Source of the DNA: Chloroherpetonaceae bacterium
GTDB lineage: Bacteria > Bacteroidota > Chlorobiia > Chlorobiales > Thermochlorobacteraceae
Reading direction: 5' to 3'
Assembly (NCBI GenBank): GCA_025056565.1
Contig: JANWWA010000005.1
Coordinates: forward strand, 69,219-133,218
Length of the DNA stretch: 64,000 bases
Within the stretch, counting starts at the first letter, position 1; each line of letters opens with the position of its first letter. Both the position numbers and the translations under genes were made by a program. Below the pieces are notes generated by a model. The model worked only from the letters and a program-made list of their open reading frames with translations. It was not told where the DNA came from and made no database searches. Below are positions 1-64,000 of this stretch, piece by piece.

Positions 1-1250
1 TTCTGTAGCATAAAACCAAGTCCATCTGGCACCATACCTGACCCCATGCCACGATAATTGCTCTGAATCAGCGAGACCATATTGCCGTCTTTATCCGCTG
101 TGGTAAGGTAAATGGTGCCACCCTCTTTAAGGGCAGGATTCCCTGCTTCAATGCGGCGTGCTGCACGCTCCATGCTGATGAGTTTGCGCCGTTCATTGGC
201 ATACTCTTTCGAAATCAGTGCAGCAACTGGCACCTTGGCAAAGTCAGGGTCAGCGTAATATTTGGCGCGGTCTTCAAACGCAAGTTTCTTTGCTTCTACG
301 AATAAGTGGATATGCTCTTTGCTGCCAAAAGGGATTTTCTGAAAGTCGTATCCTTCCAAGATGTTTAGCATCTGCAAAGCAGCAATGCCTTGACTATTGG
401 GCGGCAGTTCCCAAACCGTATAGCCACGATAAGTGGTAGAAACGGGCTCGACCCACTCAGACTTATGGTCTTCAAAATCTTTTGCGGTCAGAAAGCCACC
501 TTGCGCTTTCATAAAGGTCTCAATGATTTTGGGAATCTCACCCTTGTAGAATGCGTCTCGGCCACCGTTTGCAATTTTCTCGAGCGTATTGGCAAGAAGA
601 GGGTTTTTGAAGATTTCGCCTTTCTTGGGAGTGCGCCCATTAGGGGCATAGACTTCTTTCACATTTGGAAACTGCGCAAGGGCTGCAACATTACGCTCCC
701 AGTAGTAAGCAATCAGCTCTGAGACAGGGAAGCCCTCGCGGGCATACTTGATGGCAGGGGCGAGCAAAGTTTTCATCGGCAGTTTGCCAAACCGCTTATG
801 TAACTCAAACCAGCCATCTACACAACCGGGCACACTCACAGGCAGCGGCCCGACGGAAGGAATTCGCTTTAAGCCACGGTCTTTGAACTCTTTAAGTGTA
901 AGCGCATAAGGGGAGCGACCGCTGGCATTGAGCCCATAGAGTTTTTTGGTTTTGGCATCCCAGACAATTGCAAACAAGTCGCCGCCGATACCACAGCCTG
1001 TCGGTTCCATAAGCCCGAGTGCAGCGTTGGCTGCAATCGCCGCATCAACTGCGGTGCCGCCTTGCCGCAAAATATCAAGCCCAATCTGGGTAGCAAGGGG
1101 CTGGCTAGTGCAAACCATTCCGTTCTGTGCAATCACTTCTGAGCGTGTGGCAAAGCTCTTGCCTGTGATACGGTCTTGTGCCCAAAGCAAGAGCGAAATG
1201 TTAGCAAGCCATATAAAGAGTGCAAACACAGTCAAAAGTAATTTTCTCAT
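1..1250 (-). CDS. ggt: Gamma-glutamyltranspeptidase, C-terminus beyond window
   Basis: Secreted Ntn-hydrolase of the gamma-glutamyltranspeptidase family, which cleaves glutathione and other gamma-glutamyl compounds in the periplasm. Translation from the ATG at 1250 gives a hydrophobic signal peptide (about residues 1-24), then family blocks such as GGTAVDAAIAANAALG, TGCGIGGD and ELPPNSQGIAALQML. Near the edge comes the self-processing region GGTIYLTTADKDGNMVSL, whose Thr would be the catalytic nucleophile of the small subunit. About 416 residues are present; the remaining small subunit lies off the left edge, so this is a truncated view and not a pseudogene. It is divergent from the small membrane gene at 1362. 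The motif TATATTCA, on the complementary strand at 1281-1288, is a possible -10 element. Confidence 0.9.
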   Translation of the reverse strand, partial: MRKLLLTVFALFIWLANISLLLWAQDRITGKSFATRSEVIAQNGMVCTSQPLATQIGLDILRQGGTAVDAAIAANAALGLMEPTGCGIGGDLFAIVWDAKTKKLYGLNASGRSPYALTLKEFKDRGLKRIPSVGPLPVSVPGCVDGWFELHKRFGKLPMKTLLAPAIKYAREGFPVSELIAYYWERNVAALAQFPNVKEVYAPNGRTPKKGEIFKNPLLANTLEKIANGGRDAFYKGEIPKIIETFMKAQGGFLTAKDFEDHKSEWVEPVSTTYRGYTVWELPPNSQGIAALQMLNILEGYDFQKIPFGSKEHIHLFVEAKKLAFEDRAKYYADPDFAKVPVAALISKEYANERRKLISMERAARRIEAGNPALKEGGTIYLTTADKDGNMVSLIQSNYRGMGSGMVPDGLGFMLQ

Positions 1251-1361
1251 CTTGCTTCTTTGCTGGTTTGTTTGATAACCTGAATATAATCCGTGCAGCC
1301 TTGAATGCAACTTTTCGTAAAGAAAAAGTGCCCACTGCAACCTAAACGAAAAGGGACAGCT

Positions 1362-1529
1362 ATGGAACTTATTTTGCTAACCGTCTTCGGTTTTCTCGTG
1401 CTGCTCTTCTTAGTGCTATTCTTTGGCTGCGAAAGTGTATCGTCACTGTTCAACGACGAAGCGCGGCAAGAGGCACCATCACGGCTGAGAAAGAAGCGGT
1501 ATGAAGATTTGCACCAAGTGTCGCGGTAA
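1362..1529 (+). CDS. Small single-pass membrane protein
   Basis: A 55-residue protein of unknown function. I chose the ATG at 1362 because AAGGGA lies about 10 bases upstream; an in-frame start at 1305 would add 19 residues rich in Lys and Cys with no ribosome binding site. Residues 2-21 form one hydrophobic helix, followed by FFGCESVSSLF and a charged, basic C-terminus. It has the look of a small inner-membrane protein with a cytoplasmic basic tail. It is convergent with the DUF6580 gene, 12 bases away. It could be spurious: only the ribosome binding site and the clean helix support it. Confidence 0.4.
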   Translation: MELILLTVFGFLVLLFLVLFFGCESVSSLFNDEARQEAPSRLRKKRYEDLHQVSR

Positions 1530-1541
1530 AGAATGTCTGCA

Positions 1542-2069
1542 TCACGCCGTTTGTCGGTTTAGCACATATCGCCGCAGCAGGTAGTCGACACCGAAGAAAA
1601 GCGATACGAAAAGCACATCGCCGAGAACTTGATTGCGGAAAAATGGAATCGCAGCCACATAGCAAGCAATAAGCCCTTCTATGGTATAACCATACCACCC
1701 ACTGAGCCACACGCCAAAGTTTGTAATCACAAAGAAGCTCACTGAAGAGAGAAGAGTGCCCGCTGCCAACCGCCCGTAGCTAAACTGCGCGCGAATCCAG
1801 AAGCCTATTGCAGAAACGCAGGCAAAAGCACCATAGACATACCACATGCCGCTATGAATACCCGGAAAAGGCGACAGCCCTATGCGATACATCAGTTCCA
1901 AGATACCGTCGGAAAGCAGCATAGCGGCTAGTGGGATAAGGAAAGCTCGCCTCTTATCCGTGATTTTGTTTGCGCCATAGAGTGCTACAGCGGAAATCGC
2001 AGTAAAGTTTGCTGGGTGCGGCAGCACGCGTGAGAGCGCGCCCAAAAAAACTAGAATGGATTCCATCAT
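1542..2069 (-). CDS. DUF6580 family integral membrane protein
   Basis: A 175-residue polytopic membrane protein resembling the DUF6580 family, which is common in Bacteroidota and Chlorobiota and has an overall shape like the S-components of ECF transporters. The N-terminus SRVLPHPANFTAISAVALYG is the most characteristic block; about five hydrophobic helices follow, including a Ser/Phe/Gly-rich stretch near residues 105-130. No catalytic residues are visible and the substrate, if any, is unknown. Start is the second of two adjacent Met codons at best resolution; either is possible. A promoter-like TATCTTGC lies 46 bases upstream on the same strand (2116-2123). Confidence 0.65.
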   Translation of the reverse strand: MMESILVFLGALSRVLPHPANFTAISAVALYGANKITDKRRAFLIPLAAMLLSDGILELMYRIGLSPFPGIHSGMWYVYGAFACVSAIGFWIRAQFSYGRLAAGTLLSSVSFFVITNFGVWLSGWYGYTIEGLIACYVAAIPFFRNQVLGDVLFVSLFFGVDYLLRRYVLNRQTA

Positions 2070-2309
2070 TTTGAGTTTGCGTTTTAGTAAAGTTACAAAG
2101 ATTTTGATGCCCAGTGCAAGATAGTAGGCAGAAGCGCGAATTGGGGGAGCGTCGAAGGATATCGCAAGGTGTGTGCAGGAGCGAACGCTGTGGCGTCAGC
2201 AAAGACGGGTGTATCGAGGATTTCCCAGTAAGAAAGCCGTGCTGCTGAGTCTGAAAAGTTGTGGTGAGCGTCTAGACAATGCGACGGCACGCCACAGTCG
2301 CGACTCCTG

Positions 2310-2329
2310 GTCTTGATGCTCATCAAGAC
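2310..2329. other. Inverted repeat in the 2070-2416 intergenic stretch
   Basis: The 347 bases between the DUF6580 gene and pucC hold no convincing gene. The one structure I see is GTCTTGATG-ct-CATCAAGAC, two perfect 9-base arms separated by 2 bases. The loop is too short for a normal terminator and there is no T-run, so it could be a protein binding site. It lies downstream of both the pucC stop and any DUF6580 promoter, so its target is unclear. Confidence 0.3.
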
Positions 2330-2416
2330 GTTGGCGCAAAGAACAAAGTCTGGCCTTTGGTTCCGACTCGGTCAGAATTGTCTCCTTCAAAAGATGAGGG
2401 GTAATTTTGTATCCCT

Positions 2417-3868
2417 TCAGTCTTCTCTGCCAACAACGGCAACCAATGTCTCAATCGGGCGCGGCGTTTTAAATTCGTTGATGTTAATCACGCGCAGCAG
2501 CGCAATAGCAACAAAGAGCAAAATCATTTCAACGGTAAATGCCGTTGCATAACCAACGTAGTGATTGCTCGAGAGCCAGAGTGAAAGGTCACGAATTGCG
2601 CCGCCAGTTGTATTAGCGACGAAGTTGGCTAAGGCTTGTGCAGCACCCCACACGCCCATAAAGACACCCGCATTTTCTTTGGTGGTCATATCCATCATAA
2701 TCGTGAGTGTGCCAACTGTAAGAGCGCCATTACCGATTCCCAAGAGAAAAACCCCTGCCTTGAACATCGCTTCACTAACCAGCGGCGAGAGGCAGATGAC
2801 CAAGAACCCAACAGCCGAGGCGGCACAGCCTAAGTAGGTTGTGCGCTTCTTGCCAATGCGATTAACAAAAAAGAGACCCAGTGTCAGAATGCCTAACATC
2901 GTGCCCATTCCCCAAAGCTGTGTGAGCTTAGCCGTCTCAGAGACGCTCATGCCGAAGAGTTCAGCACCAAAAGGCTCCAGAATGACATCTTGACCCTGAA
3001 TGGCGACAACAGTAACGAACATAAAGATGAAGAATTCATAGACGGTCTTGTGCGCCAAAAGTGTTTTCATCGCATTCTTAAAGCTCATGTCGCGTTTCGT
3101 GTTCAAAACAATTTCGCTTTCTTTGGCAAATCGCTTCTCTGTGCCAAGCATAGCAAGCCAAGTGAAGAGAATAGCAAAGCCGCTGCCTATCCAAAATAGT
3201 GATATAAGGCGCTCCGTTGAAAAATCTTTGAGGTAGTTGCTCACTAGCCCAGAGACCAAAATGACACCAAAGATGAGCACAAACCAACCAACTGTTACCG
3301 CCTTTGCTTTATGCTTTTCACCAGCACTATCCGCAAGCAGAGCATAAAACATTGTGCCCGTCATATTGATGCCTAAACCGTAGAGCGTGAAAGCAAGAAC
3401 AATGATAGCTAAGCCGAGCGCATAGTTATCTTTGACCAGCATTAAGCCGTGAACGGAAATCAGCACACCCATAACCAGAATCAAGTTACCCAAAATCACA
3501 TGGGGTGTGCGGCGATAGCCGAAAAAGAGATGCGTATCGGAGTAGTAGCCAATGATAGGACGAATCCCAGCCATCAGGTTGTGCAGTCCAATCAAGACAC
3601 CGACAATCCACGCATCAATTTGATATTCCACAATCATCACGCGATTGAGGGTGCTATTGAGCAGAACAAAGACAATCGCTGTTGAGAATTGCAACAGGCA
3701 AATCTGCAAGACACGCGGCAGTGGAATTTCCCGTGACAGGGTCTCTAACTCAAAGTTGCTGAGGCGGGTGTCGTCTCTGTGCAAGTCTATGGGTTGCCCC
3801 GTTGAGGGTGCAGCCAGTTTTGTGGAACTGGCGCTCAATGTGCTTGAGTTTGACTGCAGGTGCGACAT
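2417..3868 (-). CDS. PucC/LhaA-family MFS protein
   Basis: Twelve-helix major facilitator protein of the PUCC (BCH1) family, whose members are tied to assembly of light-harvesting complexes or handling of bacteriochlorophyll in phototrophs. Family blocks are clear: LNRVMIVEYQIDAWIVG, AGIRPIIGYYSDTH, GYRRTPHVILGN, then ADSAGEKHKAKAVTVGW and a C-terminal half containing WGMGTMLGI and GVFMGVWGAAQALAN. I take the start at 3868 (483 residues): GGAGAG sits 7 bases upstream and a TAAATTTG promoter-like element lies 48 bases upstream. A longer reading from 3940 has no ribosome binding site. The cytoplasmic N-terminus (about 50 residues) is Ser/Thr-rich. It is divergent from the cysteine desulfurase; the pigment synthase lies 1.4 kb further on. 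The exact substrate is not known for this family in Chlorobiota. Confidence 0.85.
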   Translation of the reverse strand: MSHLQSNSSTLSASSTKLAAPSTGQPIDLHRDDTRLSNFELETLSREIPLPRVLQICLLQFSTAIVFVLLNSTLNRVMIVEYQIDAWIVGVLIGLHNLMAGIRPIIGYYSDTHLFFGYRRTPHVILGNLILVMGVLISVHGLMLVKDNYALGLAIIVLAFTLYGLGINMTGTMFYALLADSAGEKHKAKAVTVGWFVLIFGVILVSGLVSNYLKDFSTERLISLFWIGSGFAILFTWLAMLGTEKRFAKESEIVLNTKRDMSFKNAMKTLLAHKTVYEFFIFMFVTVVAIQGQDVILEPFGAELFGMSVSETAKLTQLWGMGTMLGILTLGLFFVNRIGKKRTTYLGCAASAVGFLVICLSPLVSEAMFKAGVFLLGIGNGALTVGTLTIMMDMTTKENAGVFMGVWGAAQALANFVANTTGGAIRDLSLWLSSNHYVGYATAFTVEMILLFVAIALLRVININEFKTPRPIETLVAVVGRED

Positions 3869-3916
3869 ATTTCTCTCCATTCTGTTTGCAAGGCACGGCA
3901 AAAACTTTTGACGCTT

Positions 3917-3924
3917 CAAATTTA
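3917..3924 (-). promoter_or_regulatory. Candidate -7 element (TAAATTTG) for pucC
   Basis: TAAATTTG on the minus strand matches the Bacteroidota housekeeping -7 consensus TAnnTTTG exactly. It lies 48 bases upstream of the chosen pucC start. No TTTG -33 box is present at the expected 19-21 base spacing, so support is partial. Confidence 0.35.
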
Positions 3925-4131
3925 TACGCGCCTCTCGCACCAGCGTGATGAAATGGGCGTTTTTTGCAAAAAGCAGTGGTCGAGACGGTCGTTTTAGGAG
4001 CTAACTCTTTTCAAGTTTTCAGTCTGCATTGGGGATTCCAAATGGTGATTTTATGTTGACGCAGCTAAGGCATAACTCTGTCAGCGCCAGTTTGGCACGC
4101 TGAGTGGAACAAACAGTGCTGTGCGAAGACA

Positions 4132-5301
4132 ATGAAAAAAATTTACCTTGACAGCGCTTCAACCACGCCGCTGGAGCCATGTGTGTGGGAAAAGTTGCAG
4201 CCGTATCTATCCACGCACTTTGGCAATGCGTCCTCTATTCATTCATTCGGGCAGCTAACAAAAGCAGTGTTGGAAGAAGCACGAAGCGAGCTGGCAAAGC
4301 AACTGGGAGCAAAGCCGGCTGAAATTTTCTTCACATCTGGCGGCACGGAAGCCAATAACTTTGCGCTGAAAGGTTTTGTGTTCTCAGCAATCCGAGAAAA
4401 TGTGCCCGTGCGCATTATCAGTTCACGCTTGGAGCACAAAGCCGTGCTGGAAAGCCTGTCGTGGATTGAGACGGTGTGTCGCGTACCAGTTTGTTTCATC
4501 CAGCACGATACAGCTGGGCGACTCGACCTTGACGATTTGCGAAAACAACTGGCTGCTGAACGCACATCAAGAACATTGGTCAGCTTGATGCACGCAAATA
4601 ATGAGCTGGGTAATCTCAATCCGATTGAACAGATTGCGGCGATGGTAAAAGAGTATGGTGCAGTGCTGCACACCGATGCCGTGCAATCAGTTGGCAAAGT
4701 GAAAATTGATGTAAAGCAGCTGGGCGCAGAGATGCTGTCACTTTCAGGGCATAAGTTCCACGCACCAAAAGGCATCGGAGCACTGTTTATTCGGCAAGGC
4801 ACTCGAGTAGAACCACTCTTGCATGGTGGCAGCCATGAGCGCAATCTGCGAGCAGGCACAGAAAACTACGCCTTTGCTTTTGCACAAAGTGAAGCCCTAC
4901 GGCGGGCAAACGAATCCATTGAACAGACAACAGCGCACATTGCAAGGCTGCAGCAGCTCTTTCTAAATGAGCTGGAAAAAAGTGAAGTGCCTTTTGAGCG
5001 AAACGGTGACAAGGAGAGGGCGTTGCCGCATATTGTCAATCTCACCTTCAAGTTAGCGGGACAAAGGAAACTGGCGCGTGACGTGCTGCTCTTGGCGTTA
5101 GATGCGGCAGGTGTGGCGGTGTCCAGCGGTAGTGCTTGCACCAGCGGCACAGAGAAGCCCTCTCATGTGCTGCTTGCGCTTGGAAAGAGCGAAGCAGAGG
5201 CACGTGCCAGCATACGTGTCTCTTTTTCAAAGCTCAACACGGCAGAAGAGGTAGTGGAGGCGGCGCAGCGCATTGCGGAGGTGGTGCGCAAACTGCAGTA
5301 G
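4132..5301 (+). CDS. Cysteine desulfurase (NifS/IscS family)
   Basis: PLP-dependent class V aminotransferase-fold enzyme that takes sulfur from cysteine to a protein persulfide for Fe-S cluster and other sulfur-dependent biosynthesis. The 389 residues begin with the family hallmark YLDSASTTPL. The PLP lysine is Lys208 in SGHKFHAPKG, and the persulfide-forming Cys336 sits in SSGSACTSGT on the flexible loop. EHKAV near residue 101 holds the cofactor-stacking His. The length and loop favour the group I NifS/IscS type over SufS. There is no IscU, IscR or Nif gene beside it, so it stands alone; it ends 2 bases before the convergent pigment synthase gene. A good Shine-Dalgarno sequence is lacking, as is common in this phylum. 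Confidence 0.9.
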   Translation: MKKIYLDSASTTPLEPCVWEKLQPYLSTHFGNASSIHSFGQLTKAVLEEARSELAKQLGAKPAEIFFTSGGTEANNFALKGFVFSAIRENVPVRIISSRLEHKAVLESLSWIETVCRVPVCFIQHDTAGRLDLDDLRKQLAAERTSRTLVSLMHANNELGNLNPIEQIAAMVKEYGAVLHTDAVQSVGKVKIDVKQLGAEMLSLSGHKFHAPKGIGALFIRQGTRVEPLLHGGSHERNLRAGTENYAFAFAQSEALRRANESIEQTTAHIARLQQLFLNELEKSEVPFERNGDKERALPHIVNLTFKLAGQRKLARDVLLLALDAAGVAVSSGSACTSGTEKPSHVLLALGKSEAEARASIRVSFSKLNTAEEVVEAAQRIAEVVRKLQ

Positions 5302-5303
5302 CA

Positions 5304-6311
5304 CTATGGGCGAACGCCAATCGCAGAGACCATCATTGAGAGCACATAGAGCAACGTACCGAAAGAGTTATACCAAATAGCGCGCTCTTTGGGGTGGCGA
5401 ATGAGAATTTGCTGCATAGGTTGCTGAATAAGCAGCAGAACAAAAGCAAATGTGGCGGCCACAAACTGCGCTTTGATAATGAGAATACCTAATGCAATGA
5501 CTTGGGCAGCATTCATCACCGCACAGGCAAGCATCGCAGCGCGCCGCTCACCGAGCTGCACGGGAATAGAGCGCACCCCACGAATGCGGTCGCCAATGAC
5601 CGATTTGAAATCGTTGAGCGTCATAATGCCGTGTGCTCCCAGTGAGAAAACGATAGCCAACCCGATAGATTCAGCGCTTGGCATCCCTTTCGTGAGTGAA
5701 AAACTGCCCGTTAGCCACGCCACGCCTTCGTAAGCCAGTCCGACCACTAAATTGCCGAACCAGCCATTGTTTTTAGCGCGTAGCGGCGGTCCTGAATAGA
5801 TGTGCGACATGAGGACACTTGCGAATGAAATCGCTAGCACAAAGGGGTGGATCCAGTAGGAGATAATAAACGCAAGGCCGATGAGCGTAAAGGTTACAAT
5901 CCAACTGGCCGATTTGGAAATAAGTCCTGCTGGAATCGGTCGGTCAGGCTCGTTGATGGCATCGACTTCGCGGTCAAAATAGTCGTTCATTGTTTGCGAC
6001 ATAGCGCACATAAGAGGGCCAGCCAAGATTAGGCCTGCAACAACAATGTGCCAGTTTGCAAGCAAATCTGCGCCAGTGGAGACTGCGCCACACAGAAAAG
6101 CCCACATCGGTGGAAACCATGTAACGGGCTTCATTAAGCGTGGAATGGCGCGAACATCCAAACGAATGCCGGGACGATTAACATTATCCAAAGCGGCTCT
6201 GATTTTAGCAAGTTTTGCTTCATCGAGCGAAGCGCGCTGAATTTCCAGCTGTAAAGCCTGACGGGCTTCATCAGATAGCGTTGGGAGCGACTCAATCGTT
6301 GGTGAACTCAT
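5304..6311 (-). CDS. bchG: (Bacterio)chlorophyll synthase, BchG/ChlG/BchK group
   Basis: Membrane prenyltransferase of the UbiA superfamily that esterifies (bacterio)chlorophyllide with a prenyl alcohol in the last step of pigment synthesis. The first Asp-rich motif NDYFDREVDAINEPDRPIPAG spans residues 109-129 (read here as two parts, NDYFDREVDAIN and EPDRPIPAG), and the second catalytic region reads NDFKSVIGDRIRGVRSIP. EPDRPIP is diagnostic for chlorophyll synthases against other UbiA members. About nine helices follow an unusually long, charged N-terminal extension (residues 1-55). Green bacteria carry separate paralogues for BChl a (BchG), Chl a (ChlG) and BChl c/d/e (BchK); I favour BchG from the PVQLGERRAA ending of the second motif but cannot exclude the others. 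No obvious promoter was found. Confidence 0.85.
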   Translation of the reverse strand: MSSPTIESLPTLSDEARQALQLEIQRASLDEAKLAKIRAALDNVNRPGIRLDVRAIPRLMKPVTWFPPMWAFLCGAVSTGADLLANWHIVVAGLILAGPLMCAMSQTMNDYFDREVDAINEPDRPIPAGLISKSASWIVTFTLIGLAFIISYWIHPFVLAISFASVLMSHIYSGPPLRAKNNGWFGNLVVGLAYEGVAWLTGSFSLTKGMPSAESIGLAIVFSLGAHGIMTLNDFKSVIGDRIRGVRSIPVQLGERRAAMLACAVMNAAQVIALGILIIKAQFVAATFAFVLLLIQQPMQQILIRHPKERAIWYNSFGTLLYVLSMMVSAIGVRP

Positions 6312-6370
6312 ACTTCCATCACAGAGAGCGGCGTGGTTGAATGAATAAGACTCTTACAAGTTACGCCTTT

Positions 6371-7288
6371 TTATGCGTTTTGAAAACGTGATGCATGCGT
6401 GTCATAGCAATGTGCAGCCGTCTCAGACTGGAGCACATACTGGCGCAAAACCCCTGCAAAGGCAGGCGTATCTTCCAGCATAGGCAAATGCCCAAGTGAT
6501 GGGAAACGCACAAATGTAGTGGGTGCTGAGGTGTGTAACTGACGCTTTTCAAAAAGCGTAATCATTCCAGCAGGCGGGATTGTGCGGTCTTTGTCGCCAA
6601 CGATGAGGCACATTGGCGCATTCGCCGTCAGCAGATGCTCCGTGTAGCGAAGTGAAATATCATGGCGCAGCGAGAATGTGCCGACCGCTGTCGCCGCATC
6701 ATCATCAACCGTCAAGAAGTCTTCAAGAATGATATTGGCATATTCGGTTGGAATCGGGCGAGAAGCGGCTTTGGCAATAAAGGCGTGCCGAAGCGGCGCA
6801 TACTTGAAGAGCCGTTTAGCGCTCATCGTGGCGCGCAGAAACGTAGCAAGCATCTGCATCTGAAAGCGCAGGTCAGCGGCGCTGTATTCGAAAATGCCAC
6901 AGGCAATAATTGTAAGCGAGGCAGCGCGTGAAGCATATCGGTGAAAAAGTTCTGCCGCCACCATTGAGCCCATTGAATGCCCAACGATGTGCAGCGGTGC
7001 ATCGACACCAAGTCGAAGATGCTCAATGAGAGCACTGGCTTCATCAGCAAAGCCCTCAATAGTGAATGAAGGACGATGCTGACGAAATCGCGTGCGCCCT
7101 GTGCCACTCTGGTCAAAGGTAACGGTTCGGCAAGCATCGGCAAGTGCCTCAATCGTTGGTTGCCAGTATCGTCCGGAAAGCGCCCAACCGTTGATGAATA
7201 AAATCGTGGGCTTCTGGCGGTGATGTGGGTCATGACTGGCGCTATCTTCGTAGTATAAATCACAGCGCGCCGTAGAAAGTATGCTCAT
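6371..7288 (-). CDS. Alpha/beta hydrolase
   Basis: Cytoplasmic alpha/beta-hydrolase fold protein of 305 residues. The oxyanion-hole strand reads ILFINGWALSG, the nucleophile elbow is GHSMGS with Ser105, the acid is the Asp in VGDKDRTIP, and the catalytic His is in LGHLPMLED near residue 270. All three triad positions are present, so it should be an active esterase, lipase or C-C hydrolase; the substrate cannot be read from sequence. It lies 60 bases upstream of the pigment synthase gene on the same strand and could be cotranscribed with it. A BchO-like role was considered because of this neighbour, but I see nothing specific for it. Confidence 0.75.
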   Translation of the reverse strand: MSILSTARCDLYYEDSASHDPHHRQKPTILFINGWALSGRYWQPTIEALADACRTVTFDQSGTGRTRFRQHRPSFTIEGFADEASALIEHLRLGVDAPLHIVGHSMGSMVAAELFHRYASRAASLTIIACGIFEYSAADLRFQMQMLATFLRATMSAKRLFKYAPLRHAFIAKAASRPIPTEYANIILEDFLTVDDDAATAVGTFSLRHDISLRYTEHLLTANAPMCLIVGDKDRTIPPAGMITLFEKRQLHTSAPTTFVRFPSLGHLPMLEDTPAFAGVLRQYVLQSETAAHCYDTHASRFQNA

Positions 7289-7656
7289 AGTCTCCTCCTA
7301 AAATGTACTATGCAAAGTGCTCAATGAAGTGCGAAAGCCGACGCAAAATAGGAAAGTCGGCTATCACAAAGTAAAAGTTGACATAGTAAGTTTGCAAAAA
7401 GCTTGAATGAGAAATATGAATTGGCAAAAGTGAAAGAAGCGACCGCCAACGCCAATACCAAAAATCCGTGATGTAGAAAAGAAAGCCCATCGCGCAGTGT
7501 GCTTAAATTTAAGTGCGCCCAAAAACATACTGCTTCCTGAACTGCTGACTACGACCGTAGAAAAATTTAGCGAAATTCACTGCGTGCTTCAAAAGCAGTG
7601 TCTGTATCACAAATCGGTTTTTGTGCAAAACTAAACTTGACCAAAACGACCAAACA
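7289..7656. other. Intergenic region without recognised gene
   Basis: This AT-rich stretch separates two divergent genes (hydrolase and sirtuin) and should hold both promoters. I see no RNA gene, hairpin with T-run or convincing coding frame. A 60-codon hydrophobic frame at 7308-7490 (-) lacks a ribosome binding site and is rejected. Confidence 0.5.
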
Positions 7657-8388
7657 ATGCCTATAAAACGCAGAGCCGTAATTTTTAGCGGAGCAGGACT
7701 TTCTGCCGAAAGCGGCTTAGCGACGTTTCGCGACAGCGGAGGACTGTGGGAAAATCATCGCATTGAAGATGTGGCATCGCCAGAGGGCTGGCAGCGCAAT
7801 CCAAAGCTGGTGCTGGACTTCTATGCGGAGCGGTTTCGGCGATACCGTGCCTGCCAACCCAATGCGGCACACTATGCAATTGCGCGTCTGCAGGAAAAAT
7901 TTGAAGTCATTAATATCACGCAAAACATTGATACGCTCTTGGAGCAAGCAGGCTGCCAGACAGTGTGGCATTTGCACGGGCGCGCCGATATGCAAAAGTG
8001 TGAGTGGCATTATGACATTTTTGCTGATGGCGACCCACGTTTTCGGTGCGATTTCAAATCACCAATCACTAAGCCGATAGAGTGGGGGGATAGGTGTCCA
8101 AAGTGTGGCGGTCAGCTTCGACCCGATGTGGTCTGGTTTGGTGAAGCCGTTGATATGCGCCGCCCATATTTGGAAGAGCTGATTGACACCGCAGAAATCT
8201 TTATCGGTGTCGGCACTTCTGCACAGGTCTATCCTGCTGCAGGCTTGCTGACGCTCTTTGCCGATACACCAAGAAAATTTTTCATTGACCCAAATCCAGC
8301 TGTAGAAATGCTCTACGGCTTTCAAGTCTTCAAAGGCAAAGCCGCCGAAGAAATGCCAAAGTTGGTAGAGCAGCTGTTGCAAGATTGA
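7657..8388 (+). CDS. NAD-dependent protein deacylase, sirtuin (CobB-like)
   Basis: Sir2-family enzyme that removes acyl groups from lysine using NAD. The NAD site GAGLSAESGLATFRDSGGLW starts at residue 12, the TQNIDTLLEQAG block at 88, and the catalytic His107 is in HLHG. Tyr56 and Arg59 (YAER) reproduce the YxxR pair that class III sirtuins use to bind succinyl or malonyl groups, so desuccinylase/demalonylase activity is a reasonable inference. The zinc ribbon is incomplete: the second pair is normal (Cys147, Cys150) but the first is Cys115 and His118. I take the ATG at 7657 (243 residues); an upstream TTG at 7621 would add 12 unhelpful residues. Confidence 0.85.
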   Translation: MPIKRRAVIFSGAGLSAESGLATFRDSGGLWENHRIEDVASPEGWQRNPKLVLDFYAERFRRYRACQPNAAHYAIARLQEKFEVINITQNIDTLLEQAGCQTVWHLHGRADMQKCEWHYDIFADGDPRFRCDFKSPITKPIEWGDRCPKCGGQLRPDVVWFGEAVDMRRPYLEELIDTAEIFIGVGTSAQVYPAAGLLTLFADTPRKFFIDPNPAVEMLYGFQVFKGKAAEEMPKLVEQLLQD

Positions 8389-8473
8389 GAAAGAGTGTCG
8401 AAAGAGCGCTTCTGAGGCAAGCTTGCTCCAAAGAAGGGCTGCAAGTAACAATGCAGAGGTCGTGCAGTCAGCT

Positions 8474-9427
8474 TCAAAACGAGAAGCGCACGGTGGTCTG
8501 CGGAATAAGCTCGCCTGTGAGAGGGTTGGTTGAAAAGTCCAAACCAGCTTTGAAGCGGCGATTGTATTCGCTCGTGGCAAGCACTGCATCAACCACGCTG
8601 AGCAGATGATTGAGAATGATGAAGTAAGAGACCACTGTAGCACGGTTCAAAATGTCGTTGAATTCTTGGCGACGAATGCCATAGTTTAGGAAGTGTTGGC
8701 TGGCGGGAGGAAAGGCATTGCTCAGCTGGCGCACATCAAAGTCGTCCCAGCCGATTGCATACTCGCTATATTTGCCGATGAGTTCGTAGTATTGTTGCGT
8801 GCCGAAAGGCGAGAGCGTGTGTGAGAAGGTTGCCCCATTTGCAAAAACGGCTTGCCGCTCAAAGGCATTGAGAAAACGAAAGTCTTTGTTGCGAATTTCA
8901 TTGAGTCGTGCTGTGCTGCCAAGCTCAAGTGCCAGATTACGCAGTGTCGCATTAGGGTGATTGCGGAAAATTTGTGAAAGGCGGTCGGCGTAGCGCACTG
9001 CACTCCAGCGGGAAAGACCGTCGTTCAACTCAGAAGGGGCATCAGCAAAGTTTTTGTAATCAATTGCAGCACGATTGCCTTGGTCAAGAAATCGGATGTG
9101 CAGCGCCCAAAGCACCGCTTCCAGCACTAAAAAGAGTCCAGCCCGCACATAGCTTTCTGCATAAAACTCACCAGCGCCGGGCAATGCAGCTGAGAACACA
9201 GCAGCAAGCACAGGCGAGCGCGGTCTTGCATCACGGTCTTGATATGCCTCAAACAACGGCGAAGGAAAGTGCCCTAAGGTCGGAGGGCGTAGGGTCTGCT
9301 CAAATCGGTGCTCAGCCTGAAGCAAAGCACAAAGCTGCAGTTCATCTATGAGCTTGACATGCCAACGTGCCTGTGCAAAAAGTGCGCTACTAAAGCTAAG
9401 CACGCAAAGAGTAAGGACAATTTTCAT
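8474..9427 (-). CDS. DUF5683-like envelope protein (paralogue 1)
   Basis: Exported protein of 317 residues with a signal peptide (cleavage likely after SALFA). Around residues 70-100 it carries FSAALPGAGEFYAES, the motif of the DUF5683 family found in Bacteroidota and Chlorobiota, followed by a hydrophobic helix. The rest is rich in aromatic residues and the chain ends in phenylalanine, as outer-membrane barrels often do. Function is unknown. A shorter paralogue lies at 32803-33537 with the same core motif. It is convergent with the sirtuin gene, 85 bases away, and follows pyrK by 42 bases on the same strand. Confidence 0.65.
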   Translation of the reverse strand: MKIVLTLCVLSFSSALFAQARWHVKLIDELQLCALLQAEHRFEQTLRPPTLGHFPSPLFEAYQDRDARPRSPVLAAVFSAALPGAGEFYAESYVRAGLFLVLEAVLWALHIRFLDQGNRAAIDYKNFADAPSELNDGLSRWSAVRYADRLSQIFRNHPNATLRNLALELGSTARLNEIRNKDFRFLNAFERQAVFANGATFSHTLSPFGTQQYYELIGKYSEYAIGWDDFDVRQLSNAFPPASQHFLNYGIRRQEFNDILNRATVVSYFIILNHLLSVVDAVLATSEYNRRFKAGLDFSTNPLTGELIPQTTVRFSF

Positions 9428-9469
9428 GTTCTTTTGACGCTATTTTCGCTGCTTTTTTGTGAGAACCAC

Positions 9470-10282
9470 CTACTCTTCATCAAATACAATTTCTTTGGCA
9501 TCTACTACACTTCCGTATCGGCAGAGAAGTTTTTGATGCACTTTACCACTACTGTCACGCACACGAATCGGGCAGCCGTAGCAGATGCCAATGCCGCATC
9601 CCATCGTCGATTCAATAGAGACTTCACAAGGAATGCCGTGTGAGTTGCAAAGTTTGCACAGCGCACTTAGCATTCGATTCGGACCACACCCAAACACACG
9701 CAACCGCTTGCCTTGAAAGGTAGGCAAGACCTGCTCAAACAAAGCAACCACTGTGCCTTTGTAGCCCAGTGAGCCGTCGTCCGTTGCGACTTGCACATTA
9801 GAAAGATAACGCGTAACAATGTCTTCAGCAGTGCGCGCACCGACAAAGTTATAGACTTCTTTTTGACGTGCCTCCAAAGCAGCTTGCAGCAGTGCCATCG
9901 GAGCAACACCAATTCCACCAGAGACTAAAAGGGCAAGATCGAAATCATCTTTGTCGTAGCCAAACGCATTGCCAAGCGGTGCAAGCGTTTGTAGAGTCTC
10001 ACCTTCGCGGGCATCATAGAGCTGCTGTGTGCCAATGCCAACAACTTTGACCATAATTTCTACAATGTCGCCTTCAATGCGGTGCACACTAAATGGACGG
10101 CGCAGAAGGGGCACCAGTGAATCACTGGTTTTGATTTCAAGAAATTGACCTGCCTTGAGCACTGAGGCCAAGTACGGTGCATGCAAGCCCAGAATGTTAA
10201 GGCTGGGTGTCAGGTGCAAATTTCGCACGACGGGTAAGCGCTCATCGCGCACCAAAGTGTGAGCAGTGATTGTGTCAAACAT
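9470..10282 (-). CDS. pyrK: Dihydroorotate dehydrogenase electron transfer subunit
   Basis: FAD- and [2Fe-2S]-containing subunit that passes electrons from the PyrD catalytic subunit (class 1B dihydroorotate dehydrogenase) to NAD, in pyrimidine synthesis. Visible: FAD-binding RRPFSV (residues 61-66), NAD-binding GGIGVAP (122-128), and the C-terminal cluster ligands Cys229, Cys234, Cys237 and Cys254. Start MFDT at 10282 is chosen (270 residues): it follows the stop of the preceding gene by a single base with GGGAAG upstream, which suggests translational coupling. A start four codons earlier would overlap that gene. No pyrD gene is nearby in this window. Confidence 0.9.
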   Translation of the reverse strand: MFDTITAHTLVRDERLPVVRNLHLTPSLNILGLHAPYLASVLKAGQFLEIKTSDSLVPLLRRPFSVHRIEGDIVEIMVKVVGIGTQQLYDAREGETLQTLAPLGNAFGYDKDDFDLALLVSGGIGVAPMALLQAALEARQKEVYNFVGARTAEDIVTRYLSNVQVATDDGSLGYKGTVVALFEQVLPTFQGKRLRVFGCGPNRMLSALCKLCNSHGIPCEVSIESTMGCGIGICYGCPIRVRDSSGKVHQKLLCRYGSVVDAKEIVFDEE

Positions 10283-10283
10283 C

Positions 10284-12467
10284 TTACTTCCCATTTGATG
10301 GTTCTTGCAAAATGCCCTTGCTTGAATCGGCGGCAGGCTGAAAAAGGTTTCTCCGTCTCAATTGTGTCTGCATATCCTCTTCGGATTTCTGCTTTGCCAG
10401 ATTAGATAGAGAGTCGGGTGGCGTAGTCAATTTTTGCGTACCAAGTTTAGCTGCTCGAGCTTCTTCGACAAAAGCAAGTTTGTCTTTGACCGCGCGTGCC
10501 TCCTCTGAGTCTGGGTATTTTTTGACCAGTTGTGAATAAGCCTCAATCGCTGAATCAGGTAGGGCTAAGCCTTTTTCAAAAATAAAACCCCGTAGCAATA
10601 GAGCTTTGGGACGCAGCGCAGACTGTGGAAAGAAAACAAGAAGGCTGTCAAGAGTCTTCAAGGCAGTATGCGCGTGGTGGTGCTCGAATTGCTCGAGCGC
10701 AAGTGTGTAGAGGGCTTCGTCGTCTTCGTTGAGGTCGGTAGGAATAGGCAGTCCGAAGTGCTCACGGATACGCTTGGCATATTTGCTTTTGGGGTAGCGA
10801 TCTAAAATAAGGCGGTAAATAGAGTCCTGCAGACGGGACTTTCTTTCTAAGCGATAGATTTCTGCAAGGGCATAAAGCAAAGGCGGTTTTTGAGCCTGTA
10901 AGTTTTTTTGCAAAGAGTCAGGAAAGGTGTGAAGGCTATCATCAATCATTTTCAGGGTAGCCTGATACCAGCGCGAGGCAGAATCAGGAATCAGCAGTGA
11001 AAGCTGGTAGAAGTTAGCAATTTCAGCGGCACGCAGAATGCGGTCGTATCGGTAGCGTGTGTAAGTTGCGCTATCTTGGGCACGCACGAAACTGACTTTC
11101 TGGCGCTTCGGCGCAGTGCGTGATTCAGCAGAGTCGCTAAAACTATCAATGCCGCCCAATTCGAGATATACGCTGCGGCGGTAATCGCGGCGGGTGCGAG
11201 GCTGAGTGCGTGAGGGGGCATTGAGACTAAGCATTGGCTTTCGTTCTGGCTTGGTCGCTGCGCTGCCAATACCTAACTGAATGACACTATCGAGCGCCTC
11301 GACAGTTTCGTAGAGCCGCAAAATTTTTTCCATCTGTTTAGCCGATTCGTCAATGAGTTTGCCTAACTCCCCTTGATTGAACTCAACTTTCGCGCTGTCA
11401 TAGAAAGCAAGGGCAGCGGAAAAATCGCGTGAGATGTCGCGCTTGATGTGTCCCAAGCGAAGATAGCTGCGAGCCGCAAATTCCGTGCGTTTGTGCCGAC
11501 GGATGATTTCAACGTAGAGGTCTAAGGCACGACCTAATCGGTCTTGCAGCTCGTAGCATTGAGCAAGTTCGTAGCGCACTTCGGGGAATTTGTCAAGGTA
11601 TTTGTCATCGGCAAGAATGCGTTGAAAAGCGCGAATGGCATGGTCGTAATCACCTTGCTCACGGAGGTCAAGGGCATAGCTCAGCATCGCCGCATATTGC
11701 AGCTCAAAGTCCGGGTCAAGTGAGAGCACCATCTGGTAGTATCGAGCGGCAGACTTGAAGTCGCCCAGTCGGTCATAGATGCGTGCGAGCACAAAGGCTG
11801 CACGAGCCTTCTGTTCAATATCCACAGCCAGTGGCAAGCCTTGCTCAATTTGTTTGATGGCTTCTTGGTAATCTTCACGGCGAATCGCCAATTCTGCCAG
11901 AGCAAAGTGGGCATCAGAGCGAACGGCATTGGTAGTTTTGGGCGAGGCAATCACAGACCCCAAAACTTCACGTGCTTTTTCAGTTTCCTCTTGCTGAGCA
12001 AGACAGCGTCCATACCAAAAAGTAGCGGCATCTAAGACATCGCTGTCAGTATAGTTGGTCAGCACTTCTTTAAACTTGCGTTCTGCAGGCTGAAATTCTC
12101 GCTGGTAGTAGTAAGCGCGTCCCATCAACAGCAGTGCATTATCTGCGATAGAGCTATTAGGATGTGCTTTGAGCACGAGGGCGGTTTTTTCAATTACACG
12201 GTCAAAAAACTGTTTCCCTTGCGCCGCGTTTTCAAGTGAGACGAAGATTTGCAAGCGAGCGTTTCGGTCGTAGCTCACTGAACCCTTCATGGCTTTCAGA
12301 CCTTTCTCATACTCGACAGTGGCATTGTAGTAAGCGTTGAAGAAAGCGGTAAATTCGTGGTAAAGGTTTGCAATCGTGCTCTGGTCGTCAGGACTGCACG
12401 CAGAAAGAAGGGAGCAGATAAGCAGCAACGCACTCTTTCTCAAAATATCGTGTCGTGTATCTTTCAC
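10284..12467 (-). CDS. TPR lipoprotein, SprE/PorW-like
   Basis: Long tetratricopeptide-repeat lipoprotein. LLLICSLLSAC is a clear lipobox, so the mature protein begins at the Cys and is anchored in a membrane facing the periplasm. Just after it comes YHEFTAFFNAYYNATVEYEKG, close to the start of SprE/PorW (read as YHEFTAFFNAYYN and ATVEYEKG), the periplasmic lipoproteins needed for type IX secretion and gliding. More than ten TPR-like helix pairs follow, with a Ser/Arg/Thr-rich linker in the middle, and YPKSKYAKRIREHFGLP near residue 600. A T9SS role agrees with the T9SS-type peptidase at 58964-63547. Start is uncertain: I use the GTG at 12467; a TTG at 12443 fits the signal peptide equally well, and the open frame extends to 12575. 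Confidence 0.75.
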   Translation of the reverse strand: MKDTRHDILRKSALLLICSLLSACSPDDQSTIANLYHEFTAFFNAYYNATVEYEKGLKAMKGSVSYDRNARLQIFVSLENAAQGKQFFDRVIEKTALVLKAHPNSSIADNALLLMGRAYYYQREFQPAERKFKEVLTNYTDSDVLDAATFWYGRCLAQQEETEKAREVLGSVIASPKTTNAVRSDAHFALAELAIRREDYQEAIKQIEQGLPLAVDIEQKARAAFVLARIYDRLGDFKSAARYYQMVLSLDPDFELQYAAMLSYALDLREQGDYDHAIRAFQRILADDKYLDKFPEVRYELAQCYELQDRLGRALDLYVEIIRRHKRTEFAARSYLRLGHIKRDISRDFSAALAFYDSAKVEFNQGELGKLIDESAKQMEKILRLYETVEALDSVIQLGIGSAATKPERKPMLSLNAPSRTQPRTRRDYRRSVYLELGGIDSFSDSAESRTAPKRQKVSFVRAQDSATYTRYRYDRILRAAEIANFYQLSLLIPDSASRWYQATLKMIDDSLHTFPDSLQKNLQAQKPPLLYALAEIYRLERKSRLQDSIYRLILDRYPKSKYAKRIREHFGLPIPTDLNEDDEALYTLALEQFEHHHAHTALKTLDSLLVFFPQSALRPKALLLRGFIFEKGLALPDSAIEAYSQLVKKYPDSEEARAVKDKLAFVEEARAAKLGTQKLTTPPDSLSNLAKQKSEEDMQTQLRRRNLFQPAADSSKGILQEPSNGK

Positions 12468-12752
12468 GCAGTCTGGAAATTGAGTGTTCAGAGCAATGCA
12501 AAATCGGATTTTTTCCAAAACCGTGAAAGGACACGGCCGAAACCAATGCGTGGGAAGGTAGCGCGCACAAATCACGCACGAACTCGACGTAAGTGTGTGG
12601 TATCAGGTAATAATCAGGCGATGGTCCAAAGGTCTGGCAAAAGCTTAGTTCGGGCTGCACGGCTTTTACGGAGGAGAAAAACTGCGCTTTTGAGCGATTT
12701 TCGCAGTTTTTGAGTGAGGTGGCGTGTCAGCGGAGTATTGGGGGATTTTAGG

Positions 12753-12838
12753 TGGCGGAGGAAGAGGGACTCGAACCCCCACAGGCTTGCGCCCGGCAGT
12801 TTTCAAGACTGCTGCCATACCAATTAGGCGATTCCTCC
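12753..12838 (-). tRNA. tRNA-Ser (anticodon TGA)
   Basis: On the minus strand the acceptor stem GGAGGAA pairs perfectly with TTCCTCC, followed by discriminator G and an encoded CCA (12753-12755). The anticodon stem GCAGT/ACTGC encloses loop CTTGAAA, giving anticodon TGA for UCA codons. A long variable arm with stem CGGGC/GCCTG marks it as a class II tRNA, as expected for serine. The T-loop TTCGAGT is canonical. Confidence 0.95.
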
Positions 12839-12901
12839 AACTTTTTAGGGTTGCAAATATACGCCAGTCATAATTTTCACGCAACCTGATGCAGAACAAA
12901 C

Positions 12902-13138
12902 CTACGGTGTCTGCGCACGAGACACGCTAATCTGCACCGCAGGCTTGGAAGCAGCTTCACCATGGCAAGCACTGCTCTGAAAGCAACCCGTGCACAATTC
13001 CGCCAAAGAAAGTTTCGTGGCGCAACGCGGACACTTGGTAATAAAGGGATTCGTAACCTGAAACCCACAAGTCGGACACCGACGCGATAGCTGCTCAGGC
13101 AGCATAGACCCCGACGCATGAACTGAACACGATGACAT
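12902..13138 (-). CDS. Small zinc-ribbon protein
   Basis: A 78-residue protein of unknown function with three closely spaced cysteine pairs: CPTCG, CPRC and CTGC, plus a further SACH. The first two pairs are spaced like a zinc ribbon and would bind one zinc ion; the third pair with Cys/His could bind another. The N-terminus is Ser-rich and shows no signal peptide, so it is probably cytoplasmic. It lies 15 bases downstream of the threonine dehydratase on the same strand. The cysteine spacing argues that it is a real gene, though codon evidence is slight at this length. Confidence 0.55.
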   Translation of the reverse strand: MSSCSVHASGSMLPEQLSRRCPTCGFQVTNPFITKCPRCATKLSLAELCTGCFQSSACHGEAASKPAVQISVSRAQTP

Positions 13139-13153
13139 AGTAGGAATTGTGTG

Positions 13154-14131
13154 TTATGCCACTTTCATCTTTTCAGCTTCATACCACTCCACCACACGTT
13201 CCAATGCCACATTTGCTCCACACATAATCGCCACAATGGTCTCGCCTTTCTGTACAGGAATTTTCTTCGTTAGCAGCGCAGCAATGCAGCACGATGCGGC
13301 AGGCTCGACCAGCAGTTTCTCTTCTTGCAACAGCTCTAAAAGTGATTGAATTGCCTCCTCATCTGAGACCACCACAAGGTCTTCAACATAGTTGGTGATA
13401 ATCTCGAACTGTCGCTGTCCAGTCTTGCGCGCGCCTAAACTTTCTGCAACCGATGTAATTGCCGGCAGTTCCACAATCCGACCTGCGGCACGGCTAAGAT
13501 ACAGCCGGTTAGCACCTTCCGTTTCCACACCATAAACTTTTGTATGCGGAGAGAAGTGTCTAACGGCAGAAATAATGCCCGAAATTAGGCCGCCGCCACC
13601 AATGGAGACCACAATTGCGTCAATTTTGGGTAGTTGCGTGATAAGTTCCAACACAATAGTGCCTTGCCCTGCCATGACGTGCAAGTGGTCGAAAGCAGGG
13701 ATGTAGGCTTTGCCCTCTTGCTCAGCGACCGACATAGCCAACGCATTGGCTTCATCCCACGACTCACCATGCAGGATAATTTGGGCGCCCAATCGCTCAA
13801 TGCGCTCGAGCTTAACCTTGGGGGTTTTCTCAGGCAAATAAATCGTGGCAGAAATGCCTAATTTGTTGGCAGCCAGTGCCACTGCCATGCCGTGATTGCC
13901 CGCTGAGGCAGAAATGACGCCTCTCTGACGCTGCGACTCACTTAAAGCCAAAATCGCATTGGTTGCACCGCGCACTTTGAAAGAATTAGTGGGTTGCAAG
14001 GTCTCCAACTTCAAAAAAAGCTGAGCCCCTAGCTTTGAAGTAAAATAGCGCGATGGAATGACAGGCGTTGGCAAAAGGTATGGTTTGAGTCGGGCGGCGG
14101 CAGCCTCAATTTCCGATTTCTCAATGAGCAT
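13154..14131 (-). CDS. Threonine dehydratase (threonine ammonia-lyase), short type
   Basis: PLP enzyme of fold type II that deaminates threonine (or serine) to 2-oxobutyrate (or pyruvate), feeding isoleucine synthesis or catabolism. The PLP lysine lies in TNSFKVRGA, SAGNHGMAVA is the substrate loop and SIGGGGLISG binds the cofactor phosphate. At 325 residues it ends after the catalytic domain, with no C-terminal ACT domain, so it is the TdcB-like form not inhibited by isoleucine in the usual way; serine racemase activity is an alternative. I start at MLIEKSEIEAAAARL (14131); 12 codons upstream another ATG exists, and neither has a strong ribosome binding site. Confidence 0.85.
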   Translation of the reverse strand: MLIEKSEIEAAAARLKPYLLPTPVIPSRYFTSKLGAQLFLKLETLQPTNSFKVRGATNAILALSESQRQRGVISASAGNHGMAVALAANKLGISATIYLPEKTPKVKLERIERLGAQIILHGESWDEANALAMSVAEQEGKAYIPAFDHLHVMAGQGTIVLELITQLPKIDAIVVSIGGGGLISGIISAVRHFSPHTKVYGVETEGANRLYLSRAAGRIVELPAITSVAESLGARKTGQRQFEIITNYVEDLVVVSDEEAIQSLLELLQEEKLLVEPAASCCIAALLTKKIPVQKGETIVAIMCGANVALERVVEWYEAEKMKVA

Positions 14132-14200
14132 AGTTAATTGGATTGGTTTGAGCCGTGAATCTAACACATTGACAAGGGAATGCCAACGCTCCCGCTCAGT

Positions 14201-16279
14201 TCAAAGCACCCTTGCAACCACGCCGCCGATTGAAAAAGCTAGTCCCCAACTACCAAACCAAATCGTCATTGCTTCACGGAGACCGCGCTCTTTGAGCAGA
14301 ACCATCAGGCTCGCAATGCACGGCACAAAGAGTGTAATGACCGTGAGCGAGACAACAATCTGCTTTGGCGTCATCGCCAGTTCATAAAGTCCTGCAGCAC
14401 CAAAATCCCGACGCACCATACCCATTACAAATGCGCGCGCAGCTTCAGCAGGAAGCCCTAACCAATTGGTCGTGATGGGCTCAAAAAGGCTCACCCACGC
14501 TTCCAGCAAGCCTGTTACTTGCATTGTCGAGACCAAAAGCGCCCCAATAAAAAACCACGGCGAAGCTTCTTTCATAAAGCTCAGTGTCTTAATCCAAGTT
14601 TTCTTCGCTATGTTTTCAATGCGTGGTAGGCGCATCGGCGGCAAATCAATAAGCAGCGCAGACGATTTGCCGGGCAAAATTTTATCAATTGCCGTGCCAA
14701 TACCAACAAGATTGGCTAAGATGATGAAGAAGAAAATAAGTGTGTACTCGCCGCCTGCTTTGGTAAGAAGAGCCGTAATGACTGCCAGTTGCGCAGAGCA
14801 GGGAATAGCAAAGTTGAGAATGGAAGCAGCAATAGTTTTTTCACGCGAGGTATTAAGTAGGCGCGTGGTAATGGTAGCCATTGTAACGCAACCAAAACCC
14901 AAAATAATCGGGATAACGGCACGACCGTTTAGCCCCATGGCAGTAAAGAGCCGGTCTACCATTGTGGCAAGTCGTGGCAAATACCCACAGTCTTCCAAAA
15001 CGGCAAGAAAAAGGTAAAAGCCAATGATAAGCGGCAAAAGCAGGAAAAGTAGATATGTAACGGTCATAGTGATAGCGCCAAACTCACCTGCTAAAATCAC
15101 CACGATTTTGCCCCAAAGCGTCTCGGTTGAAAAATCGAAGCGTTGCATCACGTCTTTTCCCTCCGTAAAGGTTTGCAAGGCTGTTAGCAGTGCAGGGTCT
15201 TGATAAGTGCCCTTTGGAAAATCAAAGACCTGCATCTCAACGGTCTTGTCTTCTCCGGACTCATCTTTTTGCAGCACTTCAACCGTGATGCGCACAGGTG
15301 TAATAAGTGCAAAAAGGTGCTTGACCGCTGGCTCCCAGCGCTTATTGCCAAGCTCCACTTCCAAATGTCCCACTACACGCTGCGCAACCAGCACTCCCAC
15401 CACTTGATAAATCAACCACAGAGCCAAGAGCAAAAAAGGAATACCTGTAACGGGGTTGATGGTCCACTGTCCAAGTTTTTCGCTGAGCTTTGCGCTCCAC
15501 TTTGCGTCAGACGTTTGGCGATAGACTTTGGTCAGAATTTGATTGACACGATTACGTCGAGCTACATAGATTTCTTCACGCTGGTTAATTGGGGCAAGGC
15601 TATGCCGCTCGGCAATGACTTCATCGCCCTCAAGAATCATCAAGGCATCGGCGGCAGGATTGTCAGTAGGTTTAAGCTGCGGCACAATGCGCTGAATGTG
15701 TTGCTGCAGGGCAGTGTCAGAGTGTCCAACTCGAGCGTGCGGGAGCGCAGCCTCTAACTGCTCAAACCCCTTTTTCCGAATCGCCACAACAGGCACAACA
15801 GGCACACCAAGCAACGCTTCCAATTCAGCAACGTCAATCTCTAAGCCTGCTTGCTCCAGAGCGTCCATCATATTGAGCGCAACGACCAGCTTGAAGCGCA
15901 TATCAATCAGTTGCAGCGTGAGAAATAAATCGCGCTCGAGGTTAGTCGCATCAACGACATTCAGCACCACATCAGCCGCCAGCACTGTGTCGCGCGCCAC
16001 GCGCTCTTCATCATTAAAGGAGCTGACGCCGTAGATACCCGGCGTATCAAACACATCGTAATGCTTGTAGCGTCCGTGTGCAATCTCGACCGTTGTGCCC
16101 GGATAGTTGGAGACATCGACATATAGACCACTGAAGTGATTAAAGAACACCGATTTCCCCACATTCGGATTGCCTACCAGCACCAGACGAGGGCGTTGCG
16201 TGAGTGGCGGTTGGGCGTGCTGGGGCATCTCGGCGGAGACCAGCGATGCCGCAGGTAGTTCAAGTGTCAGTTTCTCCAT
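14201..16279 (-). CDS. feoB: FeoB-type ferrous iron transporter
   Basis: Inner-membrane Fe(II) uptake protein with an N-terminal GTPase. G1 reads GNPNVGKSVFFN, G2 includes the NYPGTTVE stretch, G3 DTPGIYG and G4 NMMD. Two gate-like halves of about eight helices follow. The membrane core departs from standard FeoB: canonical GCNVPAI is replaced by GFGCVTMATI, and the second gate reads PCSAQLAVI in place of CSARLPVY, so the two core cysteines are kept but the NVP and LP elements are not. I start at MEKLTLELP (16279, 692 residues); a start ten codons upstream would overlap feoA. It follows feoA by 19 bases and is presumably under the same operator. Confidence 0.9.
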   Translation of the reverse strand: MEKLTLELPAASLVSAEMPQHAQPPLTQRPRLVLVGNPNVGKSVFFNHFSGLYVDVSNYPGTTVEIAHGRYKHYDVFDTPGIYGVSSFNDEERVARDTVLAADVVLNVVDATNLERDLFLTLQLIDMRFKLVVALNMMDALEQAGLEIDVAELEALLGVPVVPVVAIRKKGFEQLEAALPHARVGHSDTALQQHIQRIVPQLKPTDNPAADALMILEGDEVIAERHSLAPINQREEIYVARRNRVNQILTKVYRQTSDAKWSAKLSEKLGQWTINPVTGIPFLLLALWLIYQVVGVLVAQRVVGHLEVELGNKRWEPAVKHLFALITPVRITVEVLQKDESGEDKTVEMQVFDFPKGTYQDPALLTALQTFTEGKDVMQRFDFSTETLWGKIVVILAGEFGAITMTVTYLLFLLLPLIIGFYLFLAVLEDCGYLPRLATMVDRLFTAMGLNGRAVIPIILGFGCVTMATITTRLLNTSREKTIAASILNFAIPCSAQLAVITALLTKAGGEYTLIFFFIILANLVGIGTAIDKILPGKSSALLIDLPPMRLPRIENIAKKTWIKTLSFMKEASPWFFIGALLVSTMQVTGLLEAWVSLFEPITTNWLGLPAEAARAFVMGMVRRDFGAAGLYELAMTPKQIVVSLTVITLFVPCIASLMVLLKERGLREAMTIWFGSWGLAFSIGGVVARVL

Positions 16280-16298
16280 TGGTTGAAATGTTAAGTTC

Positions 16299-16526
16299 CT
16301 ACTGAGCAAGCAACTCTACCCAGATTTTGTCGGCAATCTCTCTACCAAGCGCCACTTCCTGACGCTGATGCTTGATGACAATTGGGCCAGCTGGCAAACG
16401 CTCAAAACACTTAGCCGTGCTGCCCTCGCCAAGTCCGAAGCGCAAAAGCTGCGTGCGAATTTGCCTGTCGTCAATGCGCACGACTTTGAAAGTGTCGCCT
16501 TTCCTGACTTCTCTGAGTAGAATCAC
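16299..16526 (-). CDS. feoA: FeoA family protein
   Basis: Small SH3-like cytoplasmic partner of FeoB, 75 residues, needed for Fe(II) uptake in characterised systems. The sequence has the family pattern: VRKGDTFKVVRIDD, then LLRFGLGEGSTAKCFERLP, then VALGREIADKIWVE. The start is a GTG at 16526. It is the first gene of a feoA-feoB unit, and a perfect 19-base palindrome ends only 8 bases upstream of the start, pointing to metal-dependent repression. Confidence 0.9.
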   Translation of the reverse strand: MILLREVRKGDTFKVVRIDDRQIRTQLLRFGLGEGSTAKCFERLPAGPIVIKHQRQEVALGREIADKIWVELLAQ

Positions 16527-16534
16527 AAGTGTTT

Positions 16535-16553
16535 ATTTAGATTGAATCTAAAT
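16535..16553. promoter_or_regulatory. Palindromic operator upstream of feoAB
   Basis: ATTTAGATT-G-AATCTAAAT is a perfect 9-1-9 inverted repeat lying 8 bases upstream of the feoA start. Size and symmetry match binding sites of Fur- or DtxR/MntR-family metalloregulators, and the position would block transcription start or early elongation. On the minus strand it contains TAGATTCA, which resembles the -10 elements seen elsewhere in this window. The regulator itself is not encoded here, so the family is inferred. Confidence 0.65.
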
Positions 16554-16609
16554 GAATGCTCACAAAGAACAAAACGATTTTTTAACACCTGCTGCAGGTC
16601 GCATGGCAA

Positions 16610-18502
16610 CTACGGCTGGTTTGGGACAAGGGTGCTGTCGGAAGGCACTGCCGTAAAACTCGTCAGTCCCGCACCGAAAGGAAAGAGGTGAGGAATGGTA
16701 ACAGGTAGTTTGCCTTTTGGCTCAATTTGTCCAGTAATAACCTTTACAGCGGCAATTTCTGAGACTTTCGCAGGACAGTATGCGCAGAGATAGACTGGCA
16801 CATCTGGCACATCGACCACTGTGTAGGGCGTACCAAATGAGACCAAAATGAGTGGAATGTGCTTTTCCCGGCAGAGCTTAACAAGTGATTGCAAAAATTT
16901 AGTTTGGTCTCTATCCAGTCCAAACTTGCCTTCCCATGCCCGTGTATCGGCATATGAAGAGACAATTACAGCACCGGACTTTTCTGCAGCCTTGAGCGCA
17001 AATTTGAAATTTAGTTCATTGCTTTTGGGCAGCAGTTGCACGCGCAGCGTGTTCTGGTAATACTTTTGCAATTCGTCAAAGAAGCCTTTGCCGATGCTAA
17101 AGTTTTCAACGGTTTGGAGCGAGATATTCAGAACCCGTTTTTTCGGGTCATTGAGGCGGAGTGGCAAGATGCCACTGTCGTTGCGTAAGAGGGTAATAGA
17201 GCAGTCAGCCACCTCCTGCGCCAGCCATTGATGCTCACGAATGCCAACTTTGGTTTCAATGTCGTCAAGGCTGACGAAGCGTGAGCGGTTTAAGCCTAGC
17301 CACGCTTTCAGTGCCAGAATTTTGCGCACGGAGGCATTGATGCGCTCAACGCTAATGCGGTTTTCTTGCACAGCGCTGAAAATAGCAGCTTGCGCAGCCT
17401 TGATGTCAGGCGACATCAAAATCATATCGTTACCTGCCAACACTGCACGCACAGCCGCTTCGCCGACCTCAAAGTGTTTCCGGACGCCTTGCATACTCAT
17501 GGCGTCGGTAACGATTAAGCCCTTGAAACCAAGTTCTTCCCGCAAAATTTTGGTGGTAATCTCAGGCGAAAGCGTAGCAGGAATTTTGTGAGACTGACTG
17601 ATTTTAGGGAGCGCTAAGTGCCCAACCATCACACTGCCAACCCCTTGCTGAACAGCCCACTTGAAGGGTTTGAGTTCCACTGCGTCAAGCCGTGTACGCT
17701 CAAAAGGTAAAACAGGCAAATCTTTGTGGCTATCAATGTCGGTGTCTCCGTGTCCGGGAAAGTGCTTCGCCGTGGCAATCAACCCACCAGCTTGCGTGCC
17801 TTTGATAAAAGCAGCAGCCATTTGGTTGGTCAATGTCACATTTTCACTAAACGCACGCGTGTTAATGACAGGGTTACTCGGATTGTTGTTAAGGTCGACT
17901 GAGGGCGCGTAGTTTTGATGAATGCCCAAAGCACGGGCTTCTTTGGCAATAGCTTGCGCAACTCTGAAAGCATATTCGGGCTTGCGTGTGGCAGCAATAG
18001 CCATATTGTAGGGAAACTCTGTGGCGCGGTCAATGCGCATTGAAAGTCCCCATTCCATATCAGCGCTGATAAGAAGGGGCACTTTTGCAAGCCGCTGCAA
18101 GCGATTAGCCAGCATCGCCGCTTCGTACACATCGCCTTTGGAAAACATCACGCCACCGACTTTGCCAGTGCGCACCAGTTCAGCAATCGCTTCAAAGTCG
18201 GGGTTATCCGCACTCATATAAAGCGTGTATGTGAATGCACTAAACATCTGCCCAATTTTTTCCTCGAGCGAAAGCGTGCTAAGAAGCGAGTCAGCCCAAG
18301 CAGAGGGTGTGGTAAAAACTTCTTCGAGACTTGCCGCCACAATATGCTCAGTGGGCAAAGCGCGGTCTTTGCGTGCAACCAAAAGCTCTTTGGAGAGTGC
18401 TGTTTCGGAAAAAGGTTGGGCGTAGCCAAGTGCACTGAGATTCAGCACAATCGCTGTAAGCCACCCTGCCAGTGGGGAAAACACTTTGCCTAACATAGCC
18501 AA
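16610..18502 (-). CDS. Glycoside hydrolase family 3, beta-N-acetylhexosaminidase-like
   Basis: Exported family 3 glycoside hydrolase of 630 residues, closest in motif to NagZ-type beta-N-acetylglucosaminidases of peptidoglycan turnover. A signal peptide covers about residues 1-28. AKHFPGHGDTDIDSHKDLP (from residue 245) carries the His/Asp pair of the NagZ catalytic loop, and Asp333 in VTDAMSMQGV is the expected nucleophile. A C-terminal alpha/beta sandwich domain (after about residue 440) follows, which single-domain Gram-negative NagZ lacks, so the layout is more like the two-domain exported enzymes of Bacteroidota and Firmicutes. Periplasmic location is inferred from the signal peptide. Confidence 0.85.
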   Translation of the reverse strand: MAMLGKVFSPLAGWLTAIVLNLSALGYAQPFSETALSKELLVARKDRALPTEHIVAASLEEVFTTPSAWADSLLSTLSLEEKIGQMFSAFTYTLYMSADNPDFEAIAELVRTGKVGGVMFSKGDVYEAAMLANRLQRLAKVPLLISADMEWGLSMRIDRATEFPYNMAIAATRKPEYAFRVAQAIAKEARALGIHQNYAPSVDLNNNPSNPVINTRAFSENVTLTNQMAAAFIKGTQAGGLIATAKHFPGHGDTDIDSHKDLPVLPFERTRLDAVELKPFKWAVQQGVGSVMVGHLALPKISQSHKIPATLSPEITTKILREELGFKGLIVTDAMSMQGVRKHFEVGEAAVRAVLAGNDMILMSPDIKAAQAAIFSAVQENRISVERINASVRKILALKAWLGLNRSRFVSLDDIETKVGIREHQWLAQEVADCSITLLRNDSGILPLRLNDPKKRVLNISLQTVENFSIGKGFFDELQKYYQNTLRVQLLPKSNELNFKFALKAAEKSGAVIVSSYADTRAWEGKFGLDRDQTKFLQSLVKLCREKHIPLILVSFGTPYTVVDVPDVPVYLCAYCPAKVSEIAAVKVITGQIEPKGKLPVTIPHLFPFGAGLTSFTAVPSDSTLVPNQP

Positions 18503-18662
18503 TCGAAGTTCATAATACGATTCGTGAGTAAGCTACTGCGATATGTGCGCCTCGTCGGGCTGCGTAAAGCAGCACTGTACATGCTTATACCAAAGTCAGC
18601 CCAAATAGGTTTAAAGGTTTTGTTGAAATGACTCAATTGAATCTACCTTGCACCGATAAAAC

Positions 18663-19160
18663 TTAGCGATAGTTTTCAAATTGCAAGGGTACTTCGAAGT
18701 CAAGCGACAAAAGATGCTTCTGCACGGCTTGCAGGTCATCAATTTGCTTGCCGCTAACACGAATGGCGTCACCTTGCACCTGCGTTTGCACTTTGAGCTT
18801 GAGGTCTTTGATGGCAGCCGTAATTTTTTTGGAAACCTCTTTGCTAAGACCTTGCTTGAGCTTAACCTTCTGGCGTACGCTATTGTGCGAAGCCGGCTCG
18901 AGCTTGCCATACTCGAGTGCTTTAATTGAAATGCCACGCTTAATCAGTTTGGATTGCAGCACATCAATCACAGATTTTAGTGTAAATTCGCTGGCAGATT
19001 GCAGGGTTAGTTCCATCTCCTTGGGGTTGAAGAGAATTTCTGAGTTTGTATCCTTGAGGTCGTAGCGCTGTTGAATTTCTTTTCTTGCTTGATTAAGGGC
19101 ATTGTCAAGTTCCTGCATTGGAATTTTCGAGACAATGTCAAAGGAATGCTCCGTTGCCAT
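18663..19160 (-). CDS. yajQ: YajQ family nucleotide-binding protein
   Basis: Cytoplasmic protein of 165 residues, the usual YajQ length. It opens with MATEHSFDIVSKIPMQELDN and shows QQRYDLKDTNSEI and the tandem ferredoxin-like halves; VQTQVQGDAIRVSGKQIDDL is the conserved C-terminal block. In some proteobacteria YajQ proteins bind cyclic di-GMP and act as transcription co-factors; whether that applies here is unknown. It stands alone between the GH3 gene and the divergent symporter fusion. Confidence 0.92.
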   Translation of the reverse strand: MATEHSFDIVSKIPMQELDNALNQARKEIQQRYDLKDTNSEILFNPKEMELTLQSASEFTLKSVIDVLQSKLIKRGISIKALEYGKLEPASHNSVRQKVKLKQGLSKEVSKKITAAIKDLKLKVQTQVQGDAIRVSGKQIDDLQAVQKHLLSLDFEVPLQFENYR

Positions 19161-19417
19161 TGTGCGTTACTGGTTTCCAGTTTTCGGTGAAAGAGTGTTG
19201 AGAATATAAGTTTGCACTTTTTGCAAAAAAAGCAGCGTGACAGAGCCGAGCGAACCATACTCCCAAGTGTTGTGGTATCCTTTTGCTGTGCGGGCAGCAG
19301 AGGGGGGTGTCACTCTGATGCAAGTCAGAGTTGGAGCAAAGACTTTCACCCACCATGCACAAAGTTTTAGCCAATTTTACCGCGCTTCGCTAACCCTTTC
19401 CACTGCAAACGGTAGAG

Positions 19418-22021
19418 ATGAACGCCATTCAGCTTAGCATTTTAGGCTATGTCTTGCTTCAGCTGGCAATTGGATTCTTGCTCTCCCGACGCATTCACAC
19501 TGAGTCGGATTACCTATTGGCAGGCCGGCGGCTGGGCTTTGGCATTGCAACACTCACGCTATTTGCCACGTGGTTTGGCGCGGAGGCATGCTTAGGAGCG
19601 GCTGGGGCAATTTATCAAGAAGGGTTTTCAGGAAGCATCTCTGACCCGTTTGGCTATGCATTATGCTTACTCTTTATGGGACTGTTTTTCGCCGTGCCGC
19701 TCTGGACGCGCAATTTTGTAACGCTGGCAGATTTTTTTCGAGTGCGCTACTCGCCTGTTGTGGAGCGCCTAGCAGCCGTGCTGATAATTCCCTCATCGCT
19801 AGTTTGGGCATCGTCGCAAATGCGCGCCTTTGGGCAAGTGATTGCGTCGTTCTCACCACTAAGTCCTGAACAGGCTATCACGCTGTCTGCTGTGGTCGTG
19901 GTGATTTACACCATATCAGGTGGATTGTGGGCTGATGCTGTCACGGACGTCATTCAAGGTATAATGCTGGTGGTGGGGCTAATCTGCTTGCTGGTAGCCG
20001 TGCTGTCGCACACAACCCCTGAGCATTATACGGTGGCACTGACAGCAGAGCGACTAGACTTTTTCCGCAACGGTTCGCTATTACAAACACTGGAAGCGTG
20101 GCTCATCCCAATTTGTGGCTCAATGCTCTCGCAAGAGCTGGTGGCGCGTGCCTTAGCGGCAAGATCACCACAAGTTGCAAAACGCTCTGCGCTGGTGGCC
20201 AGTGGACTGTATTTCCTGATTGGCTCTATTCCTGCATTCATTGGTCTTGTGGGCATTGCGCTGTTCCCAAATCTCTCTGACCCAGAGTCGCTCTTGCCAG
20301 TTGCAGCAAAAGCCTATCTGCCGCCATGGCTCTATGTAATATTTATCGGTGCGCTGTTTTCGGCAATTCTCTCAACGGTCGATAGCGCACTGTTGGCAAC
20401 GAGTGCGCTCTTCTCGCACAATCTCATCATTCCGTTGTTCCCAAAAATGAGCGAGGAAAGCAAAGTGCGCACCAATCGCTTAGGCGTCGCACTCTTTGGT
20501 GCAATTGCCTACTCGGTGGCGCTATACGCAGGCAGTGTGCATGAATTGGTGATACTGGCTTCTGCGATAAGCGGCGCAGGCATTTTTACCGTTGTGGTAA
20601 TCGGGTTATTTACGCCCTTTGGCAAAGTGCGAAGCGCAGTGGCCACATTGATTGCTGGGTCGCTCGTCTGGGCGCTAGCGACGTTTGTCCTTCACCTTGA
20701 TTTTGCATACACGTTGGCACTTGTTGTATCTTTCCTAACCTATTTTCTATTTGCACTCTTTGAGACGCCAAGACTCTTTTTACCAAAAAACTTGCTTAGG
20801 CATATTCGCTCGCATCGAGAACGATTCATCATACCGACTATGGAACACGCCATTCGCAAGGAGTTCAACCAAAAGTTCCGACGAGAAGTCTATGAAGCCT
20901 TCATTGCAGACATCAGTCGATACAATAAAGGTGCAATGGATTTTCGCCTGTGTGAGACACCACTGTTTCTCTCGGAGGCAATGACGACTGACTTGATGAA
21001 AGCCGCTCACACTATTGTTGATGAATTGCTCGAGCCGTCGTTGATGAAGAAATTAGACCAAGCCGTGCCCAAGCATCTCTATGTGCCGAATGAAGATGCG
21101 CACCCTACATTTTTGCAACTGGACTTTGCGATTGCAGAAATGCCCGATGGCACACTGGCACCGCGTCTCATTGAGCTGCAAGGTTTCCCCACGCTCTATG
21201 CCTTTCAGTGGTTGCTGGATAAGAAGATTCGCCAGTTTTTTGACATTCCTGATTCGCTAACGCCGTATTTTAGCGGCTACTCATCGGAGTCGTATCTTCA
21301 GCGATTTAGAGAACTGCTGCTAGGCAATTCTGCACCTGAAAACGTCGTGCTCTTGGAGGTGCAGCCCGAGACGCAAAAGACACGCATTGACTTTTACTGC
21401 ACCGAAGAGCTAACAGGCATTAAGACCATTTGCCTCACCGAAGTCATCAAGCGCCAAAATAGGCTTTACTACAAGCAAAACGGCAAAGAAATCCCAATTG
21501 AGCGCATCTACAACCGTGTGGTGTTCGATGAACTCTACAAAAAGCAAATTGAGTTTGGCTTTCGCTTTCAGGACGAGCTGGATGTGGTCTGGCTCAATCA
21601 CCCGAATTGGTTTATGAAAATCTCAAAATATTGCCTACCGCTGTTCAAAAGCCAATATGTGCCGAAGGCATATTTGCTCTCCGACCTTGAGCGCTACCCA
21701 ACTGATTTAGAGAATTATGTCTTAAAACCGCTGTTTTCTTTCTCTGGCACAGGCGTTGAGATTGATGTAACACCCGAAATGCTCGACCGCATTGCCGACC
21801 GACAAAATTATCTGCTGCAAGAAAAGGTAAAATATGCGCCGCTGGTCGATACCCCCGAAGGAGGCACAAAAGCAGAAGTGCGAATGATGTTCTTCTGGGG
21901 CAATAGTGAAAAACCCGAACTGGTCAATAACCTTGTGCGAATGAGTCGAGGCAAAATGTTAGGAGCATCTTACAATAAAAATGCCGAGTGGATTGGCGCA
22001 AGTTTAGCATATCACCCGTAA
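19418..22021 (+). CDS. Sodium/solute symporter fused to ATP-grasp-like domain
   Basis: An 867-residue two-part protein. Residues 1 to about 447 are a sodium/solute symporter (SSS, SLC5-like) with about 13 helices: SDYLLAGRRLGFG at the start of the fold, ISGGLWADAVTDVIQG in the middle and SAILSTVDSALLATSA at the sodium-site helix. The remaining 400 residues are soluble and cytoplasmic by topology. They resemble an ATP-grasp enzyme: Lys770 in YVLKPLFSFSGTGVE would bind ATP with a glycine-rich loop, LLQEKV fits the hinge, and KAEVRMMFFW and LVRMSRGKMLGASYNKN fit the metal and phosphate sites. ELQGFPTLYAFQWLL is a distinctive motif of unknown meaning. Enzyme activity and transported substrate are unknown. 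The frame runs through an A6 tract at 20785-20790, so a sequencing slip should be excluded. An in-frame ATG at 20840 could be a relic start of the second domain. galE follows 17 bases later. Confidence 0.8.
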   Translation: MNAIQLSILGYVLLQLAIGFLLSRRIHTESDYLLAGRRLGFGIATLTLFATWFGAEACLGAAGAIYQEGFSGSISDPFGYALCLLFMGLFFAVPLWTRNFVTLADFFRVRYSPVVERLAAVLIIPSSLVWASSQMRAFGQVIASFSPLSPEQAITLSAVVVVIYTISGGLWADAVTDVIQGIMLVVGLICLLVAVLSHTTPEHYTVALTAERLDFFRNGSLLQTLEAWLIPICGSMLSQELVARALAARSPQVAKRSALVASGLYFLIGSIPAFIGLVGIALFPNLSDPESLLPVAAKAYLPPWLYVIFIGALFSAILSTVDSALLATSALFSHNLIIPLFPKMSEESKVRTNRLGVALFGAIAYSVALYAGSVHELVILASAISGAGIFTVVVIGLFTPFGKVRSAVATLIAGSLVWALATFVLHLDFAYTLALVVSFLTYFLFALFETPRLFLPKNLLRHIRSHRERFIIPTMEHAIRKEFNQKFRREVYEAFIADISRYNKGAMDFRLCETPLFLSEAMTTDLMKAAHTIVDELLEPSLMKKLDQAVPKHLYVPNEDAHPTFLQLDFAIAEMPDGTLAPRLIELQGFPTLYAFQWLLDKKIRQFFDIPDSLTPYFSGYSSESYLQRFRELLLGNSAPENVVLLEVQPETQKTRIDFYCTEELTGIKTICLTEVIKRQNRLYYKQNGKEIPIERIYNRVVFDELYKKQIEFGFRFQDELDVVWLNHPNWFMKISKYCLPLFKSQYVPKAYLLSDLERYPTDLENYVLKPLFSFSGTGVEIDVTPEMLDRIADRQNYLLQEKVKYAPLVDTPEGGTKAEVRMMFFWGNSEKPELVNNLVRMSRGKMLGASYNKNAEWIGASLAYHP

Positions 22022-22038
22022 TTCCAAGCATCTCTGAA

Positions 22039-23034
22039 ATGAAGGTTCTGGTAACTGGTGGGGCGGGCTACATTGGCTCGCACGGCGTGCGTCAGCTGCA
22101 GCGCGCAGGCTATCAAACGCTGGTTGTCGATAACCTCATCTATGGGCATCGCGACTTTCTGGAAAAAAGTGAGCACATGATTGGAGATTTGCAAGACCAA
22201 GCATTTGTTGGGAGCATTTTTGCAAAACACACTATTTCAGCGGTGATGCATTTTGCAGCATTTGCATATGTAGGTGAATCGGTGCAAGAGCCTGCAAAGT
22301 ATTACCGCAACAATTTGGTAGCCACACTGAATTTGCTCGATGCAATGCGTGCTTACGGCGTAAAGTATTTTATTTTCTCCTCTACCTGCGCAACCTACGG
22401 TGAGCCGAAGCAAGTCCCCATTCCAGAGACGCACCCGCAGCAGCCAATCAATCCATATGGGCGCTCCAAATTAATGATTGAGCAGATTTTGCGTGACTAC
22501 GACCATGCCTACGGCATTAAGTCCGTGTCGCTTCGCTATTTCAACGCGGCTGGAGCAGACCCTGAGGGCGACATTGGCGAAGACCATACGCCCGAGACAC
22601 ATTTGATTCCACTGCTGCTTGATGTCGCAATGGGACGACGTCCATTCATTACAATTTATGGTGACGATTATCCCACGCCAGATGGCACTTGCATACGCGA
22701 TTATATCCACGTAACTGACCTTGCTCAGGCCCATGTCTTGGGCTTGAAGTATCTGGAAGCAGGGGGCAGAAGCGACGCCTTTAACTTGGGCAATGGACAG
22801 GGCTTCTCCGTAAGGGAAGTGCACCAGATGGCGGAGAGAGTAACTGGCAAAGCCATCAAAGCCATCGTGGGCAAGCGGCGGCCGGGTGACCCAGCAAAAC
22901 TGGTGGGCAGCGCCGAAAAAGCCCAACGCACCTTAGGCTGGCAGCCCAGATTTGCAGACCTTGAAACCATCATTCGCACCGCTTGGCAGTGGCATCAGGT
23001 GCGCTTTGCAGAAAAGCCCGTGTTGCAGGCCTAA
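22039..23034 (+). CDS. galE: UDP-glucose 4-epimerase
   Basis: Cytoplasmic short-chain dehydrogenase-fold enzyme that interconverts UDP-glucose and UDP-galactose (some members also the N-acetyl forms), for cell-surface glycan synthesis. NAD-binding GGAGYIGSH lies at residues 8-16, FSSTCATYGEP carries the catalytic Thr/Ser, and YGRSK holds the Tyr-Lys pair. RYFNAAGADPEGDIGE and DGTCIRDYIHV are classic GalE blocks. Start is the ATG at 22039 (331 residues), immediately before the nucleotide-binding strand; an upstream in-frame start at 21988 would overlap the symporter gene. Likely in one transcript with that gene and the JAMM peptidase behind it. Confidence 0.92.
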   Translation: MKVLVTGGAGYIGSHGVRQLQRAGYQTLVVDNLIYGHRDFLEKSEHMIGDLQDQAFVGSIFAKHTISAVMHFAAFAYVGESVQEPAKYYRNNLVATLNLLDAMRAYGVKYFIFSSTCATYGEPKQVPIPETHPQQPINPYGRSKLMIEQILRDYDHAYGIKSVSLRYFNAAGADPEGDIGEDHTPETHLIPLLLDVAMGRRPFITIYGDDYPTPDGTCIRDYIHVTDLAQAHVLGLKYLEAGGRSDAFNLGNGQGFSVREVHQMAERVTGKAIKAIVGKRRPGDPAKLVGSAEKAQRTLGWQPRFADLETIIRTAWQWHQVRFAEKPVLQA

Positions 23035-23067
23035 TCGCTTATTGAGAACGCTCTTCAAAAGAAAACG

Positions 23068-23511
23068 ATGCTGATTTCGCTGCGCAAATTGGAGCTTATT
23101 AAGCGCTATGCACGTGAAGCCTATCCATTTGAATGCTGTGGGCTGCTGGTGGGCAAAGTAGAGCGCTACTATGATGGAAGCTTTGAAAACGTGGTCTATG
23201 AGGTAGCACCGTGCACCAACATTTTTCAAGGCGACCGTCGCACAGGCTTTGAAATTTCCGCCTTCGATATCTATGATGTGGAGCTGACAGCTAAGCGTGT
23301 GGGACTTCAAATCGTGGGCACCTATCACTCGCATACGCTCACGCCCGCTGTTCCGTCCGCAACGGATTTTGATTTTCTTCCAGCGGAACATTCTTTGATG
23401 ATTGTGGCGCTCAAGGGTAAAGTCGTCTATGAAGTGCGTTCATTTAGCCGCACGCGCCAAAGCCTAAGCTTTGACGACATTTTCGAAGAAGCCGTACGCT
23501 TGCAATTCTAA
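23068..23511 (+). CDS. M67-family JAMM/MPN metallopeptidase
   Basis: Zinc peptidase-like protein of 147 residues with the complete JAMM signature: Glu22, then His87 and His89 in YHSH, Ser97 and Asp100 (HxH-x7-S-x2-D). Bacterial members of this family cut after the C-terminal glycine pair of small ubiquitin-like sulfur carriers such as ThiS, MoaD or CysO, or process similar tails. No ubiquitin-like partner gene is next to it, so the substrate is open; molybdopterin and cysteine enzymes do occur elsewhere in the window. It follows galE by 33 bases on the same strand. Confidence 0.8.
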   Translation: MLISLRKLELIKRYAREAYPFECCGLLVGKVERYYDGSFENVVYEVAPCTNIFQGDRRTGFEISAFDIYDVELTAKRVGLQIVGTYHSHTLTPAVPSATDFDFLPAEHSLMIVALKGKVVYEVRSFSRTRQSLSFDDIFEEAVRLQF

Positions 23512-23552
23512 CGCCGCGCAAACCGCAGTGGCGCTAACTTTTCAAAAATCCC

Positions 23553-23572
23553 CTCTCCTTTCCAAAGGAGAG
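23553..23572. repeat. Short palindromic repeat, CTCTCCTTT type
   Basis: CTCTCCTTT-cc-AAAGGAGAG, with perfect 9-base arms, lies between the JAMM peptidase and the convergent Rad52-like gene. A related hairpin with the same CCCCTCTCCT/AGGAGAG arms lies at 47873-47897. It may act as a bidirectional terminator or be a dispersed REP-like element. Confidence 0.5.
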
Positions 23573-23669
23573 AAACAGAGGATAGAAAGTGGGGCAAGCG
23601 CAGGCTGGACAATAAAATAGAAAGCAGGGTGGGAAGAGCCCCCTGCTGCTATTGGCTTTCCAAGCCAAA

Positions 23670-24167
23670 CTACTTTTCATAAAGGTAAAGCCCCAAACCG
23701 AATTTTGCAGCGGCTCGGCGGAAGCACATTGACTCGGCATTGCTGCTGGGGTCGCCATACCCAAAGTCATGCAGGCTTTCCGTGCCTGTAGCTTCCCGAT
23801 AGAAGACCCCATCAGCAGCGGGGATAGTAAGGCGACCTACGAGAAAGATGCGGTCGGTGGATAGCGCCATCGTTTTAATTTCCCAAGTCCAGCCCGGTGC
23901 ATATTTATCCAAAATTTTATTCACTGTGTGCCAATCAATGTAAGTGATAAGCACGTTATCCTGTTTGCGTGTTTTCAAAAGAGAGGCAGGTAACTCTCGC
24001 TTCAGCGCTGCTTGAATTTCCGCCAGTGTCCAATCGCCGGGCTTTGTGGGGGCTTCCTTGCGTGGTGCATCTTCATGGACGGTCTGGGCGGCAAGAGGCG
24101 CAGGATGCCCATTTCGGGGCGTCTCGCGAGTAGTTGCCGATTTCAAGTCTTTTGCAATCGCTCCCAT
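23670..24167 (-). CDS. Rad52/DdrA-like single-strand annealing protein
   Basis: A 165-residue protein whose C-terminal 110 residues match the Rad52/22 superfamily that includes Deinococcus DdrA and phage annealing proteins. Diagnostic features are WTWEIKTMALSTDRIFLVGR (a strand pair of the annealing core) and the ending SNAESMCFRRAAAKFGLGLYLYEK (shown here in part as FRRAAAKFGLGLYLYE), equivalent to the family block ALKRCAVQFGIGRYLY. The N-terminal 50 residues are charged, Pro/Ala-rich and probably disordered. Expected role: binding single-stranded DNA ends during repair. It is a chromosomal single gene with no recombinase or phage genes near it. The family call rests on motif resemblance only. 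Confidence 0.6.
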   Translation of the reverse strand: MGAIAKDLKSATTRETPRNGHPAPLAAQTVHEDAPRKEAPTKPGDWTLAEIQAALKRELPASLLKTRKQDNVLITYIDWHTVNKILDKYAPGWTWEIKTMALSTDRIFLVGRLTIPAADGVFYREATGTESLHDFGYGDPSSNAESMCFRRAAAKFGLGLYLYEK

Positions 24168-24309
24168 AGTTGAAGCTCCGTTTCGTTAGAAGTGGAAAAA
24201 ATGAAATAAAACTTTTCTCTTCACTTTCATATACGCTGAACCGTGCCGTGCAAATCGCAGGTGTTATGGAGGAAAGGCAGGAGCAGAGCAGTGTTGCAGT
24301 GAAAAGTGT

Positions 24310-25317
24310 TCAAGATATTTGTCTTGCCCCAGTGCCCTCTGCACGAGAACTGTGATACAGTCTCTCATCAGAGTTTGAGACTTCTGTAAGCGAAGAAGGA
24401 ATAGTAGCGTCAGCACTGTGCGTGTGCATGAAGGCTTTCATCTCTTCATCGCTAACTTTCATTCTCATTGAGACTTCACGAATAGATGTCCAGCTTTCAA
24501 GCAAATCAGGCAAATACTCAGATGAACTGACAAATGTCCATAAATATGCCACAATTGCGTAGATGTCGCCCGTTGTAAAGTTGTCAAGGTCGATAGAAAT
24601 GTAGAGAACGACAAGAAACACAGCCAGCAAGACGAAGCGCATCAAGCCAAAATTTAAAGCACCCCAATTTGCGATTTTTTGATGTGCTTTTGCCGTGCTC
24701 TGAAAATATGAGCGGATAAAGTCAATGTCCTTGGTCTCAAAGACATCGTAGATGCTTTCGAAGCGGTCGTGCAATTCTTTTTGGTAGAAAAAGACATTTC
24801 GGCTGTAAATCCGATTGACAAGCAGGAGCGGTAGTACGATTGCGAAGCAAACCAGCGAAATACGCCAATCAAAAAGGTAAAGTGCAATGACGGCGCCCGC
24901 AATTGTGAGCAATTGCTCAATGATTTCAGGCAGGCGATACTGCAAGAAAGTAATATACTCTTTTGAAAGTTGCGCACGTGCTGCAATCTTTGAAGTGTTA
25001 TGCCCTTGTAGCTTAGAAATGCGGGAGACATCTGCAGCAATTTGCACATACATTTTCCAGAAAATGCGCTGGTCAATGATGCGCCGCAAAACGCCTGCAC
25101 TTGAGTTGAGAGCATAAACGCTAATCCAAATTACAAGGGGGATGAGGCGCTCATGCCAGTTTAATAGCCCACCTTCTGTGGCGGTGTTGATGAACGCATC
25201 AATAACAGAGCCAAAAATGCTGGGCTCGACAATCCAAGCAAGGTTTTCGACAACCACCAGAGTGGTTATAGCAAGAATCCCAAACTTGAATCGCTTTAAG
25301 AGATCTCTGATTTGCAT
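24310..25317 (-). CDS. ABC transporter six-helix membrane domain, no ATPase domain
   Basis: A 335-residue protein consisting only of a type IV (exporter) ABC transmembrane domain. Six helices are visible, with a long pair of cytoplasmic helices between them (LSKEYITFLQYRLPEIIEQL and the FYQKELHDRFESIYDVFETKD region). It ends with a polar tail of about 55 residues where a nucleotide-binding domain would normally start; no Walker motif is present. It matches the stand-alone family known as ABC_membrane_3. There is no ATPase gene next to it. It lies downstream of clpX on the same strand, after a gap of 155 bases. Confidence 0.7.
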   Translation of the reverse strand: MQIRDLLKRFKFGILAITTLVVVENLAWIVEPSIFGSVIDAFINTATEGGLLNWHERLIPLVIWISVYALNSSAGVLRRIIDQRIFWKMYVQIAADVSRISKLQGHNTSKIAARAQLSKEYITFLQYRLPEIIEQLLTIAGAVIALYLFDWRISLVCFAIVLPLLLVNRIYSRNVFFYQKELHDRFESIYDVFETKDIDFIRSYFQSTAKAHQKIANWGALNFGLMRFVLLAVFLVVLYISIDLDNFTTGDIYAIVAYLWTFVSSSEYLPDLLESWTSIREVSMRMKVSDEEMKAFMHTHSADATIPSSLTEVSNSDERLYHSSRAEGTGARQIS

Positions 25318-25472
25318 AGTTCAGTCTCTTGTTTAAGCTCTACGCATCATGCACAAAGCAGGTTCGAGACAGAAGAAAACAAAGCAGCTCAGGCAGCGTT
25401 AGGGAGTACCTGAACTTTAGCCGCAGTGCAACAGGCAGGCAGCAGTGCAGATATAGTGGAGAACACAGCCCT

Positions 25473-26774
25473 TTAGGCGGGAATCTTGCGTCTGCCCGTC
25501 TCGCGACCTTCTTCGTAGAGATAAATTGGCGGTGCTTTCTCTGTAATGCACTCGCGAGTGATAATGCAAGTTTTAAGCCCACGCATTGAGGGCAGTTCGA
25601 ACATAATGTCAAGCATGACATTCTCCAAGATAGCGCGTAGTGCCCGAGCGCCCGTGCCACGCTTAATGGCTTCATCGACTACCGCATCCAGAGCCGCAGG
25701 GTCAAAAATCAGTTCGACATTTTCCATCTCAAAAAGCTTGCGGTACTGCTTGGTAATCGCATTTTTAGGATCGACAAGAATGCTCCGCAGTGCGGTGCGG
25801 TCAAGTGGCTCTAAGGTGGTAATAACGGGCAAGCGACCAATGAATTCAGGAATTAAACCGAACTCTAATAGGTCTTCGGGCGTAACTTTGCTAAGAATTT
25901 CGGGGCTTTCGCGCTCTGCTTTGGTAACTGGCGTGGCACTAAAGCCCATCGCAGACTTAGACAAGCGTCGTGCAATGATGCGATCTAGCCCCTCAAAGGC
26001 GCCGCCACAGATGAAAAGAATGTTCTTGGTATTGACATTGATAAGGTGTTGCTCAGGGTGCTTGCGACCGCCTCGAGGTGGCACGCCAGCAATCGTGCCT
26101 TCAAGGATTTTCAGCAGGGCTTGCTGGACACCCTCGCCAGAGACATCGCGCGTGATGGAGACATTAGCGCCTTTGCGAGCAATTTTGTCAATTTCATCAA
26201 TATAGACAATGCCGCGTTCTGCGCGCTCCAAGTTGAAGTCCGCAGCTTGCAAAAGATGCGCTAAAATGCTCTCGACGTCGTCGCCCACGTAGCCAGCTTC
26301 TGTGAGTGTAGTAGCATCCGCAATAGTAAAAGGCACATCAATAATTTTAGCCAGCGTTTGCGCAAGCAAAGTCTTGCCCGTGCCAGTGGGACCGATAAGC
26401 AAAATGTTGCTCTTCTCCAGCGTTACGTCACTGTCGTCAAAGAGCCAGTCCTCAGTTTCAATGCGCTTGTAGTGGTTGTAGACGGAGACGGCAAGCACCT
26501 TTTTGGCACGTTCCTGACCAACCACGTAACTATCCAGCTCTTGCTTAATGGCAGCAGGAGTGAGCAGCTTAGAGCGACGAGACGCGCGGCGGCGTGCTTG
26601 AATCGAGGCTAAATCGTTACGAATAATCTCGACTGAGCTTTGAATGCATCGGTCGCAAATGTACGCCTCCTGTCCTGCAACAAGGCTGGTGACTTCATCG
26701 CTCGAGCGACCGCAGAATGAGCAGTGAACCGTCAGGTCGTTGTTCTCGTTGGTTGGTTTATTGCCCCGTGCCAT
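25473..26774 (-). CDS. clpX: ATP-dependent Clp protease ATP-binding subunit ClpX
   Basis: AAA+ unfoldase that delivers proteins to ClpP. The N-terminal zinc-binding domain shows CSFCG and CDRC (C4 type), Walker A is [11 protein letters not shown], Walker B region [11 protein letters not shown], and IGF-type ClpP-docking loop sits near [19 protein letters not shown] is the sensor 2 block. Length, 433 residues, is normal. clpP is not adjacent. It is the last of four closely spaced genes on the minus strand (permease, DUF3299, small exported protein, clpX, with gaps of 9, 19 and 29 bases), an unusual setting for clpX. Confidence 0.95.
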
Positions 26775-26803
26775 ACTTGTCGTTCTCCCAGAGATAAATA
26801 ATG

Positions 26804-27262
26804 CTACGGCGCCACCTTAGCAGCTGTAGCAGAAAAGATAACCTTGCTGCCTGCGCGATCAAGGGTGTGCCGCAGCCCGATGAGTGCATTTGCACCGTGC
26901 TGAGCAGCCTGTGCCTTGAGGTGCAGCAGAGCGTAAAACTTCTTGTAGCCTACATTTTCCGAACTGTCAGGTGATGCGGGAACTTCATAGCGCAGCTCGG
27001 AAATGACGGTTGCACCTGCAGGCAAGCTATCCAGAATTCTAATCCCAGCCACACCGAAGCCGCGGCTAAGTTGCTGCGCCGTGTTAGGGGCAAGCAATGC
27101 GCTCCCTTGATGACGGGCGCAGGTGCAATAAAAAAGCCCTTGAAGCGCAGAAGTCTGTGTGGATTCAGGTAATGGCATCGGCATCAGTGACACTTGTGCA
27201 TCAAGCTGCTCTGCCATCATCAGAATCACCGACATACCTGAAAAAAATCGCCAAATCCGCAC
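26804..27262 (-). CDS. Exported YbjQ-like protein
   Basis: Exported protein of 152 residues; a signal peptide ends around EQLDAQ. The C-terminal third, with [21 protein letters not shown] followed by a short beta strand (about residues 112-145), resembles the YbjQ/DUF74 fold (motif GANAxIGxR), a pentameric beta/alpha domain sometimes suggested to bind metal. An [10 protein letters not shown] segment in the middle has two cysteines and a histidine. Function is unknown. Its position between a DUF3299 gene and clpX, with very short gaps, suggests it is cotranscribed with the His-rich permease and may share its periplasmic role. Confidence 0.45.
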
Positions 27263-27281
27263 AGGTTATGCTTCCTTTCAG

Positions 27282-27947
27282 TTAATTGCGTCCGGGCAAA
27301 GGCGTACCGCTCTGGTGCTGTATCACGTCTTTATCGTTTGGTGCGGGCACAACAGAGGTTGCCTCAATTTGATACAAACTGACTACAAAACCATCGATTT
27401 TCGTTTCCTGAATGTCAAATTTGCCTGTCACGCGAATGGGAGTATAGACATACTCGGTCTTTTTGCCTTTTGCCATTTTCACCATCACAGTTTCGTTAGG
27501 CTCAGGCGGAATTGAATAACAGCAACCAAAAAAGGGAATCTGAACCAGCATAAATTCCGTAACATCCAGCGCTTCGCTCATCGGAATCATATAGCCTGCA
27601 ATGCTGACTTCTTTGCCCTGCAAGGCTTTGAGCTTTTCAGGAATTGGATAGCGGTCGCGTTTGCTGTAGCGATACTCACGAAGGTCGTTGAATGTCAGAC
27701 GCACGCCATCAGGCAAGGGTAGAGAGGCAGGTTCAGTAGGCTCTGCAGAAGCATCAGAAGCCGGCTGCGCCATTAGTGCAACCGTATGTGCCGTGCGGGC
27801 GCGGTAATCTGCTCGCAGGGCATTTAGAGCATTCTGGAAAGCAATCGCTCTATCGGAGTAAGCTGTAACCATTGCGTTTGTAAGCAGCATGCCGATGCCG
27901 ATAAGGAAAACTTGCCAGATGCGATTGATACGCTGCTTCATCTTCAC
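27282..27947 (-). CDS. DUF3299 family exported protein
   Basis: A 221-residue protein with an N-terminal membrane anchor or signal (residues 9-30) and a DUF3299 domain from about residue 85. The domain shows LQGKEVSIAGYMIPM, then FMLVQIPFFGCCYSIPPEPNE with a paired cysteine, then VRVTGKFDI-like strand IRVTGKFDIQE. DUF3299 genes commonly sit beside FtsX-like permeases in zinc-responsive clusters (PA4063-PA4066 of Pseudomonas aeruginosa is the case I know). That fits here, since the permease immediately upstream has a histidine-rich loop. It is probably periplasmic and may bind or hand over a metal; this is inference. Confidence 0.75.
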   Translation of the reverse strand: MKMKQRINRIWQVFLIGIGMLLTNAMVTAYSDRAIAFQNALNALRADYRARTAHTVALMAQPASDASAEPTEPASLPLPDGVRLTFNDLREYRYSKRDRYPIPEKLKALQGKEVSIAGYMIPMSEALDVTEFMLVQIPFFGCCYSIPPEPNETVMVKMAKGKKTEYVYTPIRVTGKFDIQETKIDGFVVSLYQIEATSVVPAPNDKDVIQHQSGTPLPGRN

Positions 27948-27956
27948 AAGAAAGGG

Positions 27957-29540
27957 TTAGCTAATTGGATTGAGATTTTTCGCTACATCGGTTCGATACG
28001 CATTAGCGGCAGGAAGGATTCCGACCAGCGCACCGACTCCTGTAACGACTAAAATTAGAGCGATTTCCCCTGAATTAAAAATCGGAGCAGAAATTTCTAC
28101 ACCTGTGCGTGCCAAGACAAACGGGCGAAGCCCGAGCAGCAAAACTTTGCTGAGCACGATACCGACCAATGCACCAAGCAGAGATACCGTAGCAGCTTCG
28201 AGCGTAATCATGGCAAAAATTCGAGCACGGTGTGCGCCTAAGGCTCGCATAATTGCAATGTCGCGCCGCCGCTCACTAAGCGAGTTGTATATCGCCACCA
28301 TCACGCCAATGAGTGCGACAGCAATCACCAGAGCCGTGATGAACAAAAACGCCCAATTGATATTGCCAACAATGTCAAAGAGGTTTTTGATTTCACGTGT
28401 GGGAATGGCAGCTTGTGCCAAAGGCTCGCTGTTGATGATCTTGTAGAGCTGAAGAGCAAATATCGGTGCTTTGGTTTTGAGAATCACTGCTGTAACATCG
28501 CCTTCGGTTGGAATCTGATGCGCATGCGAATGCTCAATGTGGTTGCCGCCTGCTTGGTGAGAGGCTTCCTCCGACAGTTGGGGCTCAGCCGTTGGGTGGG
28601 TCTTGTCGCTCTTGCGAGGCTCATGTTCATCGTGTTTCACGAGTGCTGTCTCATCGCTGTGGCGAGACAGTGAGCTGGAGGCTTTGTCAGCAGGCTGCTT
28701 TTCAGATGGCGGGGTTTGAAATTCAGAAGTTGCTTTCTTTTCGTGCTGATGCGGGTATGATTCAGCCGTAGGCTTTGTGTGCGCTGGATGAGCATCAGAG
28801 GGAGAGGCAGACAGTGCGGCTTCAGTTTGCGCATCTTTGCGAATGCGAGCCATTTCATCGTTTCTGACTTCCAAATCCTTTTCTTCTTCTACCTCGTGGA
28901 TAGCCCAGACTGTCGGAAGCGAGATGTAAATCGCTTTGTCACAAGTCGTGTAGGTAGGCTTTAAGATGCCCACAACGGTCATCGGGTCGTGCTCATGCTT
29001 GATAGCCATTTCTGCAGCCACATCTTGCAAGCCATGTGTGGCGATAAACTTATCACCAATTTTGAGCTGAAGCTGACGGGCGACATCGCTGCCCAAAACC
29101 GCTGCAAAAGGCTCACTATCTTTGAACGCTCGACCTTCAGCCAGCTCGAAAGTTTGATTGGGTTTGTAGGTGAATTTGGTAAAAATCTCCTCTGTCGTGC
29201 CAATAATGCGGTAGCCCTTGTAGTTGTCGCCAAGCCCGAATGGAATCGCCCAACTGACCATTGGATGGTTGCGGTATTTCTGGTAGACCGAGTAAGGAAT
29301 ATTGCCGACAGGGTCGCCAAGCTGATAGACCGTGTTCAGCACAAGTTGCAGCGCACTGCCTTTTGCACCCAAAATCATTTCATAGCCTACGCTGGATTGA
29401 TTAAAACTCTCCTCAACTTGGCGCTTGAGTTCAAGCGTGGCGCTAATCAGAGCAACCCCCAACGCAATAGAGAGGCCCGTCAGCGTAACCGATAACGCAC
29501 GCTGGGTGATGCTTCGGAAAACAAGTGAAAAGGTGTTCAT
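27957..29540 (-). CDS. FtsX/MacB-like ABC permease with histidine-rich loop
   Basis: Inner-membrane ABC permease of 527 residues with the MacB-like layout: one N-terminal helix, a large periplasmic MacB-PCD domain, and three C-terminal helices (SERRRDIAIMRALGAHRARI marks the FtsX domain). Within the periplasmic part, residues 216-346 form a low-complexity insert rich in His, Glu, Lys and Pro with 13 histidines, including HIEHSHAH. Such loops usually bind Zn(II), Ni(II) or Cu(II). The partner ATPase gene is not adjacent and was not found in the window. It heads a tight group with DUF3299 and a YbjQ-like gene. Transport of a metal or of a metal-loaded lipoprotein is inferred. Confidence 0.75.
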   Translation of the reverse strand: MNTFSLVFRSITQRALSVTLTGLSIALGVALISATLELKRQVEESFNQSSVGYEMILGAKGSALQLVLNTVYQLGDPVGNIPYSVYQKYRNHPMVSWAIPFGLGDNYKGYRIIGTTEEIFTKFTYKPNQTFELAEGRAFKDSEPFAAVLGSDVARQLQLKIGDKFIATHGLQDVAAEMAIKHEHDPMTVVGILKPTYTTCDKAIYISLPTVWAIHEVEEEKDLEVRNDEMARIRKDAQTEAALSASPSDAHPAHTKPTAESYPHQHEKKATSEFQTPPSEKQPADKASSSLSRHSDETALVKHDEHEPRKSDKTHPTAEPQLSEEASHQAGGNHIEHSHAHQIPTEGDVTAVILKTKAPIFALQLYKIINSEPLAQAAIPTREIKNLFDIVGNINWAFLFITALVIAVALIGVMVAIYNSLSERRRDIAIMRALGAHRARIFAMITLEAATVSLLGALVGIVLSKVLLLGLRPFVLARTGVEISAPIFNSGEIALILVVTGVGALVGILPAANAYRTDVAKNLNPIS

Positions 29541-29755
29541 AGCTAATCGTGTAGCTTTAACGGCTCACACGTTGCAAAAAGTTACAGTGAAATCGGCAAA
29601 GAATCTAATGATGTAGTGATGTCAAAGGGCGAAGCGAATGCTGGTTTCTCAGAGGAAATAGGAAAAACCTAAACGGACAAGGCAATCCCTACGAGCAAAA
29701 GCGCATTGATTGTGCGGATTTTACTATCTTAGCTGCTCTTTAACGGTTTCCTGCC

Positions 29756-29929
29756 ATGCAAGACTTCTTCATACAAAGCTCCATCTACGTTGTCTTGGCG
29801 ATTGTGCTCGTTATTTTTACAGGACTGTTTCTCTACCTAATTCGGCTTGAAAGGAAACTGACCCAGCTTGAGCAAACACTTCTGCAGGAGAAAGACTCGC
29901 CGCCGCAGGAAAGCGCACAAAAACGATAG
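29756..29929 (+). CDS. ccmD: CcmD family protein
   Basis: A 57-residue membrane protein: one hydrophobic helix (about residues 9-29), then a positively charged stretch LIRLERKLTQLEQ, matching the CcmD plan of a single helix with a charged amphipathic tail. CcmD is the small subunit that helps release holo-CcmE from the CcmABC heme loader in cytochrome c maturation System I. Its place directly before ccmE and ccmF supports the call. No ribosome binding site is obvious; TATCTTAG at 29725-29732 is a possible -10 element 23 bases upstream. Confidence 0.7.
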   Translation: MQDFFIQSSIYVVLAIVLVIFTGLFLYLIRLERKLTQLEQTLLQEKDSPPQESAQKR

Positions 29930-30003
29930 GGAAGCAGCGCTCGTTTATTAGCTTGGAACGAGATTGCGTAACTTTGGAGCAAACTGAAACCATTTCACAA
30001 ACT

Positions 30004-30402
30004 ATGCTGAAAAATCCCAAAGTGATAGTCGGCAGCGGTGTAGTGGCGGCAGTGCTGCTCTGGCTTGCTTTCACGGCACAGGAGTGGGCTAGTAGCGCAA
30101 TTGGCTATGCAACCCTCAGTGAAGCAGCCGCTTCCAAGAAAGTGTGTTATGTGAAGGGGTATTGGGTCAAAGAAAAGCCAGCTGACCTAAGTGGTAGCGT
30201 GTTTACCTTCTATATGCGAGATGAATCAGGAGCAGAGACGCGCGTCGTCTATCGAAATGGCAAGCCGAACAACTTTGAGGAAGCGACCAGCATCGTGGTG
30301 CAAGGCAAGTATGAAAATGGCACGCTTTACGCCAAAGACATTTTGGTAAAGTGCCCATCTAAGTATCAATCTGAAGCAGCGGACAAGGCTAAGAAAATTT
30401 GA
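30004..30402 (+). CDS. ccmE: Cytochrome c maturation heme chaperone CcmE, CxxxY type
   Basis: Periplasmic, membrane-tethered heme chaperone of System I, 132 residues, with one N-terminal helix (residues 8-26) and the OB-fold beta barrel (EKPADLSGSVFTFYMRD, RVVYRNGKPNNF, IVVQGKYENGTLYAKDILVK). In the classical protein a His in an HxxxY motif binds heme covalently. Here the residue is Cys117 in CPSKY (Cys117, Tyr121), the rarer CxxxY variant known from some archaea and sulfate reducers. I start at the ATG 30004; an earlier in-frame start at 29953 overlaps no gene but would add 17 polar residues before the anchor. Confidence 0.9.
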   Translation: MLKNPKVIVGSGVVAAVLLWLAFTAQEWASSAIGYATLSEAAASKKVCYVKGYWVKEKPADLSGSVFTFYMRDESGAETRVVYRNGKPNNFEEATSIVVQGKYENGTLYAKDILVKCPSKYQSEAADKAKKI

Positions 30403-30449
30403 TGAACTGGAAAGCAATAGCCTTTCTTCTGACCTAAACACAACGCAGT

Positions 30450-32801
30450 ATGCCTACTGATAACCTTCTTTTGGAATTCCTCACAGGAAAATTTGTAACA
30501 ATTGTAGGTTTTGTAGCCGCTATGCTGGCTGTAGCCGCATATTTCAAAGCGGCGCAAACTGAGCACGAGCCACTGATTCAGAAGGAGTGGTTGCGGCTGG
30601 CGCGCTATGCCTTTCTGGGAATGTTCGTGGCGATTGTCATCAATGGGCTACACCTCCTCTACCTTATTCTCACGCACCAGTTCCAGTATAACTATGTGAA
30701 AAGTTACAGCGACACGACGCTAAACATTTTTTACTTGATTTCCACTTTTTATGCGGGTCAAGAAGGCAGCTTTATGCTCTGGATGTTTTACGGCGCGCTG
30801 CTGGGGCTATTTGTCATTCGCATTGCACGTGACTATGAAGCGCCTGTAATGACCGTGCTGACGCTCTCGGAAGCATTTCTATTGTCAATGATTATGGGTA
30901 TTCAAGTCCCAGGCATTGGTGTCATTGGCAGCGACCCTTTTGCATTGGTGGGAGGGGAAGTGCCAAAAGAAGGAGATGGATTGAACGCATTGCTGCAGAA
31001 CCCTTGGATGGTCATTCACCCGCCAACGCTTTTCTTAGGTTTCTCATCGCTCATTGTGCCATTTAGCTTTGCCATCGCTGCACTTTGGAAAAATCGCTAC
31101 GACGACTGGGTGCGTCCAGCTTTGCCCTGGATACTGTTCAGTGCACTAACCTTAGGCACAGGTATTATGATGGGTGGATACTGGGCTTACAAGGTTTTGG
31201 GCTGGGGTGGCTACTGGGGATGGGACCCAGTGGAAAATTCCTCACTGGTGCCATGGCTGATGATTGTGGCGCTGCTCCACACAACGCTGGTGCAGAAGAA
31301 AAACGGCTCGCTAAAACGGTTTAATCTTTTCCTTGCGATTCTTTCCTATTCAACAATCCTATACAGTGCTTTTCTCACACGCAGCGGCGTTTTAGGGGAT
31401 ACATCAGTTCATTCCTTTACCGACTTAGGGTTATATAACCAACTGGTTGCCTTTTGTGCAGTGTTCTTTCTGGGCGGACTTGGACTTCTACTCTGGCGAT
31501 TTCCACGCATTCCATCTGCAGGGTCGACTGACTCACTCTACTCGCGTGAGTTTTTCCTGATGAGCGGTTCACTGGTGCTGATGCTGATCGGATTGGTGGT
31601 GCTGGCAGGAACATCAGCTCCACTGATTGACCAGATTTTAGGTCGACCAATAAGCAAAATTGAACCGGACTTTTACAACAAGACCACCCTACCGCTTGCA
31701 GTGCTTATTGGCTTTCTTTCAGCGATTGGACAACTTATTTGGTGGAAGCGCATTGACCGTGATACGCTCATCAAAAACCTTGCTATCCCAATTTCGCTTG
31801 CGATGTTGATGACATCCGTGCTGGTGCTCTTCGGAATGAAAGAGATTGGGATGATTGTCTTAACACTTTCAGCGTCGTTTTCTCTCTTTGCAAATGCACA
31901 GGTCTTCTTGAAGATTGCGAAAGGAAACTGGCGCTTTGCTGGAGGCTCGCTAACGCATATAGGGCTTGCCTTAATGCTACTGGGCATTATCGGTTCTGGC
32001 AAGTATGATGAGAGCCGATTTGTGGAGCTGCCAGTGGGGCATCCTGTCCAAGTATTTGGCAGAGAGTTGGTATATGCGGGCATTGAAAAAATTGATGGGG
32101 CAAAAAATGGTTTCAAGATTCTGGTGCGCGAGGGCACAAAAGAGCATACCGCAATGCCAGTGATGTATGAAACACGCCGAATGACCGTTCAAAACCCCGA
32201 CGTGATTCATAGCCTCACACAAGATTTCTACCTTGCACCTGTCAATTTGCTGCGCCGTCCATCAGGACATCGCTTTGTGCTGGCAAAAGATGAAGCGCAA
32301 ACCCATGATGGCTACACGGTCAAGTTCACTGGCTTCAAGATGTATCAAGACCCAAGTGCGCTAAATCCTGCCAGCTCACAGCCTATCAAGATTGGAGCAA
32401 ATGTAGAGGTTACGAAAGATGGCGTAACGGAGCGAGTAGAGCCAACGCTTACAATTCAGGCAGGTGCGGCGCCAGAGATGGAACCCGCCGCGCTGCAAAC
32501 CAATCCAGCTGTAAAAGTGCTGCTGGTGAACATTGATGCCAACAACCGCAAGGTGATGCTGGAGCTGCAAGGCTTGCCATCTGCTACAATGGTGCCTACC
32601 GAAACGCTTATCGTGGAAGCCAGCATCAAGCCGTTTATCAATGTGCTGTGGGTGGGCACTTATCTGGTGTTTCTGGGCTTTTGTCTCTCAATTTATCGGC
32701 GGTGGCAAGAGCGGCATCTGCGCCACACACGCCAAGCCCAAACGCGACCAGCGGCACCGCTGCAAAAAACAGGGTCTAATGAATCACTCGTGGCCTCATA
32801 G
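30450..32801 (+). CDS. ccmF: Heme lyase CcmF
   Basis: Large inner-membrane protein of 783 residues that attaches heme from holo-CcmE to apocytochrome c. The tryptophan-rich periplasmic motif WGGYWGWDPVENSSLVPWL lies near residues 252-270, IHPPTLFLGF carries one of the conserved axial-type histidines, and TRSGVLGDTSVHSF another. About 14 helices precede a periplasmic C-terminal domain (from about residue 525) and a last helix near the C-terminus. It belongs to an operon with ccmD and ccmE; ccmA, ccmB, ccmC and ccmH are absent from the window. The start ATG at 30450 has no strong Shine-Dalgarno sequence. Confidence 0.92.
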   Translation: MPTDNLLLEFLTGKFVTIVGFVAAMLAVAAYFKAAQTEHEPLIQKEWLRLARYAFLGMFVAIVINGLHLLYLILTHQFQYNYVKSYSDTTLNIFYLISTFYAGQEGSFMLWMFYGALLGLFVIRIARDYEAPVMTVLTLSEAFLLSMIMGIQVPGIGVIGSDPFALVGGEVPKEGDGLNALLQNPWMVIHPPTLFLGFSSLIVPFSFAIAALWKNRYDDWVRPALPWILFSALTLGTGIMMGGYWAYKVLGWGGYWGWDPVENSSLVPWLMIVALLHTTLVQKKNGSLKRFNLFLAILSYSTILYSAFLTRSGVLGDTSVHSFTDLGLYNQLVAFCAVFFLGGLGLLLWRFPRIPSAGSTDSLYSREFFLMSGSLVLMLIGLVVLAGTSAPLIDQILGRPISKIEPDFYNKTTLPLAVLIGFLSAIGQLIWWKRIDRDTLIKNLAIPISLAMLMTSVLVLFGMKEIGMIVLTLSASFSLFANAQVFLKIAKGNWRFAGGSLTHIGLALMLLGIIGSGKYDESRFVELPVGHPVQVFGRELVYAGIEKIDGAKNGFKILVREGTKEHTAMPVMYETRRMTVQNPDVIHSLTQDFYLAPVNLLRRPSGHRFVLAKDEAQTHDGYTVKFTGFKMYQDPSALNPASSQPIKIGANVEVTKDGVTERVEPTLTIQAGAAPEMEPAALQTNPAVKVLLVNIDANNRKVMLELQGLPSATMVPTETLIVEASIKPFINVLWVGTYLVFLGFCLSIYRRWQERHLRHTRQAQTRPAAPLQKTGSNESLVAS

Positions 32802-32802
32802 C

Positions 32803-33537
32803 ATGCGTTGCAGTGCCGTAGTCGGGCACTATCTTTGTGCCTTGTTGCTGCTGACCACCGAATCTGCATTCGGTCAGTATCAAGCCCAGCCTGCAGCCTT
32901 GCCAAAGCCGCTCTTAGCAAGGCAAGATTCCGTATTCGCTGATGAGCCTACCGCACTACCAGCTCAAAAATCATCGTTCTTAGCGGTGCTGCTATCATTT
33001 GCTTTGCCAGGAATAGGAGAAGTGTATGCGGAGCGCTTTGATGTGGGGCAGTATTTTCTTGCTGCAGATGTAGCACTGCTGGTGGGATTTGTGGCGCTCA
33101 CCGTATATGGCAATGTGCAGCGAGCGGATTACCAAAGCTATGCAAGGCTGTATGCCAACATTTCTGGCGACAAGAGTGAAGAGTTCTGGCGAGATATTGC
33201 CGATTGGCAAAATCGCGAAGCCTTCAACCAATTTCGGCTGCAGCGGCGACAATATGCCCTGATTTACGGTCCTGCCGATGATTGGCAATGGGTCAGCGAG
33301 GCACATCGCCTGCGCTACCGTGAGATGCGCATTTCAAGTGAAACTGCATTTCAAGCTGGCTACTATGTGTTGGCAGCAATGGGGCTGAACCGATTGCTGA
33401 GTGCCATCAATGCGGCACGGTTAGTGAATGCCGCAAAGGGAGAAATAGGTGCAAATACGCATGTGCAGCCCTGTTTCTCTTCCAGTGTGCAAGCGCTACC
33501 TGATGGACTGCTGCTCTCGGTGCGCGCTACCTTCTAA
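32803..33537 (+). CDS. DUF5683-like envelope protein (paralogue 2)
   Basis: Exported protein of 244 residues with a signal peptide (residues 1-23, cleavage after AFG). The core LSFALPGIGEVYAERFDVGQ matches the same region of the protein at 8474-9427 (ALPGxGExYAE in both), followed by a hydrophobic segment and a conserved ADYQSYA / DYKNFA stretch. The chain ends in Phe. I start at the ATG one base after the ccmF stop; an earlier ATG at 32779 overlaps ccmF. Function unknown; it may be an accessory envelope protein cotranscribed with the ccm genes. Confidence 0.65.
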   Translation: MRCSAVVGHYLCALLLLTTESAFGQYQAQPAALPKPLLARQDSVFADEPTALPAQKSSFLAVLLSFALPGIGEVYAERFDVGQYFLAADVALLVGFVALTVYGNVQRADYQSYARLYANISGDKSEEFWRDIADWQNREAFNQFRLQRRQYALIYGPADDWQWVSEAHRLRYREMRISSETAFQAGYYVLAAMGLNRLLSAINAARLVNAAKGEIGANTHVQPCFSSSVQALPDGLLLSVRATF

Positions 33538-33596
33538 CTTTGTTTCTGCATGAGGTGAAAAGCAGGGGCGAAGATGCAAATGCCCTCATCCCCAAG

Positions 33597-34814
33597 CTAT
33601 ATACTATGCCACTCTGCGCCAAACACCTTATCTAAGGCATGCACGCAGAGTTCTGCTTCCTGTTCAGTAATGGTAAGTGGCGGCAAGAGCCGAATCACGT
33701 TTGTATTAGTCGCATTGATGATGACGCCTTCGTTGAGCATTTTCTCCACATAGTAGCTGGCATCGCGCGAGACAGTGACGCCAATCATTAGTCCAAATTG
33801 CCGCACAGAGCGAACTTGAATGTGCTTGCGCATCAAATTTTGCAAGGCATTTTTAAGGAACAGTCCGACTCTTGCGGCGTTGTCCATCAGATTTTTTTCA
33901 AGCAACTCCTCTATGAGAGCAAGCCCAGCAGCACAGGCAACAGGATTACCGCCAAAGGTTGTGCCGTGATTGCCTTTGGTGAAAGTTTCTGCTACGCGTG
34001 CATTGCCGATGATTGCACCTAAGGGCAATCCACCGCCTAAGGGTTTTGCAGCACAGATGACATCTGGCTCTATGCCAAAGTGCATATAGCTGAAAAATTT
34101 GCCTGTTCGTCCGCAGCCTGCTTGCACTTCGTCTGCAACAAGAAGAAAATTGTGTTGCGAGCGGAGCGCATTGAGCTTGCTGGCAAAGGCGGGGGAAAGC
34201 GCACAAATGCCGCCTTCACCTTGCACGAATTCTACAAATACAGCGGCGGTACGGTCAGAGACTTTTTGCTCCAAGTCTTCAAGGTCATTGAACGTAATGT
34301 AGCCTGTCTCAGGCAGGAGGGGTTCAAAACCACTATGGTATTTGGGATTGGCGGTAAGGGTAACAGCGCCAAATGTGCGTCCATGAAAACCGTTGGTCAG
34401 TGAAAGAATTTGGCGTTTATGAGGGGAGATAGTGGAAGCCCATTTGCGGGCTAATTTCATTGCGCCTTCAACCGCTTCGGTGCCGCTGTTGCAGAAAAAG
34501 ACCTTTGAAAAGCCAGTCAATTCCAGAAGTTTTTCAGCCAGCTTGAACTGTGGCTCGAGCAAGAAGAGGTTAGAGGTATGGATATACTTTTTAGCCTGCG
34601 TTTCAATTGCTTCAATAATGCGAGGGTGGCGGTAGCCCAGTGCATTGACGCCAATGCCAGAAATCATATCCAGCCAGCGGCGACCATCTTTTGTGTAAAG
34701 GTAGACGCCATCGCCGTGTGAAATTTCAAGCGGCAAGCGCGCATATGTGTGGAAAAAAAGCTCGCGCTCTTTTTCTTTGAGAGAAAGTGCGTCGAGTGTA
34801 GAAACAGTATGCAT
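33597..34814 (-). CDS. argD: Acetylornithine/succinyldiaminopimelate aminotransferase
   Basis: Class III PLP aminotransferase of 405 residues in arginine synthesis (and often lysine synthesis). PLP Lys257 is in [14 protein letters not shown], the cofactor Asp in [13 protein letters not shown], and [15 protein letters not shown] and [10 protein letters not shown] are the expected N-terminal blocks. Related enzymes (ornithine or GABA aminotransferases) share these motifs, so substrate assignment rests on the family's usual length and the [14 protein letters not shown] block. It is last in a group of three minus-strand genes after coaE, 5 bases apart. Confidence 0.85.
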
Positions 34815-34819
34815 TGAAG

Positions 34820-35431
34820 TTAGCGATTCGAGGTTATGGAGCTAGTGCTTAAAATTTTGTTGAGGATATCCATGGTCTTTGCGCGCAGTTCATCCAGCGA
34901 GCCAGTGTTTTCAATGACATAATCAGCGCGAGCACGGAGTTCGTCATCGGAGAGCTGGCGAGCCATGCGGGCTTCAATGTCTTGGCGTGTCATACCGCGC
35001 GCTTCCAAGCGACGAATGCGCTCTGTGCGTGGCGCAAGAACCACAATCGTCTCATCAACTTGCTTGTCGCCACCTGACTCGAACAAAATTGCAGCTTCTT
35101 TCACCAGTGCCTTTGCACCGTTTGCTTCGGCGGTTTTCCGAGCACGTTCAAACTCGAGGAACACTTTCGGATGAATCAGCTGGCTAAGTGCCTCTAACTT
35201 CTGCGCATCACAAAAAGCAATCTCTGCCATTTTTTTGCGATTTGGAACGCCACCCTCATAGATGTCAGCACCAAACAGTTGCTTGATACCTGCGATCACT
35301 TCGGAGTCGGTTTCTTGCAACTGCTTGGCGACAAGGTCGGCGTTAAAAATCTCGCAGCCCAGCGTGCGCAAAATATCACAGACCGTGCTTTTGCCGCTAC
35401 CAATTCCACCCGTTACGCCAATCACTTTCAT
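34820..35431 (-). CDS. coaE: Dephospho-CoA kinase
   Basis: P-loop kinase that phosphorylates dephospho-CoA in the last step of coenzyme A synthesis. [12 protein letters not shown] at residues 5-16 is the Walker A loop, [10 protein letters not shown] holds the substrate Asp, and the LID region reads [20 protein letters not shown]. The length of 203 residues is typical. It sits between a DUF4296 lipoprotein gene upstream (2-base gap) and argD downstream. Confidence 0.93.
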
Positions 35432-35433
35432 CT

Positions 35434-35823
35434 CTACTGCATCATTTGTTTTTGCAGTTGCTGACGGTAAAGTGAGTCTTGCTTTTCTTGGATGACAAGG
35501 TTTCGCCGTTCTTCCAAGATTTGCACAGTGCGCAATTGCACCTCTTGCCAGCGCTTAGGGTTAGTGCGATACAGCTCAAAGCGCTCACTAAACTCTCTGG
35601 GCGAATAACGATGCGCCGCAAAAATAGCGCTTAGACTGTCGAGTTTGTTAAATCGTGCTTTGAGCGAGTCAGGCGTTGTGGCGTAGCTGCCTTGTAGCGT
35701 CAGCACATCTGCATAGACGGCAATAAAACGCTGGTCATCACGGTCTAACTTGACTTTCTCGGCGCAGCCAAAGACCAAGCCAAAGCAAAGCGCAAGAAAG
35801 TAACCAAAAGGCGTTTTCATCAA
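35434..35823 (-). CDS. DUF4296-like lipoprotein
   Basis: Small lipoprotein of 129 residues: LCFGLVFGC is a lipobox, and the mature chain from Cys is helical. The pattern of an N-terminal AxVYADVLTLQ-like helix, then LDSLSAIFAAHRYSPREFSERFELY and NPKRWQEV agrees with the DUF4296 family, which is common in Bacteroidota. The C-terminus is a Gln/Arg-rich coiled coil. Function is unknown. It precedes coaE by 2 bases, suggesting translational coupling. Confidence 0.6.
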   Translation of the reverse strand: MMKTPFGYFLALCFGLVFGCAEKVKLDRDDQRFIAVYADVLTLQGSYATTPDSLKARFNKLDSLSAIFAAHRYSPREFSERFELYRTNPKRWQEVQLRTVQILEERRNLVIQEKQDSLYRQQLQKQMMQ

Positions 35824-35954
35824 AAGTTGCTAAATTCGTGTTGCAACAAGTTTTCTGAGTGCATATCAAAAGCATCTCAGTGCTGCAAGGTGCGCTTAGG
35901 CAAAGTCGCCAGTATGAGCAGATAAAGCCACGCTGCTGGAAACGAAGCGCTGCC

Positions 35955-35962
35955 TATTTTGG
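35955..35962 (+). promoter_or_regulatory. Candidate -10 element (TATTTTGG) for sodB
   Basis: TATTTTGG lies 47 bases upstream of the sodB start and resembles the TAnnTTTG element. The same kind of motif at nearly the same distance occurs before lepA (48) and the DUF6580 gene (46). No -33 box was recognised. Confidence 0.3.
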
Positions 35963-36009
35963 TTTGCTAAGCGTAGTAATTCTCAACAACCAAACACACC
36001 GAACCAACT

Positions 36010-36615
36010 ATGCCATTTACGCTTCCAGAACTGCCATATCCCAAAGATGCGCTCGAACCGCATCTTTCTGCAAAAACCTTTGAATTCCATTATGGCAAGC
36101 ATCATCAAGCATATGTAACCAACTTGAACAACCTGATTCCAAACACCGAGTTCGAGAATGCGTCGCTAGAAGAAATCATTAAGAAGACAGCCAAAGATAG
36201 CTCAAAGGCAGCATTCTTCAACAATGCGGCGCAGGTGTGGAATCATACCTTCTACTGGCATTGTATGAAGCCAAAAGGCGGCGGTGAACCGACTGGGGCA
36301 TTAATGGATAAAATCAAGGAAGATTTTGGCGATTTCGGCAAATTCAAGGAAGCCTTCAAGCAAGCGGCAGTAACGCAGTTTGGCTCTGGTTGGGCGTGGC
36401 TGGTGCTGGATAACGGTAAATTGGCAGTGGTTAAAACACCGAATGCTGAAGTGCCTTTCACTGAAGGCAAAACCCCGTTGCTGACAATTGATGTGTGGGA
36501 ACACGCCTACTACATTGACTACCAAAATCGTCGCCCCGACTACGCACAAGTCTTCATTGACCACCTTATCAACTGGGATTTTGTCAGCCAGAACTTTGCC
36601 GCTGCGATGAAATAA
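36010..36615 (+). CDS. sodB: Superoxide dismutase, Fe type
   Basis: Cytoplasmic Fe/Mn-family superoxide dismutase of 201 residues. The four metal ligands are visible: His27 (HYGKHHQAY), His79 (NHTFYW), Asp161 and His165 (DVWEHAYYIDY). FFNNAAQVWNHTFYW and QFGSGWAWL are typical of the Fe-dependent group, so iron is the likely metal, although some members accept manganese. No signal peptide. It indicates an organism exposed to oxygen, which matters because it is the 3' neighbour of fmoA. A strong terminator follows the stop codon. Confidence 0.93.
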   Translation: MPFTLPELPYPKDALEPHLSAKTFEFHYGKHHQAYVTNLNNLIPNTEFENASLEEIIKKTAKDSSKAAFFNNAAQVWNHTFYWHCMKPKGGGEPTGALMDKIKEDFGDFGKFKEAFKQAAVTQFGSGWAWLVLDNGKLAVVKTPNAEVPFTEGKTPLLTIDVWEHAYYIDYQNRRPDYAQVFIDHLINWDFVSQNFAAAMK

Positions 36616-36660
36616 ACCTGTGCCAGTCTCGCTGAAGTAGGGAAGCGGTCGGACAAAATT

Positions 36661-36685
36661 AAAAGGGGGGTGATTCCCCCCTTTT
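36661..36685 (+). terminator. Intrinsic terminator of sodB
   Basis: AAAAGGGGGG-tgatt-CCCCCCTTTT is a perfect 10-base stem with a 5-base loop, 45 bases after the sodB stop. The A/T ends make it able to work in both directions. Confidence 0.85.
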
Positions 36686-36739
36686 GGTCATGATCGCTGC
36701 TTGGCAGGTGTGTGCCACTGAGCGATGCTGACAAGTTGT

Positions 36740-36769
36740 GCATACATACAACCGGTCAAGTATGTATGC
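36740..36769. repeat. Perfect inverted repeat GCATACATAC/GTATGTATGC
   Basis: Two perfect 10-base arms separated by the 10-base loop aaccggtcaa. It has no T-run and lies in the 417-base noncoding stretch between sodB and fmoA, directly before the TACTACTG repeats. It could form an RNA hairpin or bind a dimeric protein. Confidence 0.6.
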
Positions 36770-36774
36770 GACCG

Positions 36775-36873
36775 TTACTGCTTACTACTGGTACTGCTTT
36801 ACTACTGTACTACTGGGCACTACATTACTACTGCTTTACTACTGGTACTACTGGAATACTACACAGGTACTAC
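36775..36873. repeat. Degenerate TACTACTG repeat tract
   Basis: About 100 bases built almost entirely of TACTACTG, TACTG and TTACTACTG units. Three longer degenerate copies start with TGC (TGCTTACTACTGG near 36779, TGCTTTACTACTG at 36795 and again at 36832). One frame across it would encode a Tyr/Thr/Leu-rich peptide, which I consider accidental. Composition is unlike the rest of the window. Confidence 0.75.
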
Positions 36874-36884
36874 AAAACACAGTG

Positions 36885-36988
36885 CTGGCGGCTTGCAGTG
36901 AAGGGAAGGTGAGCAAATTAAGGCTTGCAAGTTGACTGCTGTTGCGGCTGTTTTTTTCTTTTTTGCGTCACCTCTTGCAAGCCGCCAG
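36885..36988. repeat. Widely spaced inverted repeat CTGGCGGCTTGCA
   Basis: CTGGCGGCTTGCA at 36885-36897 is exactly complementary to TGCAAGCCGCCAG at 36976-36988, with 78 bases between. An 11-base AGGCTTGCAAG lies inside. Close to the fmoA 3' end a further hairpin, TGAGCGG-cattgca-CCGCTCA (36991-37011), could protect or terminate the fmoA transcript although it lacks a T-run. Confidence 0.6.
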
Positions 36989-37032
36989 TTTGAGCGGCAT
37001 TGCACCGCTCATGGTGAAGTTGCGTCCAGCCT

Positions 37033-38139
37033 CTATTGTGCGTAAAGGACTTCAAACTGACCTGTGCCACCTTTGCAGATGTGCTCGACCCACTTTGCGT
37101 AGGTACCGCCATACCACTTGTAGGTTTCATTGTTTTGGTAGCGGTATTGCGGCGCGGCGTAGCGGATCTTGAAGCCTTTTGGCAGCGTGATAGTCAGTTG
37201 CGTATCAACCCGGAAATCATTGTATTTGCCGACGATTCCATGATGGATAATCGGAATAAGCGGGTGATTTAGGATACGACGCAACCCGCCGCCTGCATCA
37301 ATAGAGAGTCCGGGCAATTCACCATCGACTTTCACTTCAATACCCTGTGAGTCGGAACTGAAAGCCCCTTCTATTCTGGCTTCTCTACCCAAGAGCTTTT
37401 CAACTGGGAAAAGTTCAACCCAACGTGAGACGGCATCAACCACACCTGACCCTGCATTTGAGAATCGCCAGTTCGAGACTCCGAGCGGTTCTTCAGGGGT
37501 GCCTTCTGTGCCAATGCGCACCACTTCCAAGTTCGAGATGCGCTGACCACCTTCATCTAAGGCATTGCGAGCAGGACCGATGAACCAGAAGTCACGAATC
37601 CAGTCGCCAAAATTCGGGCCAGAGTTCCGAATGCTGGATAGCGTGGCTTCCCAAGTAGCAATCAAGTCATCGTTTTCAAGTGGGATTTTCATCAAAATGT
37701 CGTGGAACTGACGCCCTTGCAAATAGCGTGGGTTTGGAATGTTGCGCCGAATCACATCAGACTTATAGTAGTAGAGATTCACCACAGAACCTTCAAACGA
37801 GAACGCATGGCTGAAGTCGCCAACGGTTACGACCCCATCGCCGACGGCAACACGCCGCTCTTCCGTCTCATTGGCGATATCGGCTTCCACTGTGAGTTTC
37901 TTTACAGTGCTGTCAACTACTGTTTCAATCAGCACAGAGAGCCGCACCACATCTTTACTATCGCCAATGGGCTTTGCTTTCAGCTTAATGTTAAGGTCAG
38001 TGGGTAGCAAGGGAATCGCAGGCGTCACATTGATGGTCGCACGCGCTTTGAGCGTTCCCCAAGTGCTGGTGCCACCTTCCAACGTAACCTCATAGTCTGA
38101 ACGGGCGATGGTTGCTTCTGCTGCACCAAAGAGCGCCAT
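37033..38139 (-). CDS. fmoA: Fenna-Matthews-Olson bacteriochlorophyll a protein
   Basis: Trimeric water-soluble antenna protein that passes excitation energy from the chlorosome baseplate to the type 1 reaction centre. The 368 residues align throughout with Chlorobium FMO: MALFG start, FSHAFSFEGSVVNLYYY, GRQFHDILMK, RRILNHPLIPIIHHG, and QFEVLYAQ at the end. The histidines that ligate bacteriochlorophyll are all present (His111, His146, His292, His299, His300). Of the two cysteines linked to redox-controlled quenching in Chlorobaculum tepidum (Cys49, Cys353), the first is Leu49 here and the second is kept as Cys355. AGAAGGAG 7 bases upstream fixes the start. It is a single-gene unit bounded upstream by the rpsU terminator. 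Confidence 0.98.
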   Translation of the reverse strand: MALFGAAEATIARSDYEVTLEGGTSTWGTLKARATINVTPAIPLLPTDLNIKLKAKPIGDSKDVVRLSVLIETVVDSTVKKLTVEADIANETEERRVAVGDGVVTVGDFSHAFSFEGSVVNLYYYKSDVIRRNIPNPRYLQGRQFHDILMKIPLENDDLIATWEATLSSIRNSGPNFGDWIRDFWFIGPARNALDEGGQRISNLEVVRIGTEGTPEEPLGVSNWRFSNAGSGVVDAVSRWVELFPVEKLLGREARIEGAFSSDSQGIEVKVDGELPGLSIDAGGGLRRILNHPLIPIIHHGIVGKYNDFRVDTQLTITLPKGFKIRYAAPQYRYQNNETYKWYGGTYAKWVEHICKGGTGQFEVLYAQ

Positions 38140-38370
38140 AGTTTTTCTCCTTCTTCAAAGGTAAGGTTAATGAAGCTCATCTACTCTTTTGCGCTGAGTT
38201 GGGCTTGCTCTTAACTCTAAGCGCCTCACCTGACTCATTGCACCTGCTAACTTAGAGCACAAGCAGAGGCTTTGCAACCGCCTGAGGGTATTTTTCAGCA
38301 AAAAGCATAGTCGTTTCGGTCGCTTTCAGAGACAAGAAGTTTCTATGGCAATCTTTTGAGCAAAGAGAGA

Positions 38371-38398
38371 AAACAAAAAAGCGAGCAGATGCTCGCTT
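38371..38398 (-). terminator. Intrinsic terminator of rpsU
   Basis: On the minus strand AAGCGAGC-atct-GCTCGCTT is followed by a T-rich run (complement of 38371-38380). It lies 25 bases after the rpsU stop and separates rpsU from fmoA. Confidence 0.85.
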
Positions 38399-38422
38399 CT
38401 CAGAAACAGTGCAAATAGCGGT

Positions 38423-38620
38423 TTAAGAATTCAGTTCTTCGTTCAGACGCTGCGCACGGCGCTTCCTGCGAGACTCTTTCAAGCGCTCTTCAACAGAGGG
38501 CTTGGTGTAGTAAGTGCGACGGCGATACTCCTTCAAGATACCAGCGCGTTCATACTTTTTCTTAAAGCGCTTTAGCATCTTATCGATGCTTTCGCCTTCC
38601 ATGAGTTGTACTCCGACCAA
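38423..38620 (-). CDS. rpsU: 30S ribosomal protein S21
   Basis: Small basic ribosomal protein of 65 residues: [37 protein letters not shown] and the Arg-rich end [13 protein letters not shown] are typical S21. It aids initiation by helping the mRNA/16S rRNA pairing. The start codon is TTG at 38620, supported by a near-perfect ribosome binding site GGAGGTGA 5-7 bases upstream, the strongest in the window. TAGGTTTG (38661-38668) is a candidate promoter element. Confidence 0.95.
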
Positions 38621-38660
38621 TGTTTCACCTCCTCTCTTTTAGATTTTAGTTTAGTGTATG

Positions 38661-38668
38661 CAAACCTA
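38661..38668 (-). promoter_or_regulatory. Candidate -7 element (TAGGTTTG) for rpsU
   Basis: Exact match on the minus strand to TAnnTTTG, 40 bases upstream of the TTG start of rpsU. No clear -33 TTTG at the usual distance. Confidence 0.35.
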
Positions 38669-38708
38669 ATTCAGGCAACTTTTATCGCACAGGGAGCGAC
38701 AAAGTTAC

Positions 38709-39395
38709 TCAGCTCGATTTCTTTGGCTTTCTAACAAGCTTGAGCTTGCCTTTCTTCGTCGTGTCTGAAACCGTGCCATCAGATTCAATTGTAACATTCT
38801 CAAGCAACTGACGGAAACCTAAGTTACGAAATTCAACGCTAATTGCGTTCATTCCGCTGGCCGTAACAACTTTGGAGCGTACAATGCCAACTTCTTTCAG
38901 CCCTTCGTGGAAAATCGCATCGCCGACCGCATAGATAGATTGTGGCGAGTAGGGAATACACTCTTCTTTGGTAAGTTCTTCTAAGCTTTTCTCGCGCTCA
39001 GTTTGAATCTTCCACTCCTCAACAAGCTGCACTGCGCCAACTGCACAATCTGTGCAGCGCAGCCAATACTTGCGCGTGCACTCTTCTTGTGGCTGGTCAT
39101 CGTCTTTTGGCTTGTCGCTGGGTATCCACTCTCCGACAAACTCTCGCGTGGAGACGCGGTCACAGACTTCACAGTAAAGCGGCTTGATTTTACCAGCTAC
39201 AATAAGCTCACGCTTGCTAACCGCTTGACCATTCGCCGTAGAAACCTCAGGCGAGATGAACTCCTCAACTTTTACCTTAGGCTCGGCTTTTTTCTTAGCA
39301 GACTTTGAAACCGTTGTCTTCGCCGAGCGCTGCTTTTCGGACCGAACTTTTTTCTTCTCTGTCTGTGGCAACTTTGCACTCTCGTTTGGTTGCAT
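38709..39395 (-). CDS. Protein with two CxxC pairs and CarD-like C-terminus
   Basis: A cytoplasmic protein of 228 residues I do not recognise as a named family. After a Lys/Ala/Ser-rich, probably disordered N-terminus (residues 1-55), two cysteine pairs, YCEVCDR and RCTDCAVG, about 40 residues apart, are suited to bind one zinc ion. The last 70 residues include YAVGDAIFHEGLKEVGIV and FRNLGFRQLLENV, reminiscent of small beta-barrel modules such as CarD/Tudor-type domains that contact RNA polymerase or nucleic acid. A nucleic-acid role is inferred. Start at Met 39395 is preferred; the open frame extends to 39536, overlapping the gene upstream. Confidence 0.5.
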   Translation of the reverse strand: MQPNESAKLPQTEKKKVRSEKQRSAKTTVSKSAKKKAEPKVKVEEFISPEVSTANGQAVSKRELIVAGKIKPLYCEVCDRVSTREFVGEWIPSDKPKDDDQPQEECTRKYWLRCTDCAVGAVQLVEEWKIQTEREKSLEELTKEECIPYSPQSIYAVGDAIFHEGLKEVGIVRSKVVTASGMNAISVEFRNLGFRQLLENVTIESDGTVSDTTKKGKLKLVRKPKKSS

Positions 39396-39516
39396 TGAAA
39401 AGGGCTTTGAATGTAATACCTCTCGTGCAAATAGACAAATTCTGAGACTGCAAGGCCGCTTATCGCCAAACCGAGCGTATGCATTGCCACAAGACTTGAA
39501 GTGCTCTTGTAAGTCT

Positions 39517-40887
39517 TCAAGCCGTGATAGCTGCAATCAGGTCTGATTTGGTGATAATCTCGAACTCTTCGCCGTCGCGACCGATAAGCACTGCATTGTC
39601 TCGACTGAGCGTGTCAGAAAGCTGAGCAAGCGAGGCGTCAGGCGGCAAAATTGGGAAAGGCTTTTCCATATACCCAACAACTTTGTTGAATTTGGCATCA
39701 GCTTCAGAAAGTAAAGTGTGAAGGATTTTGTTGTCGCTGATACTCCCAATTTCTGCACCGTCGGAAATCACAGGCACTTGAGAAATTTCATACTGCTTCA
39801 TTAGCTCAAAGGCTTCGTAGAGAGGCGTTTCAGGCATAACGAAGATGAGCTTGCGATGCTTCTTGGTCGCCAAGACATCAGCAGCCGTGAGCTTGGACTT
39901 ATCGCCACTGAACGATTGTGAAAAGTTGTTTTCTTTCATCCAGAGGTCGTTATACATCTTGCTAATGTAGCGTGCCCCCGTGTCTGTAATCATCACGACG
40001 ACGACATCGGTTTCTTGAAGTTGCTTTGCGGCATTCATCGCTGCAAAGAGGGCAGCCCCTGACGAGCCACCAGCGAAGATGCCCTCGAGCTTGGAGAGCA
40101 TCCGTCCAGCCGTGAAGGCATCGCCGTCGCTAACGGGAATGACATCGTCCAGAATATCGAAATCAGCCGTCTTGGGAATGCGACTACCGCCCATTCCTTC
40201 TAACTTCCACAGTCCAATTTCAGGTGGCATTTCGCGAGTCTTGAAGTAATGTGTGTAGGCAGAGCCAACCGAGTCAATGCCAATGACTTTGACTTTGGGG
40301 TTATACTCTTTAAGGCGTCGGGCAATGCCTGAGACGGTGCCGCCGGTGCCCATCGGGGCAAAAACGTGAGTAACTTTGCCATCTGTTTGTTCCCAGATTT
40401 CTTCGGCAGTGGTGCGATAGTGCACGTCGGGATTGGCTTCGTTGACAAACTGGTTAGGGTAGTAAGAGTTGGGGATTGTCTTAGCCAGATGTTCGGCGAC
40501 GCTGTAGCAACTGCGTGGGTCTTCGGGCTTAACGGCGGTCGGCGTGATGACCACTTCTGAGCCTAAGGCACGCAGGAGGTCAATTTTCTCCTGCGAAACT
40601 TTGTCAGGCATCACCATAATGCACTTATAGCCCTTGACCGCAGCAACCAGCGCAAGACCAATTCCTGTGTTGCCCGCTGTCCACTCAATAATCGTGCCAC
40701 CCGGCTTAATGAGACCATTTTTTTCAGCGTGTTCAATCATACTGAGCGCAATGCGGTCTTTGATGCTGCCGCCCGGGTTCATAAACTCTAACTTAGCCAG
40801 CATCACAGGCTTGAGTGATTTGGCAATGCGGTGCAAACGCACCATTGGCGTTTTCCCAATCGTGTCGAGAATGCTCTCGTACCACAT
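39517..40887 (-). CDS. Cystathionine beta-synthase
   Basis: PLP enzyme of fold type II joined to a C-terminal pair of CBS domains (456 residues). PLP Lys43 lies in GGSIKDRIALS, TAGNTGIGLA binds the substrate carboxylate and PMGTGGTVSGIARRL the phosphate. The CBS domains cover about residues 335-456 (VPVISDGAEIGSISDNKIL and DNAVLIGRDGEE). It joins homocysteine and serine in transsulfuration; cysteine synthase activity is the main alternative, but the CBS pair and the GLWKLEGMGG block favour cystathionine beta-synthase. The N-terminal heme module of animal enzymes is absent. CBS domains suggest allosteric control by adenosyl compounds. Confidence 0.85.
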   Translation of the reverse strand: MWYESILDTIGKTPMVRLHRIAKSLKPVMLAKLEFMNPGGSIKDRIALSMIEHAEKNGLIKPGGTIIEWTAGNTGIGLALVAAVKGYKCIMVMPDKVSQEKIDLLRALGSEVVITPTAVKPEDPRSCYSVAEHLAKTIPNSYYPNQFVNEANPDVHYRTTAEEIWEQTDGKVTHVFAPMGTGGTVSGIARRLKEYNPKVKVIGIDSVGSAYTHYFKTREMPPEIGLWKLEGMGGSRIPKTADFDILDDVIPVSDGDAFTAGRMLSKLEGIFAGGSSGAALFAAMNAAKQLQETDVVVVMITDTGARYISKMYNDLWMKENNFSQSFSGDKSKLTAADVLATKKHRKLIFVMPETPLYEAFELMKQYEISQVPVISDGAEIGSISDNKILHTLLSEADAKFNKVVGYMEKPFPILPPDASLAQLSDTLSRDNAVLIGRDGEEFEIITKSDLIAAITA

Positions 40888-40977
40888 AGCACAAAAGTGT
40901 TTAAGTTGATAAGGGCAAAAAGTTAATGAACCGAATTGTCAATTTGAAGTAAGTTTGAAGCCCGACACTGACAGCGT

Positions 40978-40995
40978 TCCCCACCTATGTGGGGA
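40978..40995 (+). other. Leader hairpin before yggS
   Basis: TCCCCAC-ctat-GTGGGGA is followed by TTTTG on the plus strand, 55 bases before the yggS start. It has the form of a short terminator or attenuator in the leader of the yggS-engB-purA unit. Confidence 0.4.
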
Positions 40996-41049
40996 TTTTG
41001 CGCGGAATTCTCAAACTTTGCAGCAGAAGGTATGCTACTTGGTAAGGCA

Positions 41050-41736
41050 ATGACCATTGCGCAAAACTTGGCGCAGGTGCGCTCACAAATTGAGGCCGCT
41101 TGTCAGCAAGCAGGACGTGCGGCAAACACCGTCAAACTCGTTGCAGTCTCAAAGACCAAGCCCGCCGAGATGATTCGGGAAGCCTACGAAGCAGGGCAGC
41201 GCATCTTTGGGGAAAATTACGTGCAGGAACTCCTGCAAAAGCAAGCCCACCCCTTGCTACACGGGTTAGATATAGAGTGGCATTTGATTGGGCACTTGCA
41301 ATCCAACAAGGTCAAATACATTGTGGGCAAGGTATCGATGGTGCAGGCTGTCGACAAAATCTCGCTGGCAGCAGAGCTATCGCGGCGGGCGGGGCGCCAA
41401 AACCAGTGCGTAGCAATCTTACTGGAAGTCAATATCTCAGATGAATCAAGCAAGTATGGGTTCAAGCCAGAGGAGGTGTGCGCGGCAGCAAAGGAGATTT
41501 TCACGATGCCGCATCTCTCGCTGAAAGGCCTAATGGCGATTGGGTCGCCTGAGTTGGAAAAGGCAGAGAAAGAGTTTGCGAAAATGAAATGCCTCTTTGA
41601 CGACATAAAGCGGCTTGCCCCTCAGCCAGAGACCTTCACGGAGCTTTCAATGGGAATGAGTGGAGACTTTGCGCAAGCAATCGCAGCAGGAGCCACTATT
41701 GTGCGCATTGGCTCTGCCATTTTCGGAGAACGCTAA
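41050..41736 (+). CDS. yggS: YggS/PLPBP family PLP homeostasis protein
   Basis: Single-domain TIM-barrel protein of the alanine racemase fold that binds PLP but has no known catalytic function; it buffers pyridoxal phosphate. PLP Lys35 is in VAVSKTKPAE, GENYVQEL and WHLIGHLQSNKVKY are the family blocks, and the end reads LSMGMSGDFAQAIAAGATIVRIGSAIFG, split here as LSMGMSGDF and VRIGSAIFG. I start at MTIAQNLAQV (41050, 228 residues) with GGTAAGG upstream; the frame is open from 40987. First gene of a unit with engB (12-base gap) and purA. Confidence 0.92.
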   Translation: MTIAQNLAQVRSQIEAACQQAGRAANTVKLVAVSKTKPAEMIREAYEAGQRIFGENYVQELLQKQAHPLLHGLDIEWHLIGHLQSNKVKYIVGKVSMVQAVDKISLAAELSRRAGRQNQCVAILLEVNISDESSKYGFKPEEVCAAAKEIFTMPHLSLKGLMAIGSPELEKAEKEFAKMKCLFDDIKRLAPQPETFTELSMGMSGDFAQAIAAGATIVRIGSAIFGER

Positions 41737-41748
41737 TCAAGTGCCAAG

Positions 41749-42327
41749 ATGCGTATCACATCGGCAGAATTTGTAAGGAGTGTCGTATCACCTGACGCTC
41801 TGCCCAAAGATGGCTTACCAGAAATTGCATTTGTGGGACGGTCAAATGTCGGCAAGTCATCGCTGCTCAATCTCCTCATGCAGCGGAAGCTCGCAAGAAC
41901 CAGTGCAACGCCCGGCAAAACACGAGAGCTAAACTTCTTTCTCATCAATCGCAGGTTTTATTTCGTAGATTTGCCGGGCTATGGCTACGCAAAGGTGCAA
42001 AAATCGCTGCAAGCAGAATGGAAAAAACTGTTGGAGTGGTATCTGGAAGCGCGCCCTATGCTTAGACTGGTGCTGCTAATCATTGATGCGCGGCATCCAC
42101 AAATGGAAAGTGACAAGCAGATGCAAGAATTTTTAGCATTCTACGGACGGCGATATGCACTGGTACGCACAAAAATTGATAAGCTAAGTAAAGCGGAACT
42201 GGCAGCCGCACAAGCCGCTTCAGAAGCCTTTTTTGAAGGATATGAATTTGTGGCAGATGTGTCAGCAACAAAAAAAATGGGTCAGCACGAGCTACTCTCA
42301 AAACTCAAACCCTATCTTGAGCCTTAA
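41749..42327 (+). CDS. engB: Ribosome biogenesis GTP-binding protein
   Basis: Essential circularly simple GTPase of the YihA/YsxC group, needed for assembly of the 50S subunit. G1 is [13 protein letters not shown]2 includes SATPGKT, G3 is [10 protein letters not shown] and G4 TKIDKLSK. At 192 residues it has the usual length. Between yggS and purA on the same strand with gaps of 12 and 15 bases. Confidence 0.95.
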
Positions 42328-42342
42328 AACCACGCATTGCGA

Positions 42343-43632
42343 ATGACACACCTATCAGAGCGGCGAGCAACGGTCTTAGTTGGCTCGCAATTCGGCGATG
42401 AAGGCAAAGGCAAACTGGTCGATTACCTTTCGGCTGAGTATGATATTGTGGTGCGCTATCAGGGTGGCGCAAATGCAGGACACACTATCTGCTTTGAGGA
42501 CAAAACGATTGTATTGCACCTTATTCCATCAGGTATCTTTCACCCGAACTGTGTGTGCGTCATTGGCAACGGCGTAGTGATTGACCCTGATGCGCTCATG
42601 AAGGAAATTCAAACGGTGCGCAACTTAGGCTTCAGTGTAGAAGGGCGACTCTTTATCAGCCACACAGCGCATCTCATTATGCCATACCACAAGCTCTTAG
42701 ATTCGCTAGCCGAACAAACACGAAACGAGCGCATCGGTACCACGATGCGTGGCATCGGTCCAAGCTATGTCGACAAATTTAGCCGTGTCGGCATCCGAAT
42801 CGTGGATTTACTTTCGCCAGAAATTTTAGAAGAAAAGCTGCGGCTTAATCTGGAACACAAAAACGCACTGCTGAGAAAAATCTATGACAAAGAGGAACTC
42901 AATGTAGAGGAACTGGTTCGGCACTACACCGCCTTTGACCGCACAATTGACAGCTTTGTCAAAAACACGCAGGTTTATCTAAACGAGCAGCTTGCACAAG
43001 GCAAGCGCATTTTGCTGGAAGGCGCGCAGGGGAGCTTATTGGATGTTGATCACGGCACGTATCCATTTGTAACTTCATCAAACCCGACAGCAGGAGGAGC
43101 ATGCACAGGCTCTGGAATTTCACCCACACATATTGGCAAGGTAATTGGTGTGGCAAAAGCTTATATGACACGCGTGGGCAACGGTGCGTTCCCGACCGAA
43201 CTGCACGATGAAACAGGTAACAGAATCCGACAAATTGGGCAGGAATTTGGCGCAACGACGGGGCGACCGCGCCGCTGCGGCTGGCTGGACTTGGTCTTGC
43301 TCCGATACTCCAATCTTATCAACGGTGTGAGTGAACTGGCACTGACAAAGCTCGATGTCTTAGACCACTTCGATGAAATCAAGGTCTGCACCGCATACAA
43401 GCTAAACGGAAAAGTGTTGAAAGACTTCCCAACCGACCACCACACCCTCTGCAAAATTGAGCCACACTACGAAACCCTGAAAGGCTGGAAAAGCTCGAAC
43501 CGACACTGCCGAACATTTGAAGAATTACACCCGAATACCCGAGCCTATATCCACTTCATTGAAGATGCGCTGCAGACAAAAATTTCCTTCATCTCCGTCG
43601 GTCCAAAGCGCGATGAGATGATTTTTCGCTAA
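42343..43632 (+). CDS. purA: Adenylosuccinate synthetase
   Basis: GTP-dependent enzyme joining IMP and aspartate in AMP synthesis, 429 residues. GSQFGDEGKGKLVDYLS is the N-terminal P-loop signature, QGGANAGHTI the substrate loop, TTMRGIGPSYVDKFSR the IMP loop (shown in part) and GRPRRCGWLD the C-terminal signature. I prefer the ATG at 42343; a TTG two codons earlier is also in frame. It ends the yggS-engB-purA unit. Confidence 0.95.
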   Translation: MTHLSERRATVLVGSQFGDEGKGKLVDYLSAEYDIVVRYQGGANAGHTICFEDKTIVLHLIPSGIFHPNCVCVIGNGVVIDPDALMKEIQTVRNLGFSVEGRLFISHTAHLIMPYHKLLDSLAEQTRNERIGTTMRGIGPSYVDKFSRVGIRIVDLLSPEILEEKLRLNLEHKNALLRKIYDKEELNVEELVRHYTAFDRTIDSFVKNTQVYLNEQLAQGKRILLEGAQGSLLDVDHGTYPFVTSSNPTAGGACTGSGISPTHIGKVIGVAKAYMTRVGNGAFPTELHDETGNRIRQIGQEFGATTGRPRRCGWLDLVLLRYSNLINGVSELALTKLDVLDHFDEIKVCTAYKLNGKVLKDFPTDHHTLCKIEPHYETLKGWKSSNRHCRTFEELHPNTRAYIHFIEDALQTKISFISVGPKRDEMIFR

Positions 43633-43773
43633 AAACGCTAAAAGGAAGGTGCAGTTTCCTAAGCAGCATAGAGGGAGTGAGACAAGCAAGGGATTAAACT
43701 TGCCTGCTTGTACTGCACAATGCCATTGAAAGAAGAAAAAAGCCAAAAAGCCATCTGTGGAGACCGCCACGAC

Positions 43774-44073
43774 TTAGCGCTGCTCCTTAATGAGAAGATT
43801 AAACTCTTCTTCCGAGTTAATAATCTTGAAATCGTCTCCCATCTGCTTGATGAAGACCTGCACCCCATCAAAAGTAAGCGTCTCTGCATCGTCGGCGAAG
43901 GGACTCTCAGATGAAGTGCGTAAAAGCTCACTAGCTTGTTGTTGGATTGCGTCAAAGAAAGCAGGACTGAGTGCGATAGCAACCACTAAGCGGCGATTCA
44001 CTTCATCGAAATACGCTTCGATTTTCTGCTCTTCCGTAAGCTGTTCCGAAAGTTTAAGCTCGAGCTTTTGCAT
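43774..44073 (-). CDS. Hypothetical protein, 99 residues
   Basis: Acidic cytoplasmic protein I do not recognise. It starts MQKLELKLSEQLTEEQKIE and has an alternation of a helix (SPAFFDAIQQQASELL) and strands (AETLTFDGVQVFIKQMGDDF). No cysteine or signal peptide. GGAAAGT-like purine stretch precedes the ATG. It lies downstream of the transporter genes but behind their terminator, so it is probably its own unit. Codon use resembles its neighbours. Confidence 0.55.
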   Translation of the reverse strand: MQKLELKLSEQLTEEQKIEAYFDEVNRRLVVAIALSPAFFDAIQQQASELLRTSSESPFADDAETLTFDGVQVFIKQMGDDFKIINSEEEFNLLIKEQR

Positions 44074-44087
44074 ATACTTTCCCTCTG

Positions 44088-44130
44088 AAAAATTAGGCGA
44101 ACCGATTAGGCGAACCGAAGTTAGTTCGCC
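44088..44130 (-). terminator. Intrinsic terminator with duplicated 3' arm
   Basis: On the minus strand GGCGAAC-taacttcg-GTTCGCC forms a hairpin after the transporter small subunit gene; a second GTTCGCC follows because ATTAGGCGAACCG is exactly duplicated in tandem (44092-44104 and 44105-44117). A T5 run follows. Either copy of the 3' arm can pair with the single 5' arm. Confidence 0.75.
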
Positions 44131-44152
44131 TCTCCAGCTTCCAGTTCCATCT

Positions 44153-44290
44153 CTACTGAAATAGCACCAGTGTTTTCACCACCACTTGCCAGATTGCCCA
44201 AAGCGATGGAATCCCGACAATAGACCAGCTGATAATGAGTTTGATGGTGTTATTCCGACGCATGTGAGCGCCGTTTGTTGTGTCTGCCAT
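44153..44290 (-). CDS. MFS transporter small subunit
   Basis: A 45-residue single-helix membrane protein (hydrophobic from about residue 16 to 44), preceded by a strong ribosome binding site AGGAGGAAG. It lies 22 bases downstream of the OFA-family transporter. Short proteins of this type (a basic start like MRRNNTIKLIISW, then one helix with WAIWQVVV) are regularly encoded beside OFA-family MFS transporters and have been annotated as their small subunit. It is presumably needed for activity or stability of the transporter. Confidence 0.75.
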   Translation of the reverse strand: MADTTNGAHMRRNNTIKLIISWSIVGIPSLWAIWQVVVKTLVLFQ

Positions 44291-44312
44291 ATTTTTCTTC
44301 CTCCTGTTTTAG

Positions 44313-45752
44313 TTAGGCTCGTTGCATTTGCATCGTGCCACTGGGTGTGTTTTGTGGCGCTTCGGCGTAGTGATACTTTGGTGAGACTTCCTTGACCAAG
44401 TAGTTGGCAATAAACCCAACGACCAACAGGCCGGCCATGATGTACATCGTTACGTTGTAGGCTTCGGCTTTGGGCACGCCATTGTTGATTTGATACTCAC
44501 GGATGTAATTAACGAGCACTGGCCCTAAGACAGCGGCGGTTGACCATGCCGTAAGAAGGCGACCGTGAATAGCACCGACTTGCATCGTGCCGAACATATC
44601 ACGCAAATAAGCTGGAATTGTCGCAAAGCCACCGCCATACATACTCATAATGATACCGAAAAGCACGACAAACAAAACGACGCTCCCAATCTGCCCAGTA
44701 GTCGGAATGAGCGCATAAAGCACAGTGCCCAAGCCGAGATAAATCATATAGTTTGTCTTACGACCTAAGATGTCAGAAAGCGATGACCAGAAGAAACGAC
44801 CAACAAGGTTAAAGAGCGAAAGCAGTGCTGCAAAACCGCCTCCTGCTGCGGCAGCCATCTTCGTTACATCTTGCTCACTCAGTCCCATATCACGGAATTT
44901 TTTGAACAGGAACATTTCCTGAATCATCGGTGAAGCTTGCCCTAAGACACCAATGCCAGCCGTTACATTCATACAGAGCACAATCCAAAGAAGCCAGAAC
45001 TGGGGGGTTTTAATTGCTACATCAGCAGTTACATTAGCAGTGGTGACCATCTTCTTTGGCTGTGCATGAGGCTCCCAGCCTTCGGGTTTCCAGTCTGGTG
45101 CAGGAACACGAGCCGTAAAAGCTCCAAAGAGCATAAAGACAAGGTAAATGAGCCCCATTGCGACGAAGGTTTCCCAGACACCCATTGAGGTTGGAGTCTT
45201 AAAGAAATTCATCAGCTCGACTGCTAACGGTGAGCCAACCATAGCACCGCCCCCGAAACCCATAATTGCAATTCCTGTAGCCATGCCGGGTCGGTCAGGA
45301 AACCACTTCATCAGCGTGGAGACGGGCGAAATGTAGCCCAGTCCTAAGCCAATACCGCCAATCACGCCGTAGCCGAAATACACAATCCAGATGTTGTGAA
45401 TCGCAATGCCAAATGCACTAACCAAAAAGCCCGTCGACCAGCACACTGCAGAGACAAACATTGTTTTGCGAGGCCCAGAGCGTTCCACCCACTTGCCAAA
45501 CACCGCAGCAGAGATGCCCAGCACCGCCAGAGCGATACTGAAAATCCAGCCAATCTCTGGGATGGTCCAATCAACTCCTTTTTGCGGCTCAGTAATGCCG
45601 ATAAGTTTCGTCATTGGAATGTTAAAAACAGAAATGCCATACACCTGACCAATGCACAGGTGCACAGCCAGCGCAGACGGTGGAAAGAGCCAGCGGTTGT
45701 ATCCGGGTTCGGCAATAGATTTCTCTCGGTCTAAAAACGACAGTAACGACAT
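44313..45752 (-). CDS. OFA-family MFS transporter (oxalate/formate antiporter-like)
   Basis: Twelve-helix major facilitator of 479 residues. NRWLFPPSALAVHLCIGQVYG at the first helix (split as NRWLFPPSALAV and HLCIGQVYG), GIGLGLGYISPVSTLMKWFPD and PDRPGMATGIAIMGFGGGA mark the OFA family, whose members carry oxalate, formate, lactate or other monocarboxylates. The substrate here is unknown; uptake of a small organic acid would suit a photoheterotroph. Start at MSLLSFLDRE (45752) is set by AGAAGGAGG 9 bases upstream, although the open frame extends to 45902. It is divergent from the sulfite-oxidase-like gene. Confidence 0.88.
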   Translation of the reverse strand: MSLLSFLDREKSIAEPGYNRWLFPPSALAVHLCIGQVYGISVFNIPMTKLIGITEPQKGVDWTIPEIGWIFSIALAVLGISAAVFGKWVERSGPRKTMFVSAVCWSTGFLVSAFGIAIHNIWIVYFGYGVIGGIGLGLGYISPVSTLMKWFPDRPGMATGIAIMGFGGGAMVGSPLAVELMNFFKTPTSMGVWETFVAMGLIYLVFMLFGAFTARVPAPDWKPEGWEPHAQPKKMVTTANVTADVAIKTPQFWLLWIVLCMNVTAGIGVLGQASPMIQEMFLFKKFRDMGLSEQDVTKMAAAAGGGFAALLSLFNLVGRFFWSSLSDILGRKTNYMIYLGLGTVLYALIPTTGQIGSVVLFVVLFGIIMSMYGGGFATIPAYLRDMFGTMQVGAIHGRLLTAWSTAAVLGPVLVNYIREYQINNGVPKAEAYNVTMYIMAGLLVVGFIANYLVKEVSPKYHYAEAPQNTPSGTMQMQRA

Positions 45753-45926
45753 ATCTTCGCCTCCTTCTGTTTTGTTGTTGTCATCGTTTTCGGTCACACG
45801 CCTGCTGGAAGACAGTTCTGGTTGCCCCTGCGTCAATACCTTGGCGTGCAAGCGTTCATTTTCGATACCACCGTAAATTTTTTTGTAGATTATTTCGTTC
45901 ATTTTTCACACAACCTTTTAGGAGCT

Positions 45927-46541
45927 ATGTCGCGCATTGAGCTTGAATCAGCCTTGAAAGACCAGCTAAACGCTTTCGGAAAAGCAAAATTACCACCCGG
46001 GCAACATCTTACTTTGAAATTCCCTGTACTAACCTACGGCACAACACCCAGAATTGACCTCAAAGACTGGCGACTGACCTTGGATGGCTTAGTAGAAAAT
46101 CCGCTCACGCTGACTTGGGATGATTTTCTGGCTCTGCCGCAGGTGACGATTACAGCAGATTTTCACTGCGTAACACGCTGGTCAATGCTAGACAAGACAT
46201 GGACAGGCGTGCCGATAAAGGAAGTGCTCAAACAGATTAAGCCAAAGCCTGAAGCGAGGGCAGTGATGGTCTACTGCTACGGTGGTTACACGACAAACCT
46301 CACGCTGGACGCGCTAGACGATGACGATGTATTGCTCTGCCACTCGTGGGAAGGGCAGCCACTTACACCAGAACACGGCGGTCCGTGCCGACTGCTGGTG
46401 CCCAAACGCTATGCTTGGAAAAGCGCAAAGTGGATCCATCGTATAGAGTTTCTCGCAGAAGATATGCCTGGCTTTTGGGAGCAAAACGGCTACTCAATGA
46501 GCGCTGACCCTTGGAAGGAAGAACGCTATTCCGATGATTGA
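45927..46541 (+). CDS. Sulfite-oxidase-like molybdopterin oxidoreductase
   Basis: Molybdenum-cofactor protein of 204 residues with only the SUOX catalytic domain. The molybdenum-ligating Cys is in DFHCVTRWS, and MVYCYGGYTTNL, HGGPCRLLVP and WKSAKWIHRIEF are the other cofactor contacts. I start at MSRIELESALKD (45927) because TTAGGAGC lies 7 bases upstream. With that start there is no Tat signal or helix, so the enzyme appears cytoplasmic, unlike MsrP/YedY. Heme and dimerisation domains are absent. The physiological substrate is unknown. moeA follows 31 bases later. Confidence 0.85.
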   Translation: MSRIELESALKDQLNAFGKAKLPPGQHLTLKFPVLTYGTTPRIDLKDWRLTLDGLVENPLTLTWDDFLALPQVTITADFHCVTRWSMLDKTWTGVPIKEVLKQIKPKPEARAVMVYCYGGYTTNLTLDALDDDDVLLCHSWEGQPLTPEHGGPCRLLVPKRYAWKSAKWIHRIEFLAEDMPGFWEQNGYSMSADPWKEERYSDD

Positions 46542-46572
46542 CTTGCACATTTCGGCATTTGTTCGCTCCTAA

Positions 46573-47787
46573 ATGATTACGGTCGCTGAGGCAGATGCAA
46601 TTCTTCAAGCGCGCTGTCGCGCCTTCGGCATCGCTGAATTGACCTTAGCTGAAGCAGTGGGACGTGTGCTTGCTGAGCCTTTGATAGCCGACCGTGATTT
46701 TCCCCCTTTTCACCGAGTTGCAATGGACGGTTTCGCCTTAGATTGGGCAGCGGTGCAAGCAGGGCAGCGACGATTTGAAGTGGTGCACACTCAGCGCGCA
46801 GGTATGCCTGCGGTAGCCTTGCCGAAGTCTGGTGTAGCAGTAGAAGTGATGACAGGGGCAGTGCTACCAGTGGGTGCGACCGTCGTTGTGCGTGTGGAAG
46901 ATGTTGAGTTAGAACAACAGGGTGAGCGGCGATTCATTGCGCTAAAGAGCATCCCTGAAAAAATCTGGCAAAATGTGCATCAGCAGGGAATAGACCGTCG
47001 GCAGGGCGAGACGATTGTGCCACAGGGACGAATGCTGTCGCCAGCGGAAATTGCAGTAGCGGCTGCTATTGGCAAGGTAACCGTGCACGTCTATGCCCAT
47101 CCACGCATTGCGATTGTCTCTACAGGTGATGAGCTGGTAGAAATTTCTGAGACCCCACTGCCACATCAAATTCGTCGCTCCAATGCAGCGATGCTGCAAG
47201 CCTTTCTGCGAGCACGTGGCTTGGAATGCAAGCTGTTTCACACTGGCGACGCGTCAGAAGCAATGCACCAATGCTTCGCAGACCTGCTTCAAGACTATGA
47301 TGTGATAATTTCCACAGGTAGCGTGTCAGCAGGAGAAGTGGATATTTTGCCCAGCGTTCTGCAGGAGCTGGGTGTAGAAGTGCACTTCCACAAGGTTGCA
47401 CAGCGTCCGGGAAAGCCGATGCTGTTTGGTCAAACGCAAACTTGCACTGTGTTTGCGCTGCCGGGTAATCCTGTTTCTGCGGTGCTATGCTTTTTGCGCT
47501 ATGTGTGGCGCTGGATATGTGCAGCGCAAGGACAAGAGAAAAGCAAGCCGCTTTTTGCACAACTGACTGAGCCTGTGGTCTTTAAGCCTAAGCTGACCTA
47601 CTTTTTGCCAGTTCGTCTGGCTGTCTCATCTGAAGCCACATTGCTGGCTGAACCGCTCGCTGGGCACGGCTCAGGTGACTTTGCCAATCTGGTCGACTGC
47701 GATGGATTTCTCGAGCTCCCTGCTGAAAAAAGTGAATTTGTAAAAGGTGAAGCCCACCCCGTCTGGCTCTACCGAGATTGGTGCTAA
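46573..47787 (+). CDS. moeA: Molybdopterin molybdenumtransferase
   Basis: Inserts molybdenum into adenylated molybdopterin, the last step of Moco synthesis; 404 residues. FPPFHRVAMDGFAL is the MoeA domain 1 motif, VSTGDELVEI and ISTGSVSAGEVDIL lie in the MogA-like domain, and PGKPMLFGQ with ALPGNPVSAVLCF are the catalytic loops. It follows the SUOX-like gene, which is a direct user of its product. Confidence 0.92.
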   Translation: MITVAEADAILQARCRAFGIAELTLAEAVGRVLAEPLIADRDFPPFHRVAMDGFALDWAAVQAGQRRFEVVHTQRAGMPAVALPKSGVAVEVMTGAVLPVGATVVVRVEDVELEQQGERRFIALKSIPEKIWQNVHQQGIDRRQGETIVPQGRMLSPAEIAVAAAIGKVTVHVYAHPRIAIVSTGDELVEISETPLPHQIRRSNAAMLQAFLRARGLECKLFHTGDASEAMHQCFADLLQDYDVIISTGSVSAGEVDILPSVLQELGVEVHFHKVAQRPGKPMLFGQTQTCTVFALPGNPVSAVLCFLRYVWRWICAAQGQEKSKPLFAQLTEPVVFKPKLTYFLPVRLAVSSEATLLAEPLAGHGSGDFANLVDCDGFLELPAEKSEFVKGEAHPVWLYRDWC

Positions 47788-47872
47788 GAAAAAGGTAGGT
47801 GTTCTTTGCCTACAAGCATGGTGCGAATCTCTGCGAAGTGTGCATCTTATCCCAGTTCTAACGCAAATCTGT

Positions 47873-47897
47873 CCCCTCTCCTCCTGAAGGAGAGGGG
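47873..47897. repeat. Short palindromic repeat, CCCCTCTCCT type
   Basis: CCCCTCTCCT-cctga-AGGAGAGGGG, a perfect 10-base stem in the convergent gap between moeA and pspA. It shares its arms with the hairpin at 23553-23572 and may serve as a terminator for both genes or be a dispersed element. Confidence 0.55.
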
Positions 47898-47940
47898 GTT
47901 GAACTAAAGATTGCTAGATGACTAAGAAGCGTAGAAACGC

Positions 47941-48717
47941 TTAGCTTGCTGAGGCAGTACTGGTGGAGCTGGCAGTGTTGCCTGCAGAGCTTGATGCAGG
48001 GTCAGCAGGCGGCAGCATGCCCATTTTGCGCTTCAGTTCCAAAAGCGAGTCCGATGCAGCGCTCTTAGAAGGCGTAGCCAAAATTCGGTTGATTTGCTCG
48101 TCGACAGTCGTGGTGGCTTCAGCAATTTGGGCATAGGCTTCAGCTTCAGCTTCGGTTTGCATCACACGCTCTTTCATTTTCTCAAGCATGGCAATCGTGC
48201 CTGAGGAGTCGACGCCTGAGAGCTGCTGATTAATCTTCTTAGTGGCTTCGGCAGCTTTGGCACGTCCTTTCAGTGTAATGAGTTCATTTTCGTAGCGCGT
48301 AATAGTTGATTGCAGCTTTTGCACTTTGGTTTGGAGGGCATCGGCTTGCTGCTGCTGGAGCTGCGCATCAGTAAGAAGTTGACGCCCTCTGGCTTCAAAT
48401 TCTTGCTTGCGGTGAAGGGCTTCGGTGGCAAGGCGTTCCGCTTCTGCCATATCTATGTCGCCTGCTTGAGCGCGCTGCAGCAGTGCCATCGCTTTGCGCT
48501 CATACTCTTGGGCTTGACGCAGTTGTTCTTCGCCGTCTTTGCGCAAACGCACTGCAACGGCTTTCACCTGTGCCAGCGCTTGGATTGATTTTGCAAGGTC
48601 AGCACGCAATTCCCGAATGCCTTGTTCCGTCATCTTGACAGGGTCTTCCATCTTGTCAATGACGGCATGCGCTTCAGACTGCGCGACGCGGAAAATTCTC
48701 TTGAATAGGCTTGCCAT
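47941..48717 (-). CDS. pspA: PspA/IM30 family membrane-stress protein
   Basis: Peripheral membrane protein of the PspA/Vipp1 (ESCRT-III-like) family, 258 residues, which forms helical assemblies that protect or reshape the inner membrane. It starts MASLFKRIFRVAQSEAHAVI, continues with long coiled-coil helices (residues 25-215) and ends in a Ser/Ala/Thr-rich tail. AAGGAGG 6 bases upstream sets the start. Photosynthetic bacteria often use Vipp1 in membrane biogenesis; which role applies cannot be read here. Downstream of a YbjN-like gene and a J-domain gene in one unit. Confidence 0.9.
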   Translation of the reverse strand: MASLFKRIFRVAQSEAHAVIDKMEDPVKMTEQGIRELRADLAKSIQALAQVKAVAVRLRKDGEEQLRQAQEYERKAMALLQRAQAGDIDMAEAERLATEALHRKQEFEARGRQLLTDAQLQQQQADALQTKVQKLQSTITRYENELITLKGRAKAAEATKKINQQLSGVDSSGTIAMLEKMKERVMQTEAEAEAYAQIAEATTTVDEQINRILATPSKSAASDSLLELKRKMGMLPPADPASSSAGNTASSTSTASAS

Positions 48718-48744
48718 AAAACCTCCTTCGGCATTAGGTTAGGG

Positions 48745-49167
48745 TTATGATTTTGCGTATCGCAAAAGCTCTGTGCCGTGCTCAGCCAGTGCCAGCGACA
48801 AGGCTTCGATGGAAGCATAAAGCTCGTTGGGGTCAAGATTTTCTAACTGCAAGGTATCACGGAAAATGACTGTCTTGCCTTCCTCATCTAAGACGAAAGC
48901 ACCGTGCACCAAAGTGCGATTCATCTTGAGCAATTTCTCAAAAAGGTCGCCGGGATTTTTCGGCACAGGCATAATAACCTGCTCAATGACAAGCAGGGTA
49001 TCTTCGCAGTCAATCACCATATTCTTAATGCCATATTCTTCATCTTCGACGACCAAAATTTCATTTTTCTCATCTTCACTAACAATCTTGAGGTCCATAT
49101 CCAAGAGCATATTCTTGACGGCTTGAAAGCGATTTTCCACATCGGTGGCGTCAAATGGATTGCGCAT
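48745..49167 (-). CDS. YbjN/CesT-like small chaperone-fold protein
   Basis: Cytoplasmic acidic protein of 140 residues with the alpha/beta order of the YbjN and type III secretion chaperone-like fold: N-terminal helix (VENRFQAVKNMLLDMDL), strands EILVVEDEEYGIKNMVIDCED, then the block LLKMNRTLVHGAFVLDEEGKTVIFRDTL (given in part) and a C-terminal helix. Such proteins are frequently encoded next to pspA. Its function is unknown; a chaperone or adaptor for the PspA system is inferred from position, 27 bases upstream of pspA. Confidence 0.65.
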   Translation of the reverse strand: MRNPFDATDVENRFQAVKNMLLDMDLKIVSEDEKNEILVVEDEEYGIKNMVIDCEDTLLVIEQVIMPVPKNPGDLFEKLLKMNRTLVHGAFVLDEEGKTVIFRDTLQLENLDPNELYASIEALSLALAEHGTELLRYAKS

Positions 49168-49199
49168 AGTCTTTTGGGTTTAGAGTTTTCGCAATTGGG

Positions 49200-49712
49200 T
49201 TATTTTTTGCTTAAATGCTTGGTCAGTTCTTCGTAGGCTCGGTTGATGCCTTTGGTGAGCTCAGTAGCGATGCGCTGCTTTTCTGGGTCGCCTGCGAACT
49301 TGTCAGGGTGATAAAGCGCCACCAGTCTCCGCCACGCACGCCGCACCGTTTCCAAGTCCGAACCGTAAGGGATTTCCAAGTTGGCATAGTAGCCTGCGAT
49401 GTTGGGGTCTATGCTTGCAGCTGTGCCCGACGAGTGCTGCCAGCTCTGATAAGCGCTACTGTTCCAAGCGCCACGATACCCGCTTTGTTGCTGTGAGCCA
49501 GCGTAAGTGTGGCTGTAACCTTGACTTGATTGCGCTTGATGCCAATGGGCGTAGGTCTGATAGGATTCGTAGACCTTCTTTCGTGCCCGGCTATATTGTG
49601 CCTCAATCTCTTTCAGCAAGGTATCCAAGTCTAATTCTTTCCAGTTCGCTCGCCTAAATTGCGCATTATGGTAGGCTTTCAGAACTTTGACTAAGCGCGA
49701 TAGAACACTCAT
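49200..49712 (-). CDS. C-terminal J-domain protein of the pspA unit
   Basis: A 170-residue protein with a J domain at its C-terminal end: YYANLEIPYGSDLETVRRAW, LYHPDKF with the essential HPD, and ATELTKGINRAYEEL. The N-terminus (MSVLSRLVKVLKAYHNAQ, then DLDTLLKEIEAQYSRARK) resembles the first helix of PspA-type proteins, and the middle (about residues 55-105) is rich in Tyr, Gln, Ser and Gly and is probably disordered. It should recruit Hsp70 (DnaK). Start at 49712; the frame extends to 49847 with no ribosome binding site. First gene of the dnaJ-like, ybjN-like, pspA group. Confidence 0.75.
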   Translation of the reverse strand: MSVLSRLVKVLKAYHNAQFRRANWKELDLDTLLKEIEAQYSRARKKVYESYQTYAHWHQAQSSQGYSHTYAGSQQQSGYRGAWNSSAYQSWQHSSGTAASIDPNIAGYYANLEIPYGSDLETVRRAWRRLVALYHPDKFAGDPEKQRIATELTKGINRAYEELTKHLSKK

Positions 49713-49923
49713 TAGGGCTAAAAATGCAGTTTGGTTGAGAATATGCAGAGAGGCTTTCTTGACAAAGCAAGCACTGTGCATCCATTTTGAAGAAAGATAA
49801 TAAAACTTTTTACTTGTGAGCAACTCAGCGCTCTTAGGGTTTTGCAAAAAAGGGTGGTGATAAGTTTGCTAAACTTGAGCCATCTTGCAGTGACTGTAGC
49901 AGCACGCCAAACATAACCAGCCG

Positions 49924-52152
49924 ATGCAGCAGCTGCTCTACGCAATAGTTGGCATCTACGTAGCGCTGTGCGCAACGGAGATTGGGAGTGCGCAGGCTTT
50001 TGCCACCTCGACTGCTTTGGTCGATTCACTGCTCGTGCAGCAAAAGAAAGCCCTCTTTATCAAAAGGGCAATAGGGACAATAACAATCGATGGGCGGCTC
50101 GATGAACCAGCATGGCAAGAGGCTATGGTAGCAACGGACTTTGTGCAAAACTTTCCCTTCGACACATCACTGGCGCGTGCGCAAACCGAAGTGCGTGCTA
50201 CTTTCGATGAACGCACGCTCTACATTGCGGCGGTATGCTACGAAGCAGGGACGAGTGCAGAGTTTGTGGTGCAATCGCTGCGACGCGACTTCAACTATGA
50301 TGAGAGTGATAACTTCACGGTCATCATTGACCCGCTCTCTAATCAAACAACTGGCTTTATGTTCAGCGTCAGTCCGTTTGGCGTGCAGGCGGAGGGGCTT
50401 ATCTCTGGCGGTGGTGGCTTTGGCACGAGCATGAATTGGGACAATGCTTGGCAAGCTGAAACACACATTGATGCAGACAAGTGGGTGGCAGAAATCGCAA
50501 TTCCTTTTAACACGCTGCGCTTCAAAAGCGGCATCTCTACATGGCGCATCAACTTTGCACGCAACAATCTCAAGCTACCTGAAAATTCGTCTTGGGTGGC
50601 GGTGCCACGCGTGTTCCGCATAACCAATCTTGCCTTTGCAGGAGAACTGCACTGGGAAAAAGCGCCTGAAAATTACAGCGCCAATCTTTCGTTCATTCCC
50701 TACACGATTGGGAGCGTTGTGGCAAATTATCAAACTCGCGCTTTCCCCAACCCCACAGCAAATGCAGGGAGCGATGTAAAGCTGGCGCTCACTTCAGCGC
50801 TGAATCTTGACCTTACTTTTAATCCTGACTTTTCGCAAGTTGATGTCGACCGACAAATCACTAATCTCGATCGCTTCACGATTTTCTTTCCTGAGCAGCG
50901 TCAATTTTTCTTGGAAAACAGTGACCTGTTTTCATCGTTGGGCTTTCGGCGCATTCGCCCGTTTTTTTCGCGACAGATTGGGCTTTTTAACGGTCAGCCA
51001 ACGACCATTTTAGCGGGCGCACGGCTTTCTGGTAATCTGGATGCAAGCTGGCGCATTGGAGCACTTATGCTGCAAACTGCCCGCAACGACTCTCTGCGAT
51101 ACAGCGGCAATAACTACGCTGTAGCAGTCACACAGCGCTTGCTCTTTGAGCGCTCAAATCTAACTGTGTTTGGCGTCAGCCGTCAAGGCGCAAATTATCG
51201 TGGCATTGAAGGCAATGACTTTAATCGTGTGTTAGGCATTGATTTTAATCTTGCCACTTTTGACGGCAGATGGTTAGGCAAGCTCTTCTATCACCATAAC
51301 TTTACACCTCGCGCTCTGCCACATCAATTCGCCACCGCACTCTTTTTGCGCTACGAACAACCAGAGTTTCGCTTAGAGTGGAATCACGAGTTCATCGGTG
51401 AGCATTACAATCCAGAAGTGGGCTTTGTGCCACGTCGAGGGGTCTGGCGCTTTGAGCCACAAGCTGATTATCGCTTCTATCCAAGGTCAGACTTCATCAA
51501 CAATCACGGCATCAGTTGCCGGCTCGATATGTATCGCTCGCAAGATTTCATCACAGAACTCGACCGCTCACTGGAACTGAGTTACTTTTTCAACTTGCAA
51601 AACACTGGTGCATTCGGCATCACATTCAGCGATGTAATGACCCGACTAACTTTCCCGTTTGACCCCACAGGGCGCGGTGAAGCCAACAACGAACTCCCAA
51701 TCGGCGTCTACGAGTATCGAACTTTTGGTGCATATTTTGAGAGCGATGAGCGCAAGAGAGTTGCCTTTTCTGGCTCTGCGGAATTTGGCGGTTACTTCAA
51801 TGGTCAGTTATTTAGGTATCGCTGCAACGCACGCTACCGTGCACAACCTTACGGCTTAATTTCGCTAAATCTCGAGCAAAATTTCATTTGGCTACCTGAG
51901 CCATTTCGCGGCACAACCCTGACTTTGCTGCAAGCGCGCTTTGACCTTTCACTCACGCGTGAGCTGTTCATGACCGCATTTTTGCAATACAACACGCAGA
52001 TTCAAAATGTCAATCTCAATGCACGTTTGCAGTGGCGGTTTGCGCCAATGAGCGATGTGTTCTTGGTCTATACCGACAACTATGGCACAGATACATTTGC
52101 CGTGCGCAATCGTGGTGTGGTGTTGAAGATTATCTACTGGTTTAATGCATAA
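49924..52152 (+). CDS. DUF5916 outer-membrane protein with CBM9-like domain
   Basis: Exported protein of 742 residues. A signal peptide (residues 1-24, AQA cleavage) is followed by a carbohydrate-binding module family 9-like domain: TIDGRLDEPAWQEA, VRATFDERTLYIAA, and WVAEIAIPFNTLRF. From about residue 240 a DUF5916 beta-barrel-like region begins, with QITNLDRFTIFFPEQRQFFLEN (in part RFTIFFPEQRQFFLEN) as signature. Ends with alternating aromatic strands. It is probably an outer-membrane barrel with a sugar- or metabolite-binding front domain. It overlaps the next gene by 8 bases, so the two are likely translated together. Confidence 0.8.
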   Translation: MQQLLYAIVGIYVALCATEIGSAQAFATSTALVDSLLVQQKKALFIKRAIGTITIDGRLDEPAWQEAMVATDFVQNFPFDTSLARAQTEVRATFDERTLYIAAVCYEAGTSAEFVVQSLRRDFNYDESDNFTVIIDPLSNQTTGFMFSVSPFGVQAEGLISGGGGFGTSMNWDNAWQAETHIDADKWVAEIAIPFNTLRFKSGISTWRINFARNNLKLPENSSWVAVPRVFRITNLAFAGELHWEKAPENYSANLSFIPYTIGSVVANYQTRAFPNPTANAGSDVKLALTSALNLDLTFNPDFSQVDVDRQITNLDRFTIFFPEQRQFFLENSDLFSSLGFRRIRPFFSRQIGLFNGQPTTILAGARLSGNLDASWRIGALMLQTARNDSLRYSGNNYAVAVTQRLLFERSNLTVFGVSRQGANYRGIEGNDFNRVLGIDFNLATFDGRWLGKLFYHHNFTPRALPHQFATALFLRYEQPEFRLEWNHEFIGEHYNPEVGFVPRRGVWRFEPQADYRFYPRSDFINNHGISCRLDMYRSQDFITELDRSLELSYFFNLQNTGAFGITFSDVMTRLTFPFDPTGRGEANNELPIGVYEYRTFGAYFESDERKRVAFSGSAEFGGYFNGQLFRYRCNARYRAQPYGLISLNLEQNFIWLPEPFRGTTLTLLQARFDLSLTRELFMTAFLQYNTQIQNVNLNARLQWRFAPMSDVFLVYTDNYGTDTFAVRNRGVVLKIIYWFNA

Positions 52153-53143
52153 ACTGCGGAAAATCATCTCAGGGGGACAGACTGGTGTCGACCAAGCAGC
52201 TTTGCGCGTAGCACTTGAACTCGGCTTGGAAACTGGTGGCTGGTGTCCGCCCGACCGTGCATGTGAGAGCGGCACAATTCCTGAGCATTTCCCCCTTGTG
52301 CCAACACCCGTAGAGCGAAGCCCTAATGCGCCCCATATTCCACGCTCGCTGCGAACCGAATGGAATGTGCGCGATAGCGATGCGACACTTGTGCTTGTAC
52401 CTGACACGATTCAAAACGACGCAGGAACAAACTGGACGATTGAGTGCGCCAAGCGTTACAGCAAGCCAGTCTGTGCTATCAATCCTTTCTCAAGCGACGC
52501 ATCAGTCAAAATTTACAACTGGCTCTCGTCACTTGACATTTCGACGCTTAATGTCGCAGGCCCAAGCGAGAAGACTTGCACGGGAATCGGGACAATAGCT
52601 GAAAAAATCTTGAGAAAAGCGTTTTTGCTATCTTCAAGCAAACTCAAGCTGGTAAGTGCTATGGAACCGCAAGCGACAGAGAGCCTCTCCGACTACGAAC
52701 TCGAGCGTGGCAAGCCGATGCCAAACTTCAATCATGGATACATTCAAGCGAATCTCATCGTTGCATTGCGTGCAAGATATGGTCGACAATTTTCTGTTGT
52801 TTCCGAAGTTGCAATGCCTGTTGGGGATAGAGATGCTACGCCTGATGTGTTGGTCTTTCCGAAGCGTGTAGTCAATTGGTTTGAGACAAAGTCCGCTCTG
52901 TCCGAGCCGCCGATTTTAGCGATTGAAATTCAAAGCCCTTCGCAACCAATGGAAGTAATCCTTGACAAAGCCAAAGCAATGCTAGATCACAGGGTCAAAT
53001 CGGTTTGGATTGTCCAACCTGCGTTGAAGACAGTCTCAGTTTTCACAAAAGAAGCTGAGCCAAAAACCTTTGTGGAAGGCACTGTCTCTGACAAAGCCAG
53101 TGGCATTGAGCTTTCGTTTGAGGAAATTTTTGCAACGGAGTAG
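52145..53143 (+). CDS. cpYpsA (molybdenum-carrier-like) and Uma2 fusion
   Basis: A 332-residue fusion of two unrelated folds. Residues 1-150 are a Rossmann-like cpYpsA domain, often annotated as putative molybdenum carrier: IISGGQTGVDQAALRVALE, TGGWCPPDR, WNVRDSDATLVLV and LNVAGPSE are the nucleotide-site blocks. Residues 173-332 are a Uma2/DUF820 PD-(D/E)XK nuclease-fold domain: NFNHGYIQANL, ATPDVLVF (active-site Asp) and AIEIQSPSQ (active-site Glu). Uma2 genes are usually separate and multiplied in cyanobacteria. An in-frame ATG at 52661 with a TATCTTCA promoter-like motif 24 bases upstream suggests the second part was once, or still is, an independent gene. Confidence 0.8.
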   Translation: MHKLRKIISGGQTGVDQAALRVALELGLETGGWCPPDRACESGTIPEHFPLVPTPVERSPNAPHIPRSLRTEWNVRDSDATLVLVPDTIQNDAGTNWTIECAKRYSKPVCAINPFSSDASVKIYNWLSSLDISTLNVAGPSEKTCTGIGTIAEKILRKAFLLSSSKLKLVSAMEPQATESLSDYELERGKPMPNFNHGYIQANLIVALRARYGRQFSVVSEVAMPVGDRDATPDVLVFPKRVVNWFETKSALSEPPILAIEIQSPSQPMEVILDKAKAMLDHRVKSVWIVQPALKTVSVFTKEAEPKTFVEGTVSDKASGIELSFEEIFATE

Positions 53144-53227
53144 AGTTTTCATTTATTCCTGTGTGGCTCATCACCAATAAAACAGGCAAGAAAATGTCGT
53201 GCTTCCCTCGAGGTTTTCGAGGCAATT

Positions 53228-53359
53228 ATGGAAAAACTGGAAGAGCTGGAAGACACAAGGCTCTATGATGAAGTCAAGAAATTTAACGAGCTTTCTATTC
53301 CGATTGATGATGCACTTGAGATGATGGAAGCAAAGCGCAACGCCAAGATATACAAGTGA
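53228..53359 (+). pseudogene. Antitoxin-like remnant
   Basis: A 43-residue frame (MEKLEELEDTRLYDEVKKF, ending AKRNAKIYK) that resembles the C-terminal, toxin-wrapping half of short antitoxins in toxin-antitoxin pairs: LED-x-RLYDE followed by an IPIDDALEM helix. The same frame stays open upstream (FEAIMEK) but has no start codon there, suggesting loss of the DNA-binding N-terminus. No toxin gene follows; arsC on the other strand begins 33 bases later. It could also be a small independent protein. Confidence 0.4.
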
Positions 53360-53392
53360 TGGCTACGGTTTGTTGTGACCTGCCTTTTCCTC

Positions 53393-53785
53393 TCAGGCGC
53401 CGATTCGTTTAAGCATCTCTTTGACTTTTTCCTCAATCAAATTGCGCACCTTTCGGAACTCGTCTGGCTCTAAATGCTTTGGGTCAGGAATTGCCCAATC
53501 TTCACGAATTTTGGCACGCACAAATGGACAGTCATCGCCGCAGCCCATTGTGGCGACAAAGTCGTATTCCACATCAGGAATCTCATTAAGCGATTTTGAG
53601 GTGTGCGTGGTAAGGTCGTAGCCCAGCTCCTTCATGGCTTCAATTGCTTTTGGATTAACCTTGCCCGATGGATGCGAGCCAGCACTGAAGGCTTCTACCT
53701 TGCCACCACCGTGAATCTTCGCAAAGGCTTCTGCCATCTGACTGCGATTGGAGTTTTCCACGCAAACGAATAAGACTTTTTTCAT
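53393..53785 (-). CDS. arsC: Arsenate reductase, thioredoxin-coupled
   Basis: Low-molecular-weight phosphatase-fold arsenate reductase of 130 residues. The P-loop CVENSNRSQ starts with Cys8 (CX5R), and the resolving cysteines Cys82 and Cys86 lie in MGCGDDCPF; WAIPDP carries the general acid Asp. The cysteine triad marks the thioredoxin-dependent class over tyrosine phosphatases. I start at MKKVLFVC (53785); the frame runs to 53854. No ars regulator or efflux pump is adjacent. Confidence 0.9.
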   Translation of the reverse strand: MKKVLFVCVENSNRSQMAEAFAKIHGGGKVEAFSAGSHPSGKVNPKAIEAMKELGYDLTTHTSKSLNEIPDVEYDFVATMGCGDDCPFVRAKIREDWAIPDPKHLEPDEFRKVRNLIEEKVKEMLKRIGA

Positions 53786-53893
53786 TGTGTTAGGGTTAGT
53801 TAGAGATTCAAAGGATTGCAGCCGCACGTCTGTGCAGAGCACAGCGGAAGACACTAAAAATCAAGGCTTCCCGAATTCAAATCCCAGACGCTG

Positions 53894-54757
53894 CTACTCA
53901 ATAAACTTCCTTACAGAAAGGAAACTGCCAATTAGCCCTAATCCAGCTCCAACAAGCGTGAGCACAAAAAGAAAGAGAGCATTAGGCGGTTGGAGCGCAG
54001 CATAAATGTCTGGCGCGGTGCGTGCCAAAAGCGTCATCATTGCTGTAACCAGTCCAGCTGCTAATACACCGCCTACCAGTCCTTGTAGGACACCTTCCAA
54101 AAGAAAGGGCAGGCGAATGAAGTTGAAGGTAGCGCCAACCAGCTGCATTGTGCGAATAATTTCACGCTTGCTATAAATCGCAAGGCGAATTGTGTTGGAA
54201 ACCAATGCGATGGACGCAAAGGCAATAAGTATGCCCAGTGCAGCAGTGATAAAAAACAGGATGCGGGCATTGCTGTCGACACGGCTAAGAAGCTCGCGAT
54301 TGTATCGCACATCAAGAACACCAGACTCTTTTGAGACAGCCGCAACAAACTTTTCTAAGCTATCCAATCGAGCATATTCAGGTCTAAGATTCACTTTGAT
54401 AGATTGTGGCAATGGATTGGTGCCTAATATCTGCTCAATTTTCTCACCAAATTCCTTTTCAAAAATTTTGGCAGCGTCGTCTTTGGAAATGTAAGTTGCC
54501 TGTGCAACTGCATGATGCTGACGAATGTGCCCTGTGAGAGCTTTGGCATCACTGGGCGAGAGCGTTTCGCTAAGAAAGAATTCTACTTCTACACGGCTAC
54601 GGATTTCTTCTAGCACACGCACCGCACTTTGCGTCAGAATAAGGAAAATGCTCAGCAACACCAGCGAAATAGCAATGGTAAAGATGGAAATTGCCGTTGC
54701 AAGTTTGGCTCGTTGGAAGCCGGAGAGACTTTCTTTGAGCACATAGCTAAGATTCAT
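53894..54757 (-). CDS. ftsX: Cell division ABC permease FtsX
   Basis: Four-helix inner-membrane protein of 287 residues that, with FtsE, activates septal peptidoglycan hydrolases. The N-terminus MNLSYVLKESLSGFQRAKLA lies in the cytoplasm, residues 50-160 form the periplasmic domain (EVEFFLSETLSPSDAKAL), and KREIIRTMQLVGATFNFIRLP is the FtsX signature. ftsE is not adjacent in this window. Last of the group lepA, lepB, barrel protein, ftsX, with a 38-base gap before it. Confidence 0.9.
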   Translation of the reverse strand: MNLSYVLKESLSGFQRAKLATAISIFTIAISLVLLSIFLILTQSAVRVLEEIRSRVEVEFFLSETLSPSDAKALTGHIRQHHAVAQATYISKDDAAKIFEKEFGEKIEQILGTNPLPQSIKVNLRPEYARLDSLEKFVAAVSKESGVLDVRYNRELLSRVDSNARILFFITAALGILIAFASIALVSNTIRLAIYSKREIIRTMQLVGATFNFIRLPFLLEGVLQGLVGGVLAAGLVTAMMTLLARTAPDIYAALQPPNALFLFVLTLVGAGLGLIGSFLSVRKFIE

Positions 54758-54795
54758 CTTGCCTTAGACCGTGTGTTGATACGAAGCCGTCTGGC

Positions 54796-56070
54796 TCACT
54801 CAATTTTGCGCTGCAAGAACCATCGTTCACCAATGTTCAGGGCGGCGCCGAATCGGAAGATGCTTTCTTCAATTAGGCCGTTTGTGGTCGTGCCACGACG
54901 CGCATACTGCAAGGAAATATCTAAGCGCGATGACTCAGCACTAAGCGGAATACCTAACCCAGCGGTAAGTCCCCATTCATCAATGCCAGTATTACCAATT
55001 TGCCAATTCGTCTGATAGTAGTATGCTCCAATGCGATAGGCGATGCGTGAAAAAAGGTTAGTACGCACTTCCAAACTGGGAATCACCTCTGCGCCAAGTG
55101 AGAAACGCACAGCGCGACGCTGCAGCTCCGCGCGTTGCCCGAAATACTCCGCTGCTGACCAGTCCTGAAGCATCACATCTGCGGCAACGATGTAGTTCGG
55201 AGTGCCACTGTATGCTAGTCCAATGGTAAGCACACTGGGAAGCGAGACCCACCCACTGACTTCATTCAGTGTGTCGCGCCGCTGCGTTTGTGAATTCCCC
55301 AAATTGTTGGTGAGAATGGTTCGGCGTGTGCCTTCAGCAGACGCACGAGAGGTGAACGCAACGCTCAGTGAGAAAAGGTCGCTTTGTGCAAAGATGCCTT
55401 GCTTAGAGGTGTAGCCCAAGCCAAATGTCCAAGTTTGCATTGCAAGGCGGTCTTCAAACTCGATTGCGGAGTCGACAAGTTCCAGCACGTCAAAGCGATG
55501 TTCAGAGCCTTGTGTCGTAGTGCCAAAAAGAAAATTAAGCGCAGCGCCCACGCGGAAGATGCCAAGCTTTTCACTGCGAAGCGGAGTAAAGCCAACTGCA
55601 ATCGGCACGCTATTCAAGCCGCCTAAGCCGAAGTAAGAGAAACTGTAGCTCAGCGTGTCCAGACCGATAACAGTTGTGCCACGCTGCGTCTGCCTGTAAT
55701 TAAGGCGTGAGTAGGGCAGAATGCCAGTGGAGACAACAAACTGCCAGATTGGAATCGCAAGGCTTGCGCCTTCAAAGCCAGCGACAACTTGATAACCTGA
55801 GGCACGAGGCGAACTTGCGAAGTAACCAATATATCCAAAATCACCAGCAATGCGGGTTTGGTCAATCGTTGTCAGCATAGCTGGGTTAATTCGGTGGATG
55901 TAAAAAAGGTCGGGAATAGCACTGCCTGCAAAGCCCATTCCAGCCGACTGTGCAGTAACCAGTGAGCGGACCTCGCCAATGCCAAAGCGTGAGTAAAGCG
56001 AGCCGCCTTGTGCAAGGCACTGGGCTACAGAACTGACAAGCAGGAGAAAAATACCAATGCAAATTCTCAC
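54796..56070 (-). CDS. Outer-membrane beta-barrel protein
   Basis: Exported barrel protein of 424 residues. Signal peptide cleavage is likely at QCLAQ|GGS; the mature N-terminus YSRFGIGEV and HRINPAML are recurring motifs in Bacteroidota/Chlorobiota outer-membrane proteins of the FadL/OmpP1-like shape. Alternating aromatic strands run to the end, which closes with GERWFLQRKIE, another common ending in this group. Substrate unknown. It lies 15 bases downstream of lepB on the same strand. Confidence 0.7.
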   Translation of the reverse strand: MRICIGIFLLLVSSVAQCLAQGGSLYSRFGIGEVRSLVTAQSAGMGFAGSAIPDLFYIHRINPAMLTTIDQTRIAGDFGYIGYFASSPRASGYQVVAGFEGASLAIPIWQFVVSTGILPYSRLNYRQTQRGTTVIGLDTLSYSFSYFGLGGLNSVPIAVGFTPLRSEKLGIFRVGAALNFLFGTTTQGSEHRFDVLELVDSAIEFEDRLAMQTWTFGLGYTSKQGIFAQSDLFSLSVAFTSRASAEGTRRTILTNNLGNSQTQRRDTLNEVSGWVSLPSVLTIGLAYSGTPNYIVAADVMLQDWSAAEYFGQRAELQRRAVRFSLGAEVIPSLEVRTNLFSRIAYRIGAYYYQTNWQIGNTGIDEWGLTAGLGIPLSAESSRLDISLQYARRGTTTNGLIEESIFRFGAALNIGERWFLQRKIE

Positions 56071-56085
56071 GGGAGTGCGTGTGTG

Positions 56086-57003
56086 CTAGTGAACTAACCT
56101 TCCAATGCGCGACCAGCGTATTGATGCCAATTTATCAAACACGCGAAACAGGCTCAGCTCAGGGTCCCAAGACCAATAGATAATCAAGGCAGAACCAACA
56201 ATATGCGACTCGGGCACAAAACCCCAGTAGCGGCTATCCAGACTATTGTCGCGATTGTCACCCATCATAAAGTAGTAGTTTTGCTGGACGACATATTCGT
56301 TGGTGGGCTTGCCGTCAACATAGACCTGCCGTCCCATCATCGCAGTGGTGTGTCCCTCATACTCCAAAAGGAACTTGTAGGTGTAAAAAGTCTCGGGCAT
56401 AAGCGTGATTTTATCCCCTTTTTTCGGAATATGCAGCGGACCAAAGTTATCCTTGTTGAAAGAGGAGTAAAGTGGAAAGATATTGATTTCAGCTTGTCCG
56501 GGCGGCAAAGGCTGTGGCGAAAGAAACTGTCCTTCCGGCGGCAGCGGGAATTCCTTGCCGTCCACGAACACCTGTCGGTTTTTGATTTCAATCGTCTGTC
56601 CCGCAACGGCTACGCAGCGCTTGATGTAATTGACATCTTTATCACGTGGGTATTTGAAAACCACGACATCACCTTGTTCAACTTGCTTAAAGCCCGGTAG
56701 GCGATAGTTGGTGAAGGGGACGATGGCACCGTAGATGAACTTATTAACCAAGAGAAAATCACCAGCTAGCAGTGTCTTTTCCATGGAGCCTGTGGGAATG
56801 CGGTAGGCTTCAATAACAAAAGAGCGCAAGAGGAAAGCGGCAACGCCAGCAAAAATCAAGGCTTCTATCCACTCGCGCGTTTTGCTTTTTTTCGTTGGCG
56901 TGCCTTTGGCAGACTGTCCATTTAGGATTTCACCAGCTTTGCTCTTTTTTTCTTTTTGTGGCTCAGGCTTTTGTGCCTTTGCTTTTGCAGTTGAAGCGCT
57001 CAT
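56086..57003 (-). CDS. lepB: Signal peptidase I
   Basis: Membrane-bound serine protease of 305 residues that removes Sec signal peptides on the periplasmic face. Catalytic Ser73 is in IPTGSMEKTLLAGD, the general base Lys128 in DVNYIKRCVAVAGQ, and GDNRDNSLDSRYWGFVP is the conserved box E. A Lys/Ala-rich cytoplasmic tail of 42 residues precedes one helix (residues 46-66). A 30-residue insertion between boxes D and E is typical of Bacteroidota-type enzymes. Between lepA (27-base gap) and the barrel gene. Confidence 0.93.
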   Translation of the reverse strand: MSASTAKAKAQKPEPQKEKKSKAGEILNGQSAKGTPTKKSKTREWIEALIFAGVAAFLLRSFVIEAYRIPTGSMEKTLLAGDFLLVNKFIYGAIVPFTNYRLPGFKQVEQGDVVVFKYPRDKDVNYIKRCVAVAGQTIEIKNRQVFVDGKEFPLPPEGQFLSPQPLPPGQAEINIFPLYSSFNKDNFGPLHIPKKGDKITLMPETFYTYKFLLEYEGHTTAMMGRQVYVDGKPTNEYVVQQNYYFMMGDNRDNSLDSRYWGFVPESHIVGSALIIYWSWDPELSLFRVFDKLASIRWSRIGRLVH

Positions 57004-57030
57004 TTTAAGGCATTTGAGAGTTCAAAATCG

Positions 57031-58875
57031 CTATTCGTCACTGACGCTCAGCACAGCAAGAAAAGCTTCTTGTGGCACTTCTACGCGACCGACTTGCTTC
57101 ATGCGCTTTTTGCCTTCCTTTTGCTTTTCAAGTAGCTTGCGTTTGCGCGTAATGTCGCCACCGTAACACTTTGCCAGCACGTTTTTGCGCAGCGCGCCAA
57201 TCGTTTCTCGTGCAATCACACGACTGCCAATAGCAGCTTGAATGGCAACTTCAAACATCTGGCGTGGAATCAGCTCCTTGAGCTTGGCGCAGAGTTTGCG
57301 ACCCCACTCATATGCCTTCGAGCGATGCACAATCATTGAGAGCGCATCGACCACTTCACCATTGAGCAAAATATCCAGCTTGACCAGATCAGCCTCACGG
57401 TAGCCAATCGGCTCGTAATCCATTGAGGCGTAGCCTTTGGAGATAGATTTCAGCTTGTCGTAGAAGTCAAAAATGATTTCAGCAAGCGGGAATTCAAACT
57501 TCAGATGAGCGCGCGTGGGGTCTAAATACTGCGTGTCTTTGTGCTCGCCACGCCGTTCCATAGCAAGTTTCATAATGTTGCCAATGTATTCCGTCGCCGT
57601 AATAATTTCGGCACGAATGTATGGCTCTTCAATGCGCTCAATTCTGCCAGCATCAGGCATCTTAGCGGGGTTATCGACCACAATGCGCTCGCCATTGGTG
57701 GTATAGACAATGTATTCTACATTCGGCACGGTGGTGATGATATTCATTCCATATTCCCGCTCTAAGCGCTCCTGAACAATTTCCATATGGAGCAAGCCCA
57801 AAAAACCACAGCGGAAGCCAAAGCCGAGCGCAATGGAGCTTTCAGGCACATAGACAAGCGAGGAATCATTCAGCGAGAGCTTATCTAATGACTCGCGCAG
57901 CTCTTCAAAGTCCTCGCTGCTAACGGGATAAATGCCGCTAAAGACCATTGGCTTCACTTCCTTGTAGCCCGCCAGTGGCTCGGTGGCAGGATTGTCAGCG
58001 TTCGTTACTGTGTCGCCAACTTTTGTGTCCTTGACATCTTTAATAGAGCAAATCAGGTAGCCGACATTACCTGCTTCCAGAAAGTCTGTAGGCTGACGCT
58101 TTAAGCCAAGCACACCGACTTCTTCGGCGTAGTAAGTTTTGCCGTTTGCAAAAAAGCGCACGCGGTCGCCCCTGCGTAGGATACCGTCGACAATGCGAAC
58201 GTAAGCAATCGCACCACGGTAGGCATCAAAAACAGAGTCAAAAATCAAGGCGCGCAGCGGTTTGTCTACATTTGCCTTGGGGGCAGGAATGCGTGCAATG
58301 ACAGCTTCTAAAATATCTACGATGCCAATGCCTTCTTTGGCTGAAGCAAGGATAATTTCGTCGTCCTTTGCGCCAATGAGGTCATAGAGCTGTGCCTTGA
58401 CTCTCGGCAAATCGGCAGAAGGCAGGTCAATCTTGTTGATGACAGGGATAATCTCAAGTCCAGCGTCAATTGCAAGATACAGATTGGCAATGGTTTGGGC
58501 TTCGACGCCTTGAACGGCATCCACTACCAGCAAAGCGCCTTCGCAAGCAGCCAGCGAGCGGGAAACCTCGTAGGTGAAGTCTACGTGTCCGGGCGTATCG
58601 ATAAGGTTCAGAGTGTAGGTTTCACCATTTTTGGCAGTGTAATGCATTTGAATTGCATGGCTCTTAATGGTAATTCCACGCTCGCGTTCAAGCTCCATAT
58701 CGTCAAGCACCTGATCCATCATCTCGCGCTGTGAAATCGTGCCTGTAATCTCCAGCAGTCTATCTGCCAGCGTGGACTTGCCGTGGTCAATATGCGCAAT
58801 GATGCAAAAGTTGCGAATCTTCTCTTGCGAGAAGGCTGATTTGGGAAGATATGCGAGCGATTGTGCTGCACTCAT
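57031..58875 (-). CDS. lepA: Elongation factor 4 (LepA)
   Basis: Translational GTPase of 614 residues that acts on stalled or mistranslocated ribosomes. G1 [15 protein letters not shown]2/G3 region RGITIKS and [20 protein letters not shown], and [14 protein letters not shown] (NKID) are standard; the LepA-specific C-terminal domain includes [15 protein letters not shown] and [21 protein letters not shown] start at [11 protein letters not shown] (58875); the frame is open to 58950. A TATATTGG element lies 48 bases upstream. First of a group with lepB, a barrel gene and ftsX. Confidence 0.95.
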
Positions 58876-58963
58876 TCTCAAACTTTCTTGGGATTGACGC
58901 GTTTGGATAACTGCCAATATAGCGAAATCCGTTTCAAATTGTGCTGCCAAAGGGAAGCGACAC

Positions 58964-61900
58964 TTAACGCACCACCGCTAACTTTCCTACCTTTTCAGGC
59001 ACACCTTCTGCCGTAATACGGTAAAGGTAGATGCCCGAGGAGACCTTTTCACCTTGCTCGGTGTCCAAAAACCACCGTGCGCCACCGGTCTCGCCACTGT
59101 GCTCAATGCGTTTAATGACGCGCCCTGTGAGCGTCAGGATTTCAATCGTTGCCTTGCGCGTCAGGTTGGCAAACATCACAAAATCTACACCGGCGCGCTG
59201 ATGATAGGGATTCGGGTAGGTAAAAACGCTCGATAGGTCATCTTTCACTTCAGAAAACACGACCACATTGCCGCTGGAAGCAGTATCAATTGGAGTGCCA
59301 TCTGCAGCGCGAAGGCGACGCAATGTAATGGAGACAGGCACGCCCAGCGCGCCAATCCGTCGCCCTTCAAGGCGCAAGCGCAGGCGATTTTCACGATTGT
59401 CAACTTCTACGCTGGAAACACGCCCACTCGGTCGCACTTCATAGTTCGAGAGCGATTGTGCTGAGACTGCATCAATTGGTTTGCTCATAGTCAGTTCGAC
59501 TTGGTCGGGAGCAAGTGCGCGACGCGACAGCACGAAAAACGCACTGGAAGGGACTTGCCGCACATCAAACGAGGCGGTGCGAAACTGTGCATCAAGGCGT
59601 GCATTGAAAATATCACGCACATTAGGGCTGACACGCACTTCGTAACGACCAGTGTCCAAAGGTGCGTTGCGAAATGAAAGCACCACTTCTCGAGCGCCAC
59701 GCGCCAAAATGGCTGATGTGGGGTAAAACGACAAGCCACCTTGCTTTTGAATTTCAAACCACGCAGGGTTGAGCGGTGCATCTTGCAAGGCATCACTGAA
59801 GCGAAGGCGCAAATGGTCGTCGGCATCATACTCGGCTGACAGCAATCGTGGCAAGGGCTTCGGCACACTAAGCACATAAACACTGGTATCGCTTTCTCGC
59901 ACGCCATCAAAGGCGGTTACTGCATAAACATAGAACCGATTGCGCTGCACGGCTCGGTCAATAAAGACATTTTCGGTTACTGTTGCCCGTCGTGAAAGCA
60001 CAAAGGGATACGAGGGAAATGAGAGATACTCACCGCGGTAAATGCGATATTCTTGTGCCTCAGGGGTTCTATTCCACGAAAGCTGAAGCGCGGTTTCATC
60101 AAGCGGCTCGACACTGACACCAACTGGTGAAGGGGGCAAAGTGTTGCCCTGAAATTCATAGCCAAAGGTTTGAAGGTCATCGCTGAAAAAAATCTCATTT
60201 CGTCCGTTGCCGTCAATGTCGGCAATGAGCAGTTCTTGTGCGGTCGCTGCGGGAAAAATCCAAAACGGCTCAAAGCGCTGGTGGGAAGCATTCCACTTGA
60301 AAACATAAAGATTGGGGTAAGCTAAAATGCAAAGTTCGTCTATGCCATCACGGTCAAGGTCGCCACTTTGAATAGCGCTCTCGAAGAGGGATTTTGCACG
60401 GTAGTTAAAAAATCGCTGCGACCAGATTTTCTCGTAACGGTCATTGCCGACGGCTTGCCAGCACTCAGCAAGCCAGACAGGTGCAGCGTAGTCCCGCGTC
60501 TGGGTGTCGAAGTTAAGGTCGGCATGCGCCATCACGACAAACTGGCGCTGACCGTTGCCCAAGAAGTTGCCACTAACGATAAAGTTGCTACCGCCCAGAT
60601 ATGGTGTGCGATTGAGCCATGTTTGGGTGTAGATGTTGCCCACGCCGGAGTATTCGTAAATGTAGAAGTTGCCATCAAAGTCGCCCACAAGAATTTCAGG
60701 CTTGCCATCGCCGTCGAAGTCTTCCACAATGGATTTAGGCTGCTCGAACTGCGGGCGTGTGCCGTCCTTAGCGCGTCGGACAGGGTTGGGCAAGGTGGCA
60801 AGTCGCCGAAAGGTAGAGTCCAGAATGAAGTAAGCTGTATCGTTGCGCACAAGTAAGTGCTGCTCACCTGTGCCTTTGGTGTCGGCAATGCGCGATGCCC
60901 AAAAGTTGCGAGAGGTTGTGTCTTGAAAGAGAATGCGGGCAAAAGGTGAGGAGGTCGGAGAGGATTGCGAAAAAATGATGCTGCGTCCGATGGCGTAAGC
61001 AACGGTTTCCAAGAGTCCATCACGATTGAGGTCGCCGACATGTTGCGGAATCATGACAGGCGACGCAACAGAATCCAGCAGCTCGAAGCGCTCGCCTGTG
61101 AACTCAAAGCGTTTCAGGCGTGAGAAGCGTGCGCCTTGAAGCGGCAAGGCTTCGTTAAGCAAGACTTCGCGCCGACCGTTGCGATTGAAATCTTGCACCA
61201 AAGGCAGAAGTGTGCCAGTGGGCAGGCGAAATTCACGCCGCTCCCGAAAGAGCGTTTGACCAAAGGTAGGGGGCTGAAAAATCTCGCCACGGAGCCGGAA
61301 TCGCTTTCGCTCGCTTTCCGTAGAAAGCCCAGCTACATTGCGCACTTGAAGATACCACTCATACTCCACATCGGGCTGAAGCTCTGTGCGACGCAGCAGC
61401 ACAAAGTGTCGGCGACGAATGAAGGGCAAACGAAACGGCTGAAAAGGCTCACGAGTGCCATGCCGTTTGAAGAAGAGTGTGGCTTCAGAAAGGTCATCGG
61501 TTTCCGCTTCAATCAAGATGCCGTATTGGTCGTTAATGATCACTTCGTCATAGCGCACACCATCGAGGCGAGGTGGCGTGCGGTCTAAGAAGTATTGAAT
61601 ACGGTTTTCAATTGTTCTTCCATTCTGCTCACGCACCAGCAGGCGCACCACATAGACTGAATCAGGCAAAGCGGCAACATTCCAAAAACCAAGCGTGTCT
61701 TGCAAGCGCTGGCGTGCGGTGGGTGGCTGAATAGTTTGCCATGCAGCACGGTCGCTAAGTCCTGGACGAAATTGCAGTGCATAGTCTTGAAACTGCGGCG
61801 AGAGAGCAGTGCCAATAATCGGGACACGGGACGAAGCAAAGTTGTTAGGAAAAATGCCGCTGTCGTAAGTAGGAGAAAGAATTTTTGCAATCGGAGCGCC

Positions 61901-63547
61901 AAGGGCTTCAATGGCTCGCAGAAGATTAAGCCGACCGCCGCCGCTGCTATGGTCCCAGCCTTCGTCTTCAATGTCATCAGCCGTAGCGACTAAAATGCCG
62001 CGCACTTGTTCAGGTGAAAGAGAAGGATTGCGCGAAAGCACCAGAGCTGCAGCACCAGAGGCGTGCGCAGCCGCAGCGCTGGTGCCGCCAAACGAGGCTG
62101 AATAGAAGTTGCGGTAAAAAGGGTAAGTGGTGGGAATTGCTTCGCCGGGTGCAGCAAAGTCCACGCGAAAACCGCGCGTAGAAAAAGGTGTGATTTCGTC
62201 AAAGCGGGTCGTCGCTGCCGTAGCAATCACTTCATCGTAGCCAGCAGGATAGCGCTGCTGCTCACCACCAGCATTGCCCGCTGAGGCGCACATGACCACG
62301 CCTTTGGAGTAGGCATACTTTACCGCATCACGCAGCACTGGAGAAGCCACCACATCACCAAAGCTCATATTCACTACGCGAATACCGTTATCGGCAGCAT
62401 AGATGAGCGCGGAGGCAATGTCTTTGTCAGATGCCGCATCGCCACCGTAGCCACCTGCGCCTGTAAAGACGCGCAAGGCAACAAGGCGGCAATTTGGAGC
62501 CACGCCAGCAATGCCAATCCGATTGTTTGTAGCGGCTGCAGCAATACCCGCACAAGCCGTGCCGTGAGAGTTATCATCAAATGGGTCAGGGTCGGGAAAC
62601 TGGAAGTCAGAAGAACCATTAAGCGCATCGTTGTTGAACGGTTGGTCGGTAAAGTCCCAACCAATCACGTCGTCAGGGTAGCCGTTACCATCTTGGTCAA
62701 TGCCGTCAAAGTCACCTGTAAGGCCGTTTGGGTCTAGCTCAAAAGTTTGCGGATTGCGTCGCTCACGAAAGTCCCACGGCTCAAAAGTTCCATTGCGATT
62801 GCGGTCTTCAGCAGGCTTGATAAAGAGCTTGGGTGCAAGGTCAGGGTGTGTGTAATCAATGCCAGTATCAATAATGCCAATGAGAACAGCAGAGTCACCC
62901 TTTGTAAGTTGCCACGCTGCTTCAGCTTGAATTTTGGCAAGATTCCATTGCGAACGGTAAGCAGAGTCATTCGGAGTGCGCCAATGGCTTGAAGAATTGG
63001 GCAAACTCTGAGGTGAAAATGCAGAAGCTGGTGGAGGTGAGGCATCAGAGTCCAGCGAGAGTAAGCGGACAGGCGTAGCATATTCCACATCAGGGTGACG
63101 GGAGAAGTCTCTAAGCAATCGCTCTACATCAAGTGCAGAGACACTGTTTGGCAGACGAAGAACAGCAATGCGGTCAATATCGCGCAGCCGTGAGGCTTGC
63201 AGCGTTTTGGTGCGTTTGCCAAGCGTGTTGGGCGTAAGCGAAAGAAGTGTAGCACTAGAAATGTCAAGATTTCCAATGCGCAGCGCCGTAGGCTGGGTGG
63301 AAAGGCAAGCGGCTTGAAGCGTGGCAAGAGTTTGCAACGAAAGCGTGGGTTTAAACTTAACCACAATTTCATTCGGTGAAACTCGAGGCGCTCTATGAAG
63401 CAATGCATGCCATGCAGCAGGCTGCCACCGCTGAAAACGAAGGGCTTCTGGCTGGGCAAGAACGAACTTGGACGAAGCAAAAGAAAAAAGCAGGAAAAAA
63501 ATAGACTGAAAGAGCACACGGAGAATGCGTATTAGAGCAAAGTGCAT
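58964..63547 (-). CDS. Giant S8 (subtilisin) peptidase with T9SS-type C-terminus
   Basis: Secreted multidomain protein of 1527 residues. A signal peptide (1-31) and propeptide (about 60-165) precede the subtilisin domain with Asp227 ([13 protein letters not shown]), His328 (NSHGTACAG) and Ser490 ([13 protein letters not shown]); Asn425 is the oxyanion residue. An Asp-rich insert (residues 248-326, with DRNRNG and [13 protein letters not shown]) looks calcium-binding. From about 790 come FG-GAP/VCBS-like repeats ([33 protein letters not shown]), then an FN3-like domain and the C-terminal domain starting YPNPYHQ and ending [11 protein letters not shown], a type IX secretion sorting signal. It should be exported and attached to the surface. 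Promoter-like TATTTTGT with TTG 20 bases ahead of it lies 21 bases upstream. Confidence 0.92.
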
Positions 63548-63568
63548 ATTGGCTGGTTACTTTGATCG

Positions 63569-63576
63569 ACAAAATA
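63569..63576 (-). promoter_or_regulatory. Candidate -7 element (TATTTTGT) for the S8 peptidase
   Basis: TATTTTGT on the minus strand, 21 bases upstream of the S8 start, with CTTG placed 20 bases further upstream. That spacing fits the Bacteroidota -33/-7 arrangement and makes this the best-supported promoter in the window. Confidence 0.4.
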
Positions 63577-63652
63577 TCGGCTCATTTAGCAAGAATCAAG
63601 GGCAGAGGTCGTAGCATGATAGCACTGCATCACAATATGCATTTCACTAGCG

Positions 63653-64000
63653 CTATGCTTTGAGCTCGGTGGCAGCGGCTTGCGCTTCGGGTTGGAACTT
63701 TTCCAGCACTTTCAGCACTGTTTCAATTGCTGCCTTTGGGTTATCCTTGTAATCCTTCGGGAAAAGAATTTCCAGCTTGAGGCGCTTTTCATTTTTGAAA
63801 GTAGGCGAGTAAGCACTCAGTGCACCGCTGCTTACGGCATCAAGCACAGCGCCAAACACCTTGCCTTCGTAGAAACTCTTGTCATCACCTTCTGGGAATA
63901 CAAAGACCGCTTTCTTTTCGCTGATTTCAATGCGTGAGAGGGAAAGCGCAGTAGCCGCAAGGCGCAGCCGTGCTACGGCAAGTAAATTCTCGCACTCTTC
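63653..64000 (-). CDS. mfd: Transcription-repair coupling factor Mfd, C-terminal end
   Basis: The last 115 residues of a gene that enters from the right edge. ECENLLAVARLRLAATALSL matches the start of the Mfd C-terminal TRCF domain (E. coli reads similarly around its LLDIARLRQQAQKLGI), and the following strands ISEKKAVFVFPEGDD, then KRLKLEILFP and a final helix VLKVLEKFQPEAQ fit its end. Mfd removes RNA polymerase stalled at DNA damage and recruits UvrA. Only the D7 clamp region is visible, so the helicase motifs cannot be checked. Confidence 0.75.
   Translation of the reverse strand, partial: EECENLLAVARLRLAATALSLSRIEISEKKAVFVFPEGDDKSFYEGKVFGAVLDAVSSGALSAYSPTFKNEKRLKLEILFPKDYKDNPKAAIETVLKVLEKFQPEAQAAATELKA

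Follow-up and report, generated by a model that had tools for sequence, protein, structure and literature searches.

Can a single bacterial gene encode both a sodium/solute symporter (SSS) and an ATP-grasp ligase, and what would the two halves do together? The question is raised by a locus within the 64,000 nucleotides of DNA analysed here (the window), which come from a Chloroherpetonaceae bacterium with a genome of 2.9 Mb (G000). Candidatus Thermochlorobacter aerophilum (L014) is a congeneric relative, and Thermochlorobacter is a genus of hot-spring photosynthetic bacteria. A first-pass annotation of the window had described an uninterrupted frame of 867 codons in which 447 residues of SSS symporter lead into a soluble part, and this description was confirmed: the open reading frame at 19418-22021 of the plus strand is single and open, encodes 867 amino acids with a PF00474 domain, and its translation contains the quoted motifs YVLKPLFSFSGTGVE (with Lys770), LLQEKV and LVRMSRGKMLGASYNKN. 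No second copy of either half was found in G000, where the other SSS proteins are 25-29% identical to the symporter half of the fusion. Searches for promoters and terminators flanking the gene gave signals at or below shuffle level, and the sole Rfam match of the window was a tRNA-Ser (anticodon TGA) at 12753-12838 on the minus strand.

The symporter half (residues 1-447; 19418..20758, plus strand) was assigned by Pfam to the SSF family (PF00474) over residues 32-414, with an E-value of 2.4e-36 and 125.9 bits against a curated cut-off of 22.8, and the weak GSP_synth match described below was the only other one in the 867-residue product, where no STAC, PAS or histidine-kinase domain was found. 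Hydropathy gave 13 hydrophobic segments, and positive charges cluster on the loops predicted to be inside. Proteins of the SSS family have their N-terminus outside and a LeuT-type fold (PMC7918813), in such a way that, with 13 transmembrane segments, the C-terminus of this half is predicted to be cytoplasmic. AlphaFold was run on the two halves separately, because the alignments had put symporter residues in the ligase half. The symporter model reached a pLDDT of 86, and Foldseek superposed it on many SSS structures with TM-scores of 0.74-0.84, the best match being the human choline transporter CHT1, which at only 25% identity is too distant to name a substrate. Membership of the SSS family (TC 2.A.21, PF00474) is thus indicated by the profile score, the 13 segments, the LeuT-type fold and the predicted N-out orientation, features in common with the SSS/SLC5 symporters CHT1 (the nearest solved one), SiaT and vSGLT (PMC7918813), to which the fusion adds a cytoplasmic ligase of 394 residues.

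Between the halves lies a basic linker (residues 448-473; 20759..20836, plus strand), modelled with low confidence (pLDDT 48-61) and containing an A6 tract whose position, 20785-20790, was confirmed on the sequence. The ligase half (residues 474-867 plus the stop; 20837..22021, plus strand) begins at Met474, an in-frame ATG (20837..20839, plus strand) that could serve as an internal start and has no Shine-Dalgarno-like motif. Its AlphaFold model has a pLDDT of 93 and a pTM of 0.92, and all 32 Foldseek matches at E<=0.001 belong to the superfamily of glutathionylspermidine synthetase, eukaryotic glutathione synthetase and YgiC, with TM-scores of 0.5-0.6, values that we attribute to domain movement or divergence. 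The ATP-grasp assignment in the first-pass annotation was therefore borne out and narrowed: on the strength of the model, the ligase half is a circularly permuted ATP-grasp protein of the GspS/eukaryotic glutathione synthetase/YgiC type. At the sequence level the relationship is distant. Pfam has no model of its own for the ligase family, PF03738 (GSP_synth) scored below its curated cut-off (13.8 and 15.5 bits versus 29.3), and a profile search of the PDB reached YgiC at E=0.011, while the single ligase sequence retrieved only noise from the same database.

The ligase half has the fold and the ATP-site lysines in common with E. coli YgiC and Gss (GspS) and with eukaryotic glutathione synthetases, but it is only 11-18% identical to them in structural alignments. 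Two lysines, Lys737 (21626..21628, plus strand) and Lys770 (21725..21727, plus strand), together with the loop glycines Gly777 and Gly779, were invariant in 44 of 44 homologues. The lysines align with Lys498 and Lys533 of Gss, respectively, which we take to be its ATP-binding lysines and whose identity was checked in the E. coli sequence, and Lys770 also aligns with the lysine of the YgiC motif KPIFSREG. Also invariant are Asp569, Glu586 and Gln588 (21122..21181, plus strand), which were paired, by motif order and not by superposition, with Asp318, Glu330 and Asn332 of Gss, presumably magnesium ligands, whose identity was likewise checked in the E. coli protein. Unlike Gss, the ligase half has no amidase domain, is fused to a transporter, carries Gln at the position of Asn332, and has no match for the conserved Arg316, the equivalent position in the ligase family being Q, A, V, T or I.

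All three Thermochlorobacter genomes compared (the window genome, G001 and G002) have an open, in-phase junction. The linkers, as cut here, are 78 nt long in the window and 93 and 129 nt in the other two, and their sequences can hardly be aligned; nevertheless, they are stop-free in all three species and their lengths differ by multiples of three, whereas the probability of an open linker expected by chance from composition is 0.10-0.23 for each, before phase is considered. A galE-like epimerase gene (22039..23034, plus strand), which starts 17 nt past the stop of the fusion, also lies 3' of it in G001 and G002 and not in G003, a genome of a sister genus; it is probably in the same transcript as the fusion, and it is not thought to be part of its function. 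That the fusion might have arisen by misassembly at the A6 tract, a reading favoured by the location of this tract in the linker and by one alternative frame of the linker that is also free of stops, is extremely unlikely, because linkers of unrelated sequence are likewise open and in phase in two other species. As a sole cause such an artefact is ruled out by these junctions.

Outside the genus the halves are separate. In G003 the symporter gene stops 18 nt before the ligase ATG, and in G005, of the same family, both genes are present 59 kb apart. In further genera the ligase is a stand-alone protein whose first residue corresponds to Met474, and all three Thermochlorobacter species keep a methionine at this ancestral start. 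In a set of 395 Bacteroidota genomes, open frames with a ligase match never exceeded 469 amino acids except in Thermochlorobacter. A search for homologues of the fusion thus recovered the same architecture in G001 and G002, but in one genus only, in such a way that in the sampled genomes the fusion is restricted to Thermochlorobacter and its conservation is shallow. The adjacent separate genes of G003 and the stand-alone ligases elsewhere therefore support that the two genes were first adjacent and then fused in one genus. Among the papers searched, none joined SSS, fusion and ATP-grasp, and to our knowledge this symporter-ligase architecture, built from two known kinds of protein, is undescribed so far.

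The frame is not equally intact in the three species. The symporter half is frameshifted around codon 302 in G001 (L051:5002-7633) and around codon 357 in G002 (L052:11273-13947), with the ligase half intact in both, so that only the window genome has the whole fusion frame uninterrupted. It could be argued that decay of the symporter half is under way across the genus, with the fusion as a by-product, all the more as in G001 the symporter is the sole broken gene among 40 orthologues compared, with the break in a stretch that holds a T5 run. In G002, however, 6 of 28 orthologues are broken, which makes assembly error likely there. Moreover, the window copy is intact, and in every pair pN stays low over the full length of the symporter, against saturated pS (within the genus, 0.135-0.194 for the symporter half and 0.091-0.132 for the ligase half). 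This substitution pattern suggests that both halves have been retained by selection, and we regard decay with the fusion as its by-product as very unlikely. A genus-wide pseudogene is not supported by the pattern either; a very recent decay is possible, synonymous sites being saturated.

The ligase family was found in 113 of the 395 Bacteroidota genomes. The fused ligase belongs to the same family as the stand-alone ones, which are present in about 100 genomes and are 35-80% identical to it over the whole ligase half. As for whether the second half exists alone beside transporter genes, it does stand alone, and in G003 it is adjacent to the symporter, but its recurrent neighbours are peptide-ligase genes and not SSS genes. 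Partner genes precede it in a same-strand run at 29 of 46 stand-alone loci. Across these 46 loci the partners were GCS2/YbdK (24), a RimK-like ATP-grasp protein (21), a class I glutamine amidotransferase (GATase; 20), an esterase (13) and an M29 peptidase (5). At L086, L087, L092, L100, L101, L104, L105, L115 and L116 they form a module on one strand with short gaps, made of esterase, RimK-like protein, YbdK/GCS2, class I GATase (or M29 peptidase) and ligase. The RimK-like partner is encoded in 109 of the 113 ligase-bearing genomes versus 24 of the 282 others, as raw counts uncorrected for phylogeny. Compared with the Bacteroidota operons, the module is dispersed here: the window genome has GCS2/YbdK (G000:C9; L145:6833-7972) and RimK-like (G000:C6; L146:6992-8077) genes at separate sites and not in an operon. 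A GATase was detected neither in it nor in its Chlorobiales relatives, so that the module is incomplete in them. This gene context suggests that the module makes a small peptide-like metabolite and that the fused ligase is one of its steps. A reading as a defence system was dropped, as PADLOC gave no match for the ligase or its partner genes.

Whether the fusion has a function as such has to be weighed against a neutral loss of the stop between two co-transcribed genes, with function coming from a ligase started at Met474, from an unchanged symporter, or from both. The 18-nt spacing of the separate genes in G003, the methionine kept at the ancestral start and the frameshifts that damage the symporter of two relatives and spare their ligase are all consistent with it. 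In addition, a separate soluble ligase may be made from Met474, since the stand-alone ligases checked mostly lack Shine-Dalgarno motifs too. Drift alone, however, would not preserve three stop-free linkers differing by multiples of three, each with the chance of being open given above, and this neutral account is, in our opinion, possible but rather unlikely.

A functional link between both halves was the proposal of the first-pass annotation, according to which a substrate imported by the symporter would be handed over to the ligase and trapped there by chemical modification. The topology prediction (13 segments with a positive-inside pattern) supports its claim that the ligase is on the cytoplasmic side, the frame has been kept in three species despite diverged linkers, CHT1 carries an amine and some ligases of the superfamily use amines. 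There is also a partial precedent in LplT-Aas, where the transporter is coupled to a modifying enzyme in the cytoplasm and, in certain bacteria, forms a fusion with it (PMC11416262); LplT lies outside the SSS family, however, and Aas is no ATP-grasp enzyme, and coupling has been shown for that pair, while for the symporter-ligase fusion it is a proposal. Import with trapping found no positive support here. Stand-alone orthologues of the symporter, 49-56% identical, occur in 13 further sampled Bacteroidota genomes, none of which has the ligase, and no common biosynthetic theme was found among their neighbours. The ligase, in turn, usually stands by itself or next to other ligases, with biosynthetic neighbours, G005 keeps the two genes far apart, and the likeness to CHT1 is too remote to name a substrate. 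Each half occurs without the other and, therefore, neither generally depends on the other. We thus consider such vectorial uptake distinctly unlikely, and we give slightly less credence to its narrower form, a group translocation by amide ligation in which one polypeptide would take up an amine or amino acid through its Na+ symporter half and trap it by conjugation through its ligase half. A parallel in architecture is offered by the SLC5/STAC sensor kinases CbrA and CrbS/MxtR, which also join a 13-segment SSS domain to a large cytoplasmic module (PMC7918813). These proteins signal through a histidine kinase and carry STAC and PAS domains, whereas the fusion was found to have none of the three, and they can transport without the kinase that is attached to them (PMC7918813).

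A membrane-tethered ligase is likelier than vectorial trapping. The reading that we favour, with somewhat better than even confidence, is a genus-level fusion of formerly adjacent symporter and ligase genes yielding a tethered ligase of a peptide pathway, with transport probably independent. In its favour are the open frame, the fold and its lysines, the C-terminus predicted inside, the junction open in three species, the adjacency in G003, the sole copy of the ligase, its GCS2, RimK-like and GATase neighbours, its co-occurrence with the RimK-like partner, the GCS2 and RimK-like genes of the window genome, and the low pN at saturated pS in both halves; against it stand the broken symporter of G001 and G002, the lack of a detected GATase in the Chlorobiales relatives, the co-occurrence count being uncorrected for phylogeny, the unmatched Arg316 and the replacement of Asn332 by Gln. 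From the computed frame, folds, conserved lysines, predicted topology and phyletic pattern we infer catalysis, pathway membership, tethering and independent transport. The ligase half would activate a carboxylate as an acyl phosphate and join it to an amine, acting in a pathway for a small peptide-like metabolite with the YbdK/GCS2 and RimK-like ligases encoded elsewhere in the genome. As both genes are read as one, the ligase is probably tethered to the inner membrane, where the symporter half would anchor it at the cytoplasmic face while carrying a small organic solute of its own, probably without dependence on the ligase.

Beyond the fusion, the ligase half exposes a Bacteroidota module of YbdK/GCS2, RimK-like protein, GATase, glutathione-synthetase-fold ligase and esterase, for which we claim no novelty, as it may be described already in the work of Iyer et al. 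2009 on amidoligases. A polypeptide uniting transporter and ligase would, for its part, allow a coupling between uptake and ATP-dependent conjugation to be put to the test.
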